From assembly GCF_028994805.1 (NCBI RefSeq), contig NZ_JAJQQP010000004.1:248001-312000 (forward strand): DNA of 64,000 nucleotides, given 5' to 3'. Every line of letters starts with the position of its first letter. The first letter of the stretch is position 1. This DNA comes from Promicromonospora iranensis (GTDB taxonomy: Bacteria > Actinomycetota > Actinomycetes > Actinomycetales > Cellulomonadaceae). Both the position numbers and the translations under genes were made by a program. Below, piece after piece: positions 1 through 64,000 of the stretch. The notes beneath the pieces are model-generated. The model was not told the DNA's origin. It ran no database searches and saw only the letters and a list, made by a program, of their open reading frames with translations.

Positions 1-140
1 ACGGTCCGACGACCCACCTGAAGCTGGTGTCGACCGAGACGTTCCCCAGGGGCGTGCAGCTCATGGTCTTCGAGCCCGTCGAGGGCGCGCCCTCCGAGAC
101 CGCCTACGAGGAGGTCCGGGAGCACATCGCCCAGGACTGA
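1..140 (+). CDS. 3' end of an unidentified gene (partial)
   Basis: An open frame runs in from the window edge (first full codon at base 3) and stops at TGA 138-140, giving about 45 C-terminal residues ending EEVREHIAQD. No motif in this piece identifies the family. It converges on the transporter gene that ends at 146, leaving only 5 bp between the stops. The frame has the C/G-rich third positions of its neighbours, so I take it as real coding sequence; the function cannot be told from this fragment. Confidence 0.5.
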   Translation, partial: GPTTHLKLVSTETFPRGVQLMVFEPVEGAPSETAYEEVREHIAQD

Positions 141-145
141 CCGGG

Positions 146-1621
146 TCAGGCGGGGCGCGCTCGGCTGTCCACCCGCCGTGGCAGCGTGAAGACCAGCAGG
201 AACGCCGCCACGGCGAGCGCGGCGCTGGTGGCCATCGCCATGGTCGCGGCGTGGGCGAAGGCGTCGGCGACCATCTCCGGCGTCGGGCGGCCGGGCGGGA
301 ACGACAGGGACCCGAAGAGCACCGAGCCGACGACGGCGATGCCCGCCGCCGACCCGACGCGCTGCATGGTGCCGATCACGCCGGACGCCGCCCCGGCCTG
401 GTCCCGGTCCACCGTGGCGACGATGAACTGGGCGTTCGGGGCGATGAACATGCCGCTGCCGATGCCGCCGACCAGCAGCGGAGCGGCCAGGGTCCAGTGC
501 GTCAGGTCGCCGGTCGGTACCAGCCAGAGCAGGAGCCACAGCGACACGAGCCCGAGGGCGACCATGCCGGTGCCGATCACGAGCACCGTCCGCCCCAGGC
601 GGTGCGCCAGCCGTTCGCTCTGCGACGCGCCGACGATCGACCCGATGGCGAACGGCACCGACACGATCCCGGAGGCCAGCGCGGAGTGGCCCAGGCCGGA
701 CTGCCAGAAGATCGAGATCGTGAAGAAGATGCTGGTGAACGCCGCGAAGTACACCAGCGCGAGGATGACGCCGCCGGTGAACGCGGCGTGCGCGAACAGG
801 CGCGGCGGGACGAGGGGGTTGCCGCCCCGTGCTGCGACCCGGCGCTCCCAGAAGGCGAACGCCACGATCAGCAGCAGTCCGGCGACCAGGGACGTCCAGG
901 TCCACCAGGGCCAGCCGGCGTCCTCGCCCTCGATGAGCGGCACCAGCACGGCGAGCAGCGCTGCCGTGACGATCAGCAGCCCCACGACGTCGACCCCGCG
1001 CGAGGTCGTGCCGACGACGATCCGGGGCAGGAGCACCACGGCCGCGGCGACCGCGATCACCCCGAACGGCAGGTTGACGAAGAAGATCGAGCGCCAGCCC
1101 TCGTCCTCACCGAACGCCTCGATGAGCAGCCCGCCGACGATCGGCCCGAGTGCCGTGGAGAAACCGATGGCCGCGCCCATCACGGCGAACGCCTTGCCTC
1201 GGGTACGGCCGGCGAACATCAGCTGGATCAGCGCCGTCACGGCCGGGAAGAAGATGCCGCCGCACAGGCCCTGCACCACGCGGGCGACGATCAGCTCGGT
1301 CGAGCCGGACGCGAGCCCGCACCAGAGGCTGGCGAGCGTGAAGCCGGCCAGGCCCACGACGAACACCCACTTGTGGCCCACCCGGTCGCCCACCCGGCCG
1401 GCTGGGATCAGGGCGAGGCCGTAGGCGAGCGCGTACCCGGAGATGATCCAGGACAGCGTGCCCTCCGACGCGTCGAGCGACGTGCGGATGGTCGGCAGCG
1501 CGACGTTCACGATGGTCGTGTCGAGCAGGGCCATCGAGACCCCGAGGATGAGCACGGCGAGCGCGATCCACGAGCTGCGCGGGGTCGCGTCCGGGCTCGC
1601 GGACACGGGGGAGCTGGTCAC
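146..1621 (-). CDS. MFS transporter, DHA2 (EmrB/QacA-like) family
   Basis: Predicted inner-membrane proton-driven efflux transporter with about 14 hydrophobic segments, the number expected of the DHA2 drug:H+ antiporter group. Near the N-terminus it carries LDTTIVNVALPTI, the motif typical of this family, followed by an MFS motif-A-like GRVGDRVGHK loop. The open frame extends to an ATG at 1696, but a GTG at 1621 preceded by GAGAGG fits better and removes an atypical Arg-rich leader, so I chose it. Substrate is unknown; such proteins often export drugs or dyes. It is divergent from the GNAT gene at 1775, and the roughly 150 bp between them probably holds both promoters. Confidence 0.88.
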   Translation of the reverse strand: MTSSPVSASPDATPRSSWIALAVLILGVSMALLDTTIVNVALPTIRTSLDASEGTLSWIISGYALAYGLALIPAGRVGDRVGHKWVFVVGLAGFTLASLWCGLASGSTELIVARVVQGLCGGIFFPAVTALIQLMFAGRTRGKAFAVMGAAIGFSTALGPIVGGLLIEAFGEDEGWRSIFFVNLPFGVIAVAAAVVLLPRIVVGTTSRGVDVVGLLIVTAALLAVLVPLIEGEDAGWPWWTWTSLVAGLLLIVAFAFWERRVAARGGNPLVPPRLFAHAAFTGGVILALVYFAAFTSIFFTISIFWQSGLGHSALASGIVSVPFAIGSIVGASQSERLAHRLGRTVLVIGTGMVALGLVSLWLLLWLVPTGDLTHWTLAAPLLVGGIGSGMFIAPNAQFIVATVDRDQAGAASGVIGTMQRVGSAAGIAVVGSVLFGSLSFPPGRPTPEMVADAFAHAATMAMATSAALAVAAFLLVFTLPRRVDSRARPA

Positions 1622-1774
1622 GGAAGATGCGCCTCTCGGGGGAACGGAACAACCCACCGATCGTAGGTCGCGGAAAACCCTCTTGGTTGTGGGCACGATC
1701 TCTGCGCCTACGTGACCGTTCTAGGCGCGACGATCGGGCCCACAACCGACGGACGGCTTCGTAGGGTGGCGGGC

Positions 1775-2221
1775 ATGGAACTGATCTTTCGGGAGGCCGA
1801 GCGGGGCGACCTCCAGCGCATCGTCGAGCTCATCGCCGACGACGTCGTGGCCGCCCGCCGCACCGGCAGCTACGGCGAGGCGCACGTCAGGGGCTTCGAG
1901 GCCATCGCGGCGAGCCCGGACAACGAGCTCGTGGTGGCGGAGGCCGGCGGCGAGGTGATCGGCGTCATGCAGCTGACGTTCATCCCCGGGATCTCGCGCA
2001 ACGGGGCCTCCCGGCTGCTGGTCGAGGCCGTCCGCGTGCGCCGCGAGCTGCGGGGGCAGGGCATCGGGCGCCGCCTCATGGAGCATGCCCACGAGCGTGG
2101 CCGGGCGCGGGGCTGCGCCCTGGCCCAGCTCACGTCGGACAAGCAGCGGCCCGAGGCACACCGGTTCTACCGGGACCTCGGCTACGAGCAGTCCCACGAG
2201 GGCTTCAAGCTCCCGCTCTGA
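1775..2221 (+). CDS. GNAT family N-acetyltransferase
   Basis: A 148-residue single-domain GNAT protein, predicted to transfer an acetyl group from acetyl-CoA to an unknown amine. The acetyl-CoA pyrophosphate-binding signature is visible as VRRELRGQGIGRRLM, followed by the helix HERGRARGCALAQLTS and the usual late FYRDLGYEQSHEGFKL strand-turn. The frame is open to 1712, but the ATG at 1775 begins right at the domain (MELIFREAERGD) and is preferred. It stands alone between the divergent transporter and the pullulanase promoter region. Confidence 0.88.
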   Translation: MELIFREAERGDLQRIVELIADDVVAARRTGSYGEAHVRGFEAIAASPDNELVVAEAGGEVIGVMQLTFIPGISRNGASRLLVEAVRVRRELRGQGIGRRLMEHAHERGRARGCALAQLTSDKQRPEAHRFYRDLGYEQSHEGFKLPL

Positions 2222-2270
2222 CCTCCGCCCGCCACGGCCCGTCCAGCGGGCGGCAGATCTGCTTGCCGGG

Positions 2271-2297
2271 ACGCTTGCTGCAATGTTCTGCAAGCGT
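2271..2297. promoter_or_regulatory. Inverted repeat upstream of the amylopullulanase gene, possible sugar-repressor operator
   Basis: ACGCTTGC (2271-2278) and GCAAGCGT (2290-2297) are perfect 8-nt inverted arms around an 11-nt spacer, about 50 bp before the start codon. CTGCAAG at 2288-2294 is the complement of the CTTGCAG element known from Streptomyces MalR-controlled promoters. A LacI-type maltose repressor site is therefore plausible but inferred; no LacI regulator gene lies in the window. Confidence 0.4.
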
Positions 2298-2347
2298 TAC
2301 AGTCGCGATCGGCTCACACTGGGTTCCGGACGACGAAGGGGTCATCC

Positions 2348-7822
<5,475 letters not shown>

Positions 7823-7833
7823 ACGGGGCGGGC

Positions 7834-8505
7834 TCAGGACCCGTCGCCGAAGACCAGCGCAGCCAGGGCGGTCTCCGCCGCCGTGGTGGTCGCGACGTCG
7901 GCGGTGAGGTCGGTGCTCACGAGCATGATCGAGCTGTAGACGCCGTCGATGCATGCCTGCGCCGTGACGGCCTGCGGGTCGTCCTGGTTCGGGGCGTAGT
8001 TGATGATCGAGGTCATGTCGGGCTCGTTCATGCTCAGCTCCGTCATGAGGGAGAACACCTCACATGCCGTCGACGTGCCGAGGTCGTCCGACGCGAGCAT
8101 CTCGGCGGCCTCGTTCAGCTTCCGCTGGTTGTCGGCGCCCAGCTCGCCGGACAGCCGCATCTGGTTGATCAGGCTTGGCAGGGTCTGTGCCCACTCGCCC
8201 GCGGGAACCTGTGCGACCTGGACCCCGAGGTCGTTCGTACCCCACTGGCACGCCGGAAGCTGGCCTCCCACCTTCACCGCCTGCTTGGCCTCCAGCGGGG
8301 ATCCGGCGAGCTCGGCGATCACCTCGGCGTCGACCAGGCTGCACGGGCCGGGCGCCTTCGTCGCGGGGGAGGGCGAGCTGGAGCGGGCGGCGACGTCGTC
8401 CGGCGACGCGCTGGGCTCGGAAGGCGTGGCGGGAACCGCCGAGCACGCGGCGAGCAGGCTGACGGCGATGACGAAAAGGACATTCCTGACGGGGCGGAGG
8501 CGCAC
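7834..8505 (-). CDS. Putative lipoprotein, DUF3558-like
   Basis: About 223 residues with a lipoprotein signal: a short basic start, hydrophobic stretch NVLFVIAVSLLAAC (lipobox LAAC) and a Ser/Pro-rich linker, so the mature protein is probably tethered to the outer face of the membrane. The globular part begins CSLVDAEVIAELAGSP and has several Cys (PACQWGT, TACEVF, QACIDG), a pattern like DUF3558 lipoproteins, whose role is unknown. The open frame reaches 8775, but GTG 8505 starts directly before the signal peptide. It converges on the amylopullulanase gene (11 bp gap) and diverges from the ABC binding protein. Confidence 0.7.
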   Translation of the reverse strand: MRLRPVRNVLFVIAVSLLAACSAVPATPSEPSASPDDVAARSSSPSPATKAPGPCSLVDAEVIAELAGSPLEAKQAVKVGGQLPACQWGTNDLGVQVAQVPAGEWAQTLPSLINQMRLSGELGADNQRKLNEAAEMLASDDLGTSTACEVFSLMTELSMNEPDMTSIINYAPNQDDPQAVTAQACIDGVYSSIMLVSTDLTADVATTTAAETALAALVFGDGS

Positions 8506-8668
8506 CGGCGAAGTAAAGCAGACGCGCGAAGCCCGCGTTCCACCCCCAAAGGTGACAGCGCTGACAATTGTTCCGGAGAGTCCCTTGACTACCGCTCGTC
8601 GGGGGTGAATCGTGTGCCTCAGCTTGTCCGGCAATGTTGCTGGACTTCGCACGACGCAAGGGAGCTTC

Positions 8669-10018
8669 ATGCGCACGGCACGATTCTTCATCGCACCCGT
8701 CACGGCAGCGGCGCTCGCCCTCTCGCTCGGTGCCTGCGGCTCGGCCGGGGGTGGCACCGACGATGGCACGATCAAGGTCGCCTACCAGAAGTTCGGCAAC
8801 TTCACGCAGGCCGACGAGCTGTTCAAGGACGTCAAGGCGGACTTCGAGGAGGCGAACCCGGACATCACCGTCGAGCTCGTACCCATCGAGGCGCAGCAGA
8901 ACGACTACTTCACGAAGCTCGCCCTCATGAACCGCTCGCCCAGCACCGCGCCCGACGTCATGTACGAGGACACGTACATGATCAAGTCGGACGTCGAGGC
9001 CGGGTACCTCGCACCGCTGGACGACTACCTCGCCGAGTGGGACGAGTGGGACCAGTTCGTCGACAGCGCCAAGGAGGCCGGCGCGGGCGACGACGGCAAG
9101 ACCTACGGCGTCTCCATGGGTACCGACACCCGCGGTCTCTGGTTCAACAAGGACGTGCTCGCCACGGCGGGCCTGCCTGAGGACTGGGCGCCGACGTCCT
9201 GGGACGAGCTGCTGGAGGCGGCCCGGGCGATCAAGGAGTCCGACCCGGACGTGATCCCGTTCAACATCTACTCCGGCAAGCCCCAGGGCGAGGCGGCAGT
9301 GATGCAGGGCTTCGAGATGCTGCTGTACGGGACCGGCGACACCCTCTACGAGGACGGCAAGTGGGTGCTCGGCTCGCAGGGCTTCGTCGAGTCGCTCGAG
9401 TTCCTCGAGACGGTGTTCAGCGAGGGCCTCGCGCCCACGCCGCAGCAGGCACTCGACACCAACATCGGTAACACCGTGCAGGCTGAGTGGCTGCCCCAGG
9501 GCAAGGTCGGCATCGCGCTCGACGGCTCCTGGGTGGCGGGCAACTGGCTCGAGTCCGGCGTCGCGCCGTGGCCCGAGTGGTCCGAGAAGATGGGCACGGC
9601 GCCCATGCCCACGCAGGACGGCCAGGAGCCGGGCGCCGTGAGCATGTCGGGCGGCTGGACCCTCGCGATGGGGGCCGGCTCGAAGAACCCCGACGCCGCG
9701 TTCGAGTTCATCTCGATGGCCCTGAACCGCGAGAACTCCCTCTGGTTCGACGTCGCGAACAGCCAGATCGCGGTGCGCACCGACGTCGCGGAGGACCCGG
9801 AGTACACCAAGTCCAACCCGACCACCGAGTTCTTCACCGACCTGGTCGACGTGACCCACTTCCGGCCCGCCACCTCGGACTACCCGAAGGTCTCCAACGA
9901 GATCATGGTCGCGATGGAGTCCGTGATGACCGGACAGCAGACGCCGGAGGAGGCAGCCGCCGTCTACGACGAGGCAGTGGTCGGCATCGTCGGCGAAGAG
10001 AACACGACCCAGGGCTGA
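8669..10018 (+). CDS. Carbohydrate ABC transporter substrate-binding lipoprotein
   Basis: A 449-residue family-1 extracellular solute-binding protein. The ATG at 8669 has a good AAGGGAG ribosome site and opens a lipoprotein signal peptide ending LGAC (lipobox). The mature part has the usual pattern of sugar-binding proteins (FEEANPDITVEL, TYGVSMGTDTRGLWFNKDV, a W-rich C-lobe). It should capture an oligosaccharide and hand it to the two permeases downstream; the stop is 3 bp before the first permease start. Placement next to an amylopullulanase suggests malto-oligosaccharides or panose-like products, which is inference from context only. Confidence 0.9.
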   Translation: MRTARFFIAPVTAAALALSLGACGSAGGGTDDGTIKVAYQKFGNFTQADELFKDVKADFEEANPDITVELVPIEAQQNDYFTKLALMNRSPSTAPDVMYEDTYMIKSDVEAGYLAPLDDYLAEWDEWDQFVDSAKEAGAGDDGKTYGVSMGTDTRGLWFNKDVLATAGLPEDWAPTSWDELLEAARAIKESDPDVIPFNIYSGKPQGEAAVMQGFEMLLYGTGDTLYEDGKWVLGSQGFVESLEFLETVFSEGLAPTPQQALDTNIGNTVQAEWLPQGKVGIALDGSWVAGNWLESGVAPWPEWSEKMGTAPMPTQDGQEPGAVSMSGGWTLAMGAGSKNPDAAFEFISMALNRENSLWFDVANSQIAVRTDVAEDPEYTKSNPTTEFFTDLVDVTHFRPATSDYPKVSNEIMVAMESVMTGQQTPEEAAAVYDEAVVGIVGEENTTQG

Positions 10019-10021
10019 CCC

Positions 10022-10897
10022 ATGGCTCTCACGTCCCGCGGCGCGGCGCGGGTGGTCCCACTCGCGCCCGCCGTCGTTCTCCTTGCGCTCTTCATGCTGG
10101 GCCCCGTGGTGTGGTCGTTCTACGGCTCGTTCACGAACGCCTCGCTCACCGGGCCCGCGGCCCTCAACCCGGAGTGGATCGGGCTCGACAACTACACGGC
10201 CCTGATCGGCGACCCGGACTTCCCGAAGTCGCTCTGGCTCACCATCGTGTTCGTGTTCCTCTCCGCGGTGGTGGGGCAGAACGTGATGGGCATCATGCTG
10301 GCAGGGCTGCTGCGCTCAGCGGTCAAGCCGGTGCGGTCCATCGCGTCGACCGTCGTCGTCGCCGCGTGGGTGCTCCCCGAGATCGTCGCCGCCTTCGCCG
10401 CGTACGCGTTCTTCCACTCCGAGGGCACGCTCAACACCATGCTCGGCGGCATCGGGATCACCGGGCCCGACTGGCTCTACTCCACCCCGATGCTCGCGGT
10501 GATCATCGCCAACATCTGGCGCGGCACGGCCTTCTCCATGATGGTCTACTCGGCGGCGCTCGCCGAGGTGCCGCCGGAGCTCACCGAGGCCGCGCAGCTC
10601 GACGGCGCGAACGGGCTGCAGCGCCTGGCCTGGGTGACCCTGCCCGTCATCCGGCGCAGCATCTCGACCAACCTCATGCTCACCACGCTGCAGACGCTCT
10701 CGGTCTTCACCCTGATCTACGTGATGACCGGTGGTGGTCCGGGTACGGACAGCTCGACGCTGCCGATCCTGGCGTACCAGGAGGCGTTCAAGTTCGCGCA
10801 GGTCGGCTATGGCACGGCCATCGCGACGGTGATGATCATCGTGGGCGCGGTCTTCTCCGTGATCTACATCCGCGCGCTCCGACCGGAGGTGGACTGA
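10022..10897 (+). CDS. Sugar ABC transporter permease (MalF/UgpA type)
   Basis: A 291-residue membrane protein with about six transmembrane helices and the binding-protein-dependent permease EAA loop (VPPELTEAAQLDGANGLQRL), which docks onto the ATPase. The sequence FTLIYVMTGGGPGTDSSTLP is typical of MalF/UgpA-like sugar permeases. It starts 3 bp after the binding-protein gene and its stop overlaps the next permease start (ATGA, 10895-10899), so the three genes form one operon. No ATPase gene follows; actinobacterial sugar importers commonly share one MsiK/MsmX-type ATPase encoded elsewhere. Confidence 0.92.
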   Translation: MALTSRGAARVVPLAPAVVLLALFMLGPVVWSFYGSFTNASLTGPAALNPEWIGLDNYTALIGDPDFPKSLWLTIVFVFLSAVVGQNVMGIMLAGLLRSAVKPVRSIASTVVVAAWVLPEIVAAFAAYAFFHSEGTLNTMLGGIGITGPDWLYSTPMLAVIIANIWRGTAFSMMVYSAALAEVPPELTEAAQLDGANGLQRLAWVTLPVIRRSISTNLMLTTLQTLSVFTLIYVMTGGGPGTDSSTLPILAYQEAFKFAQVGYGTAIATVMIIVGAVFSVIYIRALRPEVD

Positions 10898-11787
10898 TGA
10901 CCGGCCAGATGACGGCGCCCGCCGCGAAGACACGACCTGGCGTGGTCGTCGGTCAGATGGCCGGACCGCGCGTCACGGCGACCAAGCTGGCGGCGAACCT
11001 GGTGCTGCTCGTGATCGCCCTGCTGTTCGTGCTGCCGATGGCGTGGGTGCTCGTCGCGTCGTTCGACGCGGGCGCGACACTGTCGTTCGGCCTGCCCGAG
11101 GCCGTCACGACCGCCAACTTCTCGGCGATCATGACGCCGGAGCTGACGTGGCTGCCGTTGTGGAACGCGTTCGTGCTGTCGGCAGGTTCGGGGGCCATCA
11201 CCGTGGTCGTCGCGGTGCTCGCGGCCTACCCGTTGTCGCGGTACCGCATGCGGTTCGGCAAGTACTTCCTGTACTCGGTGCTGTTCGGGACGTGCCTGCC
11301 GATCACCGCGATCATGGTCCCGGTGTACGCGCTGTTCGTGCAGCTGAACCTGCTGGACTCGCTGCCGGGGACCATCTTCTTCATGGCCGCCACCTCGCTG
11401 CCCATGGCGATCTGGATGACCAAGAACTTCATGGACTCGGTGCCGATCTCCCTGGAGGAGGCGGCGTGGACCGAAGGGGCGTCGGCCATGCAGGCGCTGC
11501 GGCGCGTGGTGCTGCCGCTCATGCGGCCGGGCATCGCCGTGGTGTTCATCTTCGTGTTCGTGCAGGCGTGGGGGAACTTCTTCGTCCCGTTCGTGCTGCT
11601 GCTCTCCCCGGAGAAGCAGCCGGCTGCCGTGAGCATCTTCGCGTTCTTCGGGCAGTACGGGTCGGTCGCTTACGGCCAGCTCGCGGCCTACTCGCTGCTC
11701 TACGCGGCACCGGTCCTGGGCCTGTACGTCCTGGTCACGAGAATCTCGGGCTCGGCCTTCGCCCTGGCAGGCGCGGTCAAGGGCTGA
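10897..11787 (+). CDS. Sugar ABC transporter permease (MalG/UgpE type)
   Basis: About 296 residues, six predicted transmembrane helices, and the EAA loop ISLEEAAWTEGASAMQALRR of MalG-type permeases. The start codon ATG 10897 overlaps the previous stop by 4 bases, indicating translational coupling. It pairs with the upstream permease to form the membrane channel of the importer. It ends the operon: 20 bp after the stop begins a very long hairpin (11808-11875). Substrate specificity cannot be read from the sequence. Confidence 0.92.
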   Translation: MTGQMTAPAAKTRPGVVVGQMAGPRVTATKLAANLVLLVIALLFVLPMAWVLVASFDAGATLSFGLPEAVTTANFSAIMTPELTWLPLWNAFVLSAGSGAITVVVAVLAAYPLSRYRMRFGKYFLYSVLFGTCLPITAIMVPVYALFVQLNLLDSLPGTIFFMAATSLPMAIWMTKNFMDSVPISLEEAAWTEGASAMQALRRVVLPLMRPGIAVVFIFVFVQAWGNFFVPFVLLLSPEKQPAAVSIFAFFGQYGSVAYGQLAAYSLLYAAPVLGLYVLVTRISGSAFALAGAVKG

Positions 11788-11807
11788 CCGCCTCTGGGGC
11801 GCGGCCG

Positions 11808-11875
11808 GGTGGTCGGCAATCTGTCAGGTAGTCGGTAGTCCGAACTGCCGACTACCTGACAGATTGCCGACCACC
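11808..11875. terminator. Long hairpin between the ABC operon and purU (32-nt arms)
   Basis: Arms 11808-11839 and 11844-11875 are complementary over 32 nt with one mismatch, around a 4-nt CCGA loop. It sits between two convergent genes, 20 bp from each stop, so it could stop transcription from both sides. It lacks a clear T-run and its stem is much longer than an ordinary terminator stem. The stem contains an internal repeat of GTAGTCGG. Confidence 0.75.
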
Positions 11876-11895
11876 ACCCGCCGCGGCGAGGCAAC

Positions 11896-12756
11896 TCAGC
11901 GGAAGACGACCGTGCGGCGGCCGTCCAGCAGCACCCGGCGCTCCGCGTGCCAGCGGACGGCGCGGGCGAGCGTGCGCCGCTCGACGTCCTCGCCGATGCC
12001 CACGAGGTCCTCGACCGTGCGGGAGTGGTCCACGCGCTCGACGTCCTGCTCGATGATCGGGCCCTCGTCGAGGTCACCCGTCACGTAGTGGGACGTGGCA
12101 CCGATGATCTTCACGCCGCGGTCGTGGGCCTGGCGGTACGGCCCGGCGCCCTTGAACGACGGCAGGAACGAGTGATGGATGTTGATGATCTGCCCGCTGA
12201 GGTCGCGGCACAGCTCGTCCGACAGGATCTGCATGTAGCGCGCGAGCACCACGACCTCGACGTCCAGCTCCTCGACCAGACCGCGGAGGGCCGCCTCCGC
12301 CTCCGCCTTGGTGTCCTTGGTGACGGGGACGTGGTGGAACGGCTTGCCGTAGAACGTGGCGATGTCCTCGAGGTCGCGATGGTTGCCGACCACGCCCACC
12401 ACCTCGATCGGCATGCGCTGCGACCGCTCGCGGTACAACAGGTCGACGAGGCAGTGCGCGGCCTTCGAGACCATGACGAGCGTGCGGATGCGTCGGCCCA
12501 CGACGTCGAGCGTCCACGTCATGTCGAACTGGCCGGCCATCTGCGACATCGCCGCCGTCAGCTCGTCGCGGGACACCGTGGACTCGACCTGCACGCGCAT
12601 GAAGAACAGGCCCGACGTCGGGTCCCCGAACTGCTGCGACTCCGTGATGTTGCCGCCGTGCTCCGCGAGCATGCCCGCGACCGCGTGCACGATTCCCGGC
12701 TGGTCCGGGCAGGACAGCGTGAGGATCCAGTGGGTGGCCGCGGTCGCGTCGTTCAT
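11896..12756 (-). CDS. purU: Formyltetrahydrofolate deformylase
   Basis: A 286-residue enzyme that hydrolyses 10-formyl-THF to THF and formate, balancing the one-carbon pool. An N-terminal ACT-type regulatory domain (about residues 8-85, LTLSCPDQPGIVHAVAGML) precedes a formyltransferase-fold catalytic domain containing NIHHSFLPSFKGAGPY and HYVTGDLDEGPII, which carry the conserved Asn, His and Asp of the family. Length matches PurU. It lies 9 bp downstream of a GNAT gene on the same strand and may share its transcript. The glyA-folD pair 5 kb away belongs to the same metabolism. Confidence 0.95.
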   Translation of the reverse strand: MNDATAATHWILTLSCPDQPGIVHAVAGMLAEHGGNITESQQFGDPTSGLFFMRVQVESTVSRDELTAAMSQMAGQFDMTWTLDVVGRRIRTLVMVSKAAHCLVDLLYRERSQRMPIEVVGVVGNHRDLEDIATFYGKPFHHVPVTKDTKAEAEAALRGLVEELDVEVVVLARYMQILSDELCRDLSGQIINIHHSFLPSFKGAGPYRQAHDRGVKIIGATSHYVTGDLDEGPIIEQDVERVDHSRTVEDLVGIGEDVERRTLARAVRWHAERRVLLDGRRTVVFR

Positions 12757-12765
12757 GGGGGGAGG

Positions 12766-13401
12766 CTAACCCGCCGCGGCCGCCGCGGCTGGGCCGTCCG
12801 CGGTGAGCTGCTTGCGCATGACCCACCGCCGCCGGCCTCCGCTGACACCGCCGGTCTCGACGGCGCGTTCGAAGCCCGCCGCCTCGAACATGCGCACGGT
12901 CCCGACGTAGCCGCTGATCTGGTCGACCCGGTCAGGGCCGACGTCGGCCGGGTAGCCCTCGATCACCTCGGCGCCGTGCGCCCGGGCATGCTCCACCGCT
13001 CCGGCGAGGAGATGATGCATGAGCCCGCGCTTGCGGTACCCGGCGCGGACGACGAAGCACACCGCTGCCCACGCGTCCCGGTCGTCGACGAACGGGATGG
13101 TGCGGCTGTTCATGAGCCGGCGGTACGTGGAACGGGGTGCGACCGAGCACCAGCCCGCCACGACGTCGTCCACATAGACCAGTACACCGGGGCCGGGGTC
13201 GGTCTCGCAGAGGTTGCGCATGTGGTCGGGCCGCTCCTCGGGGGGCACCCGGCTGTCGCGGTACGCCATGCACCAGCAGCCCTTGCCGCCGGGCTTCTTG
13301 ACCCCCACCACCTCGTAGAAGTCGTCGTACCGGCCGACGGCGGGCCGCACCTCGATGCGCTCACCGGCGACCGCCGGCTGCTGGGCTCCTCGGTTCCCCA
13401 T
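12766..13401 (-). CDS. GNAT family N-acetyltransferase
   Basis: A 211-residue protein with the GNAT core VCFVVRAGYRKRGLMHHLLAGAVEHARAHGA, where the R/K-x-x-G segment is the acetyl-CoA loop, followed by MFEAAGFERAV. The N-terminal half has a Cys/Trp-rich patch (GGKGCWCMAYRDS) seen in a subfamily of uncharacterised actinobacterial acetyltransferases. Acceptor unknown. It ends 9 bp before purU, and the two are probably co-transcribed. Confidence 0.85.
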   Translation of the reverse strand: MGNRGAQQPAVAGERIEVRPAVGRYDDFYEVVGVKKPGGKGCWCMAYRDSRVPPEERPDHMRNLCETDPGPGVLVYVDDVVAGWCSVAPRSTYRRLMNSRTIPFVDDRDAWAAVCFVVRAGYRKRGLMHHLLAGAVEHARAHGAEVIEGYPADVGPDRVDQISGYVGTVRMFEAAGFERAVETGGVSGGRRRWVMRKQLTADGPAAAAAAG

Positions 13402-13489
13402 GACTGCAACCTACGCGGCACCACTGACACCGCCGTCCGGCACGCGATCCCCGTCGACCGGGGCACGCCACCTCTGACACCATGGGCCC

Positions 13490-13999
13490 ATGAGCAACCC
13501 CACCACGACGATCGCGCTGGTCGAGGACGACCATGCGGGCGAGCTTCTCACGCTGCGGCGCGCCGCGTTCGTGACCGAGGCCCAGCTGTACGACGACCCG
13601 CACATCCCGCCGCTCACGCAGACGCTCGCCGAGCTGCGGGAGGACCTGGCACGGGACGACGTCGTCACGATCGGGGCGTGGGAAGGGCACCGGATGATCG
13701 GCTCGGTGCGCGTCGAGATCGAGGACGAGAAGGCGACGCTCGGCCGGCTCGCGGTGGCCCCGGACAAGCAGGCCCGCGGCATCGGCACCGAGATGCTCTT
13801 CGCGGTGCTCCCGTACCTGCCGGAGCAGACCAAGGAGATCTGGGTCTTCACCGGCAAGGACTCCAAACAGAACCTCGCGCTGTACACCAAGCACGGCTAC
13901 GAGGAGCAGTACGAGAAGGCCGCCGGTGACCTGACGTACACCTACCTGCGCCGGGTGCTCGGTGCGGCGGGCGCGCGGCCGGTGTCGCAGGACCAGTAG
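13490..13999 (+). CDS. GNAT family N-acetyltransferase
   Basis: A 169-residue acetyltransferase. The conserved motif is RLAVAPDKQARGIGTEMLFAV, and the C-terminal part has SKQNLALYTKHGYEEQYE, the usual Asn/Tyr region of GNATs. The ATG at 13490 is preferred; there is no clear ribosome site just upstream, so the mRNA may be leaderless or have a very short leader. It converges on the PPOX gene with a single base between the two stop codons. Substrate unknown. Confidence 0.88.
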   Translation: MSNPTTTIALVEDDHAGELLTLRRAAFVTEAQLYDDPHIPPLTQTLAELREDLARDDVVTIGAWEGHRMIGSVRVEIEDEKATLGRLAVAPDKQARGIGTEMLFAVLPYLPEQTKEIWVFTGKDSKQNLALYTKHGYEEQYEKAAGDLTYTYLRRVLGAAGARPVSQDQ

Positions 14000-14000
14000 C

Positions 14001-14393
14001 TCAGTAGCCCCAGGCGTGGAAGGACTCGATCTCCATCCACGCGTCGAACCGGGGGCTCTCGCGGTCCGGGTACGGGTTGCCCCCGTAGTGGATCGAGAGC
14101 CGGTCGATGCCGGCCAGGCCCTCGTCCGGCGTGATCGTCACGCGGCCCTGGATGCTGATGTGGCGGTACCAGCTGTCGCCGTCGAGCACCGTGAGGGAGA
14201 CGCGCGGGTCCGCGCGCAGGTGCTCGAGGCGCTTGCGGGTGCCGTCAAGGTTCAGCAGCACCCGGCCGTCGTCGTACAGGTACCAGGTCGCGACGGACAC
14301 GGGTGCGCCGTCGGGCCGGACGGTCGCCATGACGGCGGGGTTGGGCTGCGCGAGGACGCGCGCGATGTGCTCGGGGACCGGGGGCGTGGCCAC
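14001..14393 (-). CDS. PPOX-class flavin/F420-dependent oxidoreductase
   Basis: A 130-residue split-barrel protein related to pyridoxamine phosphate oxidase, of the small actinobacterial class that binds F420 or FMN. Visible family features are NPAVMATVRPDGAPVSVATWY, the strand GRVLLNLDGTRKRLEHLRADPRVSLTV, and YRHISIQGRV. The open frame extends far upstream to 14780, but GTG 14393 has a strong GAAGGAG ribosome site and begins at the domain (MATPPVPEHIARVL). Substrate unknown. Confidence 0.88.
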   Translation of the reverse strand: MATPPVPEHIARVLAQPNPAVMATVRPDGAPVSVATWYLYDDGRVLLNLDGTRKRLEHLRADPRVSLTVLDGDSWYRHISIQGRVTITPDEGLAGIDRLSIHYGGNPYPDRESPRFDAWMEIESFHAWGY

Positions 14394-14431
14394 TGTGTGC
14401 TCCTTCGACGTCGGACGGTCCGAGCAGCCAA

Positions 14432-15919
14432 TCAGGTATCGAGGCTCAGGCCAAGCGCATCGAGCGACCGGAGCAGCATGTCGCGCCGCCCGCCCTGGTG
14501 GTCCGCCCGGTCCAGGGCCGTGCGGACGGCATGGATCCCTGCCGCCGCCACCGGCTCCGGCGGGAACGGCACCGGCGCCCGTCGCACCGTCCGGAGCGCG
14601 GTGCGCTCGGTGCCTGGCGAGCCGTCCAGGACGTCGAACCGGTCGAGCATCACCTGCGCGGCGAAGTGGCTGCCGGCGACGCCGAGCCCTGCGAGACCGG
14701 CCGCGTGCTGGATACGGCCGCCCGCCGTCCGGCCGAACCAGACGCCGGGCCGGGTGGGCATGTCGATCGCACCCGACCACCGGTGCGTCAGCCGGAGGCC
14801 CTCCAGCTGCGGGAACGTCGTCAGCAGGTGCTCGGCCAGCCGCCGGAACGTCTCGGGCCGGTCCTCGTGCGCCCTGCTCACCCGGCCGCCGCGCGGGTAG
14901 CCGGCGTCGTACCCGCCGAAGACGATCCGGTCGTCCGCGGTCAGGCGGTAGCGGTGGGACCGGTTCGCCAGGTCGGTGAGACCTTGCCGCCCGCGCCAGC
15001 CGACGGCGCCCAGCAGGTCGGCGGGCAGCGGCTCCGTGGCGACCGCAGAGACGTAGAGGGGCACCGTGTGCCTGCGGTAGTGCGGCAGCAGGGGCGGGAA
15101 GGCGCTGGTCCCGAGCAGCACACGTGCGGCCCGCACGGTCGCCTCCCCGGTGCGGGAGAGCGTGTGCAGGACGGCGTCGTCGTGCGCGCGGCCGGGAGGG
15201 GTCAGCCCGGTCACCCGGGTCTGCTCGAAGATCTCCACACCGAGCTCGCTCGCGGCCCGCGCCAGCTCGGTGGCCAGCCGCGCGGGATGCACCAGTGCGG
15301 CGGCGTCGGGCCGGACGAGGCCCGCCTCATAGGTAGGGCTCGCGATCTCGGCCCGGACCTTCGCCCGGTCGAGGAACGTGTGCGGGAGGCCCTCGCGCGC
15401 GGCCCGGGCGGCGGCGTCGAGCAGCCAGTCGATCTGGTGCGGCTCGGTCGCGAGGTCGACTACGCCCGTGCGTTCCCACTGGCAGTCCAGGCCCAGGGTG
15501 TCCACCGCCGTCCCGATGGCCGCCAGGTTCTCCTGGCCGAGGCGGGCCAGGAGGCCGGGATCGTCGGGGCGGCCCGGCACGTCCGGCGGGCGGCCGCCCT
15601 CGTGTCCGTGCGCGAGCCGCGCACCGCAGAACCCGCCGTTCCGGCCGGACGCCGCCCACCCCACCGACCTGGCCTCGACCAGCACCACCCGCGCACCGGG
15701 ATGACGCTGCTTCGCGCGGAGCGCCGACCACAGCCCCGTGTAGCCGCCGCCGACCACCGCGATGTCGGCCCGGGTCGAGGCCGACAGTGCGGGGTAGGTG
15801 GCGCGCTCACCCAGGTCGTCCAGCCAGAACACCGCGTGCCGCGTCCCGCCCAGGGCGTGGTCGACGACCGACCTGGCCGGGACGTTGCGCTCAAAGACGG
15901 TCTGCAGGAGACGAGCCAT
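14432..15919 (-). CDS. FAD-dependent oxidoreductase, DAO (glycine/D-amino-acid oxidase) family
   Basis: A 495-residue flavoenzyme. The dinucleotide-binding loop VVGGGYTGLWSALRAKQRHP lies around residue 55, followed by VVLVEA and SGRNGGFCGARLAHG, a signature of DadA/OrdL/PuuB-like amine oxidases. The C-terminal half has FGGYDAGYPRGG and a GAIDMPTRPG segment near the end of the FAD domain. It probably oxidises a primary or secondary amine (amino acid, polyamine or sarcosine-like), transferring electrons to O2 or an acceptor; the exact substrate is not evident. It is a single gene on the minus strand. Confidence 0.85.
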   Translation of the reverse strand: MARLLQTVFERNVPARSVVDHALGGTRHAVFWLDDLGERATYPALSASTRADIAVVGGGYTGLWSALRAKQRHPGARVVLVEARSVGWAASGRNGGFCGARLAHGHEGGRPPDVPGRPDDPGLLARLGQENLAAIGTAVDTLGLDCQWERTGVVDLATEPHQIDWLLDAAARAAREGLPHTFLDRAKVRAEIASPTYEAGLVRPDAAALVHPARLATELARAASELGVEIFEQTRVTGLTPPGRAHDDAVLHTLSRTGEATVRAARVLLGTSAFPPLLPHYRRHTVPLYVSAVATEPLPADLLGAVGWRGRQGLTDLANRSHRYRLTADDRIVFGGYDAGYPRGGRVSRAHEDRPETFRRLAEHLLTTFPQLEGLRLTHRWSGAIDMPTRPGVWFGRTAGGRIQHAAGLAGLGVAGSHFAAQVMLDRFDVLDGSPGTERTALRTVRRAPVPFPPEPVAAAGIHAVRTALDRADHQGGRRDMLLRSLDALGLSLDT

Positions 15920-15987
15920 GCCGCGAACCTAGCCAAAGCGTGGTGACTGCCGGTTTCGCCAGGATGAGCGGCAGATGACAGTGCAGG

Positions 15988-16857
15988 TCAGGCACCGAGG
16001 CAGATCGTCTCGTAGCCGCGCTGGGCGTCGAAGCCGAGCTCGATCTCGTCCTTGGTCCCCTCGGGGCACTCGTTGCCGCCGACCGTGAGGCCGGCGACCT
16101 CGCGCGCGCCGTCGGACGAGCACACCACCTCGCGGCCGTCCTTGTCCACGCAGTCGCCGATCAGGAGCTGGCCGCCGCCCATCCCGGGGTCTCCCGGATG
16201 GTCGTCGGACAGGTTGCGTGCGCAGACCACCTGGGTGTCCCCGCCGGCGTTCCCGTCCTTCTGGAAGACGACGTCGGTCCCGCTCGGGCAGTGCGCCTGG
16301 CCCACCGACACCGCGTCCTGGATCTCGAGGACCGTGACGGTGGCCGCGGCGTCGTCGCAGGGCAGCGGACGGTAGCTGTCCGCGGCACCTCCGGTGTCCG
16401 CGGCCGCCGCGTCCGGCCCGGCGCACGAGTCGACCGCCCAGATCGCCGTGTTCTCCTCGGTACCGTCCGGCCCGAAGAAGTAGATGCCGACGGCGACGAT
16501 GACACCCGCGGCGACGAGGAACGCGACGACCGCCCAGATCCAGTCCCGCCTGCCGGATCTTCTGCGACCGCCGTCGCCGCCGCCGGTCCCGGCGGGGTCC
16601 GCGGACCGGTCGGGAGCCGACGGCACCTGGCCCGACCCGGGGCGCGCGGGGAACTGACCGGACCGGGCCGGGGTTGCGGGGAACGGGCCGGGCTGGAACT
16701 GCCCCGACTGCGGTCGGCCACCGTTCCGCGGTGGTTCGTTCGGCGTCCGGCGGGGCTGGCCACCGGTCCACGGTCGGCCGTTCTGGCGGTGCTGGTCTGG
16801 CTGGTGTTCCGGAACAGCTGCGTCCGGTGACACGGGGGAGGGCATGGTCGGCACCAT
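15988..16857 (-). CDS. Membrane-anchored protein with Pro-rich cytoplasmic N-terminus and extracellular Cys-rich domain
   Basis: About 289 residues. The first 105 or so are Pro/Gly/Arg-rich and disordered; one transmembrane helix follows (WIWAVVAFLVAAGVIVAVGI), then an outside domain of about 150 residues with several paired Cys (DSCAGP, PLPCDD, AHCPSG, VVCARN, GDCVDK, VVCSSD, NECPEG, TICLGA). This layout matches actinobacterial LppU/septum-formation-type proteins of unknown function, but I do not recognise a specific family. ATG 16857 or the nearby ATG 16845 could be the start. It is divergent from the glyA leader region. Confidence 0.65.
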   Translation of the reverse strand: MVPTMPSPVSPDAAVPEHQPDQHRQNGRPWTGGQPRRTPNEPPRNGGRPQSGQFQPGPFPATPARSGQFPARPGSGQVPSAPDRSADPAGTGGGDGGRRRSGRRDWIWAVVAFLVAAGVIVAVGIYFFGPDGTEENTAIWAVDSCAGPDAAAADTGGAADSYRPLPCDDAAATVTVLEIQDAVSVGQAHCPSGTDVVFQKDGNAGGDTQVVCARNLSDDHPGDPGMGGGQLLIGDCVDKDGREVVCSSDGAREVAGLTVGGNECPEGTKDEIELGFDAQRGYETICLGA

Positions 16858-17010
16858 AGCGACGTCCGGGTGAATCGCAAAAGGGTCTCAGGTACTTTCG
16901 TTGCAATCTCGCGCCTCATGGTCCGGGACTGGTGCACAGGGCCGGCGTCGGACGGGTACGCGGTGCCGGGCGTCGGCCACGGGTGTCCTGCCGCCGCTGC
17001 TACGATCTTC

Positions 17011-17085
17011 GGGTCGCGACTGGCGTCAGGTGGATCACCACCGGGGAGCGACGAGTCATGCCGACGAGGGGTCGTTCGCCTGGGC
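17011..17085 (+). ncRNA. ZTP riboswitch (pfl motif) aptamer upstream of glyA
   Basis: The segment contains, in order, the conserved blocks of the pfl/ZTP aptamer: CGCGACTGGCG (17015-17025), a short GTGG-loop-CCAC hairpin leading into CCACCGGGGAGCG (17038-17050), and after a variable linker CGCCTGGGC (17077-17085), which forms the pseudoknot. GTCG 17013-17016 can close with CGAC 17049-17052. ZTP riboswitches sense ZMP/ZTP, which accumulate when 10-formyl-THF is short, and switch on one-carbon genes. A TACGAT box at 17001-17006 is a plausible -10 element placing the transcript start at the aptamer. Confidence 0.92.
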
Positions 17086-17118
17086 CCCGGGTCACCTCGT
17101 GAAAGGTGTGCGCCCGGG
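17086..17118 (+). promoter_or_regulatory. Hairpin directly after the ZTP aptamer, likely expression platform
   Basis: CCCGGG (17086-17091) pairs with CCCGGG (17113-17118), and inside it CACCT (17093-17097) pairs with AGGTG (17104-17108). It begins at the base following the aptamer's last conserved block, so the pseudoknot and this stem could exclude each other. No T-run follows, so control by intrinsic termination is uncertain; an effect through RNA folding or Rho is possible. Confidence 0.6.
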
Positions 17119-17188
17119 CAGACATGTCGCGGCGCGTGCGCTTTCCACCGCCGTCCGACAATCCCCGTCCCGCATGAATCGAGGAGCT

Positions 17189-18469
17189 ATGAGCGCATCG
17201 ACTCCCGACCCGCTCTCCACCCCGCTCGCTGAGCTCGACCCCGAGATCGCCGCCGTCCTGGACGGAGAGCTGGCCCGCCAGCGCGACACTCTCGAGATGA
17301 TCGCGTCCGAGAACTTCGTGCCGCGTGCCGTCCTGGAGGCCCAGGGCTCGGTCCTGACGAACAAGTACGCCGAGGGCTACCCCGGCCGCCGCTACTACGG
17401 CGGCTGCGAGCAGGTCGACATCGCGGAGAACCTCGCGATCGCCCGCGCCAAGGACCTGTTCGGCGCCGAGCACGTGAACGTCCAGCCGCACTCCGGTGCC
17501 CAGGCCAACGCGGCTGTGCTGCATGCCCTGATCAACGCCGGTGACAAGATCCTCGGCCTCGAGCTGGCCCACGGTGGCCACCTCACGCACGGCATGAAGA
17601 TCAACTTCAGCGGCAAGCTGTACGACGTCGGCGCCTACGGCGTGGACCCGCAGTCCTACCGCATCGAGATGGACGAGGTCCGCAAGAAGGCGCTGGAGCA
17701 CCGGCCCGACGTCATCATCGCCGGCTGGTCCGCCTACCCGCGCCAGCTCGACTTCGCGGCGTTCCGCGAGGTCGCCGATGAGGTCGGCGCCAAGCTGTGG
17801 GTGGACATGGCGCACTTCGCCGGCCTCGTCGCGGCAGGGCTGCACCCGTCGCCCGTGCCGTACGCCGACGTCGTCTCCTCGACCGTGCACAAGACGATCG
17901 GCGGACCGCGCTCCGGCTTCATCCTCTCCAAGGAGGAGTACGCCAAGAAGATCAACTCCGCCGTGTTCCCCGGCCAGCAGGGCGGACCGCTCATGCACGT
18001 GATCGCCGCCAAGGCGGTCTCGTTCAAGGTCGCGGCGACCGAGTCGTTCAAGGACCGCCAGGAGCGCACGCTGCGTGGCGCCTCCATCATCGCGGAGCGG
18101 CTGTCGCAGCCCGACGTCGCGGCGGCCGGCGCGTCCGTGCTGACCGGCGGCACCGACGTGCACCTGGTGCTCGTGGACCTGCGGAACTCGGACCTCGACG
18201 GCCAGCAGGCCGAAGACCTCCTGCACGCGGCCGGGATCACCGTGAACCGCAACGCCGTCCCGTTCGACCCGCGCCCGCCGCGCGTCACCTCGGGCCTGCG
18301 GATCGGTACGCCGGCGCTCGCCACGCGCGGGTTCGACGATGCCGAGTTCACCGAGGTCGCCGACATCATCGCGACGGCCCTCAAGGACGGCGCCGCCACG
18401 GACGTGGACGCCCTCTCGACGCGGGTAGCCAAGCTGACGGCCCAGTTCCCCCTGTACCCGGGTCTCTGA
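17189..18469 (+). CDS. glyA: Serine hydroxymethyltransferase
   Basis: A 426-residue PLP enzyme that interconverts serine and THF with glycine and 5,10-methylene-THF. The active-site lysine is K235 in [11 protein letters not shown]; other hallmarks are [29 protein letters not shown] and the [13 protein letters not shown]-site segment. The ATG at 17189 has a GAGGAG ribosome site; the longer open frame upstream overlaps the riboswitch and is not used. It is followed by folD after 81 bp, so the two enzymes acting on adjacent steps probably form one transcript under ZTP-riboswitch control. Confidence 0.97.
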
Positions 18470-18479
18470 CAATTCCGTT

Positions 18480-18534
18480 GAGTGCTGGGTATTTGTCGAG
18501 CTGAACGCGCTCGGACCACAAATACCCAGCACTC
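18480..18534 (+). repeat. Intercistronic hairpin between glyA and folD
   Basis: Perfect 17-nt inverted arms at 18480-18496 and 18518-18534 flank a 21-nt loop that holds a smaller CGAGC/GCTCG stem. The hairpin lies 10 bp after the glyA stop and ends just before the folD ribosome site (GGGAGG, about 18540-18545). It could be an attenuator, an RNA processing site or a stabilising stem that sets the folD level relative to glyA. Confidence 0.8.
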
Positions 18535-18550
18535 ATCGAGGGAGGTACGC

Positions 18551-19444
18551 ATGAGTGCACAGATTCTCGACGGGAAAGCTACCGCCGCGTCGATCAAGGC
18601 GGAGCTGAAGGAGCGCGTCACGGCGCTCCGTGAGCGTGGTGTGGTGCCCGGGCTGGGCACCCTCCTGGTCGGCGACGACCCGGGCTCGCAGTGGTACGTG
18701 GCGGGCAAGCACCGCGACTGCGCCGAGGTCGGCATCGCGTCGATCCGGGAGGACCTCCCGGCCGACGCCACGCAGGAGGACATCGAGGCCGCGGTGAGTC
18801 GCCTGAACGAGGACCCGGCGTGCACCGGGTACATCGTCCAGCTGCCGCTGCCGAAGGGCATCGACACCAACCGGGTGCTCGAGCTCGTCGACCCCGACAA
18901 GGACGCCGACGGCCTGCACCCCACCAACCTGGGGCGGCTGGTGCTGCGGGTCAACGAGGAGATCACCTCCTCGCTCCCGTGCACCCCGCGCGGCATCATC
19001 GAGCTCGTGGAGCGGCACGGCATCAAGCTCGCGGGCAAGGAGATCGTGGTGCTCGGCCGCGGCGTCACCGTCGGTCGCCCGATCGGCCTCCTGCTCACGC
19101 GGCGCGCCGTGAACGCCACGGTCACCCTGACGCACACCGGCACGCAGGACCTCGCCGGCCTGGTCAGGCGGGCCGACGTCGTCGTGGCCGCCGCGGGCGT
19201 CAAGGGCATCGTCTCCGGTGACATGGTGAAGCCGGGCGCCGTGCTGATCGACGTCGGCGTCTCGCGCGAGACCGACCCGGAGACGGGCAAGTCGCGCGTG
19301 GTGGGCGACGTGTCGCCCGAAGCCGCGGAGATCGCGGGCTGGGTGTCGCCCAACCCGGGCGGCGTCGGTCCGATGACGCGGGCGATGCTGCTGGCGAACG
19401 TGGTGGAGTCGGCGGAGCGGGCGCTCGACGTTCCGGCTGCCTAG
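18551..19444 (+). CDS. folD: Bifunctional methylene-THF dehydrogenase / methenyl-THF cyclohydrolase
   Basis: A 297-residue enzyme that converts 5,10-methylene-THF to 10-formyl-THF in two steps. Family motifs are visible: [13 protein letters not shown] (catalytic Lys and Tyr region), [41 protein letters not shown], the nucleotide-binding [13 protein letters not shown] and the late [16 protein letters not shown] 18551 follows a strong GGGAGG ribosome site; the open frame extends upstream into the hairpin but that part is not protein-like. It lies downstream of glyA and is probably co-transcribed with it. Confidence 0.97.
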
Positions 19445-19450
19445 CGCAGG

Positions 19451-19538
19451 CCGCCGAACGTAGGAGTAGTCGCCGCATGGATCCGCATCAAGCGACCGAG
19501 CCTACGTTCGGCGGACAGGGCGACTGCTCCTACGTTCG
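19451..19538 (+). repeat. Two mutually exclusive hairpins after folD
   Basis: The segment 19451-19474 can pair with either of two downstream partners: 19451-19464 with 19501-19514 (14 nt, perfect) or 19455-19474 with 19519-19538 (20 nt, one mismatch). The two pairings share the CGAACGTAGG stretch, so only one can form at a time. It lies 6 bp after the folD stop; a terminator with an alternative fold, or a duplicated hairpin arm, would both explain it. Confidence 0.75.
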
Positions 19539-19613
19539 CCAGTGCATCGAGCGGTGCACGCGACGGCCGAATTCCGCCAGATCCGCACGCCTGCCGGCGT
19601 GCAGGCTGGTGGC

Positions 19614-20249
19614 ATGCACAGGACGATCGACCTCAAGGTCATGTACTTCGGCACGCCGGTCGTGCTCATCTCGACGCGGAACCCCGACGGGTCGGCGAAC
19701 ATCGCGCCCATGTCGTCCGCGTGGTGGCTGGGCGACCACTGCGTGCTGGGCCTGGGCGACTCCGCCCAGACAGCCGCGAACCTGCACCGCGAACGCGAGT
19801 GCGTGCTGAACCTGGTCCCGTCCGACATGGTCGAGGTCGTGGACCGGCTGGCGCTCACCACGGGGAAGCCCGAGCTGTCGCCGCGCAAGGCGGCGATGGG
19901 GTACGAGTTCGTCCGGGACAAGTTCGGCCGGGCCGGCCTCACGGAGCAGACGTCCGACCTGGTGGAGGCGCCGCGTGTGGCCGAGTGCCCGGTGCAGCTC
20001 GAGTGCGCACTGGTCCAGGAGACACCGCTCGGCCTGCCGGGCGCCGGGGCGGCGGTCTTCCAGGTCCACGTGCTGCGCAGCCATGTCGCCGAGGAGCTGG
20101 TGATCCCCGGGACGCAGCACGTGGACCCGGTGGGCTGGGACCCGCTGATCATGAAGTTCTGCGATTTCTTCGGCGGCGGCTCGGTGGTCAGCCCGTCCCG
20201 CCTGGCCGAGGCCTGGGAGATGCCGCACTCCCCGGTGGTCACGCACTGA
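19614..20249 (+). CDS. Flavin-reductase-like domain protein
   Basis: A 211-residue protein of the FMN-binding split-barrel flavin reductase group. The N-terminal part (LKVMYFGTPVVLISTRNPDGSANIAPMSSAWWLGD) and the following ARG-rich strand-turns match the DIM6/NTAB-like domain that binds FMN and reduces flavin or is part of a two-component oxygenase. ATG 19614 is chosen over an in-frame start at 19542, which would overlap the hairpin region. It stands alone; function beyond flavin binding is inferred. Confidence 0.8.
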   Translation: MHRTIDLKVMYFGTPVVLISTRNPDGSANIAPMSSAWWLGDHCVLGLGDSAQTAANLHRERECVLNLVPSDMVEVVDRLALTTGKPELSPRKAAMGYEFVRDKFGRAGLTEQTSDLVEAPRVAECPVQLECALVQETPLGLPGAGAAVFQVHVLRSHVAEELVIPGTQHVDPVGWDPLIMKFCDFFGGGSVVSPSRLAEAWEMPHSPVVTH

Positions 20250-20352
20250 CACGTGGGACGCCGCGATGCTCCGGCCGATGAGTTTCCGGAGGGCGCGGGG
20301 TCGATCCAGATGACGGGGCCGACGACGGTCCCCACCGACTCAGGAGGACACG

Positions 20353-20835
20353 ATGGCTACCGTTCGAGCACATCTCTGGTTCGCGGACAACAACGCCGGT
20401 GAGGCCGCCGCGTTCTACGCCGAGCACATCCCCGGCTCGTCGGTGGACAGCGTCGTGAAGGCGCCGGAGAACGCGCCGGGTGCCGAGGCGGGCACCGATT
20501 TCGTCGTGCAGTTCACGGTGGCCGGCGTGCCGGTCACCGGGCTGAACGCCGGTCCGCACGTCAGGCTGAACGAGGCGTTCTCGTTCTACCTGTCCGTGCA
20601 GGGCCAGGAGGAGGTCGACCACTACTGGGACCTCCTGACCGCCGACGGCGGCGAGCCCGGCGCGTGCGGCTGGTGCAAGGACAGGTTCGGCGTCTCGTGG
20701 CAGGTCATCCCCCAAGAGCTCGAGCGGCTCTCCGGTACCTACTCGACCCCTGCCGAGATCGCCACGATGAACGCGATGCTCACGATGGGCAAGATCGACG
20801 TCGCGGCGCTGCAGGCGGCTCACGACGGGGCGTGA
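20353..20835 (+). CDS. VOC-family protein (PhnB / 3-demethylubiquinone methyltransferase-like)
   Basis: A 160-residue vicinal-oxygen-chelate fold protein of the PhnB-like type. Features: LWFADNNAGEAAAFYAEHIPGS at the start, VQFTVAGVPVTGLNAGP, VQGQEEVDHYWDLLTADGGEPGACGWCKDRFGVSWQVIP, all typical. A clear CAGGAGG ribosome site precedes ATG 20353. Members may be thiol-transferase or resistance-like proteins, but most have no defined role, so no reaction is assigned. Confidence 0.88.
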   Translation: MATVRAHLWFADNNAGEAAAFYAEHIPGSSVDSVVKAPENAPGAEAGTDFVVQFTVAGVPVTGLNAGPHVRLNEAFSFYLSVQGQEEVDHYWDLLTADGGEPGACGWCKDRFGVSWQVIPQELERLSGTYSTPAEIATMNAMLTMGKIDVAALQAAHDGA

Positions 20836-20883
20836 TCGCACGGGTCGTCGGTGACTGTCAGGGGCGGCCGTTACGCTTTCTCA

Positions 20884-21702
20884 GTGCCTCTGATCGTCGC
20901 CGCCGCCAATGTCAACGGGATCCGCGCCGCCGTCCGCCGCGGCATGGACTCCTGGATCGCCACCCGCACGCCGGACGTGCTGCTGCTGCAGGAGGTGCGT
21001 GCTCCCGACGAGGTGGCCCGCGAGCTGCTCGACGGCTGGCACGTCGCGCACGCCGAGTGCGAGGTCAAGGGGCGCGCCGGGGTCCTCGTGGCCTCCCGCC
21101 TGCCGATCGGCGAGGTGCGGACGGGCCTGGCGGCCTACGGGGCCGACGTCGAGGCCGGCGCCGACACCGGCCGCTGGATCGAGGCCGACGTCGCCCTGCC
21201 CGGCGGCGGGACGTTCACCGCCGTCTCGGCCTACCTGCACTCCGGGTCGACCAATCCGGGCCAGGAGCACACGATGGTGGCCAAGTACGCCTACCTGGAG
21301 AAGGTCACGGCGCGCCTGGCGGAGCTCTCGACGGCGTCGGTACCGGCCGTGGTGGCGGGCGACCTCAACATCGCCCATCAGAACGCGGACATCAAGAACT
21401 GGAAGGGCAACCTGAAGAGCGCCGGCTTCCTGCCGGAGGAGCGGGCCTACGTGACCCGCTGGCTCGACGAGCACGGGTGGGCCGACCTCGGGCGGATGCA
21501 CGGCGGCGACGGGCCCGGCCCGTACACCTGGTGGTCGTGGCGCGGCAAGGCGTACGAGAACGACTCCGGCTGGCGCATCGACTACCAGCTCGCCAACCAG
21601 GCGCTGGCGGCCGCGTGCCGCAAGATCGAGGTCGACCGTGCGCCGACCTACGCCGAGCGCTGGAGCGACCACGCACCGGTCGTGGCCACGTACGAGCTCT
21701 GA
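20884..21702 (+). CDS. xthA: Exodeoxyribonuclease III
   Basis: A 272-residue AP endonuclease / 3'-5' exonuclease of the EEP superfamily that repairs abasic sites. Visible catalytic blocks: NVNGIRAAVRRGM, LLLQEVRA (metal-binding Glu), SAYLHSG, VAGDLNIAHQNADIKNWKGN (Asp/Asn), WWSWRGKAYENDSGWRIDYQL and the final SDHAPV with the catalytic His. GTG 20884 gives the usual short N-terminus; another GTG at 20851 would add 11 residues. The gene stands 48 bp after the VOC gene. Confidence 0.93.
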   Translation: MPLIVAAANVNGIRAAVRRGMDSWIATRTPDVLLLQEVRAPDEVARELLDGWHVAHAECEVKGRAGVLVASRLPIGEVRTGLAAYGADVEAGADTGRWIEADVALPGGGTFTAVSAYLHSGSTNPGQEHTMVAKYAYLEKVTARLAELSTASVPAVVAGDLNIAHQNADIKNWKGNLKSAGFLPEERAYVTRWLDEHGWADLGRMHGGDGPGPYTWWSWRGKAYENDSGWRIDYQLANQALAAACRKIEVDRAPTYAERWSDHAPVVATYEL

Positions 21703-21884
21703 CCGGCACCGCCTGCCGAGGGGCGGTCCCGCCGGGGATGGGCTGCGGCACGACGTGCCAGGCAAGCCTGCCCTATCTCTCTAGAGACGAAACCTGGCCA
21801 GCGCCCTGTGCTGCCCGGTAAGGTCCGGCAACCGACGGACCGCGTCATCGACGGGGCGGGCCGCACCATCGAAGGGACAACGCT

Positions 21885-22148
21885 GTGGGAATCATCGGCT
21901 GGATCCTCATCGGCTTGATCATGGGCGCCATCGCGCGCTCCATCCTGCCCGGCAAGGCCAGGGGCGGCTGGCTCATCACACTGGTCATCGGGGTGCTCGG
22001 GGCCCTGCTGGGCGGATGGCTCGGCGGAGAGCTCTTCGGCGTCCGGACCAACGAGTCCTTCTTCTCCCTGACCACGTGGTTGTGGGCCTTCATCGGATCA
22101 CTGCTCGTGCTGGCCATCTGGGGTGCGGTCACGGGCAGGAAGCGCTGA
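21885..22148 (+). CDS. GlsB/YeaQ/YmgE-type stress response membrane protein
   Basis: A small 87-residue protein with three hydrophobic segments and the Gly-rich pattern GWILIGLIMGAIARSILPGK and GVLGALLGGWLGGELFG of the transglycosylase-associated/GlsB family. It is an inner-membrane protein linked to general stress in other bacteria; its molecular role is unknown. The start is GTG at 21885 after GAAGGGAC. It is monocistronic, followed by a long hairpin and a convergent operon. Confidence 0.9.
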   Translation: MGIIGWILIGLIMGAIARSILPGKARGGWLITLVIGVLGALLGGWLGGELFGVRTNESFFSLTTWLWAFIGSLLVLAIWGAVTGRKR

Positions 22149-22163
22149 CCCGCGCCGATCCGC

Positions 22164-22211
22164 CGCTGGTCGAGCGGGTCGGGACCCAGGTCTCGACCCG
22201 CTCGACCAGCG
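22164..22211. terminator. Bidirectional hairpin, REP-like GGTCTCGAC family
   Basis: Perfect 18-nt arms 22164-22181 and 22194-22211, with further GACC/GGTC pairing in the loop, lie between the convergent GlsB-type gene and the ABC permease. The core GGTCTCGAC is also in the hairpins at 25486-25518 and 50121-50157, which suggests one dispersed intergenic repeat family that also serves as a terminator. Confidence 0.75.
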
Positions 22212-22248
22212 ATGGGCCGACCAGCGACAGGACCGACCCACGGGAAGG

Positions 22249-23430
22249 TCAGTACCGGATCGCGTCGATCACCTTGACGCGCACCGCGTAGATCGCTGGG
22301 ATCAGGCCGGCCAGAGCCCCGATGCCGACGGCGCAGGCCATGCCGACCAGCGCGGCGTCGAACGGGAAGCCCGGCAGGTCGTCGATCGGACGGCCGAAGA
22401 TGCGGTCGATGGGGATGTTCTTGATGACCGCCACGGCGATCACCACACCGACCACGCCGGCCACGGTCGTCGCGACCACCGACTCCATGAGGACGCCGAA
22501 GAAGACTCGGCCGCTCGTGGCCCCGAAGGACCGGCGGATGCCGATCTCGCGGATGCGGTAGCGCACGGTGACCAGCGCGATGTTGAGCAGGCCGAGCCCA
22601 CCCAGCAGCAGCGCGAACCCGCCGACGCCGAGCACGAGGTACTGCAGCACCCGGTCGATCACGAAGGCCTCGGCCGGCGGCTTCTGGACGTCGAAGGGCA
22701 CGCCGACCGCGGCCAGGTCCCGCGGCAGCACCTCGGCGAACTGGTCCGCGAGCTCCGGTGGCACCCAGAACTGGTACCCCTCGGCGCTGACGCTGTCGGG
22801 GAACCACCGCACGGCCTGGTCGAACAGCATGATCGCGCGCGGCCCCTCGCCGTTCCACATCACCGGCACCTCGCCGATCACGGTGGCGGCGACCGGCGTC
22901 TCGCCGTCGATCACCACCGACGGGTGCGTCGACGCGGCGGCGCCCTCGGTGAACGCGTCCAGGAAGGCCTGGTTGACGACCAGCACGGGGGCCAGCCGCT
23001 CGCCGTCGGACTCGGTGAACCACCGTCCGTCCTCCACGCCCTGGCGGGTGATGGCCCCGTGGTCGGCGTCGACCGCCGACCATTCGACGTACTCGCCGAC
23101 GTCCCGGCCACGAATGTTCAGGCCGAGGTACGCGCGCACGGAGTGGTAGGAGATCTGGTGCCGGTCGGCGACGCTGTCGACGACCGCGTCCACCTCGAGC
23201 GCCGACATCGTCGTGCTGCTGCCCGCGGACCAGGCCTCGAGGGTCGTGTCCCGGCCGGACATGCGCTCGGTCTCCTCCTGCATGGCCTGACCGAACATGG
23301 TCACGGCTGCCGTGATGCCCGTGATCGCGGTGACCGCGCACGCGACGCCGACGAGCGCGAGCAGCACCCGCACCCGGTGGATCCGGAGCTCGTCCCATGC
23401 CTCGATGATCGCCCCGACGACGCCGGTCAT
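22249..23430 (-). CDS. ABC transporter permease, MacB/FtsX family
   Basis: A 393-residue membrane protein with one N-terminal helix (VRVLLALVGVACAVTAITGITAAVTMFG), a large outside domain of about 210 residues and three C-terminal helices, which is the FtsX/MacB permease layout; RYRIREIGIRRSFGATSGRVFFGVL is the family's cytoplasmic coupling region. It is the last gene of a three-gene operon: its start overlaps the ATPase stop by 4 bases. With the adaptor and ATPase it forms a tripartite-like exporter acting on periplasmic or envelope substrates; no substrate is evident. Confidence 0.9.
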   Translation of the reverse strand: MTGVVGAIIEAWDELRIHRVRVLLALVGVACAVTAITGITAAVTMFGQAMQEETERMSGRDTTLEAWSAGSSTTMSALEVDAVVDSVADRHQISYHSVRAYLGLNIRGRDVGEYVEWSAVDADHGAITRQGVEDGRWFTESDGERLAPVLVVNQAFLDAFTEGAAASTHPSVVIDGETPVAATVIGEVPVMWNGEGPRAIMLFDQAVRWFPDSVSAEGYQFWVPPELADQFAEVLPRDLAAVGVPFDVQKPPAEAFVIDRVLQYLVLGVGGFALLLGGLGLLNIALVTVRYRIREIGIRRSFGATSGRVFFGVLMESVVATTVAGVVGVVIAVAVIKNIPIDRIFGRPIDDLPGFPFDAALVGMACAVGIGALAGLIPAIYAVRVKVIDAIRY

Positions 23431-24200
23431 GCGGTCAGCCCGGCGGTCTCGACGACGGCGGCGCTCCGGGCGATCGTCGCGTTCTCGGCCACGGCGACGG
23501 GTGCGTCGAGATGGATCGGGACCAGGACGCCGTCGGTCAGGCGGAACTGGCGGTCGGCGCGCGCGGCGATCGCCAGGTCGTGCGTGATGGTGACGAGGGC
23601 GGACCCGGTCTCGTTCGCCGCATCGTCCAGGAGGGTCATGATGGCTTGGCCGGTCTCGACGTCGAGGGCCCCGGTGGGCTCGTCGGCGAGGATGACGCGC
23701 GGTCCGCGTACGAGCGCACGGGCGATGGCCACCCGCTGCTGCTCGCCGCCGGAGAGCTTCTCCGGGCGGGTGTCGAGCCGTTCGCCGAGGCCCACCCGCT
23801 CCAGCGACTGCGTCGCGAGCCTCGTCCGGTTCCAGAACTGCTTGCCGCGCGCGTACAGCAGGGGCGCTGCGACGTTCTCCAGGGCCGTACGGCCCTGCAG
23901 CAGGTTGAACTGCTGGAACACGAAGCCGAAGTCGTCGCCCCGGCGGCGGGCCAGGGCCCGGCTGCGCAGGCGGCCGACCGGCTCACCCTCCAGGAGGTAC
24001 TCGCCGGAGGTGGGCGAGTCGAGCAGGCCGAGGATGTTCAGCAGCGTGGACTTGCCGGTGCCGGAGCGCCCGACGATGGCCACGTGCTCGCCCGGGCCGA
24101 CCGTCAGGTCCACTCCGCGGAGGATCTCGAGGGTGCTGCCGTTCGGCAGCTCGACGTGTCGCGTGACGGCCCGCAGGTCGACGAGGGGGACGACGGTCAT
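23427..24200 (-). CDS. ABC transporter ATP-binding protein (MacB/LolD-type)
   Basis: A 257-residue ATPase. Walker A is GRSGTGKST, the signature LSGGEQQRVAIARAL, Walker B VILADEPTGALD and the H-loop ITHDLAIAARAD; the Q-loop is VFQQFNLL. ATG 24200 overlaps the stop of the adaptor gene by 4 bases, and the ATPase stop overlaps the permease start likewise, so all three are translationally coupled. The C-terminal 35 residues after the H-loop form a short tail. The open frame upstream of 24200 is a shadow of the adaptor gene. Confidence 0.93.
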   Translation of the reverse strand: MTVVPLVDLRAVTRHVELPNGSTLEILRGVDLTVGPGEHVAIVGRSGTGKSTLLNILGLLDSPTSGEYLLEGEPVGRLRSRALARRRGDDFGFVFQQFNLLQGRTALENVAAPLLYARGKQFWNRTRLATQSLERVGLGERLDTRPEKLSGGEQQRVAIARALVRGPRVILADEPTGALDVETGQAIMTLLDDAANETGSALVTITHDLAIAARADRQFRLTDGVLVPIHLDAPVAVAENATIARSAAVVETAGLTA

Positions 24201-25273
24201 CCGAAGCACTCCTTCTCGAACGCCTGCATCGTGGCCATGTCGCCTTCCATCGACGCCTGGTCGTACGCGGTCGTGTCTTCGCAGTCGACGCCGCCCTCGG
24301 TACCGTCGACGAGGGGGGTGAACTCGAGGATCTGCTCGCCGGCCCGCAGTCCCTCGGTGATCTCGACCTGCAGACCGTCGGTCAGGCCCAGTGCGACGTC
24401 GCGCTCCTCGGGCTCCGCCCCCTCCTTGGCGACGGTCCAGACCTTGCCGGTCTGGGAGGTGCCGAGGACCGCGCTGATGGGGACCACCACGACGCCCTTC
24501 GCGTTGCCGTTGGTGATCTCGATCTCGCCACCGAGGCCAGGGAACGCCTTGATCTTGCGCGGGATGGCGCAGCGGACGGCGCCGGTGGCGTCCGTGGGCG
24601 CCTCCGCCATCGACTCCTCGCCCGTGACGCCGGCGCCGCCGGGCGCCTCGCCGATGGTGAGCCCGGTGCAGGTGAACGGTGCCGGCCCGCCCTTGAGCGT
24701 CACCTTGGCCTTGCCCGTGGCGCCGACGAGCCGGTACTGCTGGTCGGCCGTCAGCGTGCCGGAGACGGACAGGGTGCCGGGGGAGACGGTGCCGATGGTC
24801 TCGCCCACGGTGACCGCCTGGTCCTTGAGCACCGTGATGTCGACGGTGCCGGACGCCGGCGCGAGGGCCGAGGTCCAGGTGACCTCGGGCTCCTGCTCGG
24901 TGACCGTCTCCTCGCCGGTCTCCTCGTCGACCTCGACGACGGGCTCGACGATCTTCTCGCTCTTGATCCACAGGACGCGGGTGTCCTTGCCGACCTTCGC
25001 CCCGTCGACCTCGATCTCGGCGATGACGCCGTCGGCGGTGGCCTTGATCTCGACGGGCGGGTCGGACACCACGGACGCCGGGACCGTTACCGCGTTGGTC
25101 ACGGAACCCTTCGCGACGGGGATCACCGACTCGGTGATCTCACCCGTGGGCTGGAGCGCGTCCGGCGGGTCGAGCTCGGCGCCCCTGAGCGCCAGCGCGA
25201 CGAGCGCTGCGGCGATCACCGCCCAGATGATGATCCGAGCGGTGGGGAAGACGTACTGGCGGACGGCACCCAT
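24197..25273 (-). CDS. Membrane-anchored periplasmic-adaptor-like protein (MacA/HlyD-like)
   Basis: A 358-residue protein with a single N-terminal membrane helix (IIIWAVIAAALVALALRG) and an exterior region rich in beta structure. The segment EIKATADGVIAEIEVDGAKVGKDTRV looks like a lipoyl/biotinyl half-motif, and VPISAVLGTSQTGKVWTV with the DVALGLTDGLQVEITEGLRAGE block is typical of adaptor proteins of tripartite pumps. In a Gram-positive it probably gathers substrate for the MacB-like pump. Strong GAGGAG site before ATG 25273. A pair of C-terminal Cys (VDCEDT, EKECFG) may form a disulfide. Confidence 0.82.
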   Translation of the reverse strand: MGAVRQYVFPTARIIIWAVIAAALVALALRGAELDPPDALQPTGEITESVIPVAKGSVTNAVTVPASVVSDPPVEIKATADGVIAEIEVDGAKVGKDTRVLWIKSEKIVEPVVEVDEETGEETVTEQEPEVTWTSALAPASGTVDITVLKDQAVTVGETIGTVSPGTLSVSGTLTADQQYRLVGATGKAKVTLKGGPAPFTCTGLTIGEAPGGAGVTGEESMAEAPTDATGAVRCAIPRKIKAFPGLGGEIEITNGNAKGVVVVPISAVLGTSQTGKVWTVAKEGAEPEERDVALGLTDGLQVEITEGLRAGEQILEFTPLVDGTEGGVDCEDTTAYDQASMEGDMATMQAFEKECFG

Positions 25274-25485
25274 GGGGCTCCTCGCGGCGGTGCGTGACGG
25301 ACATCGATCTGCGAACTGGCAGCCCGGCGGACATTAGCGCAGGTCCGCAGCGGGACGGGATGAAAGTACGGGGTGAATCCAAGTCTTTGCGCGCAGGTGA
25401 TGGCTCCTGGGCGCGCTGCTGCGCGGCACACACTACTCTGTTATCCGCGGTAGCGGGCGGACATGCGTCGGCGAGCCACCTCGCC

Positions 25486-25518
25486 GGCCGAGCCTGCCGG
25501 GTCTCGACAGGCTCGGCC
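25486..25518. repeat. Short hairpin of the GGTCTCGAC REP-like family
   Basis: Arms GGCCGAGCCTG (25486-25496) and CAGGCTCGGCC (25508-25518) enclose an 11-nt loop. It lies 11 bp beyond the galK stop on the minus strand, where it can serve as the galK terminator; 25274-25485 otherwise holds the promoter region of the MacA-like operon, reading away. It shares CGAGCCTGCCG and GTCTCGACAGGCTCG with the hairpin at 50121-50157. Confidence 0.7.
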
Positions 25519-25529
25519 AGCGGGGGTGG

Positions 25530-26762
<1,233 letters not shown>

Positions 26763-26783
26763 AGGAAACATTGTCCCTCGCCG

Positions 26784-28862
26784 TCAGGGAGAAGTGGTCC
26801 GCAGCACCCGGACCGCGCCCGCCGGGACGTCCGCGTCGCCCGCGAGGGCGTCGCCCGTGAGCAGGTCGGTGGCGGGGGCGGACAGGGGCAGCTTCGCGTC
26901 ACCGTCCGTGTGGTTGATGGCCACCGTGTACGTGGCGCCCTCCCCGGTGCGGCGCACCACCTCCAGTCCCTCCACCGTGCCCGACGGTGTCAGGCCGGCG
27001 CTCGCGTACACGTCGGCCATGACGGTGGCCAGCGCGTCGACGTCCAGGTTCGTCGACACGTACCAGCCGGTCCCCGCACCGTGCCGGTGGCGCGTGATCG
27101 CCGGCCCGCCCGGCTTGGGGCCGTCGGCGTAGGAGCCCACGGGCTCGGCGCCGTCGAGCACGAGGTCGTCGGCCCAGACCGTGCCGGTGAGCTGCGTGAC
27201 GTCGGTGCTCGCGGCACCGGCCCCCGCCGCCCCCGCCCGGTAGGTGACGGTCAGCGCGTCGCCGTCGCGCAGCGGCAGGAACTCCTCGACCCACACGCCG
27301 AGCGCGGCGCGGAGCGGAGCCATGAAACCGCCCGGGTGCACCGCGTCGTGCTCGTCGACGATGCCGCTGAAGTAGCTGACCAGCAGCGTCCCGCCGGCCT
27401 CGACATAGGCGGTGAGGTTCGCGGCGGCCTCGGCCGTGAGCAGGTACGACGCCGGTGCGACGACCAGCTTGTAGCCCGACAGGTCCTGGCTCGGCCGGAC
27501 GAGGTCCACGGTGTGGCCGTCCCGCCAGAGGCGGTCGTAGTAGGTGTCGACACGCTCGCGGTGGCGGGCGCCCTGGCTCGGCCGGAACTCGAGGTCCTGC
27601 GCCCAGAACGACTCGTAGTCCCACAGCAGGGCCACGTCCGCGTGCACACGGGAGCCCTGGAGCTCCGTCAGGCGGCCCAGGTCGGCCCCCAGCGTGGTCA
27701 CCTCCTGCCACAGGCGCGAACCGGTGCCCGCGTGCGGCAGCATCGCCGAGTGGAACTTCTCCGCGCCGGAGCGCGAGGCGCGCCACTGGAAGAACATGAT
27801 CGCGTCCGCGCCACGGCCCAGGTGCGCGAACGAGTTACGGGCCATCTCCCCGGGGCGCTTGGCGACGTTGCGGGGCTGCCAGTTCACCGCCGACGTCGAG
27901 TGCTCGAGCAGCAGCCACGGCTTGCCGCCCGCCACCGACCGGGTCAGGTCGGCGGCCAGCGCGAGCCCCACGTAGCCGCGCGGGTCGGCGGCCTGCAGGT
28001 AGTGGTCGTTCGAGACGAGGTCGACCTCCTTGGCCCAGGCGAACAGGTCGGTGGCCGGGCAGCTGGCCGCCATGAAGTTGGTGGTGACCGGTGCGTCGGA
28101 GTACTCGCGGACGGCGTCGCGCTCGGCGACGAAGCAGGCGCGCAGGGCGGCGTCGGAGAACCGCGCGAAGTCGAGCTGCTGGGCCGGGTTGACCGCCTCC
28201 GGCGCCACGGCCGGGACCTGGATGTGCTCCCAGTCCTCGTAGTGCTGGCCCCAGAAGGCGGTGCCCCAGGCGGCGTTCAGGCTGTCGAGCGAGTCGTACC
28301 GCTCGCGCAGCCACTCGCGGAACGCCCGCTGAGCGTGGACCGAGTAGTCGAGCGCGACCGGCGCGCCGTACTCGTTGTGCACGTGCCAGCCCACCACGGC
28401 CGGGTGCCTGCCGTACCGCCGGGCGAGCTCGGTCGTGATGCGCAGTGCGGCCGACCGGTACGCCGGAGCGGTCGGCGCCATGAGCCCGCGCCCGCCGGGT
28501 CCCATCGGCGTGCCGTTCCGGTCGACCACCCGGGCGTCCGGGTGGGCCGCGTACAGCCAGGCGGGCGGGGCCGCCGTCGGCGTCGCGAGGAGGATCCGGA
28601 CCCCGCCCTCGTGGAGCAGCCCGATCACACGGTCCAGCCAGGCGAAGTCGAACTCGCCCTCGCGCGGCTCCAGCAGTGCCCAGCTGAAGATGCCGAGGCT
28701 GACGAGGTTCACGCCCGCCTCGTTCATCAGCCGGACGTCCTCCGCCCAGATCTCCTCGGGCCACTGCTCGGGGTTGTAGTCGCCGCCGTAGCCGATCTGC
28801 TCGACGCCGGTCAGCCACCCGTCGTACTGCGGTCCGGGAACGAAGCGGGAGGTCTCAGGCAT
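26784..28862 (-). CDS. Beta-galactosidase, GH42
   Basis: A 692-residue intracellular beta-galactosidase: no signal peptide, TIM-barrel domain (about 1-390), trimerisation and C-terminal beta domains. Acid/base E164 lies in WHVHNEYG and the nucleophile E320 in LLLEHSTSAVNW. YGGDYNPEQWPEEIWAEDVRLM is the usual GH42 opening. The frame continues upstream, but ATG 28862 with an AAAGGA site begins at the family start. It probably hydrolyses the galacto-oligosaccharides made by the GH53 enzyme encoded just upstream. CTGTG-CCGA-CACAG at 28888-28901, between the two genes, is a small palindrome that might be an operator. Confidence 0.93.
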   Translation of the reverse strand: MPETSRFVPGPQYDGWLTGVEQIGYGGDYNPEQWPEEIWAEDVRLMNEAGVNLVSLGIFSWALLEPREGEFDFAWLDRVIGLLHEGGVRILLATPTAAPPAWLYAAHPDARVVDRNGTPMGPGGRGLMAPTAPAYRSAALRITTELARRYGRHPAVVGWHVHNEYGAPVALDYSVHAQRAFREWLRERYDSLDSLNAAWGTAFWGQHYEDWEHIQVPAVAPEAVNPAQQLDFARFSDAALRACFVAERDAVREYSDAPVTTNFMAASCPATDLFAWAKEVDLVSNDHYLQAADPRGYVGLALAADLTRSVAGGKPWLLLEHSTSAVNWQPRNVAKRPGEMARNSFAHLGRGADAIMFFQWRASRSGAEKFHSAMLPHAGTGSRLWQEVTTLGADLGRLTELQGSRVHADVALLWDYESFWAQDLEFRPSQGARHRERVDTYYDRLWRDGHTVDLVRPSQDLSGYKLVVAPASYLLTAEAAANLTAYVEAGGTLLVSYFSGIVDEHDAVHPGGFMAPLRAALGVWVEEFLPLRDGDALTVTYRAGAAGAGAASTDVTQLTGTVWADDLVLDGAEPVGSYADGPKPGGPAITRHRHGAGTGWYVSTNLDVDALATVMADVYASAGLTPSGTVEGLEVVRRTGEGATYTVAINHTDGDAKLPLSAPATDLLTGDALAGDADVPAGAVRVLRTTSP

Positions 28863-28906
28863 GGAAGGTCCTTTCACGAAAATGTATCTGTGCCGACACA
28901 GCTGGG

Positions 28907-30850
28907 TCAGCGGGGCGGGACTACGTGGACCGTCGCCGTGACGGGGCCGTGCTGGGTGGTCCCGTCGACGGTGAACGTACCGGGTTCGGCGGTCGCGCCG
29001 TCGGGCACGTCCTGCCAGGTGACACGGGTGCCGTCGACGTCCCCGTCCGCGGGGGACAGGACATCGACCGTCCGGGGGAGCCGGACACGGCCGTCCACCG
29101 CGGTGACGACCCGCACGGAGTCCTCCAGGACGGCGCGCACGTCGCTGTCGCGGTAGACATCGAGTGATGCGTTGGCCTCCGGGAAGGTGCCCGCGCTGGT
29201 CTCCACCCAGGTGAACATGGAGTCCCAGCTCGCGGGCTCCCACGTGAGCACCCCCTGCACCCGGTTGCCGGGCACGTCGTTGGCGATCTGGAAGACCCGC
29301 TGGATCGCGTCGGCCTGGCCCTGCACGGTCACCGGGAACGGCGAGTTGGGGAGCGGTGTCGGGTCGCCGGGCGGCGAGCTCGCCGCCGGATAGGAGGTCT
29401 CGGCGATGTCGAGCGCGTACTCGGGGAACGCGTCGGCGATGGTGTGCAGGTTGTGCTCCAGCGCCTCGGGGCTGCCGTGCCACTCCGGGTAGTAGGACAG
29501 GGCGAGCACGTCGGGAGCGGCGTCGGCCGCTTCGAGCCGCGTGAGCAGCTGCGTCCAGAACTCCATCGTCTTGGAGAGGCGTCCCTTGTCGACGATCGCG
29601 TGGATCTCGACCTCCGACTCCGGGGACGCCTCGCGCACGGCGCGGATGCCGGACGCCATCAGGGTGCCGAACCGGTCCCACTGCTCGGTGTAGAGCTGCT
29701 GCTCGGCGGGGTCCTCGCTCTGCCAGTACTTCCAGAGCAGGCCGCCGCCCGGCTGCGACTGGTAGACGTCGGCCTCGTCGGTGAAGTAGGGCGGCGCGGT
29801 GGTGCCGATGATCTCGGCCTCGCTGCCGTACAGGAAGCCGTTGATCACCTCGTTGCCCACCGCCACCTTGGCGGGGGTGGCGCCCTGCTCCACCAGCTCG
29901 GTCAGGTAGTCCGCGGTGGAGTCGTGGACCTCTTGGTTCAGCTCGTCGAAGGGCAGCTCCGCCCAGGCACGCGGCTTGGGCTGCTTGCTCGGGTCGGCCC
30001 AGCTGTCCGCGTAGTGGAAGTCGATGCCGAGGCTCATGTCGCGGTCGACGATCTCGCGGGCCACGGTGAGCGAACGCTCCGGTCCCTGGTAGGCCGGTTC
30101 GGTCTCGACGCCGGTGGCCTCGCTGCGCGGGTCGTTCCAGATGCGCAGGCGCAGGTGCTCCATCCCGCGGTCCCTGACGACGTCGAGCAGGTGCGGGCCC
30201 GGGTCTGGCGCGCCCGCCAGGGCCGCCTCGGCGTCCAGGTAGTACGGCTGGTCACGCTCCTGATCGGCGTAGGACAGGTCGGCGCCGAGCTTCAGGTCGT
30301 CACGCAGGTAGTTGTAGGCATGCAGCTCGGCGACGCCGTTCGTGCCCGGACGTGCGGCAGGGAAGCGGACGCGCAGGTATTGGATGCCCTCCCGGTCGAC
30401 CAGCGCGGTGGTGCCGGCCGCGCCGCTGCGGCCGTCCCTGTGGTCGGCGAGGGACGCCCAGCGCCTGCCGTCGGCGGAGGCCTCGACGACGTAGCGTGCG
30501 GGCGTCGCGTCCGCGAGCACCACCTCGACCTTGCGCAGTCCGTCGTACGCGCCGCCGAGGTCGACGGTGAGGGCCTGGTCCGGCTTGCCGTGGCGGCTGC
30601 CCGACGTCGGCGCGGCCGGCCGCCAGGCGGTGCCCTCGTCACCGTCGAGCGCCAGGCCGGCGTCGGCATCGTTGCTGGTGGCACGGGCTGTGACCCAGTC
30701 CTTGCCGGCCAGGTCGGTCTCGACGGGCTCGATCACCGCCTCGCCGTAGCCCGCCGCTGACGGTCCGAGCGCGAGTCCGGCCGTCGTCAGCGCGACGACC
30801 AGTGCGGTGCCGCCCGCAAGGGCGCGCCTGCGATGCGTGCTGTGCGTCAT
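28907..30850 (-). CDS. Secreted arabinogalactan endo-beta-1,4-galactanase, GH53
   Basis: A 647-residue secreted enzyme. Order: signal peptide (RRRALAGGTALVVALTTAGLALG, ending near residue 35); a discoidin/F5-8-type carbohydrate-binding domain (about 45-185, WVTARATSNDADAGLALDGD); GH53 barrel (about 195-560) with acid/base E334 in VGNEVINGF and nucleophile E484 in DIAETSYPA; a C-terminal Ig-like (Big_4) domain. It cuts beta-1,4-galactan side chains of pectin outside the cell. ATG 30850 has a good GGAAG site; ATG codons upstream lack the signal peptide. It is first of a GH53-GH42-galK gene row. Confidence 0.94.
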   Translation of the reverse strand: MTHSTHRRRALAGGTALVVALTTAGLALGPSAAGYGEAVIEPVETDLAGKDWVTARATSNDADAGLALDGDEGTAWRPAAPTSGSRHGKPDQALTVDLGGAYDGLRKVEVVLADATPARYVVEASADGRRWASLADHRDGRSGAAGTTALVDREGIQYLRVRFPAARPGTNGVAELHAYNYLRDDLKLGADLSYADQERDQPYYLDAEAALAGAPDPGPHLLDVVRDRGMEHLRLRIWNDPRSEATGVETEPAYQGPERSLTVAREIVDRDMSLGIDFHYADSWADPSKQPKPRAWAELPFDELNQEVHDSTADYLTELVEQGATPAKVAVGNEVINGFLYGSEAEIIGTTAPPYFTDEADVYQSQPGGGLLWKYWQSEDPAEQQLYTEQWDRFGTLMASGIRAVREASPESEVEIHAIVDKGRLSKTMEFWTQLLTRLEAADAAPDVLALSYYPEWHGSPEALEHNLHTIADAFPEYALDIAETSYPAASSPPGDPTPLPNSPFPVTVQGQADAIQRVFQIANDVPGNRVQGVLTWEPASWDSMFTWVETSAGTFPEANASLDVYRDSDVRAVLEDSVRVVTAVDGRVRLPRTVDVLSPADGDVDGTRVTWQDVPDGATAEPGTFTVDGTTQHGPVTATVHVVPPR

Positions 30851-31638
30851 GAGGACTTCCTTGTCCATGTCGGGAGCGTTCGTCCGGGTGCCGGGACAAC
30901 GCCATGTCCTCTCCGCCGGGCGGGGAATGTGCTTCCCGGCATCGAGGCAGGACATTGTGCCCGCTGGATTGTATCGATTTACTGGCTGTTCTGGACAGGG
31001 CGGCGGGACCGGCTGTCGTCCTCGGCGGGAGACGTCGGAGCGGCCGGGAGATCGGTCCGGTGGTGCGGTGGGCTGGGCTGGGGCGGCTGGGGCGGCTGGG
31101 GTGCTGGGGTGCTGGGGTGCTGTGCGGCTGTGAGATCGGTCGGTTGGTGCGGTGCGCCCCGCGAGATCGGTCCTTTGGTGCGGCGCGGCCGCGAGATCGG
31201 TCCGTTGCTTTGAGATCGGTCGGTTGAACGACCGATCTCAAAGCAACCGACCGATCTCAGTAGTGCCGCTCGTGCAAGGGACCGATCTCGCCAGTGCGCC
31301 TGGTGCAGGGGACCGATCTCGGCAGTACCGCTGGTGCAAGGGACCGATCTCAGTGGGGGCTGCCGATACAGGGGACCGATCTCGGTGGTGCCGCTGATGC
31401 GGGGGACCGATCTCGGCGGAGCCATCGCAACCGACCGGTCCCGCCAGCGCCGCTGAGCCACCCATCCGCTCTCGAGCACGTGGCCCAGCGACCGCAGGGT
31501 GAGGGCAACGGTGCAGACGGGCCCGCCCGGCCACCCAGCCCGGCCACCCCGCCCGCCCAGCCCCGCTACGCCACCCGGAGATTCGCCGCCAGCAGATTCT
31601 CATGGCCCTCGCCGCGTCCATGCGGTTCGGTGGGGACC
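30851..31638. other. 788 bp divergent intergenic region with repeat array
   Basis: This gap separates the galactanase (minus) from the epimerase-like gene (plus). An AT-rich patch at about 30966-30985 (GTATCGATTTAC, ATCGAT core) is the likely promoter/operator zone of the galactanase. 31048-31414 holds the 12-copy GAGATCGGTC/GACCGATCTC array. 31070-31130 is a low-complexity GGGGCTG-type stretch. 31440-31638 shows nothing I can name. Open frames across the array encode repeated RDRS- and GTDL-like peptides and look spurious. Confidence 0.6.
31048..31414. repeat. Mirror-symmetric array of 12 GAGATCGGTC / GACCGATCTC units with ~31 bp period
   Basis: GAGATCGGTC occurs at 31048, 31132, 31163, 31193 and 31212; the complement GACCGATCTC at 31230, 31249, 31280, 31311, 31342, 31374 and 31405. 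Spacing is 30-32 bp on both sides and 19 bp next to the centre. The centre is a perfect 19-nt-arm hairpin (31204-31222 / 31229-31247, loop GTTGAA). Units on the right share GTGCAAGGGACCGATCTC with variable tails. Any left unit can pair with any right unit. Confidence 0.85.
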
Positions 31639-32628
31639 ATGCGAATCCTGGTACTCGGTGGAACGGTCTTCCTGTCCCGCGCGGTCGCGGCGGCGGTGGT
31701 GTCCCGCGGGCACGACGTCACGTGCGCGGCGCGCGGTGTGAGCGGCACGGTGCCCGACGGCGCCACGCTCGTCCCCTGGGACCGCGCCGACGTGGTGCCG
31801 GCGGAGCTCGTCGGCGCCACGTTCGACGCCGTCGTCGACGTCTCGCGCATCCCGTCCCACGTGCGCCGCGCGGTCGAGGCGTTCCCGGACGCCCACTGGA
31901 CGTTCGTGTCCACCATCAACGTCTACGCGGACACGGCCACGCCGGGCGGCACACCCGCGACGCTGCCCCTGCTGGACCCGGTGGAGACCGACGAGGACCC
32001 GGACTCCGGCCCGGAGACGTACGGCGCCATGAAGGTGGCCTGCGAGAACCTGGTCCGCTCCGGTGCCGCGGCGGCTCTCGTGATCCGGCCGGGGCTGATC
32101 GTCGGCCCGGGCGACCCGAGCGGGCGGTTCGCCTACTGGCCGTCCCGGTTCGCGCAGGCAGCACGGGACGGCCTGCCGGTGCTGGTCCCGGAGCCGACGG
32201 ACACCCCGGTCCAGCTCGTCGACGTCCGCGACCTCGCGGAGTGGGTCGTGACGGCTGCGGAGGCGGGGACCACGGGAGACTTCGACGCCGTCTGCCCGCC
32301 CCTGCCCCGGTCGGAGCTGCTCGCCCAGGTGGCCGACGGCGCCGGGGCGAACCCGGAGCTCGTCCCGCTGGCCCCCGAGGTGCTCGCCGAGCACGAGGTG
32401 GTCCCGTGGTCAGGGCCCCGGTCGATCCCCTTCTGGGCCGCCGACCTGGTCGATGCCGGCTTCATGGCGCACGACGTCACGTCGTCGCTGGAAGCGGGCC
32501 TGACGATCCGGCCGCTCGCCGAGACCACCCGGGACACGCTCGCGTGGCTCGACGCGACGCCCGACGCGAAGATCACGGGCCTGACCCGAACCGAGGAGCA
32601 GCAGGTCCTGGCAGCCGCCCGAGCCTGA
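31639..32628 (+). CDS. NAD-dependent epimerase/dehydratase-like (extended SDR) protein
   Basis: A 329-residue Rossmann-fold protein. The nucleotide loop MRILVLGGTVFLSRAVAAAV is at the start (GGTxFLxR variant typical of actinobacterial reductases), FVSTINVYAD and YGAMKVACENLV carry the catalytic Ser and Tyr-x-x-x-Lys. ATG 31639 begins the fold; the frame upstream runs through the repeat array and is not protein-like. It may be an isoflavone-reductase or sugar-epimerase relative; substrate unknown. Alone on its strand, ended by a long bidirectional hairpin. Confidence 0.85.
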   Translation: MRILVLGGTVFLSRAVAAAVVSRGHDVTCAARGVSGTVPDGATLVPWDRADVVPAELVGATFDAVVDVSRIPSHVRRAVEAFPDAHWTFVSTINVYADTATPGGTPATLPLLDPVETDEDPDSGPETYGAMKVACENLVRSGAAAALVIRPGLIVGPGDPSGRFAYWPSRFAQAARDGLPVLVPEPTDTPVQLVDVRDLAEWVVTAAEAGTTGDFDAVCPPLPRSELLAQVADGAGANPELVPLAPEVLAEHEVVPWSGPRSIPFWAADLVDAGFMAHDVTSSLEAGLTIRPLAETTRDTLAWLDATPDAKITGLTRTEEQQVLAAARA

Positions 32629-32631
32629 GCG

Positions 32632-32703
32632 CCTTGGTGGTGAGCGCGACCGTTGCGCCTCGACCGGGCAGGTGGTCGCAACGGTCGCGCTCACCACCCA
32701 AGG
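32632..32703. terminator. Long bidirectional hairpin between epimerase-like gene and betA
   Basis: Arms 32632-32657 and 32677-32703 pair over 26 bp with a single bulged base (22 contiguous pairs, 32636-32657 with 32677-32698) around a 19-nt loop. It lies 3 bp after the epimerase stop and 5 bp before the end of the convergent betA gene, fitting a shared terminator. There is no T-run, and the stem GGTGGTGAGCGCGACCGTTG is longer than needed for termination. Confidence 0.75.
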
Positions 32704-32708
32704 GGGCG

Positions 32709-34310
32709 TCAGGTTGTGCGGTCCTCCTTCAGGAAGTCCGCGCAGCGCTCGCCGATCATCATCACCGTGATGTTCGGATTGACCGTCGTGATCTCCGGCA
32801 TGACCGACGCGTCCGCGACGCGCAGCCCTGTGACGCCCTTGACCCGCAGCCGCGGGTCCAGCGGCGAGCTGTCGTCGTCCACGGCGCCCATCCGGACCGA
32901 ACCGGTCGGGTGGTAGACCGTGTTGTGGGTGCGCGTGATGTAGTCCGCGATCTCCTCGTCGGTCCGGACGTCCGGCCCCGGGTACAGCTCCGGCCCGGCC
33001 CACTCGGCCATCGCGGGCTGGGCCACGATCTTCCGGGCGAGCTTGATGCCCTCGACCATGACCTTCATGTCGTGCGGGTCGGTGAAGTAGCGGGGGTCCA
33101 CCATCGGCTTGTCGCGGAAGTCGCGCGACCGCAGCCGGACGGTGCCGCGAGAGCGCGCGTGCGTCACGTTCGGCGTGAGGCAGAACCCGTTCTCCGTGGT
33201 CGGGTAGCCCTGCCGTGCCGTATGCATGTCGAACGGCACGGAGCCGTAGTGCATCATCAGGTCCGGCCGGTCCAGGCCGGGCTCGGTGGCCGCGAAGATG
33301 CCGATCTCCCACCACTGCGTGGACGAGGTGGGCATCGGCTGCTTCGCCTCCCACTGGATCACCCCTTCGGGGTGGTCCTGCATGTGCGACCCGACGCCGG
33401 GCGCGTCCACCAGGACGTCGATCCCGATCTCCGCGAGGTGCTCCGCCGGGCCGATGCCGGACAGCATGAGCAGCTTGGGCGAGTCGATGGCACCCGTGGA
33501 CAGGACCACCTCCTGCCGCGCCGTGAACGTGCGGTGGTGGATCAGGTCCGGGCCCAGCACCTCGACACCGGTGCACCGGGTGCCGTCGAAGGTCAGCCGC
33601 TTGGCGCGGTGCTCCGTGAAGATCGTCAGGTTCGGCCGGTCGAGGATCGGGTGCAGGTAGCTCACCGACGACGACGAGCGGACGCCGTCCTCCCGGGCGT
33701 TGATCTGGAAGAAGCTCGCGCCGGTCACGACCGTCGTGCCGTCGTTGAACTGCACCCGGGAGATGCCCGCCTGCTCGCACGCGTCCAGTACCGCCACCCC
33801 GCACGGGTCTGCCGGCGGGATCTGCCGGATCCGCACCGGGCCGTCGTGGCCGTGGTGCACGCCGGGCTGGTCGTTGTTCTCGAGCTTCGTGTAGTACGGG
33901 CGGGACTCCTGCGCCCGCCAGCCGGTCGCGCCCAGGGCCTCCCACTGGTCGAGGTCCTCGGCCGGGGCCCAGAACGCGATGCAGGAGTTGTGCGAGGAGC
34001 AGCCGCCGAGCACCTTGGCGCGCGCCTGGCGCATGAACGAGTTGCCTGCTGCCTGCGGCTCGATCTGGTAGTCCCAGTCGTAGCCCGACTCCAGCAGCCC
34101 CATCCAGCGGTCGAGCCGCAGGATCGCGTCGTCGCCGACGTCGGACGGTCCCGCCTCCAGCAGGGCCACCGAGACCTCCGGGTCCTCGCTGAGCCGGGCC
34201 GCGACGGCGGCACCGGCGGAACCGCCGCCGACCACCACGTAGTCGAAGGCCCGCTCGCCGGTCTGCGCGGTGGCCTGCTTCGTCGGTCGCTTCGCGGGCA
34301 GCTCAGTCAT
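32709..34310 (-). CDS. betA: Choline dehydrogenase / GMC oxidoreductase
   Basis: A 533-residue FAD enzyme of the glucose-methanol-choline family. FAD loop VVVGGGSAGAAVAARLSEDP at about residue 25, GMC signature VLGGCSSHNS, second signature STGAIDSPKLLMLSGIGP, and catalytic His in YHPTGSVRMG with the late TVNPNITVMMIGER segment. It should oxidise choline to betaine aldehyde. It overlaps the stop of the aldehyde dehydrogenase gene by 8 bp and follows the BCCT gene on the same strand, which together supports the choline assignment over other alcohols. Confidence 0.9.
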   Translation of the reverse strand: MTELPAKRPTKQATAQTGERAFDYVVVGGGSAGAAVAARLSEDPEVSVALLEAGPSDVGDDAILRLDRWMGLLESGYDWDYQIEPQAAGNSFMRQARAKVLGGCSSHNSCIAFWAPAEDLDQWEALGATGWRAQESRPYYTKLENNDQPGVHHGHDGPVRIRQIPPADPCGVAVLDACEQAGISRVQFNDGTTVVTGASFFQINAREDGVRSSSSVSYLHPILDRPNLTIFTEHRAKRLTFDGTRCTGVEVLGPDLIHHRTFTARQEVVLSTGAIDSPKLLMLSGIGPAEHLAEIGIDVLVDAPGVGSHMQDHPEGVIQWEAKQPMPTSSTQWWEIGIFAATEPGLDRPDLMMHYGSVPFDMHTARQGYPTTENGFCLTPNVTHARSRGTVRLRSRDFRDKPMVDPRYFTDPHDMKVMVEGIKLARKIVAQPAMAEWAGPELYPGPDVRTDEEIADYITRTHNTVYHPTGSVRMGAVDDDSSPLDPRLRVKGVTGLRVADASVMPEITTVNPNITVMMIGERCADFLKEDRTT

Positions 34311-35787
34311 CGGTGCCTCCGAACCACCCGGTCACCGCCGGGCGCAGGTTCTGGTAGATGTGCTTGGACTCCTGGTACTCGGCCAGGCCGGCCAGGCCGA
34401 GCTCCCGGCCGAACCCGGACTGCCCGTAGCCGCCCCACTCCGCCTGCGGCAGGTAGGGGTGGTAGTCGTTGATCCAGATCGTGCCGTGCCGCAGCTGGTT
34501 CGCGACCCGCTGTGCCTTGCCCGCGTCCTGCGACCAGACAGCGCCGGCCAGGCCGTAGAACGTGTCGTTGGCGATCTCGACGGCCTCGTCCTCGGTGCTG
34601 AACGTCTCCACGGTGACGACGGGGCCGAACGCCTCCTCGACCACGGCGGAGCTGCCGCGCCGGACGTCGTCGAGCACCGTGGGCAGGTAGTAGAAGCCTG
34701 CCTCCAGCTCGCCGGTGCCCCACTCGCCGCCGCACCGCACGACGGCGCCCTCCTCGACCGCCTTCTCCACGTACGCCGTGACCTTGTCGCGGTGCGCGGC
34801 GGAGATCAGCGGACCCGTCTCGGCCGACTCGTCCCACGGGCCGCCCAGCCGGATCTGCTGGGCCCGGCGCACCAGCTCGTCGACGAAGCGGTCGTGGATC
34901 GACTCCTCGACCAGCAGCCGCGCCCCGGCTGAGCACACCTGTCCCGAGTGGACGAACGCCCCGTTGAGCGCGTTGTCGACGGCGGCGTCGAAGTCGGCGT
35001 CCGCGAAGATGACGTTCGGGTTCTTGCCACCCAGCTCCAGGGCCACCTTCTTGACGGTGGCCGCCGCGCTCGCGGCGATGACACGGCCCGTGGCGAGGCC
35101 GCCGGTGAAGGACACCATGTCGACGTCCGGGTGGCTCGACAGCGGTGCGCCCGCCTCTGGCCCGGCGCCGAGCACCAGGTTGGCGACGCCCGCCGGGACG
35201 CCGGCGTCGGTCAGGACCTCCATCAGGAGGACCGCGGTGTGCGGGGTGAGCTCGCTCGGCTTGAGCACGAAGGTGTTGCCGGCGGCGAGGCAGGGCGCCA
35301 CCTTCCACACGGCCTGCAGCAGCGGGTAGTTCCACGGCGAGATGAGGCCGCAGACCCCCACGGGTTCGTGCACGACGCGGCTGAGCACGTCGGAGCTGCC
35401 GGCGTCGACCACCCGGCCGGCGTCGACCCCTGCCAGCTTGGCGTACCAGCGGAAGCAGGCGATGCAGTCGTCCATGTCGATGCGGCTCTCGACCAGGCGC
35501 TTGCCCGTGTCCCGGGACTCGGCGAGGGCGAAGTCCTCCGCCCGCTCGGTGAGCAGGTCGGCCACGCGGTGCAGCAGCTCGCCGCGCTCGGGCGCGGTGG
35601 TGGCGCGCCACGGGCCGGTGTCGAACGCGCGCCGCGCCGCCGCGATGGCCCGCTCGGTGTCGGCGGCGGTCGCCTCCGACACCTCCGCGACGAGCGAGCC
35701 GTCCGCCGGACAGCGGATCTCGCGGGTCCCGCCCGCGACCGCTGCCTCCCAGGCGCCGTCGATGTACAGGGTCGTCGGTGTGCTCAT
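34303..35787 (-). CDS. betB: Betaine aldehyde dehydrogenase
   Basis: A 494-residue NAD(P)-dependent aldehyde dehydrogenase, predicted to turn betaine aldehyde into glycine betaine. Catalytic C285 lies in HSGQVCSAG and the general base E251 in LELGGKNP; PWNYPLLQAVWKVAPCLAAGN forms the cofactor-binding front. Middle gene of a transporter-betB-betA row on the minus strand: 37 bp after the BCCT stop and an 8 bp overlap with betA. This gene order makes an osmoprotectant-synthesis role likely, though aldehyde specificity cannot be proven from sequence. Confidence 0.92.
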   Translation of the reverse strand: MSTPTTLYIDGAWEAAVAGGTREIRCPADGSLVAEVSEATAADTERAIAAARRAFDTGPWRATTAPERGELLHRVADLLTERAEDFALAESRDTGKRLVESRIDMDDCIACFRWYAKLAGVDAGRVVDAGSSDVLSRVVHEPVGVCGLISPWNYPLLQAVWKVAPCLAAGNTFVLKPSELTPHTAVLLMEVLTDAGVPAGVANLVLGAGPEAGAPLSSHPDVDMVSFTGGLATGRVIAASAAATVKKVALELGGKNPNVIFADADFDAAVDNALNGAFVHSGQVCSAGARLLVEESIHDRFVDELVRRAQQIRLGGPWDESAETGPLISAAHRDKVTAYVEKAVEEGAVVRCGGEWGTGELEAGFYYLPTVLDDVRRGSSAVVEEAFGPVVTVETFSTEDEAVEIANDTFYGLAGAVWSQDAGKAQRVANQLRHGTIWINDYHPYLPQAEWGGYGQSGFGRELGLAGLAEYQESKHIYQNLRPAVTGWFGGTDD

Positions 35788-35824
35788 GGTGGTGCTCCCG
35801 TAGGGATGTGCGGGCCTGCGGTGG

Positions 35825-37918
35825 TCAGCTGTCGATCTGCTCGGTGTCGTGGGTCGGCGAGGTGCTCGCGTGCAGGAACAGGAGGTGCCGTTCGTACTGG
35901 TCCAGGACGTCGGCGATGAGCTGTTCCTTGGCGTAGTCGGTGACGTCGTAGCCCTGGGTGCCCTCCGCGAGCAGCACCTCGACCCGGAAGTAGGTGTCGT
36001 CCTGGTCCGAGGTGTTCATGCGGAACGTCGGCGTGGGGTGCGCCTGCGGCCACAGCGTGTAGGTGAACGGGGCCTCCTCGCCGTGCTCCACGGTGAGCGT
36101 GATGGCCGGGAGCCCGCTGTCACCCACGGGGGCCTCGGTGCAGGACGTCCTGATGTCCTGCTCCTCCAGCGCGGCGGAGACCTCGGTGAGGGCCGGGCGC
36201 ACCGTCTTGTCGATGAACCGCAGCACGTGGCGCCGGTCGGGGAAGCTGACCAGCCGCATGAGCCGCTGCCGCCAGCCCGGTGCGCCCGTGGTGCCCGCGT
36301 GGCCGATGCGGCCCGACAGGCTGGACGGCAGGGCGGTCCGCAGGGTGTCGAACTTCTGCCCCTCGGTCCGCAGCACCTTGTAGAGGGCGAACATCACGCC
36401 GAACATCACGAGCGAGAACGGCAGGCCCATGATGATCGTGCCGGACTGCAGCGTCGAGATGCCGCCCGCGAGCAGCATGCCCATGGTGAGCAGTCCGGTG
36501 GCCGCCGCCCAGAAGACCCGCAGCCAGATCGGTCCGTCGTCGCCCGCCCGGTGCAGCTTGGAGGTCAGGTTGGACAGGACGAGCGCCCCGGAGTCGGCGG
36601 ACGTCACGTAGAAGAGCAGGCCGATGAAGATGGCCAGGCCGATGGTGGCCGGCGCGGCGGGGAACTGCTCGAGCAGGGCGTAGATGCCCGACGCCGGGTC
36701 GTTCATCGCGGCGTCGCCGAACGCCGTGCCCTCCGCGCCGCCGTTCCGCATGTGGTCGAGGGCGCTGTTGCCGAAGATGGACACCCACAGCAGCACGAAG
36801 ACGAACGGGATCGTGAGCGTGCCGAGCACGAACTGGCGGATGGTGCGGCCGCGCGAGATCCGGGCGAGGAACAGGCCGACGAACGGTGCCCAGGCCACCC
36901 ACCAGGCCCAGAAGAACAGCGTCCACGCGTTCATCCAGTCCGTGGGCGCGTCGAACGCGTACGTGTTCAGCGTCATGCCCGGCAGTCGGGACACGTAGTC
37001 GCCGACGTTCATCACCAGCGCGTTGAGCAGGAATGTCGTCTTACCCGTGACGACGAGGAAGAGCAGCAGCGCGAGGGCGAGCACGACGTTGAGCTCGGAC
37101 AGCCGCCGCACGCCGCGCTGCACGCCCGAGACCACCGAGAGCGTCGCCATCACGACGGCCAGTGCGAGCAGCGCCACCTGGGCGCCGACGCCGATCGGTA
37201 CCCCGACCAGGTCGGAGAGCCCGCGGTTGAGCATCTCGACGCCGATGCCGAGCGTCGTGGCCAGACCGAAGATGGTGCCGAGCACCGCGGCGATGTCGAC
37301 GGCGTCGCCGAGCCTGCCCCAGACCCGGTCGCCGAACAGCGGGTGCAGCACGGAGCGGATGCTCAGCGGCATGTTGCGCCGGTACGCGAAGTAGGCGATG
37401 GCCATGCCCATCAGCGCGTACATGCCCCAGCCGATGATGCCGTAGTGGAACAGCGTCCAGACGATGGCCATCCGGGCGGCCTCGACCGTGCCGCCGTCAC
37501 CGACGGGCGGCGCCAGGTACTGGCTGGCGGGCTCGGCCACGGAGAAGAACATCAGGTCCGTGCCGATGCCCGCCGCGAACAGCATCGCGGACCACGTGAA
37601 GAGGCCGAACTGCGGCTTGGACTGCTCCGGGCCGAGCTTGATGCGGCCCGCGCGGGACAGGGCCACACCGATCACGAAGACCAGGAACGAGGCGGCCGCG
37701 ATGAAGTAGTAGGCGCCGAACCAGTCGGAGATCCAGGTGACGACGACACCGATGTACTGCTCTGTCTGTGCGGGCCAGATGATCGCGGCCAGGCCGACCA
37801 CGAGGATCAGCGTCGCGGACCCGAAGAACACCGGTGGGTTGATGCTGCTGTGCCGCCGCCCCTCGGGCGGGCTGTCGGCGGCTGCGGTCGGGCTCTCGGT
37901 CTTCGCCGGGGTGCTCAT
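35825..37918 (-). CDS. betT: BCCT family choline/glycine betaine transporter
   Basis: A 697-residue transporter with 12 predicted helices and a long cytoplasmic C-terminal tail of about 170 residues, as in BetT-type proteins, where the tail senses osmotic stress. The family Trp-rich block WAWWVAWAPFVGLFLARISR is present, plus GIGTDLMFFSVAEP. ATG 37918 with GAAGGAAA is chosen over a longer frame. First gene of the choline-to-betaine operon. The 148 bp upstream gap contains an AT-rich patch (about 37960-37975) that may be the promoter. Confidence 0.92.
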   Translation of the reverse strand: MSTPAKTESPTAAADSPPEGRRHSSINPPVFFGSATLILVVGLAAIIWPAQTEQYIGVVVTWISDWFGAYYFIAAASFLVFVIGVALSRAGRIKLGPEQSKPQFGLFTWSAMLFAAGIGTDLMFFSVAEPASQYLAPPVGDGGTVEAARMAIVWTLFHYGIIGWGMYALMGMAIAYFAYRRNMPLSIRSVLHPLFGDRVWGRLGDAVDIAAVLGTIFGLATTLGIGVEMLNRGLSDLVGVPIGVGAQVALLALAVVMATLSVVSGVQRGVRRLSELNVVLALALLLFLVVTGKTTFLLNALVMNVGDYVSRLPGMTLNTYAFDAPTDWMNAWTLFFWAWWVAWAPFVGLFLARISRGRTIRQFVLGTLTIPFVFVLLWVSIFGNSALDHMRNGGAEGTAFGDAAMNDPASGIYALLEQFPAAPATIGLAIFIGLLFYVTSADSGALVLSNLTSKLHRAGDDGPIWLRVFWAAATGLLTMGMLLAGGISTLQSGTIIMGLPFSLVMFGVMFALYKVLRTEGQKFDTLRTALPSSLSGRIGHAGTTGAPGWRQRLMRLVSFPDRRHVLRFIDKTVRPALTEVSAALEEQDIRTSCTEAPVGDSGLPAITLTVEHGEEAPFTYTLWPQAHPTPTFRMNTSDQDDTYFRVEVLLAEGTQGYDVTDYAKEQLIADVLDQYERHLLFLHASTSPTHDTEQIDS

Positions 37919-38066
37919 GGTTTCCTTCGTCGAGGGCTTCGGGCGGTGCCCACCGTACAACTACATGATTATTCACCCGCGTGCCCACCGGTGGTCGAGG
38001 CCCCTTCTGGCCGAGATTACGCCCGACCCCGGAGCGCCGCTCGCTGCTCGCCCGACCGGCGCCGCG

Positions 38067-39224
38067 TCAGACCGGGGCGAGCCCGAGACTGCGGCCCGCC
38101 AGGCCACGGCGGCGCTTCGCGAGCCCGCGGGCGACGTCGGCCAGCACCCGGGCGCCCGGTGAGTCCGGCGCGGTCAGGACGACGGGTGTGCCGCTGTCCC
38201 CGCCCTCGCGGACGGCGACGTCGAGCGGTACCTGACCGAGCAGCGGCACGTCCTTGCCCATCAGCTCGGTCAGCCGGGCCGAGACCTGCGCGCCGCCGCC
38301 CTCGCCGAAGATCTCCAGCCGCGTGCCGTCGGGCTGCTCCAGCCAGGACATGTTCTCGATCACGCCGACCACGCCCTGCGACGTCTGGGTCGCCACCGAA
38401 CCGGCGCGCTCGGCGACCTCGGCGGCCGCGGCCTGCGGCGTCGTGACCACGAGGATCTCGGACGACGGCAGCAGCTGCGCCACGGAGATCGCGATGTCGC
38501 CGGTGCCCGGCGGCAGGTCGAGGAGCAGCACGTCCAGGTCGCCCCAGAACACGTCGGCCAGGAACTGCTCCAGCGCGCGGTGCAGCATGGGTCCGCGCCA
38601 GACCACGGGCTGGCCCGCCGGTACGAACATGCCGATCGAGACCACCTTGACCCCGTGCGCGATGGGCGGCAGCAGCATGTTGTCGACGCGGGTCGGCTGG
38701 CGATCCACGCCGAGCATGCGGGGGATCGAGAAGCCGTAGATGTCAGCGTCGATGACGCCGACGGACAGGCCGTCCGCCGCCAGCGCCACCGCGAGGTTCG
38801 CCGTGACCGACGACTTGCCCACGCCGCCCTTGCCCGAGGCCACCGCGTACACCTTGGTCATCGAACCCGGCTCCGAGAACGGGATGACGGGGTCGCCCGC
38901 GCCGCCGCGCAGCATCGACCGCAGGGAGGAACGCTGCTCCGGCGTCATCACGCCCAGCTCGACGTCGACCCCGGCCACGCCGTCGACGGCCGTCGCAGCG
39001 GCCGTCACGTCCTTGATCAGCGTGGACTTCATGGGACAGCCGGCGACGGTCAGGTCGACGCCGACGGTCACGTGCGCGCCCGGTCCGGAGGAGGAGCTCG
39101 TGGACACGTCCACCGACCGGACCATGCCCAGGTCGGTGATGGGACGCCGGATCTCGGGGTCGAGCACACCGGTCAGCGCGTCGCGTACGCGTGCCTCGAG
39201 TGTGGGGGAGTCGACAGGGGTCAT
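38067..39224 (-). CDS. mrp: Mrp/NBP35-type iron-sulfur carrier P-loop ATPase
   Basis: A 385-residue cytoplasmic protein. An N-terminal DUF59/MIP18 domain (about 1-100, VLDPEIRRPITDLGMVRSV) precedes a deviant-Walker-A ATPase domain with SGKGGVGKSSVTANLAVAL, DADIYGFSIPRMLG and DLPPGTGDIAISVAQL. Members carry or insert Fe-S clusters as dimers; the usual CxxC pair near the C-terminus is not visible here, as in many actinobacterial members. It precedes the BCCT gene on the minus strand by 148 bp and is probably a separate transcript. Confidence 0.92.
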   Translation of the reverse strand: MTPVDSPTLEARVRDALTGVLDPEIRRPITDLGMVRSVDVSTSSSSGPGAHVTVGVDLTVAGCPMKSTLIKDVTAAATAVDGVAGVDVELGVMTPEQRSSLRSMLRGGAGDPVIPFSEPGSMTKVYAVASGKGGVGKSSVTANLAVALAADGLSVGVIDADIYGFSIPRMLGVDRQPTRVDNMLLPPIAHGVKVVSIGMFVPAGQPVVWRGPMLHRALEQFLADVFWGDLDVLLLDLPPGTGDIAISVAQLLPSSEILVVTTPQAAAAEVAERAGSVATQTSQGVVGVIENMSWLEQPDGTRLEIFGEGGGAQVSARLTELMGKDVPLLGQVPLDVAVREGGDSGTPVVLTAPDSPGARVLADVARGLAKRRRGLAGRSLGLAPV

Positions 39225-39342
39225 GATTCGATCCTAGGGCGGAGGTCCAGCGGCCCCGGCATCGGGGTGGTCTTCCATGCTTTTGCAATGAAGGTCAGTT
39301 GAAAACGGTACGCTGCGTCACCACCAAGGGTGAGGAGGCCCC

Positions 39343-41367
39343 ATGACCGAGCCACGCGTCCCCGTGCGCGTGCGGCGTGTCGCCTCCGAGGACCAGGCCC
39401 GCGAGCTCGCCGCCGCGCTGCAGCGGCCGGGCCGCGACCGGCCGGTGGTGGTCATCTCGACGCCGGCCGGGCACGATGCCCCGTTCGTGGACCCGAAGCG
39501 TGTGCTCGACGACGTCGCCGGGCTCGCCGAGGTCGTGGTGATCCCCACGGGTGACGTGTCCTGGGCCTTCTCGTCGGGCATGCCGCCGGACACCCAGGTC
39601 TACGGCGGCGCTTCCCGCGTCTACGGCACCGACCTGGAGTGGGTGCACCACCCGCGGCGCTCGCCGTTGCACTTCGCCTACTCCGCCGACGAGGACGCGC
39701 GCGTGCGCGACCGCCTGGTCAGCGACGTCATGCGGTTCGCGGTGCGTGCGGGGATCGTCGGGTCGGCCCGGTCCGCGCCGGACGTGGCGGCCACCGACGG
39801 CAAGGTGCTCGGTGTGCTCGGCACGCGCGCCCTGGTCAGCACCGACGACGGCGGCCAGGCCAGCGTCGCGGAAGAGCTCGTCTTCTCCGACGTCGCGCTG
39901 GCGCGGGTGCTCGCGCCGGGCATGCGGGTCACCGGGGTGCTCGACCCGGTGCGCCGCCTCCTCGACATCCGCGGCATGCTGCCCGACGCCGACGCGCTGC
40001 GCCGACTGGTGAACGCCACCTACCGGGTGGGTCAGGTGGTGCTCGGCCGGGTCGAGGTGGTCGAGCAGGACGCCGTGCGGATCGCGCTGGCGCCCGGCGT
40101 CGTCGTGCGCGTGCGCCGGGCGGAGATCACGGGCAACCACCTGGACCTGCTGAGCGACCTCTTCACCGCGGGCGAGGTGGTGGCGGCCCGCCGCATACCC
40201 GCACCGCTCGACGGCCTGGCGCTGCGGCTCGACGACGTCGACGAGTCCGAGGACGAGCCGGTCCCCGCGATAGCGCTCCTGGACGGCGGGCCGCCGTGGC
40301 TCGAGCTGCCGCCGGCCGAGCCCGGCCTCCCACCGGTCGAGCTGGCCGAGACCCGGCAGCGTGCGTCGGCCGAGCCCGCCGCGGCCACCCGGCCCTCGGC
40401 AGCCGAGCCCGTCGAGGCCCCGTCGGGCGACGACTCCCCGCCCACACCCGCCGACCTCTTCGGCCCGCGGCCGGCCGGTCCGGACCCTGACCGGACGCGC
40501 CCGGATCACGCCGTGCCCTCCGACCGTCCTCGGCCGGGCGACGGCTCCGGTCCCGTACCGACACCGCCCGGCGGCCAGCGGGCACCGACGCCCGGGGACG
40601 TGGCCGCGTGGCACGCCGGCGGGCACGACACGCTGCCGTCGCCGGCGTCGGCCGCGTCGGCCGAGACCCCGGCGGAGCCGTCCGGCAAGGCGACGCGCGA
40701 CCTCAGCCTCTCCCTCGACGCGGCGAAGGCACAGGTCTCGGCGCTCACGAAGGAGCTGCTCGACGACAAGGTCAAGCGGCACCAGGTCGAGCTGGAGGTC
40801 GACCGGCTGCTCGGTCGGGTCGGCGAGCTCACGGAGCGGCTCGAACGCAGCGAGCGGCGTGCCGAGCAGCAGGCGACGGCCCTGCGCAAGGCGCGGCAGG
40901 AAGCCGCACGCCTGCGCCGTCGGCTGGGCGACGCCGGGGTCGAGGTGCCCGAGGACCGCTACTTCGTCGACGACGAGGAGCAGCTCCGGTTCGAGGTGCT
41001 GAGCGAGTGGGCCCGGGCGATCCCGGCCGCGGAGAAGGCCGGGCGCCCCCTGGCCGAGTACGTGGTGGGCCCTCGGTTCCTCGCGTCCCTGACCGACATC
41101 GAGGGGGTGAGCCGGGACCGCGTCGTCTGGACGCTCGTCATGGTGCTCACCGGTCTGGCTCCCGAGATGAACGGCCTCCAGGTCCACCGCCTGCGGACCG
41201 GTGCCGGTGGCGACGACCGGGCCAGGCACCGCGACGACGGCGCCGTGTGCTGGCGGGTGTCGCTGCAGGTGAACACGCCGTCGGCCCGCAGGCTGCACTA
41301 CTGGAAGCTGCCGGGTGGGACCTACGAGCTGTCGCGCGTGGTGCTCCACGACGACGTGGAGCCCTGA
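39343..41367 (+). CDS. Uncharacterised 674-aa protein: N-terminal unknown domain, S1-like segments, coiled coil, RelE-like C-terminal domain
   Basis: No signal peptide or membrane segment is seen. Order: alpha/beta domain (about 1-165; PVVVISTPAG, EVVVIPTGDVSWAFSSG, VYGGASRVYGTDLEW); two S1/OB-like beta segments (about 176-210 and 226-290, APGMRVTGVLD and YRVGQVVLGRVEVVEQD); a Pro/Ala-rich linker (about 320-450); a heptad-type coiled coil (about 452-528); a compact C-terminal domain (about 545-674) ending WRVSLQVNTPSARRLHYWKL and ELSRVVLHDD. The last part resembles RelE-fold toxins or small nucleases in strand order and basic/HD residues, an inference. Ribosome site GAGGAG before ATG 39343. 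It stands between mrp and DUF1003 on the opposite strand and overlaps DUF1003 by 46 bp tail to tail. Function unknown; an RNA- or ribosome-linked role is a guess from the S1-like parts. Confidence 0.7.
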   Translation: MTEPRVPVRVRRVASEDQARELAAALQRPGRDRPVVVISTPAGHDAPFVDPKRVLDDVAGLAEVVVIPTGDVSWAFSSGMPPDTQVYGGASRVYGTDLEWVHHPRRSPLHFAYSADEDARVRDRLVSDVMRFAVRAGIVGSARSAPDVAATDGKVLGVLGTRALVSTDDGGQASVAEELVFSDVALARVLAPGMRVTGVLDPVRRLLDIRGMLPDADALRRLVNATYRVGQVVLGRVEVVEQDAVRIALAPGVVVRVRRAEITGNHLDLLSDLFTAGEVVAARRIPAPLDGLALRLDDVDESEDEPVPAIALLDGGPPWLELPPAEPGLPPVELAETRQRASAEPAAATRPSAAEPVEAPSGDDSPPTPADLFGPRPAGPDPDRTRPDHAVPSDRPRPGDGSGPVPTPPGGQRAPTPGDVAAWHAGGHDTLPSPASAASAETPAEPSGKATRDLSLSLDAAKAQVSALTKELLDDKVKRHQVELEVDRLLGRVGELTERLERSERRAEQQATALRKARQEAARLRRRLGDAGVEVPEDRYFVDDEEQLRFEVLSEWARAIPAAEKAGRPLAEYVVGPRFLASLTDIEGVSRDRVVWTLVMVLTGLAPEMNGLQVHRLRTGAGGDDRARHRDDGAVCWRVSLQVNTPSARRLHYWKLPGGTYELSRVVLHDDVEP

Positions 41368-41846
41368 TCGCGGTCCTTCTGCTCCAGCTCCTCCAGGAGG
41401 TTGCGGATCTCCGACCGCACGAAGTCGCGCGTGGCGACCTCCGACAGCGCGATCCGGAGCGCCGCCATCTCCCGCGCCAGGTACTCGGTGTCGGCCAGGT
41501 TGCGCTCGCCGCGCTGCCGGTCTTGCTCGGCCGTGACACGGTCGCGGTCGTCCTGCCGGTTCTGCGCCAGCAGGATCAGCGGGGCCGCATAGCTCGCCTG
41601 CAGCGACAGCATCAGCGTCAGCGCGGTGAACCCGTTCGCCGCGCTGTCGAACCGTAGGTCCGACGGGCCCCAGGCGTTCCACGCCAGCCAGATCATGCAG
41701 AACACCGTGAGATAGACCAGGAACCGGGGTGTGCCGAGGAACCTCGCGATGCCCTCCGAGGCCTTCCCCGCGGCATCCTGCTCTATCCGGAACCGGGGGA
41801 CCAGGGTGCGGCGCTGTGCCAGCGGTGTGTCCAGACGCTCAGCCAC
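41322..41846 (-). CDS. DUF1003 membrane protein
   Basis: A 174-residue protein with two adjacent transmembrane helices (FLVYLTVFCMIWLAWNAW and GFTALTLMLSLQASYAAPLILLAQNRQ) and a charged C-terminal helix, the standard DUF1003 form. Function unknown. Its start overlaps the stop of the MgtE-N/CBS gene by 8 bp, so the two are co-translated. The last 46 bp overlap the convergent 674-aa gene. Confidence 0.9.
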   Translation of the reverse strand: MAERLDTPLAQRRTLVPRFRIEQDAAGKASEGIARFLGTPRFLVYLTVFCMIWLAWNAWGPSDLRFDSAANGFTALTLMLSLQASYAAPLILLAQNRQDDRDRVTAEQDRQRGERNLADTEYLAREMAALRIALSEVATRDFVRSEIRNLLEELEQKDRDQGSTSSWSTTRDSS

Positions 41847-43176
41847 GGGATGCCTCCCGTCGCTCGGACCCGCCCTGCTCGGCGGATTTCTTCTGCTCGG
41901 CCGGTGCGGACTGCGTGGTGATCGACTCCAGACGCTCGTCGTCGCTGCCGCGCCAGTCGTCCGGGAGGATGTGGTCCAGCACGTCGTCGACGGTGACCAC
42001 GCCGAGCAGCCGGCGCTGTGCGTCCAGCACCGGCAGTGCGAGCAGGTCGTAGGCCGCGAGCAGACGTGTCACGCGGCCCACCGACGCGTCATGGGTCAGC
42101 CACTCGGTCTCGGCATCCAGCACCGACGCGACCGCCGCGTGCGGCGGCTCGCGCAGCAGCCGCTGGAAGTGCGCGACGCCGAGGAACCGTCCCGTCGGTG
42201 TCTCCTGCGGCGGCCGCACCACGAACACCATCGAGGCCAGCGCCGGCGGCAGCTCGGCCCTCCTGATCTGGGCCAGGGCGGTCGCGATGGTGTCGTCCGC
42301 GCCGAGGATCACGGGCTCGGTGGTCATGAGACCACCAGCCGTGTCCTCGGCATACTTCAACAGGCGCCGGACGTCGGCCGCCTCCTCCGGCTCCATGAGG
42401 TTCAGGAGCTGAGCCGCCTGCTCGTCGGACAGCTCGTTCAGGAGGTCCGCGGCGTCGTCGGGCTCCATGGCCTCCAGCACGTCGGCCGCACGGTCCCGGT
42501 CCAGGCCCGACAGGATCGACACCTGCGCATCCTCGGGGAGCTCCTCCAGCACGTCGGCGAGACGCTCGTCGTTCAGCGCGCTGGCGATCTCCAGCCGGCG
42601 CGCCGCCCCCAGCTCGTGGATCACGTCCGCCAGGTCGGCCGCGCGCATGTCCTCGTACGCCTCCAGCAGCTGAGCAGCTCCCTGCCCGGCGGACCGCGTG
42701 GTCAGGTCCTCCACGGCGTCGACCGGCACGGTCAGGGTGGAACCACGACGGAACGGCGCGGACCCCCGCCCGGCACGACGCCGCACGAAGAGCTGGTCCA
42801 CCAGCCAGTCGCCGGTGCGCTGCTGCGCGATCGAGACGTCCTCGATGGTGACCTCGCCCGAACCGTCCTTGAGGTGGACACGACGGTCCAGCAGCTCGCC
42901 CAGCACCACCGACTCCATGGCCCGCTGCTCGAACCGCCGCATGTTCACCAGACCGGTACTGATCACCTGGCCCGCGTCGATACTCGTCACGCGAGTCAGG
43001 GGCAGGAAGACGCGGCGTCGGCCCGGGACCTCGACCACCAGACCCACCGCGCGCGGTGCGCCCTTGGCCCGGACCAGCACGACGACATCACGAACCCGGC
43101 CCACCTGGTCCCCGATCGGGTCAAAGACCGGCGTGCCTGCCAGACGTGCGACAAAAACCCTGCTGCTGGCGCTCAC
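41839..43176 (-). CDS. MgtE-N / CBS / PRC-barrel protein lacking the transport domain
   Basis: About 445 residues. A PRC-barrel-like beta domain (about 1-75, FVARLAGTPVFDPIGDQVGRVRDVVV) and a second one with SGEVTIEDVSIAQQ, then the MgtE-N helical repeat region (about 180-300; LPEDAQVSILSGLDRDRAADVLEAMEPDDAADLL) and two CBS motifs (AGGLMTTEPVILGADDTI; LLALPVLDAQRRLLGVVTVDDVL). The C-terminal membrane domain of true MgtE Mg2+ channels is absent, so it is likely a magnesium- or nucleotide-sensing cytosolic protein. GTG 43176 is chosen; no strong ribosome site. Overlaps DUF1003 by 8 bp. Confidence 0.85.
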   Translation of the reverse strand: MSASSRVFVARLAGTPVFDPIGDQVGRVRDVVVLVRAKGAPRAVGLVVEVPGRRRVFLPLTRVTSIDAGQVISTGLVNMRRFEQRAMESVVLGELLDRRVHLKDGSGEVTIEDVSIAQQRTGDWLVDQLFVRRRAGRGSAPFRRGSTLTVPVDAVEDLTTRSAGQGAAQLLEAYEDMRAADLADVIHELGAARRLEIASALNDERLADVLEELPEDAQVSILSGLDRDRAADVLEAMEPDDAADLLNELSDEQAAQLLNLMEPEEAADVRRLLKYAEDTAGGLMTTEPVILGADDTIATALAQIRRAELPPALASMVFVVRPPQETPTGRFLGVAHFQRLLREPPHAAVASVLDAETEWLTHDASVGRVTRLLAAYDLLALPVLDAQRRLLGVVTVDDVLDHILPDDWRGSDDERLESITTQSAPAEQKKSAEQGGSERREASRG

Positions 43177-43249
43177 GCTGGTCAGCCTACGACCCACGCA
43201 CGGGGGATGCTCCTCGCTAGTGGGCGCAAGGTAGGGGAGACTATGGGGT

Positions 43250-44161
43250 ATGAGCATGTCTCGCCCGGGTGCTGTCCCGAAGGTCCCGACCCTGCCGGCA
43301 GGCGACGAGGTCGCCGCGTACTCCACCTACCTGGAGGCGCAGAAAGCAGTCGACTACCTCTCCGACAACAAGTTCCCCGTCGAGAACGTCACCATCGTGG
43401 GCACCGACCTGCGCATGGTCGAGCGCGTCACGGGGCGCCTCACGTACGGCCGGGTGGCGCTCGCGGGCGCACTCTCCGGCGCATGGTTCGGTTTCTTCGT
43501 GGGGTTGTTGATCACGCTGTTCGCCGGCGAGGCGGGCTTCCAGGTGATGTTCGCCGGTATCGCGCTCGGTGCCGGCTTCGGTCTGCTGTTCTCCGTGCTG
43601 TCGTACGCGTTCACGGGCGGGCGGCGTGACTTCACGTCCTCGTCGCAGATCGTGGCCGCGACCTACGCGATCCTCTGTGGCCACGACCATGCGAGCGACG
43701 CACGGGCGCTCCTGATGCGCTCGCCCAGCGGCCTGGGCAAGTCGCGGGGCAACGCCACCGTGGGGGTTCCGGCTCCCGCGGCGTCGCCGTCGCCCACGGC
43801 TCAGGCGCCCGGCGCCGAGCCCGCGCAGCCCGCGCCGACGCCGACGCGCCCGACCGACCCGCGCTGGGTCACGCCGACGGGTGAGCCCCGGTACGGTGCG
43901 ATGCGGCCTGGTGCTGGTGCGCCGGCCGAGACGCCGCCGGGTGCGCCTTCTGGGGCGCCTTCTGCGCCGACGGACGCGCCGACGGACGCACCGACGGACG
44001 CACCTGCGGACGCGCAGACCGGCGCACCGACCCCGCCGGACCAGGCAGCGGGCACCCCGGACAACCAGCGCCCCGAGAGCACGGGCAGCCCGGACGACTC
44101 GCCGACGTCGCGCACCCGCTACTCGAACCCGTACGCCCCGCCGAGCGACGACCAGAAGTAG
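43250..44161 (+). CDS. General-stress-type (GSP17M-like) membrane protein with Pro/Ala-rich tail
   Basis: A 303-residue protein. The N-terminal 55 residues (VAAYSTYLEAQKAVDYLSDNKFPVENVTIVGTDL) match the general stress protein 17M fold, followed by two transmembrane helices (LAGALSGAWFGFFVGLLITLF; MFAGIALGAGFGLLFSVLSY). The last 130 residues are low-complexity, with an APTD-type tandem repeat (about 43970-44015). Ribosome site GGGGAG before ATG 43250. A perfect 16-nt palindrome GCTCCCGCGCGGGAGC at 44166-44181 just after the stop is the probable terminator. Role unknown. Confidence 0.82.
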   Translation: MSMSRPGAVPKVPTLPAGDEVAAYSTYLEAQKAVDYLSDNKFPVENVTIVGTDLRMVERVTGRLTYGRVALAGALSGAWFGFFVGLLITLFAGEAGFQVMFAGIALGAGFGLLFSVLSYAFTGGRRDFTSSSQIVAATYAILCGHDHASDARALLMRSPSGLGKSRGNATVGVPAPAASPSPTAQAPGAEPAQPAPTPTRPTDPRWVTPTGEPRYGAMRPGAGAPAETPPGAPSGAPSAPTDAPTDAPTDAPADAQTGAPTPPDQAAGTPDNQRPESTGSPDDSPTSRTRYSNPYAPPSDDQK

Positions 44162-44244
44162 CCGAGCTCCCGCGCGGGAGCGACCGGGCCTCCTCGGCCT
44201 GAGCCGTACCGGGCTTGAGCTCATTGCTAGTTCGAGCGTTGCTC

Positions 44245-44372
44245 CGACTTCGGTCCGTTGCAACGGTGGCACCTATGACTTCGGTCGGTTGCTCTGAGAT
44301 CGGTCAATCAAACGACCGATCTCAGAGCAACCGACCGAAGTCAGTTTCTGTGCCGTGCAAGGGACCGAAGCG
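44245..44372. repeat. Nested palindromic repeat, left copy (30-nt perfect inner arms)
   Basis: Inner arms 44276-44305 and 44314-44343 are perfectly complementary over 30 nt around an 8-nt AATCAAAC loop. An outer pair, CGACTTCGGTCCGTTGC (from 44245) and TGCCGTGCAAGGGACCGAAG (44351-44370), is imperfectly complementary. The unit repeats, nearly unchanged and in the same orientation, at 45544-45671. It ends 4 bp from the stop of the DUF559-like gene. Confidence 0.88.
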
Positions 44373-44376
44373 GGGG

Positions 44377-45357
44377 TCAGATGGCGGGCAGTCGTGGATC
44401 GATCCGGGCCTTCCGCAGTACGTCTGGCGGGATGTGCGCGGTGATTCGGTCGAGCATCGCCTGGACATCCTGCTTGTCGGACGCGCTGACATTTTCGAGG
44501 CTGACGCCGGCTCGCCGGATGGCGTCGGCACGAGCCTTCTCGGCCAGATACTCCTGCGCCGGGTCGTGACCGGGGCGAACGCCGTCCGGCCGATACTTGA
44601 CCTGACCGTCGAACTCGATGCCCAGCGCCCACTGTTCGTAGCCCAGATCCGTGTGGAAGCGCCCGGCGTCGGTCTCCACCGGCATCTGCGTGGTTGGCCG
44701 AGGCAGACCGGCACGGAGCAGCTCATAGCGGACCCAGGTCTCCCAGGCGGACTGAGGGCCCGAGTCAGCGAGCTCGATCACCAGCCGGGCCCGTTGGGTC
44801 CCGCGCCGGCCGGTCTGGGCGTCGAGCGTCGCGAGCAGCTCTTCCCGTTCGGCACCCAGGCCCAGGGCTGAGTCGGCGATGACGAGCGCCTCGAGCGGGT
44901 GCAACGTCCGCGCGCAGTCGACGACCGTGCGTGCGAGCGATGTCACCGGTAGGCCTGCGGCCTCGACGATGTCGTCGGGCACGAGGGTCCACGTGTACCG
45001 CCGCACGTCACCGGCGGCGTGGCCGGAGGCGCGGTAGCGCTGGTAGACGTGTGTTTCCCGCGGCGTCGTCCAGACGAGGCAGCCCAGGAGCAGCGCGGCC
45101 GACGCATGGCTGAACACGTGCTTGGCTCTGAGCTGGGAGTGCAGCGCGCGGGCGCGGGCGAGTGCCTTCTTGCGCGCTTCTCGCGCAGCTCTCGAAGGAC
45201 CATCGACGTGGATCTCGTCCGGAGCGCAGTACGCACCGCGTCGAACCCTGAGGACTTCGCCGGTGCGAGCACCGGCGGCCAGCTTGTTGCGGTTGTGCTC
45301 GAGCGCGAGGGCAACCGTCGGGATCTTCACTTCGACCATGGAACGACGTTGCGTCAT
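44377..45357 (-). CDS. DUF559 / AbiEi-antitoxin-domain-like protein
   Basis: A 326-residue protein common in actinobacteria. The N-terminal part (GEVLRVRRGAYC) is like the AbiEi winged-helix antitoxin; the middle has FSHASAALLLGCLVW and TSLARTVVDCARTL; the C-terminal third (SAWETWVRYELLRAGLP, GRFHTDLGYEQWALGIEFDGQVKY) is like the DUF559/Vsr-type nuclease fold with an E-x(n)-D-x-E/D-type pattern. A DNA-linked role is possible, but no partner toxin lies next to it. ATG 45357 or ATG 45339 could start it. It is enclosed by the two direct copies of the nested palindrome and by lower-GC flanks than its neighbours. Confidence 0.7.
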   Translation of the reverse strand: MTQRRSMVEVKIPTVALALEHNRNKLAAGARTGEVLRVRRGAYCAPDEIHVDGPSRAAREARKKALARARALHSQLRAKHVFSHASAALLLGCLVWTTPRETHVYQRYRASGHAAGDVRRYTWTLVPDDIVEAAGLPVTSLARTVVDCARTLHPLEALVIADSALGLGAEREELLATLDAQTGRRGTQRARLVIELADSGPQSAWETWVRYELLRAGLPRPTTQMPVETDAGRFHTDLGYEQWALGIEFDGQVKYRPDGVRPGHDPAQEYLAEKARADAIRRAGVSLENVSASDKQDVQAMLDRITAHIPPDVLRKARIDPRLPAI

Positions 45358-45696
45358 CGCACGAGGGTCCGGTACCTGGTCCAGACGCAGCTGTGCACAG
45401 GTCGCGGATCCACAGGGCCGTGGTCGTGCTCGGACCGATGGGGCGCCCCGCCGTGGGGCTCCATGTGGGCGACGATCATGCGGCCGTCCGACCGGCTCGG
45501 CCCAGATGATGTGTGGCGGCGGGGCGCGGCGGGGCGGGGCGGGCGACTTCGGTCCGTTGCACGGCGGCCCCTATGACTTCGGTCGGTTGCTTTGAGATCG
45601 GTCAATCAAACGACCGATCTCAGAGCAACCGACCGAAGTCAGTGTCCGAGCCGTGCAACGGACCGAACTCAGCGCCGCGAAGCCCAGCCGCCGAGC
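45358..45696. other. 339 bp gap between DUF559-like gene and aminopeptidase, holding the right palindrome
   Basis: 45358-45543 upstream of the DUF559-like gene shows no clear promoter or gene; 45520-45543 is a GGGGCGCGGC-type low-complexity stretch. 45544-45671 is the right copy of the nested palindrome. The last 25 bp lead into the aminopeptidase stop. Confidence 0.6.
45544..45671. repeat. Nested palindromic repeat, right copy
   Basis: Inner arms 45574-45603 and 45612-45641 are complementary over 30 nt with one T:G position (a wobble pair in RNA), loop AATCAAAC as in the left copy. Outer arms CGACTTCGGTCCGTTGCACGGC (from 45544) and GCCGTGCAACGGACCGAA (45650-45667) are better matched than in the left copy. 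It stands in direct orientation 1299 bp from the left copy. Confidence 0.88.
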
Positions 45697-47247
45697 TCAG
45701 CGCAGCGACGCCATCCAGGCCTCGACGTCCTCCGGACGGCGGGGCAGAGCCGCCGAGAGGTTCTCGTTGCCGTCCTCGGTGATCAGCACGTCGTCCTCGA
45801 TGCGCACGCCGATGCCGCGGAACTCCTCCGGCACGGCGAGGTCGTCCGCCTTGAAGTAGAGGCCCGGCTCGATGGTGAACACCATGCCCGGCTCCAGGAC
45901 GCCGTCGAGGTAGAGCTCGCGGCGGGCCTGTGCGCAGTCGTGCACGTCGAGGCCCAGGTGGTGCGAGGTGCCGTGCACCATCCAGCGGCGGTGCTGCTGG
46001 CCGTTCTCGTCGAGCGCGTCGGCGGCGGTGACGCCGTCGGGCAGGAAGCCCCACTCCTCGAGGCGGGCCGCGATGACCTCCATGGCGGCCGCGTGGACGT
46101 CGCGGAACCTGGCGCCCGGCTTGGCGACGGCGAACGCGGCGTCGGCCGCGTCGAGCACCGCCTGGTAGATCGTGCGCTGTACGTCGGTGTACTCACCGTC
46201 GACGGGCAGGGAGCGGGTGATGTCCGCGGTGTAGAGCGAGTCGACCTCGACGCCGCCGTCGAGCAGCAGCACGTCGCCGGAGCGGATCTCGCCGTCGTTC
46301 CGGATCCAGTGCAGCGTGGTGGCGTGCTCGCCCGAGGCCGCGATGGTCTCATAGCCCACCGCGTTGCCCTCGAGCCGCGCATGGCCGTCGAAGGTGGTCT
46401 CCACGACACGCTCGCCGCGGCGGTGCTCCTTCGCGGCGGGCAGCGCCCGGACGACGGCCTCGAAGCCCTCGATGGTGCGGGCCACCGCCTCGCGCATCTG
46501 CTCGATCTCGTGCTCGTCCTTGATGAGCCGCAGCTCGGAGGTCGCCTCGACGAGCTTCTCGTCGGTGAGCGCGTCCTCGTCCTCGCCGGCCTCCAGGCGC
46601 AGCTCCTCGACGAGCGACTCGATGGCGTCGTCCGCTCCGGTCACCACGAGGAGGTGCACGCCGCCCTCGCCCACGTCCTTCGCCAGGGCGTCGCCCAGCT
46701 CGTCGATGTGGCGGGCCTCGATGCCGGTGAGGGCCTCGACGTCCGCCAGCGACGGGCGGGCGCCGACCCAGAACTCGCCGTAGCGGGCGTCGGCGTAGAA
46801 CTCCTCGTTGTCACGCGGCGCGAGGGGGCGCACGTACAGCACGGCGTGGTGACCGCTGGCGGCGCCGTCCGGGCCGGGGTCGCCGGCGCCGTCCTCGACG
46901 GGGTGCAGCACCAGGACGGCGTCCGGCTCGCGGTCGGTGCCCAGGCCGGTGAGGTGCGCGAACGCCGAGTGCGGCCGGAACCGGTAGTCGGTGTCGTTGG
47001 AGCGGGTCTTGAGCGAGCCCGCCGGGATCACCAGGCGCACACCCGGCAGCCGCTCGGAGAGGGCGGCCCGTCGGGCGACGGTGTACTGCGCGGCGGGTGA
47101 CGCCGTGAGGCCGAGCTCGGCCCGTGGGGCCCACTGCGACATCACGAAGTTCTTGAAGGCGGTGGAGCCGGGGCGGTGTGAACGGTTGGACCCGCGATCG
47201 GCGGTTCCCTGCTCGTCAGGCTGCGAAGTGGTGGTGGGCTCGCTCAT
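45697..47247 (-). CDS. pepP: Xaa-Pro aminopeptidase
   Basis: A 516-residue metallopeptidase of the M24 (pita-bread) family that removes an N-terminal residue before proline. The two-metal ligands are visible: LLLDGGVEVDSLYTADITRS (two Asp), the His in VHGTSHHLGLDVHD, FTIEPGLYF (Glu) and RIEDDVLI (Glu). The N-terminal 170 residues form the aminopeptidase-P-type N domain. It is intracellular, with no signal peptide. The start ATG 47247 lies 12 bp from the end of the hydrolase gene on the same strand. Confidence 0.95.
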   Translation of the reverse strand: MSEPTTTSQPDEQGTADRGSNRSHRPGSTAFKNFVMSQWAPRAELGLTASPAAQYTVARRAALSERLPGVRLVIPAGSLKTRSNDTDYRFRPHSAFAHLTGLGTDREPDAVLVLHPVEDGAGDPGPDGAASGHHAVLYVRPLAPRDNEEFYADARYGEFWVGARPSLADVEALTGIEARHIDELGDALAKDVGEGGVHLLVVTGADDAIESLVEELRLEAGEDEDALTDEKLVEATSELRLIKDEHEIEQMREAVARTIEGFEAVVRALPAAKEHRRGERVVETTFDGHARLEGNAVGYETIAASGEHATTLHWIRNDGEIRSGDVLLLDGGVEVDSLYTADITRSLPVDGEYTDVQRTIYQAVLDAADAAFAVAKPGARFRDVHAAAMEVIAARLEEWGFLPDGVTAADALDENGQQHRRWMVHGTSHHLGLDVHDCAQARRELYLDGVLEPGMVFTIEPGLYFKADDLAVPEEFRGIGVRIEDDVLITEDGNENLSAALPRRPEDVEAWMASLR

Positions 47248-47259
47248 GCGCCCAGTGTT

Positions 47260-48099
47260 TCACGCACGCCGGTTGAAGTCTGCAAGCGCCCTGGCGACCA
47301 CCCGGTTGAAGGCCGTGGGGGCCTCCGTGTTGACGTCGTGCCCCGCACCGGGGATGACCACGAGCGATCCGTCGTGGGCCGCGGCGAGGTGCCGCTGCTC
47401 CTCGATGCGCATGGCGTCGCGGGCGCCGTTGACGAACCAGAGCGGGACCCGCGCGGCACGCACGTTGGCGATCGAGGAGCGGCCGGCGAGGTGGGTCAGC
47501 GCGTCGGTGACGACGTCCCACGTAGGCCGGTACATCTCGGCGGTCTGGTGCGGCGCGATCTCGATCTGCCGCAGGTCGGCGCCGCCGGGGGCGCTCCGGA
47601 GCGGGCGGAGGGGGAGACGCACCGAGGGCACGGAGAGGCGCGGGCGGTGCACGCTCGGGTGCACCACCCGGCCGGTCAGCCGGCGGCCCAGGTAGGCGGC
47701 GTTCGCGATGTTCTTCGCGACGTCGCGGTAGAGCCGTACGGGCTTGCCCTTCGGGTCGGAGGTGCAGCCGGCCGCGAGCACGCCCACCAGACGGTCGGTG
47801 GTCTCCGGCCGGGCCGCCCAGGCGAGCGACGTGTAGCCGCCGAGGGACAGCCCCACCAGCGCCACCGGCCCGGACGGGAGAGCGGCGACGGCGTCGTCCA
47901 GCGCCTCGAAGGCGCCGTCCATGCTGAACCGGTCGTGGCGGCGCGTGCCGTGCGCGGGCAGGTCCACCGCGACGGCCTCGTGGCCGGCGGCACGCACGTG
48001 CTCGACCTGGTTCGCCCAGATCGCGCCCGAGCTGCGCACGCCGTGCACGAAGACGACGCTCGTGCGGGCGTCCTGCGGGTTCTGGTTGCTGCTCGTCAT
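47260..48099 (-). CDS. Alpha/beta-hydrolase
   Basis: About 279 residues. The nucleophile elbow GLSLGG, oxyanion HGVRSSGAIW and the late GAGHDVNTEAPTAFN (catalytic His) mark an alpha/beta-hydrolase. No substrate can be assigned. The long frame extends to 48210, but ATG 48099 (MTSSNQNPQ) begins at the domain; the ribosome-like GAAGGG touches the start codon, so the exact start is uncertain. Divergent from the PHP gene. Confidence 0.8.
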   Translation of the reverse strand: MTSSNQNPQDARTSVVFVHGVRSSGAIWANQVEHVRAAGHEAVAVDLPAHGTRRHDRFSMDGAFEALDDAVAALPSGPVALVGLSLGGYTSLAWAARPETTDRLVGVLAAGCTSDPKGKPVRLYRDVAKNIANAAYLGRRLTGRVVHPSVHRPRLSVPSVRLPLRPLRSAPGGADLRQIEIAPHQTAEMYRPTWDVVTDALTHLAGRSSIANVRAARVPLWFVNGARDAMRIEEQRHLAAAHDGSLVVIPGAGHDVNTEAPTAFNRVVARALADFNRRA

Positions 48100-48256
48100 C
48101 CCTTCGATGATGCGTGATCGGCCGGGGCGGGCGGCGTACGACGGCCGAACGGTCGGTGAACGTGCTGTGTGGGCTTGACACCCCGGCCCCGCCGGGGTGC
48201 CGCACCTCACGCCGTCCGTGACGCCCGGCGGGCCGAGGCATCTCTACCCTGGTGGA

Positions 48257-49105
48257 GTGATCGACCTCCACACGCACTCCACCGCGTCAGACGGCACCGA
48301 CTCGCCAGCGCGTCTGGTCGAGGTCGCCGCACGGGCCGGCATCACCACGCTGGCCATCACCGACCACGACACGACCTCGGGCTGGCCCGAGGCCGCCGAG
48401 TCTGCCGGGCGGTTCCAGATCGGCCTGGTGCGCGGCGCCGAGATCTCGGCGATCGCCCGGACCCCCGGCTGGGGCACCGGCGTGCACCTGCTCGCATACC
48501 TGCACGACCCGACCCACCCGGACCTGCTCGCCGAGACCGAGCGCACCCGTGACGACCGGACGTCCCGCGCCCGGCGCATGGTGGACCTCCTCGGCCAGGA
48601 CTACCCGATCACGTGGGACGACCTGCTCGCCCAGACCAAGTCGGGTACGACCATCGGCCGCCCGCACATCGCGGACGCGCTGGTCGCGGCGGGTGTCGTG
48701 CAGGACCGTGACGAGGCGTTCGCCACGATGCTCCGCCCCGGCACGCGGTACTACGTGGGCCACTACGCGCCCGACGCCGTCGCCGCCGTCCAGGCGGTCC
48801 GTGCCGCCGGCGGCGTGCCGGTCTTCGCGCACCCCGGGGCCGACGCGCGCGGCCGCGTGGTCCCCGACTCGACCATCGAGGAGCTGGCCGCGGCAGGGCT
48901 CGCGGGCCTCGAGGTGGACCACCGCGACCACACGCCGGACGCCCGCCGCCGGCTGCGGGACATCGCCGGCTCCCTGGACCTGCTGGTCACGGGATCGAGC
49001 GACTTCCACGGCGCGGGCAAGCGGAACCTCATCGGCGAGAACACGACGGAGCCCGAGGTCCTCGAGGCGATCGCCGAGCAGGGAGCCCTCGAGGTGCTCC
49101 GGTGA
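48257..49105 (+). CDS. PHP-domain phosphoesterase
   Basis: A 282-residue PHP (polymerase and histidinol phosphatase) protein. Metal-site motifs are clear: DLHTHSTASDGTDS at the start, ITDHDTTSG, RGAEIS, GRPHIADALVAAG, FAHPGA and the C-terminal SSDFHG. Relatives of this YciV/RNase-AM type process nucleotides such as 3',5'-bisphosphates or RNA ends; the exact substrate is inferred only from family. Start GTG 48257. It overlaps the MarC gene by 4 bases (GTGA). Confidence 0.9.
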   Translation: MIDLHTHSTASDGTDSPARLVEVAARAGITTLAITDHDTTSGWPEAAESAGRFQIGLVRGAEISAIARTPGWGTGVHLLAYLHDPTHPDLLAETERTRDDRTSRARRMVDLLGQDYPITWDDLLAQTKSGTTIGRPHIADALVAAGVVQDRDEAFATMLRPGTRYYVGHYAPDAVAAVQAVRAAGGVPVFAHPGADARGRVVPDSTIEELAAAGLAGLEVDHRDHTPDARRRLRDIAGSLDLLVTGSSDFHGAGKRNLIGENTTEPEVLEAIAEQGALEVLR

Positions 49106-49737
49106 GCTGGTTCGACGTCGCGCTCTTCACCGAGGTGTTCGTCACGCTCTTCGTGATCATGGACCCGCCGGGCACGGTGCCGGTGTTCCTGGCGCTGACC
49201 TCCCGGATGACGGCGCACGACCGCAAGCGCGCCGCGCGTACCGCGATCTTCGTCGCGTTCGGCGTGATCGTGGTGTTCGCCCTGTTCGGGCAGCTCCTGC
49301 TGGAACACATGGGCATCTCGCTCGCGGCCCTCCAGGCGTCGGGCGGGCTGCTCCTGCTCCTCGTCGCGCTGGAGCTGCTCATGGGCAAGATGGACGCCGG
49401 TGAGGCCAGCTCCGGCGGATCGGCCAAGAACGTGGCCCTGGTGCCCCTGGCGACCCCGCTGCTGGCCGGGCCCGGCACGATCGTGGCCACCATGGTGTTC
49501 GTGCAGCAGGGTGTGCACGACGGGGAGTCGGTGCTGGGGCACTACGCGTCGATCGGCATCGGCATCGTGGCGGTCTGCCTCTGCACCTGGGCGGCCATGC
49601 GGTTCGCCGGGCTGGTGCACCGGGTGCTCAAGGACTCCGGCGTCACCCTGGTGACCCGGATCGCGGGAGTGCTGCTCGCGGCGATCGCGACCCAGATGAT
49701 CGCCAACGGCGTCATCGAGTTCGTGCGCACGGTCTGA
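49102..49737 (+). CDS. MarC family integral membrane protein
   Basis: A 211-residue protein with six predicted helices. The family features FVTLFVIMDPPGTVPVFLALT and LVPLATPLLAGPGTIVATMVF are clear. It is named after E. coli MarC, but a drug-resistance role was not upheld, so the function is unknown. GTG 49102 overlaps the PHP stop, so both genes are co-translated. Confidence 0.92.
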   Translation: MSWFDVALFTEVFVTLFVIMDPPGTVPVFLALTSRMTAHDRKRAARTAIFVAFGVIVVFALFGQLLLEHMGISLAALQASGGLLLLLVALELLMGKMDAGEASSGGSAKNVALVPLATPLLAGPGTIVATMVFVQQGVHDGESVLGHYASIGIGIVAVCLCTWAAMRFAGLVHRVLKDSGVTLVTRIAGVLLAAIATQMIANGVIEFVRTV

Positions 49738-49795
49738 CTCCGGCCGCTCCGGCACCGCACGTCGACCCGTCACCGCACGTCGACCCGTCGCGACG

Positions 49796-50122
49796 TCAGA
49801 CGTCGATCGTCTCCAGGGTCACCGAGACGGGCTTCTCCGGGACGAGATCCTCGGCCTGCCGCACCTTCTTCTTCATGGGCAGCACGTAGCCGCCGTCCTT
49901 GTCGCTCGGGAAGACGGACGTGGTCCAGGTGGTCTTCCCGACCGTCACCCGTACCCGGATCGAACCGAACCCGCGCGGGGGCAGCGGAAGGTCGGCCAGC
50001 TCGTCGGAATGGTCGGGTGGCACGGTGACGAACCACCAGGAGTCGGTACGCACCTGCCACTGCCACAGGGGAGCGGTGAACTCGATCTGCACGGGTAGCA
50101 ACCTACGCCTCACCTCAGACAT
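49796..50122 (-). CDS. DUF1905 family protein
   Basis: A 108-residue small beta-barrel-type protein with IEFTAPLWQWQ, WWFVTVPPDHSDEL, RVTVGKTTWTTSVFPSDKDGGYVLPMKKKVR: the DUF1905 pattern. Role unknown. ATG 50122 or GTG 50092 could be the start; the shorter start begins right at the domain. The hairpin 50121-50157 covers the region just before it. Confidence 0.82.
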   Translation of the reverse strand: MSEVRRRLLPVQIEFTAPLWQWQVRTDSWWFVTVPPDHSDELADLPLPPRGFGSIRVRVTVGKTTWTTSVFPSDKDGGYVLPMKKKVRQAEDLVPEKPVSVTLETIDV

Positions 50123-50157
50123 CGAGCCTGCCGAGACCAGGTCTCGACAGGCTCGAT
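50121..50157. repeat. Hairpin of the GGTCTCGAC REP-like family
   Basis: ATCGAGCCTGCCGAGACC (50121-50138) and GGTCTCGACAGGCTCGAT (50140-50157) are 18-nt inverted arms with one mismatch. It lies 15 bp beyond the helicase stop on the minus strand and just upstream of the DUF1905 gene, so it can terminate helicase transcription. It is nearly identical in core to the hairpin at 25486-25518. Confidence 0.75.
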
Positions 50158-50172
50158 CAGGGAACGGCCGGG

Positions 50173-51837
50173 TCAGCTCTCCGGCTGGCCGCCACGCGTG
50201 CGACGTCGGCTGCGGCTCCGACGGCGGGGCTGGCCACCGTCCTCGTCGCCGGCCGACGCCGGGCGCTCGCCCGACGGGGCGCTGTCGTCGCTGGCCACGG
50301 CTCCGGCGTCGGGCCGCGAGGTGGCACGGGGCTCGCTGTGCGAACCGCTCTGCCGGCCGCCGGAACGGGGTGCGCCGGAGCGCGGGCCGCCCGAGCGAGG
50401 AGCGCCGGAACGACCGCCGCCGGTGCGCGCACCGCTGTTGCGCTTGCCCGTCTCACCCAGGTCCTCGACGTCCTCGGCGTCCAGCCCGGCGAGGTGCTGT
50501 GCGGACCGCGGCAGGCGGCCCTTCGTGCCCTCGGGGATGTTCAGGTCCGCGAACAGGTGCGGCGACGTGGAGTAGGTCTCGACCGGCTCGGGGTACCCGA
50601 TCTCGAGCGCCTTGTCGATCAGCGACCAGCGCGGCACGTCGTCCCAGTCCACGAAGGTGACGGCGGTACCGGTGTTGCCCGCGCGGCCGGTGCGGCCCAC
50701 GCGGTGCAGGTAGATGCGCTCGTCCTCGGGGCACTGGTAGTTGACCACGTGCGTCACGTCGTCGACGTCGATGCCGCGGGCGGCGACGTCCGTGGCGACG
50801 AGCACGTCGATCTTGTTGTTGCGGAACGCGCGCAGTGCCTGCTCGCGCGCGCCCTGGCCCAGGTCACCGTGGATCGCACCGGACGCGAAGCCGCGGGTCT
50901 GCAGCTCGTCGGCGACCTTGGCGGCCGTGCGCTTGGTGCGCGCGAACACGATGCTGCGACCGCGGCCCTCGGACTGGAGCAGGCGTGCCAGCACCTCGAT
51001 CTTGTCCAGGGCGTGGGCCCGGTACACGACCTGCTTGATGTTCTTGACGGTCGCGCCCTGGTCGTCCGGCTCGGCGGCCCGGATGTGCGTGGGCTGCTTC
51101 ATGTAGCGGCGGGCCATGGAGACCACGGCGCCGGGCATGGTCGCGCTGAACAGCATCGTGTGCCGCTGCGCGGGGGTACGGGCCAGGATCTTCTCGACGT
51201 CGGGCAGGAACCCGAGGTCGAGCATCTCGTCGGCCTCGTCGAGCACCACCGTCGCCGCGCGGAGCAGCGTGAGGTGACCCTGGTTGAGCAGGTCGATCAT
51301 GCGGCCGGGCGTGCCCACCACGACGTCGACGCCGGTCTTCATGGCCTCGATCTGCGGCTCGTAGGCACGGCCGCCGTAGACCTGGACGATCCGGACGCTG
51401 CGGTGGGCGGACGCCGTGCTCAGGTCGTTCGCCACCTGCACCGCGAGCTCGCGGGTCGGGACCACGACGACGGCCTGGGGCTTGCCGGGCGCGACGAGCT
51501 CGTCGTAGCCGGGCTCACCGGGGGCGACGACGCGGTGCAGCAGCGGTACGCCGAAGCCGAGCGTCTTGCCGGTACCGGTCTTGGCCTGGCCGATGATGTC
51601 GTGGCCGCTCATCGCGACCGGAAGGGTCATCGCCTGGATCGGGAACGGGTGGGTGATGCCCGAGTCCTTCAGCGCCTCGACGATCTCCGGGCGGACACCG
51701 AAGTCCGCGAAGGTCACGTTCTGCGCCTGGATGGCGGACGGGCTGGAGTAGTCGGGCCCCGAGCCGGTCGTCGGCTCGGGTGTCACGGTGACCGCGTCTG
51801 CGGCCGGGGTGTCTGTCGTAGTCACTGGCGCCTTCAT
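50173..51837 (-). CDS. DEAD-box ATP-dependent RNA helicase
   Basis: A 554-residue helicase. Q-motif FGVRPEIVEALKDSGITHPFPIQ, motif I AKTGTGKT, DEAD in VLDEADEML, SAT in LFSATMP, motif V ARGIDVDD, motif VI HRVGRTGRAG. The last 100 residues are basic and low-complexity with GAPRSGG-type repeats, common in RNA-binding tails of these enzymes. It should unwind RNA duplexes in ribosome assembly or RNA turnover. A 313 bp gap upstream may contain a long 5' leader. Confidence 0.94.
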   Translation of the reverse strand: MKAPVTTTDTPAADAVTVTPEPTTGSGPDYSSPSAIQAQNVTFADFGVRPEIVEALKDSGITHPFPIQAMTLPVAMSGHDIIGQAKTGTGKTLGFGVPLLHRVVAPGEPGYDELVAPGKPQAVVVVPTRELAVQVANDLSTASAHRSVRIVQVYGGRAYEPQIEAMKTGVDVVVGTPGRMIDLLNQGHLTLLRAATVVLDEADEMLDLGFLPDVEKILARTPAQRHTMLFSATMPGAVVSMARRYMKQPTHIRAAEPDDQGATVKNIKQVVYRAHALDKIEVLARLLQSEGRGRSIVFARTKRTAAKVADELQTRGFASGAIHGDLGQGAREQALRAFRNNKIDVLVATDVAARGIDVDDVTHVVNYQCPEDERIYLHRVGRTGRAGNTGTAVTFVDWDDVPRWSLIDKALEIGYPEPVETYSTSPHLFADLNIPEGTKGRLPRSAQHLAGLDAEDVEDLGETGKRNSGARTGGGRSGAPRSGGPRSGAPRSGGRQSGSHSEPRATSRPDAGAVASDDSAPSGERPASAGDEDGGQPRRRSRSRRRTRGGQPES

Positions 51838-52149
51838 CTCTCGCGGCGCGGTGGGCCCTCATGGCCCGGCGATCGCGCCTTCGTGCGGCAGCCGATCGTG
51901 AAAATCATCGCGCGCCGGGGTTGGACCCAGGCTGCGCGTCCTGTCGGGGCGGCCTCCTGGGAGACCGAAGCACAGGCTCGGGGGTCGGAACGTGACGACC
52001 GGGCAACCGATGTACGTCATTCATGGTACGCGCACGATGTTTCCGCGTGGTGAGCGAAACACGTTCACTGCCCCGTTAGTAATGAACGCCACGTGGCGGA
52101 CGGCGCGTGCGGGTGTGCCGTCCGCCACGTGGCGTGGGGTACAGCTCGC
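51838..52149. other. 312 bp gap upstream of the RNA helicase
   Basis: It holds the helicase promoter region and, at its far end, the hairpin after the DUF3107 gene (52087-52134). A small GGGCC-CTCAT-GGCCC stem lies near 51852-51866 close to the helicase start and may be part of its leader. I see no gene. Confidence 0.55.
52087..52134 (-). terminator. Terminator hairpin after the DUF3107 gene
   Basis: Perfect 18-nt arms 52087-52104 and 52117-52134 with a 12-nt loop. Each arm also contains the self-complementary CGCCACGTGGCG. It is 15 bp beyond the DUF3107 stop on the minus strand and is followed on that strand by a moderately T-rich stretch (TTCATTACTAA). Confidence 0.8.
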
Positions 52150-52371
52150 TCAGACCGCGCCGAAGCCGACCTTGCGCTGCTCCTCGGAACCGATCTCGAC
52201 GTAGCCGATGGCGGCACCGGGGACGATCACTTGGCGGCCGCGCGAGTCGGTGAGCTCGAGGGTGCCACCGGTCAGGGCCTTCTTGACGGCAGTCGCGACG
52301 GCCTCCGCGCTCTCTTCCGTCTCGACAACGACCTCGCGCGTCAGGTTCTGCACACCGATGGTGACGTCCAC
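52150..52371 (-). CDS. DUF3107 protein
   Basis: A 73-residue protein (MDVTIGVQNLTREVVVETEE... GYVEIGSEEQRKVGFG) that matches DUF3107, a small actinobacterial family of unknown function normally placed next to a DEAD-box helicase and the DUF3152/AdnAB block, as here. Start is GTG 52371 with GGAG 6 nt upstream. It ends in a strong hairpin terminator. Confidence 0.93.
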   Translation of the reverse strand: MDVTIGVQNLTREVVVETEESAEAVATAVKKALTGGTLELTDSRGRQVIVPGAAIGYVEIGSEEQRKVGFGAV

Positions 52372-52607
52372 GTTTACTCCAGTTCGGTCGGGGATTGCGC
52401 CGTGTGCCCGGTGATCCGGGGACCCGGCCTGACGATCCTAGTCACGCGGCGGCGCCCTCGGCCCGCGGTTTCGCCGTGGGCCGACAGGAGAGGCGGCACA
52501 GGTCCGGGTGGGAGGGTGCGGACCCGAGGCGCGGACCGGGTGCAGACCGTGCGTGCCCGGCGCTGCTGTGGACAGGGGCATGGGCGGATGGCCTCGTGCG
52601 TGGCACC

Positions 52608-53744
52608 ATGGTCGGCGTGAGCAGACCGTCCTCCCCCCGGCGCGCCGGCAGGCACGCCCGTGAGGGCGCGCCTGCGGGTTTCCTGTCCGAGGGCGTTGCC
52701 GCCGGTCGTTCCGCGGCGCGGAAGGTCAAGCGGCGCGCTGCGCAGGACCCCCGGCGCGCGATGGTCTCGCTCGGCGTGTGCCTCACCGTAGGGCTCGGTG
52801 GCGGCATGGCGGCCACCATGAGCACGGAGCCGGACGCGTCCGCGGCAGTGGTGGCCGGTGTCGTCGAGGACAACCTGGGCGCGGAGGCGGCCGCGGCGGT
52901 GCGCAACGTGTACGAGGCGGCCAGGTCCGGCGAGCGGACCTCGCCCCCTCCGTCGACGACGCCGCCGGGTGCCGCCGCGGAGGCCGGCGCCGCGTCGGGC
53001 ACCGGGGCCGGCGTGGGTACCGCGGCGGACGAGCTGCTCGAGCCGCCGACGTCCGACCTGCCCGAGCCCCTGGCCGCGGCTCCGGACGGCGAGCCGGCCC
53101 CGGAGAAGTCGCTGCCGCCCTCGCCCAGCCCGAGTCCCAGCGCCAGCTCTGCCCCGACGCCGGAGCCCGGGTCCGGCCTGGTCGGTACGAAGATCGCCGT
53201 CGAGGAGAAGCTGTCCGGCGAGCTCGTCGTGGCCAGCGGGTCCCGTCCCGCGCCCGCGGAGGGGAAGGTCTGGCGGGTCCAGATCGCCGTCGAGAAGGGT
53301 CTGCCGGTGGATCCGGAGGTCTTCGCGGAGTCCGTGCTGGCCACCCTGAACGACCCGCGCGGCTGGAACGCCGCTGACGGTTCCACCTTCGCGTGGACCG
53401 ACTCCGACCGCTACGACGCGCGGGTGGTGCTCGCGAGCCCCGGCACCACCGACCGGCTCTGCCTCCCGCTGGACACGATCGGCGAGCTCTCGTGCGGCAT
53501 CGAGGAGACCGCGGTGCTCAACTTCAAGCGCTGGGCCACGGGCTCCCAGGCGTGGGAGAACACCGGGCGCTACCGGCAGTACCTCGTGAACCACGAGGTC
53601 GGGCACGTGATCGGGTACCGCCACGACCTGTGTACCGGTGAGGGTGAGCACGCGACGGTGATGGTGCAGCAGACCACCACCACGAGCGGCTGCATCCCCG
53701 AGCCCTGGCCGGTCCCCGACGCACCGGTCCCCGCTGCGGAGTGA
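52608..53744 (+). CDS. DUF3152 protein with metzincin zinc motif
   Basis: About 378 residues. A basic N-terminus, one hydrophobic helix (MVSLGVCLTVGLGGGMAAT) and a Pro/Ser/Ala-rich linker lead to an outside domain with HEVGHVIGYRH (from residue 329), a full HExxHxxGxxH zinc-binding motif of metzincin proteases. Cys pairs (DRLCLP, LSCGIEE, DLCTGE, SGCIPE) suggest disulfides. It should be a secreted or membrane-tethered metalloprotease, an activity not shown for the family. ATG 52608 or GTG 52617 are both possible starts. It is followed by adnA after 58 bp. Confidence 0.85.
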   Translation: MVGVSRPSSPRRAGRHAREGAPAGFLSEGVAAGRSAARKVKRRAAQDPRRAMVSLGVCLTVGLGGGMAATMSTEPDASAAVVAGVVEDNLGAEAAAAVRNVYEAARSGERTSPPPSTTPPGAAAEAGAASGTGAGVGTAADELLEPPTSDLPEPLAAAPDGEPAPEKSLPPSPSPSPSASSAPTPEPGSGLVGTKIAVEEKLSGELVVASGSRPAPAEGKVWRVQIAVEKGLPVDPEVFAESVLATLNDPRGWNAADGSTFAWTDSDRYDARVVLASPGTTDRLCLPLDTIGELSCGIEETAVLNFKRWATGSQAWENTGRYRQYLVNHEVGHVIGYRHDLCTGEGEHATVMVQQTTTTSGCIPEPWPVPDAPVPAAE

Positions 53745-53802
53745 GTGTCCCGCCATGGGGCGAAACGGGCATTAACGACGCCTCCGCGCGGGGCCTCCGG
53801 GA

Positions 53803-56800
53803 GTGTCAGTGGCTCGTGGTTCGATCGTCCACGTGACACCGACCCTCGCCCTCGCACCTCGGCTGACGCCGCCCGGAGACCGTTCCGACGCTGCCGTCTC
53901 CGTGCCGCTCGACGACACCCAGGCGGCTGCGGCCGAGGCTGCTCTGAGCAACCGGGCGACGCTGGTCCTCGGGGCGCCCGGCTCGGGCAAGACCACTGTC
54001 ACGTGCGAGGTCGCCGTGCGGGCGCTCGACTCCGGCATGCGACCGGAGCGCGTGCTGGTCCTCGCGTCGTCCCGGCGAGCCGCGGCACGGCTGCGGGACG
54101 AGGTAGCGGCGCAGGCCGGGCGTACGGTCGGCGCGCCGATGGTGCGCACGGCCTCGTCGGCCGCCTTCGCCGTGCTCCACAAGCGAGCCGCGGCACTGGA
54201 GCAGCCGACACCCACGCTGGTCTCGGGCCCGGAGCAGGACCTGGTGCTCGCCGAGCTGCTCGCGGGGCACGTGGCGGGCGAGGGTCGGCCGCTGGCCCTG
54301 CCACCCGGCCTGCCCGAGGAGTCGCTCGGCCTGCGCGGACTCCGCCAGGAGCTGCGTGACCTGCTCATGCGCGCCGCAGAGCGGGGCCTCGGCCCGGTCG
54401 AGCTCGACGAGATGGGGCGCGCGAACAACCGCCCCGAGTGGGTGATGGCCGCGCAGATCTACGAGGAGTACCTCGACACGATGGCGCTGCGGCTCGCCAC
54501 GCCCGACGCCGGGCCGCGCTACGACCCCGCAGTGGTCATCGACGAGGCCGCCGAGTCGCTGCGTGCCTGGGAGGACGAGGTGCCGGGCACGCCGCGGCCC
54601 ACGTGGGACCTGGTCGTGGTGGACGACTACCAGGAGGCCACCGCCGCGACCGTCCGCCTCCTGCGTGTGCTGCACGACGACGGCGCCCGCCTGGTCCTGC
54701 TGTCCGACCCGGACTCCGCCGTCCAGACCTTCCGCGGTGCCGCACCGGGCCTCACGGGCCGGGCCGCGGCGCCGGCCGGACCCGGTCGGGCCTTCGGCGC
54801 GTTCGACGCCGAGACGGTGGTGCTGGGCACGGTCTGGCGCCAGCTGCCCGAGCTGCGCGCGGTCACCCGCGCGGTGACGAACCGGATCCCGGTGTCGGCG
54901 AGTGCGCTGCACCGGCGCGCGACGGCGTACACGCCCGAGGACGCTGCGGGTGCGCCTGCCCTCGACGAGCCGGCCGAGGCACCGGAGACCGCTGCGGGCA
55001 CCGCCGCCGCGGAGCCTGCCACGACGCCCTCTACGGAGCCCACGTCGTCCGTCCAGGTGGCGGTGCTGTCGGGCGCGGCCCAGGAGGCTGCCTGGATCGC
55101 CCGGGAGCTGCGGGCCGAGCACCTGCTGCGGGGCACTCCCTGGGAGCGGATGGCGGTGATCGCCCGGAGCGGTACGCGGCTGGCGGCGCTGCGGCGCGAG
55201 CTGGTGTCGGCATCGGTGCCGGTCGCGCTGCTCGGGTCGGACCTGCCGCTCCGCGACGAGCCCGCCGTGGCGCCGCTGCTGGCGGCGGTGAAGACGTGTG
55301 CGGGCGCCCCACGTGGGAGCCTGGAGGCCCTGATCGCCGAGGAGCTCGACGGCGACGAGCCGGTGCTGGACCCCGAGACGGCGGCGCTGCTGCTCATCTC
55401 GCCGATCGGCGGTCTCGACGCCGTGGCGCTCCGCCGGCTGCGGCGCGCGCTGCGGTCGGAGGAGCTGGCGGCCGGTGGCGGCCGTACGTCGGACGCGCTG
55501 CTGGTCGAGGTGCTGGCCGACCCGGCACGTGCGGCCCTGCTGCCGACACAGGTACGGCGCGGACCGCTCGCCGTGGCCCGGGTCCTTGCCGCCGGACGTG
55601 AGGCGGCGGGGGAGCCGGGCGCCACCGCGCAGACGGTGCTCTGGTCGGTGTGGGCCGCCTCCGGTCTGGCCGAGCGGTGGAGTGCCGCCGCCCTCACCGG
55701 GGGACCGGCAGGGCTGCGGGCCGACCGCGACCTCGACTCGGTGCTCGCCCTGTTCCGCGCGGCGGAGACGTTCGTGGACCGGATGCCGGGTGCGCCGGTC
55801 GCCGCGTTCGTCGACTACCTGGCGTCGCAGGACCTCCCGGCCGACTCGCTGGCGGCGTCCGCCCAGGGCGCGGGAGCCGTGGAGGCGCTCACGCCTCCGG
55901 GCGCCGCGGGGCGTGAGTGGGACGTGGTGGTCGTGGCCGGTGTGCAGGACGGCGTCTGGCCCGACCTGCGCCTGCGCGACTCCCTGCTCGGTTCGCAGGC
56001 GCTGGTCGAGCTCATCGCCGGCCGCTCGGAGGACGGGCGGGTCGTCGGCGCGGAGGCACGGCGCCAGGTCCTCACCGACGAGCTACGCGCCTTCGCCGTG
56101 GCGGTCTCCCGTGCCCGACGGCGCCTCCTGGTCACCGCCGTGGAGGACACGGAGGAGGCCCCCAGCGTGTTCTGCGACCTCGTGTCGCCGCGGAACGACG
56201 GCGGCGACGGGCCGGACCCCCGGCGGGTGCCGGTCGGTCCGCCGCTCGACCTGCGCGGCGTGGTGGCCGCGGCCCGCTCCGAGCTGGTGCGCGCCGCCGC
56301 GCTGTCGACGCCGGGCGACCAGCCTGCTGCCGCGCTCCTCGCGGACCTCTCGGCAGCGGGCGTCGCCGAGGCGGACCCGAGCACCTGGTACGGCGTCGCC
56401 GGGGTGTCGAGCGAGGTCCCGCTGTGGGGTGCGCAGGACACCGTGACGGTATCGCCGTCGAAGGTCGAGACAGTGACCACGTGCGCCCTGCGCTGGGCGT
56501 TCGAGGCCGCGGGCGGCACCAAGCCGGACGCCACGCACCAGAACCTCGGCACGCTGCTGCACTCGATAGCGCAGAGCTACCCCCAGGGTTCGCTCACCGA
56601 GCTGAAGAAGGAGCTGGACCGGCGCTGGCCCGAGCTCGCGCTGCCCGACGGGTGGCCGTCGCTGCAGCTCCGCAAGCGGGCCGAGCGGATGGTCGAGCGG
56701 CTCGCCGACTACCTGGCGGACTCGGGGGAGCCGTTGCTCGTCGAGGCCGACTTCGACCTGCAGGTGGGCCGAGCCCGACTGCGCGGCCAGGTCGACCGCG

Positions 56801-57189
56801 TCGAGGACGCGGGCGACGGCAGCGTGACCGTGGCCGACCTCAAGACCGGCAAGTCCGCGGCGAGCAAGGACAAGGCAGCGGAGAACCCACAGCTCGGCGC
56901 GTACCAGCTCGCTGTGGAGGAGGGTGCGCTCGACCTGCCGGAGGGCACGGTCAGCAAGGGTGCGAGCCTCGTCTACGTCGGCACCGAGACGGTGTCGGCG
57001 AGCGTGCGGAACCAGCCCGCCCTCGTCCCGGACGAGGACGGCAACAGCTGGGCGCGCGACACCGTGGAGGGTGCCGCCGACACGATGGCCGCGGCGCAGT
57101 TCGCGGCGAAGAACAACGATCTGTGCGACGTGTGTCCTGTGCGGCGTTCCTGCCCGCTGCAGCCCGAAGGACGGAAGGTGGTTGAGTGA
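53803..57189 (+). CDS. adnA: AdnA-type helicase-nuclease subunit
   Basis: A 1128-residue subunit of the actinobacterial AdnAB helicase-nuclease, which resects DNA double-strand ends. Walker A GAPGSGKTTVTCE (about residue 57), Walker B LVVVDDYQEAT (DDYQE, deviating from the DEYQD of AdnB), and a C-terminal RecB-like nuclease with DLKTGK and QLGAYQLA. A four-Cys Fe-S set is visible: VTTCALRW and the end CDVCPVRRSC. Start GTG 53803 (GTG 53809 also possible). It overlaps adnB by 4 bases, so the two are co-translated. Confidence 0.93.
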   Translation: MSVARGSIVHVTPTLALAPRLTPPGDRSDAAVSVPLDDTQAAAAEAALSNRATLVLGAPGSGKTTVTCEVAVRALDSGMRPERVLVLASSRRAAARLRDEVAAQAGRTVGAPMVRTASSAAFAVLHKRAAALEQPTPTLVSGPEQDLVLAELLAGHVAGEGRPLALPPGLPEESLGLRGLRQELRDLLMRAAERGLGPVELDEMGRANNRPEWVMAAQIYEEYLDTMALRLATPDAGPRYDPAVVIDEAAESLRAWEDEVPGTPRPTWDLVVVDDYQEATAATVRLLRVLHDDGARLVLLSDPDSAVQTFRGAAPGLTGRAAAPAGPGRAFGAFDAETVVLGTVWRQLPELRAVTRAVTNRIPVSASALHRRATAYTPEDAAGAPALDEPAEAPETAAGTAAAEPATTPSTEPTSSVQVAVLSGAAQEAAWIARELRAEHLLRGTPWERMAVIARSGTRLAALRRELVSASVPVALLGSDLPLRDEPAVAPLLAAVKTCAGAPRGSLEALIAEELDGDEPVLDPETAALLLISPIGGLDAVALRRLRRALRSEELAAGGGRTSDALLVEVLADPARAALLPTQVRRGPLAVARVLAAGREAAGEPGATAQTVLWSVWAASGLAERWSAAALTGGPAGLRADRDLDSVLALFRAAETFVDRMPGAPVAAFVDYLASQDLPADSLAASAQGAGAVEALTPPGAAGREWDVVVVAGVQDGVWPDLRLRDSLLGSQALVELIAGRSEDGRVVGAEARRQVLTDELRAFAVAVSRARRRLLVTAVEDTEEAPSVFCDLVSPRNDGGDGPDPRRVPVGPPLDLRGVVAAARSELVRAAALSTPGDQPAAALLADLSAAGVAEADPSTWYGVAGVSSEVPLWGAQDTVTVSPSKVETVTTCALRWAFEAAGGTKPDATHQNLGTLLHSIAQSYPQGSLTELKKELDRRWPELALPDGWPSLQLRKRAERMVERLADYLADSGEPLLVEADFDLQVGRARLRGQVDRVEDAGDGSVTVADLKTGKSAASKDKAAENPQLGAYQLAVEEGALDLPEGTVSKGASLVYVGTETVSASVRNQPALVPDEDGNSWARDTVEGAADTMAAAQFAAKNNDLCDVCPVRRSCPLQPEGRKVVE

Positions 57190-60100
57190 CCAGGCACGAG
57201 CCGGAGACCCGGCTGTCCGCGCGTGCGATCGCCCGGCTGCTCGGCCGCCACGAGCCCACGGACGAGCAGGTCCGCGTCATCGAGTCGCCGCTGGAGCCCG
57301 CGCTCGTCGTCGCGGGGGCCGGCTCCGGCAAGACCGAGACCATGGCCGCGCGCGTCGTGTGGCTCATCGCCAACAAGCTGGTCCAGCCCGAGCAGGTGCT
57401 CGGCCTGACCTTCACGCGCAAGGCCGCGGGCGAGCTCACCCAGCGTGTGCAGACCCGCCTGGCCCAGCTCAACCGGGCACTGGGTGAGGAGTCGGGTGAG
57501 GCCCTGGCCGGCCTGGACCTCGACCGGCCCACCGTCGCCACGTACAACGCCTACGCCGCTTCCCTGGTCGCCGACCACGGCCTGCGCCTCGGCGTCGAGC
57601 CGAGCGCCCGTCTGCTCGGCCAGGCCGAGCAGTGGCAGCTCGCCTCCCAGGTGGTGGAGTCCTGGGACGAGGACCTCGGCACCGACAAGGCGGTCAGCAC
57701 CGTCACCGGCGCCGTCGTGGCCCTGTCGGGCGCGCTGGGCGAGCACCTCGTCGACCCCGCCGACGCCCGCGACCACCTGACCGAGATGGCAGAGCACCTC
57801 GAGTCCATCCCGCTCGGACCGAAGCAGAAGAAGCGCACCAAGGACGTCGACAAGCTCATCAGCTCGGTCGCCGAGCGAGCCCGGTTCGTGGACCTCGTCG
57901 TCGAGTACCGGCGCCGCAAGCGCATCGCCGAGGCGCTCGACTTCGGCGACCAGGTGGCCTTCGCCGCCCAGCTCGCCCGCGAGGTGCCGCTGGTGGGCGC
58001 CGCCGAGCGCGCGCGGTTCGAGGTGGTGCTCCTCGACGAGTACCAGGACACGTCCTACGCCCAGGTCGAGCTGCTGTCCGGCCTGTTCGGCGGCGGCCAC
58101 CCCGTGACCGCCGTCGGCGACCCCCACCAGTCCATCTACGGCTGGCGGGGTGCCTCCGCGGCAGGCCTCGCCCGCTTCCCCGGCCGCTTCCAACGCGACG
58201 ACGGCGCCCCCGCCGCCGTGCACTACCTCTCGACGTCCTGGCGCAACGACGCCGCGGTGCTCACCGCCGCCAACATCGTGTCGGGCCCGCTGCGCTCGCG
58301 GACCGGGGCGGGCACGAACGTCGAGGTGCCCCCGCTGGACCTGCGTCCAGGGGCCGGCGAGGGTGTGGTGTCGGCGCACGTCGCCGCGACGCTGGAGGAG
58401 GAGGCCGAGGCCGTCGCCGAGTGGGTGGCGGCACGCTGGCGCTCCGGTGAGCACCCGGACGGGCGATCCACTGCGGCCGTCCTCTGCCGGGCGCGAGCGC
58501 AGTTCCCCACCCTCGAGGTGGCGCTGCGCCGCCGCGGCCTCCCGGTCGAGGTGGTCGGTCTGGGTGGCCTGCTGTCGACCCCCGAGGTGGTCGACGTCGT
58601 CGCGCTGCTCCAGGCCGCGCACGACCCGTCGCGTGGTGATTCGCTGCTGCGGCTGCTCACCGGACCACGCCTCAACCTCGGGGCCTCCGACCTGCACGCC
58701 CTGGGTTCGTGGGCGGCCGACCTGGCGCGGATGGACGACCCGCGCCGGGCGGCGGCGTCCGCCGCTCCGGTGGACGCCGCGGACGGCTCCGACGGTGACG
58801 CGGACGACCCCCGTGTCGTCGAGGGCGACGTCTCGGACCACCGCTCGATCGTCGACGCGCTCGACGACCTGCCGCCGGTGGGGAAGCCGGCGCGCGACGG
58901 CCGGGTGCTGTCCGGGGACGCCCACGCGCGTCTGACGGCGCTGTCCCGACTGCTGCGGGACCTGCGTGGTCTCACGTATCTCTCGCTGCCCGAGCTGGTG
59001 GTCCAGGCCGAGCGCGCCCTCGGGCTCGACGTCGAGGCGGCCACCGCGGCAGCCCTGACGAGCGCCGGTGTCGGGGGCGCGGTGAGCGACCGAGGGCGCG
59101 AGCACCTCGACGCGTTCCGGGACGTGGCCGCGTCGTTCGCCCAGTCGTCGGACACGGCGACGCTCGGTGCGTTCCTGGCCTGGCTCGGCGTCGCGGGGGA
59201 GAAGGAGCGCGGCCTCGACATGCCGGTGCACGAGCCGGACCCGGACGCCGTCCAGGTGATCACCGCACACGCCGCCAAGGGCCTGGAGTGGGACGCGGTG
59301 GCTGTGGCGGGCCTCGCCGACGGTGCCTTCCCCACGTGGGACCGGGGCTCACGGTCGGGGGAGTCGTCGTCCGGCTGGCTGTCCGACCTCGGTGAGCTGC
59401 CCTATCACCTGCGTGGCGACGCGGACGACCTGCCGAGCTTCGCCTGGGAGCGCGCCTCCGACACCAAGGACCTCGTCGCGCTGCGCGACGAGTTCAAGTA
59501 CGCGTGCGGCGAGCACCGTCTCGCCGAGGAACGCCGGCTGGCGTACGTCGCGTTCACCCGTGCCCGGCGCGAGCTCTTCCTCACCGCGTCCTGGTGGGGT
59601 ACGGCGAGCCGCCCGCGCGGCGTCTCACCGTTCCTCGCCGAGCTGGCCGATGCCGGTCTGGTCACCACCGATCTCTGGGCGCCCATGCCGGCCCCGGACG
59701 CCGAGAACCCGCGCAACGCCGAGGAGCTGACGGCGGTCTGGCCTGCGCCGGACGGAGGCAGGGGACAGGCCGCCACCGGGCAGGACATCGCAGGGCAGGA
59801 CATCGCCGGGCCGGATGCCGCCGGCGGACAGCTCCTGACCGCTCGCGACGTCCTGCGTGCCACGGCCGGACTCGTGGACGAGGCGGCCGAGGAACGCCTG
59901 GTCGCGCTCGCCGCCATGCGCCTGCCGGCCGATGCGCTCACCGCACCGCGGGGTGCGGTCACCGACGCCGCCGGCCATGACCTGGTCGACCTCGCCCGCA
60001 TGCTCCTGGCCGAGCGCGACCGGCACGCGGACCGGGAGGTCGCCTTCCCGGCGCACGTGTCAGCATCCGGCCTGGTGCGGCTCGCCGCCGACCGAGAGGC

Positions 60101-60644
60101 GTTCGCCCTGCAGCTCCGCCGTCCGGTACCGGTGCAGCCGACCGTGCATGCCCGACGAGGCACCCGGTTCCACGAGTGGGTGGAGCAGTTCTTCACGTCG
60201 GCCACGCTGCTCGACGTCGACGACCTGCCCAGTGCCGAGGACGACGACCTCCCCGAGGACACCGACCTCGACAAGCTGCGCGACACGTTCCTGGGCTCGG
60301 AGTGGTCGGCTCGTACGCCTGTCGCCGTAGAGGCCGACGTCGAGACGCCGGTGGCCGGGGTCATGCTGCGCTGCCGCATGGACGCCGTCTTCCGGGACCC
60401 GGCCGCGGGACCGGACGCCGTGGTGGTCGTGGACTGGAAGACGGGGCGCGAGCCGCTCGACGCCGCGGCCCGGACCGCGCGCGAGGTGCAGCTCGCCGTG
60501 TACCGGTTGGCATGGTCCCGCTGGACGGGACTGCCGCTGGACCAGGTGAGCGCCGCGTTCTACTACGTGGGCTCGGACACCACGGTCCGGCCGGAGCGCC
60601 TGCTCGACGAGACGGAGCTGGAGGCCCTCATCCGGGGGGAGTAG
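57186..60644 (+). CDS. adnB: AdnB-type helicase-nuclease subunit
   Basis: A 1152-residue UvrD-type helicase fused to a RecB-like nuclease. Walker A GAGSGKTETMAARV, motif II LLDEYQDTSYAQ, motif III DPHQSIYGWRGA, the late ITAHAAKGLEWDAV and YVAFTRARRELFLT helicase motifs, and nuclease motif VVVDWKTGREP near the C-terminus. It is expected to be the main motor of the AdnAB heterodimer in DNA end resection. GTG 57186 overlaps the adnA stop. It converges on the phosphotransferase gene with no space between. Confidence 0.95.
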   Translation: MTRHEPETRLSARAIARLLGRHEPTDEQVRVIESPLEPALVVAGAGSGKTETMAARVVWLIANKLVQPEQVLGLTFTRKAAGELTQRVQTRLAQLNRALGEESGEALAGLDLDRPTVATYNAYAASLVADHGLRLGVEPSARLLGQAEQWQLASQVVESWDEDLGTDKAVSTVTGAVVALSGALGEHLVDPADARDHLTEMAEHLESIPLGPKQKKRTKDVDKLISSVAERARFVDLVVEYRRRKRIAEALDFGDQVAFAAQLAREVPLVGAAERARFEVVLLDEYQDTSYAQVELLSGLFGGGHPVTAVGDPHQSIYGWRGASAAGLARFPGRFQRDDGAPAAVHYLSTSWRNDAAVLTAANIVSGPLRSRTGAGTNVEVPPLDLRPGAGEGVVSAHVAATLEEEAEAVAEWVAARWRSGEHPDGRSTAAVLCRARAQFPTLEVALRRRGLPVEVVGLGGLLSTPEVVDVVALLQAAHDPSRGDSLLRLLTGPRLNLGASDLHALGSWAADLARMDDPRRAAASAAPVDAADGSDGDADDPRVVEGDVSDHRSIVDALDDLPPVGKPARDGRVLSGDAHARLTALSRLLRDLRGLTYLSLPELVVQAERALGLDVEAATAAALTSAGVGGAVSDRGREHLDAFRDVAASFAQSSDTATLGAFLAWLGVAGEKERGLDMPVHEPDPDAVQVITAHAAKGLEWDAVAVAGLADGAFPTWDRGSRSGESSSGWLSDLGELPYHLRGDADDLPSFAWERASDTKDLVALRDEFKYACGEHRLAEERRLAYVAFTRARRELFLTASWWGTASRPRGVSPFLAELADAGLVTTDLWAPMPAPDAENPRNAEELTAVWPAPDGGRGQAATGQDIAGQDIAGPDAAGGQLLTARDVLRATAGLVDEAAEERLVALAAMRLPADALTAPRGAVTDAAGHDLVDLARMLLAERDRHADREVAFPAHVSASGLVRLAADREAFALQLRRPVPVQPTVHARRGTRFHEWVEQFFTSATLLDVDDLPSAEDDDLPEDTDLDKLRDTFLGSEWSARTPVAVEADVETPVAGVMLRCRMDAVFRDPAAGPDAVVVVDWKTGREPLDAAARTAREVQLAVYRLAWSRWTGLPLDQVSAAFYYVGSDTTVRPERLLDETELEALIRGE

Positions 60645-61565
60645 CTACGCCCCTTCTTCGAGCGTCGCCTCGTCCAGGTCCTGCAGCATCGACGTCGCGT
60701 CCTCCACCACCTCGGGCAGCCGGTGTCGCACGCCGTGCAGCAGCCACCGCGCGAGCGCCAGCTCGCCCACGAGCATCGCGCGCTCCGCGAGACGTGAGTC
60801 GCTCAGCTCCGTGCGGCGCAGCTGGTACGCCTCCATGATCGAGTCGACGGCTTCGAGCGGGGCCGCTGCGATGAGCCAGGCGAGGTCGTCGGCGGGATCG
60901 GCGACGCGGGCCTCGGACCAGCCGGAGATCGCGACGACCCGCTGCCGGTCCACGAGCAGCTGGTCGGGCGCCAGGTCGCCGTGCGCGACGACCGGCTTGA
61001 ACTTCCAGAGGGAGACGTCCTCGAGGGCGGCCTCCCAGCGCCGCAGCAGGGTGGACGGGATCCGCCCGGTCTTCGCGGCCTCGTCCACCTCGGTGAGGCG
61101 ACGCTCACGGTACTCGGAGGCGGTGTAGCTCGGCAGGCCGCAGGTCTCGACCACCGAGGTCGGCAGCTCGTGGATCGCGGCGATGGCCCGGCCCAGGTCG
61201 GCGGCGAGCCCGGGGCCCGGCTCCAGCGACTCGACGTCGAGGTTGCTGCCGATGATCCGCCGGTGCACCACCGCCCGGCCGCCCTCCGGCAGCAGTGCAT
61301 AGCCCGCCACCTGCGGCACCACGAACGGGAGCACGCCGGTGTCGATGTACAGGCGGAGCGCGTCGAGCAGCTCGATCTCGGCCTCGAGGGCCGCGCCCGC
61401 CACCGTGGTGCGCGGCGCCCGTACCACCCACTCCTGGTCGTCCTGACCCGTGACGACGGCGACGTCGTAGTCGCCCGAGAGGTCGCCGACGCGGACCGAC
61501 TGGGCGTCGAGACCAGGTACGGCGGCGGTCGAGAGGGCGGCGAGAGCGAGGGGCGTGCGGGACAC
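60645..61565 (-). CDS. Phosphotransferase-like (APH/macrolide-kinase family) protein with altered metal site
   Basis: About 306 residues of the aminoglycoside/macrolide phosphotransferase fold. The catalytic loop is HGDLAPDQLLVD. The next motif, normally IDWxxA with the metal-binding Asp, reads ISGWSEARVADPADDLAW here, so that Asp is Gly (residue 215 from GTG 61565). It may be inactive as a kinase, use another Asp, or bind a ligand only. It is a conserved neighbour of AdnAB in many actinobacteria. GTG 61565 (SRTPLALAALS) is the likely start; ATG 61598 is upstream. Confidence 0.82.
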   Translation of the reverse strand: MSRTPLALAALSTAAVPGLDAQSVRVGDLSGDYDVAVVTGQDDQEWVVRAPRTTVAGAALEAEIELLDALRLYIDTGVLPFVVPQVAGYALLPEGGRAVVHRRIIGSNLDVESLEPGPGLAADLGRAIAAIHELPTSVVETCGLPSYTASEYRERRLTEVDEAAKTGRIPSTLLRRWEAALEDVSLWKFKPVVAHGDLAPDQLLVDRQRVVAISGWSEARVADPADDLAWLIAAAPLEAVDSIMEAYQLRRTELSDSRLAERAMLVGELALARWLLHGVRHRLPEVVEDATSMLQDLDEATLEEGA

Positions 61566-61727
61566 GTGCTCACCGTATTGCAGTGTCCGTGGTGCCATGG
61601 CACAGGGCGATGGTGTGTCCCCGCTCCCACCTGGCCCCGGAGAGGCGCGCGACGCCGCCGAAAGGGCTGCACCGACGACGTCACGCGTCTTCTCTCGACC
61701 GGGCCCTCGTGGTGGGACCTGGTCGTG

Positions 61728-62633
61728 CTATTCCTGCGCGAGTTCGCGTGGCCGGGCGTGCGCGAGGGCGTGGCTCACACCGACGGTGAGGAGCAGCCCG
61801 CCCGCCCACCACCCGGCGAGCACGAGCATCCCCGGATTGAGCGTGGACTCGACCAGCAGCGCCACGCCGGCCGCGGCCAGGACGATGCCGGCCCACGGCT
61901 TGCCGAGAGCGATCAGGATGCCGAACAGGAGGAACGCGACGGTGTAGAGCACGGTCTCGACCGTCACCTCCCAGCTGCCGAGGAGCCCGCCGAGCAGACC
62001 CAATGATGCAGGCAGAGCCGTGAGCGCACCGGCGGTGATGCGCCAGCCGGCCGCGGGGCGGCCGTTGCGGGCGATGATCGGCACGATGAGCGCGGCCCAC
62101 GCAAGCATCGCGGTGGGGAGGAAGAAGGAGAGGTCGTACAGGCCCTCGAAGATGGTGAAGCTCACCACCGTCAGCACGATCGCCGCCACCGTGGTGGTGA
62201 TCCTGCGAACCCGCGCGGGCAGGAGGATCGGCAGCACCGCGATCAGTGCGGGAACGAGGTGGAGCAGCACGATCTCGAAGCCCGGCTCGTCGAACTCGTC
62301 GCCGCGGGTGTCAGGCAACAGGTACGTCACGAACAGCGCGGTGAAGACCGCGACGCCGGTCGCGAACCACTGCAGGATGCGCCACATGTGTTCGGTCCGG
62401 CCGGGCTCGTGGCCCAGCTCGGCCCGTACCCGTTGGGTGAAGGTCGCGGGGTCGCCGAGGCTCTCGGCGGCCTGCTCGGGAGACCGGCCGGCGTCGGCCG
62501 CCTCCGCGAAGTGGGCCCGCACGTCGTCGAGCACCGCATCGCGCTGCTCGGGCGTGAGTGCCCGCAGACGCTTGCCGACGACGCGCAGGTAGGAGTCCTC
62601 GGTGTTCGCGTTCATCGCTGTCCTCTGAGTCAT
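61728..62633 (-). CDS. HAAS-domain membrane protein
   Basis: About 301 residues. The N-terminus (SYLRVVGKRLRALTPEQRDAVLDDVRAHFAE... SLGDPATFTQRV) is the HAAS/DUF1700 helical signalling domain, followed by about 8 hydrophobic segments. Such proteins are paired with PadR regulators, and here ATG 62633 overlaps the PadR stop by 4 bases. The role is inferred as PadR-controlled membrane signalling; no substrate is evident. Confidence 0.88.
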   Translation of the reverse strand: MTQRTAMNANTEDSYLRVVGKRLRALTPEQRDAVLDDVRAHFAEAADAGRSPEQAAESLGDPATFTQRVRAELGHEPGRTEHMWRILQWFATGVAVFTALFVTYLLPDTRGDEFDEPGFEIVLLHLVPALIAVLPILLPARVRRITTTVAAIVLTVVSFTIFEGLYDLSFFLPTAMLAWAALIVPIIARNGRPAAGWRITAGALTALPASLGLLGGLLGSWEVTVETVLYTVAFLLFGILIALGKPWAGIVLAAAGVALLVESTLNPGMLVLAGWWAGGLLLTVGVSHALAHARPRELAQE

Positions 62634-62962
62634 CGTGATCCCTCCAGCAGAGCGTTGACCTGCGCACCGAGCGACGTCCAGACCTGGGCGAAGGCCTTGA
62701 GCTGATCGGTGCCGACGTCGGTGATGGCGTAGTAGCGGCGGGGGCGGCCGGTGCCGGACGCGTCCCACCGGGGCTCGACGAGCCCGTTCTCGCGCATGCG
62801 GGCCAGCAGCGGGTACAGGCTGCCCTCGCTCGCGATGAGCCCTCGCGTGGTGAGGTCGTCGGCCAGCTCGAGGCCGTACTTCTCGCCGTGGGAGAGCAGC
62901 GCGAGCACGCAGTACTCGAGCACTCCCTTGCGGAGGTTCGTTGCGATGCGCTCTTCGGTCAT
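62630..62962 (-). CDS. PadR family transcriptional regulator
   Basis: About 110 residues, the winged-helix PadR type: LRKGVLEYCVLALLSHGEKYGLELADDL, SEGSLYPLLARMRENGLVEPRW, RPRRYYAITDVG. It is expected to repress its own PadR-HAAS operon, as is usual. ATG 62962 is chosen; the frame runs upstream into the operator. The three-unit operator lies 16 bp before the start. Confidence 0.92.
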   Translation of the reverse strand: MTEERIATNLRKGVLEYCVLALLSHGEKYGLELADDLTTRGLIASEGSLYPLLARMRENGLVEPRWDASGTGRPRRYYAITDVGTDQLKAFAQVWTSLGAQVNALLEGSR

Positions 62963-62977
62963 GGCCGGAACTCTAAC

Positions 62978-63019
62978 CTTGCGTAGCAAGACTTGCAATA
63001 CAAGTCTTGCTAGACAAGG
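62978..63019. promoter_or_regulatory. Triple CTTGC-N4-CAAG operator upstream of padR
   Basis: Three consecutive 14-bp units read CTTGCGTAGCAAGA, CTTGCAATACAAGT, CTTGCTAGACAAGG from 62978, each an inverted CTTG/CAAG site. Between units the arms also form a larger palindrome, GCAAGACTTG (62986-62995) with CAAGTCTTGC (63001-63010). It is located where autorepression by PadR would act. Confidence 0.75.
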
Positions 63020-63095
63020 TGGAGTTCCGCCGCGCTGGGATGTCGTCGACACGGCCGGGACCCCGGTGCGAAGGCTGGCGGCTAGGGTCAGTTCT

Positions 63096-63989
63096 GTGCC
63101 AGATCTCGACCTCCCGTTCGCCCGTGCCGCCCACTACCGCGCCGCACACCGTCGCGCCGAGCCCGGCCTCGTCGGCGACCTCTTGAAGGAGGGTGGCACC
63201 CGGGTGCTCGTGGTCCGCGGGAACCGGGCGGCGATGGCCGGGGAGCGCGTCGCGCTCTTCGCGCCCGACGACGTCGCGCACCTCGCCGTCGGCATCCACC
63301 TCTTCCTCGGCGAGGCCGACGACGTCGCGTACCTCGCCGCCGTCCTGGCCGACCCCGAGGCGGAGCCCGACCTCGACGTCGGGTGGGTGGGGCTGCGCAA
63401 CTTCGACGAGCCGGACCTGGAGCAGGGCCTCGTGGTCGAGGCCATCGCCCTGGCCCAGTGGCACGCCGTCAACATGCATTGCCCGCGGTGCGGCACACGG
63501 ACCGAGGTGACGCAGGGTGGCTGGGTGCGGCACTGCCCGACCGACGACACGAACCAGTTCCCCCGGACCGACCCGGCGGTGATCATGGCGATCACCGATG
63601 TCGACGACCGCCTGCTCCTGGCCCGTGGCCCGCAGTGGGGTCCGGGTCGCCGGTCGGTCCTGGCCGGCTTCGTGGAGCCGGGCGAGGGGCTCGAGCAGGC
63701 GGTGGTGCGCGAGACGATGGAGGAGGTCGCCGTCGTCGTCGACCCCGGCTCGATCGAGTACCGCGGCAGCCAGACCTGGCCGCTGCCGGCGTCGCTCATG
63801 CTCGGCTTCCGTGCCCGCGCGACCAGCACGCGCCTGGTGCGTCAGGAGGACGAGATCGCGGAGGCCGACTGGTTCACCCGCGAGGAGATGGCCGCGGCGG
63901 TCGCCGACGGCCACCTGGGCCTGCCGGGGCGGGCCTCGATCGCCCGCTCCCTGATCGAGGACTGGTACGGCGCCCGCCTCCCGGACTGA
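63096..63989 (+). CDS. nudC: NAD(+) diphosphatase (NudC-type Nudix hydrolase)
   Basis: A 297-residue enzyme hydrolysing NADH/NAD+ to NMN(H) and AMP, and in other bacteria removing NAD caps from RNA. A zinc ribbon (HCPRCGTRTE and HCPTDD) is followed by YPRTDP-like FPRTDPAVIMAI and the Nudix box GFVEPGEGLEQAVVRETMEE, then the NudC-specific SQTWPLPASLMLGF. Start GTG 63096. The frame upstream to 62751 is a shadow of the padR region. Confidence 0.94.
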   Translation: MPDLDLPFARAAHYRAAHRRAEPGLVGDLLKEGGTRVLVVRGNRAAMAGERVALFAPDDVAHLAVGIHLFLGEADDVAYLAAVLADPEAEPDLDVGWVGLRNFDEPDLEQGLVVEAIALAQWHAVNMHCPRCGTRTEVTQGGWVRHCPTDDTNQFPRTDPAVIMAITDVDDRLLLARGPQWGPGRRSVLAGFVEPGEGLEQAVVRETMEEVAVVVDPGSIEYRGSQTWPLPASLMLGFRARATSTRLVRQEDEIAEADWFTREEMAAAVADGHLGLPGRASIARSLIEDWYGARLPD

Positions 63990-64000
63990 GCCGACCACCT

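Follow-up and report, generated by a model that had tools for sequence, protein, structure and literature searches.

The gene for a 326-aa protein in Promicromonospora and the palindromes that enclose it probably form a two-part system, in which a vertically inherited chromosomal gene for an AbiEi/Vsr-like protein is accompanied by dispersed palindromes that are recognised as cognate. Homologues of the gene in many genera of a family of soil actinobacteria lie beside palindromes of their own, which share a fixed geometry, differ in sequence from lineage to lineage and, in each genome tested, also occur dispersed. The starting point was one window (C26:248001-312000), i. e., the whole stretch of 64,000 nucleotides that was analysed, whose relevant features are collected in Table 1.

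Table 1. Palindromic elements and genes at and around the unit (window positions)
Feature	Position	Strand	Remarks
Palindromic element, third copy of the family	31193..31258	.	core arms; no family gene adjoining
Gene for YflT-domain protein	43250..44161	+	flanking, syntenic neighbour, outside the unit
Palindromic element, left copy	44245..44372	.	downstream of gene; 30-nt inner arms, 8-nt loop AATCAAAC, outer half-arms
Gene for 326-aa protein	44377..45357	-	AbiEi-like part, about residues 13-198; Vsr/I-Bth0305I-like nuclease domain, 203-314
Palindromic element, right copy	45544..45671	.	upstream of gene; direct orientation relative to left copy
Gene for aminopeptidase P	45697..47247	-	flanking, syntenic neighbour, outside the unit

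The palindromic pair and the enclosed gene

An earlier note on this DNA, made from the letters alone, had described two near-identical nested palindromes of 128 bp in direct orientation around a single gene, with 30-nt inner arms, a common loop and outer half-arms, and this architecture is present throughout. The left element ends 4 bp from the gene's stop, in agreement with that note, and the right one lies 186 bp upstream of the gene start. Both have the loop AATCAAAC and the outer half-arms GACTTCGGTCCGTTGC in common, the right copy being 93 % identical to the left across 107 nt; the inner arms are 100 % complementary in the left copy and carry one mismatch in the right. Single-strand folding of the elements yields about -100 kcal/mol (z -14 to -17 versus dinucleotide shuffles), and none of 200 shuffles folded as well. 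An RNA hairpin is not the best reading of these structures: an Rfam search with the palindrome gave no family above the gathering score (sub-threshold hairpin matches were mostly to microRNA precursor families), and G-U and A-C combinations in the arms, at 30 vs 26, show no asymmetry. In the neighbouring YflT-domain gene, 12-bp tandem repeats GCGCCGACGGAC were seen within the coding region (43952-44031).

The name DUF559/AbiEi-like that the protein had been given stands in its AbiEi half, as indicated by PADLOC (1.8e-11), weak Pfam matches and the predicted structure, whereas DUF559 was not matched by Pfam. Among 24 family members, Pfam detected AbiEi_4 in 11, AbiEi_1 in six and REase_MTES_1575 in one, and a PDB sequence search with the family profile returned nothing meaningful. 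An AlphaFold2 model derived from a 78-sequence alignment (pLDDT 93, pTM 0.91) matches the AbiEi antitoxin (6y8q, Z 11.2) and Rv2827c over residues 13-198; residues 203-314 match the catalytic domain of I-Bth0305I (3r3p; Z 10.8, 97/97 residues, rmsd 3.0) and also Vsr (Z 9.3). The model supports an AbiEi-like DNA-binding part fused to a Vsr/I-Bth0305I-like nuclease domain, with catalysis predicted from the fold, and five residues of this domain (E206, D237, E248, D250, and K254) are invariant in the alignment. The nuclease-like fold proposed earlier is thereby supported, an invariant acidic core being an additional finding, and so is the statement that the protein has no HUH motif, the two folds being those of AbiEi and Vsr/I-Bth0305I and the Y1/HUH transposase profile PF01797 finding no match in the entire host genome. 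The family gene is under purifying selection (dN/dS 0.10-0.15).

Association and geometry across the family

In the homologue collection, 94 of 121 genomes contained a match at E<=1e-20, and a second collection contributed 80 named loci. Palindrome-flanked homologues occur in Promicromonospora, Isoptericola, Cellulosimicrobium, Cellulomonas, and relatives, in at least a dozen genera altogether. By a strict criterion (palindromes within 700 bp), the genes of 131 distinct proteins have palindromes on both sides at 33 loci, on one side at 28, and on neither at 70, and the palindrome density adjoining the 131 distinct genes is 15-fold that further off (0.527/kb vs 0.035/kb). When 64 of the loci scored as having none were re-examined, the upstream and downstream regions of 25 proved to share elements above the 99th percentile of cross-locus controls; these elements are palindromes as well, built in the same way but weaker. 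Roughly one in three family genes is left with no recognisable palindromes. Palindrome-bearing loci are scattered over the whole protein tree. Outside the family, palindromes are rare, with a pair on both sides at one of 29 loci. A chance association, with the palindrome unlinked to such genes and the gene occurring without it in relatives, had been named in advance as the outcome that would speak against a module; the link proved tight and specific instead, as judged from seven Promicromonospora genomes at the same locus, paralogues with palindromes of their own and the dozen or more genera.

The geometry of the units is constant. The median distance of the upstream palindrome from the gene is 128 bp, and that of the downstream one from the stop is 20 bp. 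Each arm contains a short motif twice in the same direction, at a spacing of exactly 19 nt, and the sequence of this motif differs between lineages. Arm self-similarity reaches 0.79 at a shift of 19 compared with about 0.45 at other shifts; it peaks at 19 only, and this shift is the best one in 57 of 94 palindromes. The paired motif reads GACTTCGGTC-GGTTGCTCT-GAGATCGGTC in the host genome, GAGGTAGAAC-CGAGCGCGC-GAGATAGAAC in Sediminihabitans (L181), and TGTTCGGTGA-TTCGTTGGC-TGATCGGCGA in Puerhibacterium.

Some further observations concern the distribution of the family. Homologues from a distant actinobacterial family (L323 and L324) are flanked, on one side or on both, by a different palindrome, GGTTTTCTCGTGCTCTACCAGG enclosing TCTGCAGC, with no obvious 19-nt design. 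A search for phage carriage of family genes gave no phage match, and a plasmid search gave four distant matches. One genome (G104) contains the gene with both palindromes twice (C1, about 30082-31644 and 3519323-3520883), near opposite contig ends, for which an assembly overlap of about 32 kb is the best explanation, and the case was set aside.

Cognate matching and co-divergence

The two sides of one gene share their motif, which differs from locus to locus. Arms score a median of 24 within a locus vs 6 between loci (protein identity below 55 %), and upstream and downstream arms match in all 33 two-sided loci, every one of which reaches the 95th percentile of between-locus values. Palindrome similarity moreover tracks protein identity (Mantel r 0.65, 0/2000 permutations). 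When six palindromes were queried against their own six genomes (other than the host), the matches listed were cognate ones only, and the number of copies in a genome ranged from about 4 to about 25. That gene and palindrome change in step from one lineage to the next points to a selfish or domesticated repeat system of a kind not yet described, built on an enzyme other than the known one.

Dispersed copies in the host genome and its relatives

A BLAST search with the left element, all of whose matches in its own genome are palindromes, revealed about 24 dispersed copies, fragments aside, in the 5.84-Mb Promicromonospora genome. With genes predicted by a simple finder based on codon positions, 12 of the 24 copies fall between tandem, seven between convergent and four between divergent genes, and one is intragenic; the copy at L014 1535-1602 (G000:C1, about 435000), within a predicted open coding region, is possibly translated inside a protein. 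The palindrome family is found in 11 of 12 other Promicromonospora genomes and is absent from the genomes of other families of the order that were searched for comparison.

Comparison of 11 dispersed sites with P. iranensis and others showed that copies have been gained or lost between genomes, with blurred junctions and no clean, exactly bounded empty site for any copy among these 11 sites. Several absences look like deletions that left a motif behind (C2b in G012, C1a in G008, and the second locus described below in G000). Beside some palindromes, outer motifs form tandem arrays of about 29-30 bp (L090 5440-5590, L091 7060-7170), for example, repeated GGACCGAAGTCAGCTGAACGCGCCAAGCAGA. An unrelated palindrome, GTGTCAGACCCACAGGTCACC, recurs with variants in Promicromonospora genomes (L092 11319-11362, L093 11275-11316, L209 1215-1258, and L219 255-302), including G006, which is free of family A; possibly it represents a terminator or a further family of repeats.

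Alleles of the unit in Promicromonospora

In seven Promicromonospora genomes, the gene lies between the YflT-domain and aminopeptidase P (PepP) genes with palindromes around it, one of the two being imperfect in G005, and in four of the seven (G003, G005, G010, and G011) its orientation is reversed. Among the gene-less alleles, the interval is essentially empty in G006, with GTAGGTCAG between the convergent stops, G002 and G008 each have a single palindrome there, and the palindrome of G004 is decayed. Such inverted, empty and solo-palindrome alleles are those expected if the flanking copies recombine with each other, so that the gene is either turned round or lost. A second locus contains, in P. 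iranensis, a palindrome followed by the last 100 bp or so of the gene (86 % identical), in G008 a palindrome and a shorter gene remnant, and in the host genome (G000) a motif and a gene remnant alone; there is nothing at this place in G001, G003, G006, and G010. The unit, or part of it, must therefore once have sat at a second place.

Family-A palindromes also occur in four genomes in which no cognate gene was detected (G002, G004, G008, and G009), where they are no less complementary (arm pairing 0.90-0.94 vs 0.92-0.96 in genomes with the gene). The palindromes are thus kept up with no visible need of the gene, which counts against strict dependence; this could be explained if the gene was lost only recently, if a paralogue stands in for it or if the host itself provides the process. 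Paralogous Promicromonospora genes are flanked by palindromes of other sequences. A second family gene of the host, split by a frameshift, is accompanied by a different palindrome family, GTGGTCGGCA...GGTGATCGGCA (L103, G000:C23:299500-312000, 5647-7507).

How the palindromes evolve

In 69 distinct family-A copies, the arms covary at positions that are free in sequence (z 5.5-9.5). Position 16, for instance, is found as C-G, A-T, and T-A pairs, and the observed pairing at positions 16 and 17 is 0.81-0.87 vs 0.39-0.43 after shuffling; hardly any covariation is seen at positions 30-31, for which two motif forms are allowed. There is no G-U bias or strand asymmetry of wobble pairs in the arms of these 69 copies.

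Puerhibacterium has at least 17 copies of its palindrome. Their 70-bp consensus, to which they are 89-100 % identical, is self-complementary at 35 of 35 positions, and the copies have sharp ends and unrelated flanks; the intergenic flanks are very GC-rich. Around 17 copies, no excess of flanking direct repeats, i. e., no target-site duplication, was observed. Eight changes are compensated on both sides and 29 differences are one-sided. This indicates recent spread of a 70-bp unit together with a process that preserves arm complementarity, be it selection on structure or templated copying. Of two loci compared with a sister genome, L425 has its palindrome there as well, beside 2.4 kb of extra DNA, and L430 was not found.

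Proposed mechanism and rival explanations

We infer that the protein binds, cuts and copies the palindromes and that it is the agent of their dispersal. The AbiEi-like part would read the paired arm motif (GA[CT/GA]TCGGTC in the host, present twice at a 19-nt spacing); in their own promoters, AbiEi and Rv2827c bind to paired inverted repeats of about 23 bp (PMC7319586), and paired-motif recognition by the 326-aa protein is therefore plausible. The nuclease domain would nick or cut at the palindrome, probably while this is extruded as a hairpin or cruciform. Subsequent repair would insert further copies of the palindrome elsewhere and restore one arm with the other as template. The gene would persist because the flanking palindromes belong to it, and recombination between them may invert or delete it. 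Of the two options raised in the earlier note, namely movement or maintenance of the palindromes by the protein on the one hand and regulation by the structures on the other, we favour the former because of the dispersal and the cognate specificity. The suggestion of a REPtron-like module of a different type, with a protein lacking HUH, gains support from the dispersed copies, the specific link to the gene and the lack of a Y1/HUH match in the genome. To extend this to a full non-HUH counterpart of REPtrons, whose fusion enzyme would disperse its own palindromes by cutting and hairpin-templated repair, with lock-and-key co-evolution throughout the family, is a proposition for which we see the chances as evenly balanced.

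A rival explanation is regulation, in which an AbiEi-type autoregulator would use the flanking palindromes as operators and the dispersed copies would represent binding sites of a regulon or nucleoid sites, with no mobility involved. The AbiEi fold of the protein, the promoter binding of its structural relatives and the promoter distance of the upstream palindromes (median 128 bp) all fit, but the downstream palindromes so close behind the stop (median 20 bp) do not, and merely four of 24 dispersed copies lie between divergent genes, compared with seven convergent ones and one inside a gene. Covariation at free positions and near-identical, sharp-ended copies in Puerhibacterium are likewise not expected of operators, and the nuclease core is left unexplained; we consider this reading unlikely.

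The close resemblance of the nuclease domain to the homing endonuclease I-Bth0305I brings a homing-type drive into play, in which the nuclease would cut unoccupied or palindrome-free alleles, gene and palindromes or the palindrome alone would be copied in, and the palindromes would be by-products of one-sided copying. Both the allelic series at one locus, from empty (G006) through solo palindrome (G002, G008) to gene with two palindromes (seven genomes), and the gene end adjoining a palindrome at the second locus can be read in this way. Such a drive is nonetheless improbable given that no recognition site is definable at empty sites, that the dispersed palindromes lie at unrelated sites and that the gene has a stable, syntenic place in the genus, unlike an active homing gene. 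A third rival, which we regard as very unlikely, sees in the palindromes MITE- or REP-like elements that an unlinked enzyme of another kind moves, with the gene hitch-hiking or protecting the cell from palindrome-induced breaks: no Y1/HUH transposase is detectable in the host genome, the target duplications typical of DDE transposases are absent from the Puerhibacterium copies, and the co-divergence and lineage-exclusive pairing of gene and palindrome would need a separate explanation, even though family-A palindromes stay intact in genomes without the cognate gene and some family genes have no palindromes.

Comparison with known systems

A cognate pairing of the fusion protein with its own palindromes, which we prefer, comes close to REPtrons (REP/REPIN with RAYT), which likewise combine a chromosomal, locus-stable gene with cognate flanking palindromes that are also dispersed, mostly between genes. 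RAYTs, however, are HUH Y1 transposases that act on single-stranded REPs with a GTAG tag (PMC8266576, PMC3733652), whereas the system described here has an AbiEi-like and Vsr-like protein and units of about 58-128 bp, each arm of which contains two motifs at the 19-nt spacing. Neither a GTAG nor a CGTC tag occurs in the consensus units GACTTCGGTCGGTTGCTCTGAGATCGGTC and GTCTGTTCGG...CCGAACAGAC, the latter from Puerhibacterium. We do not file the system as a REPtron, because both the HUH Y1 enzyme and the GTAG tag are missing. The MITE of a DDE transposon differs by its target-site duplication, which the 17 Puerhibacterium copies do not have.

With type IV AbiE systems, the protein shares the fold of residues 13-198, and the N-terminal domain of AbiEi binds inverted repeats; it differs by the extra C-terminal nuclease domain and by the dispersed palindromes. 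An AbiE toxin-antitoxin pair was rejected, as no gene for an AbiEii (DUF1814) nucleotidyltransferase toxin adjoins and the neighbours encode the YflT-domain protein and aminopeptidase P. The Vsr/EDxHD nucleases (Vsr, I-Bth0305I) and the MTES_1575 and DUF559 families are alike in the fold of residues 203-314, the acidic residues and the lysine; the host gene, in contrast, lies in no intron, intein or mismatch-repair context, and its product is fused to the AbiEi-like part and has a predicted nuclease role.

The open-access literature searched contains no description of a link between palindromic repeats and DUF559/AbiEi proteins; HUH transposases are the only enzymes that it connects with dispersed palindromes of bacteria, and for several palindrome families no partner is known. 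Among these, CGTC-tagged REPs and other orphan palindromic repeats are dispersed, with the HUH partner unknown (PMC3733652); the host palindromes are dispersed likewise but have an identified partner gene and no CGTC tag in their consensus. Compared with the HUH enzymes, the proteins described here would be a second, unrelated family, whose members are numerous in Actinobacteria, appear there as AbiEi-like or DUF559 proteins and have palindromes specific to the lineage as partners. This provides a testable function for a very common hypothetical protein family and dozens of natural protein-DNA specificity pairs with a constant 19-nt geometry, and makes the origin and the upkeep of symmetry of palindromic repeats directly testable.
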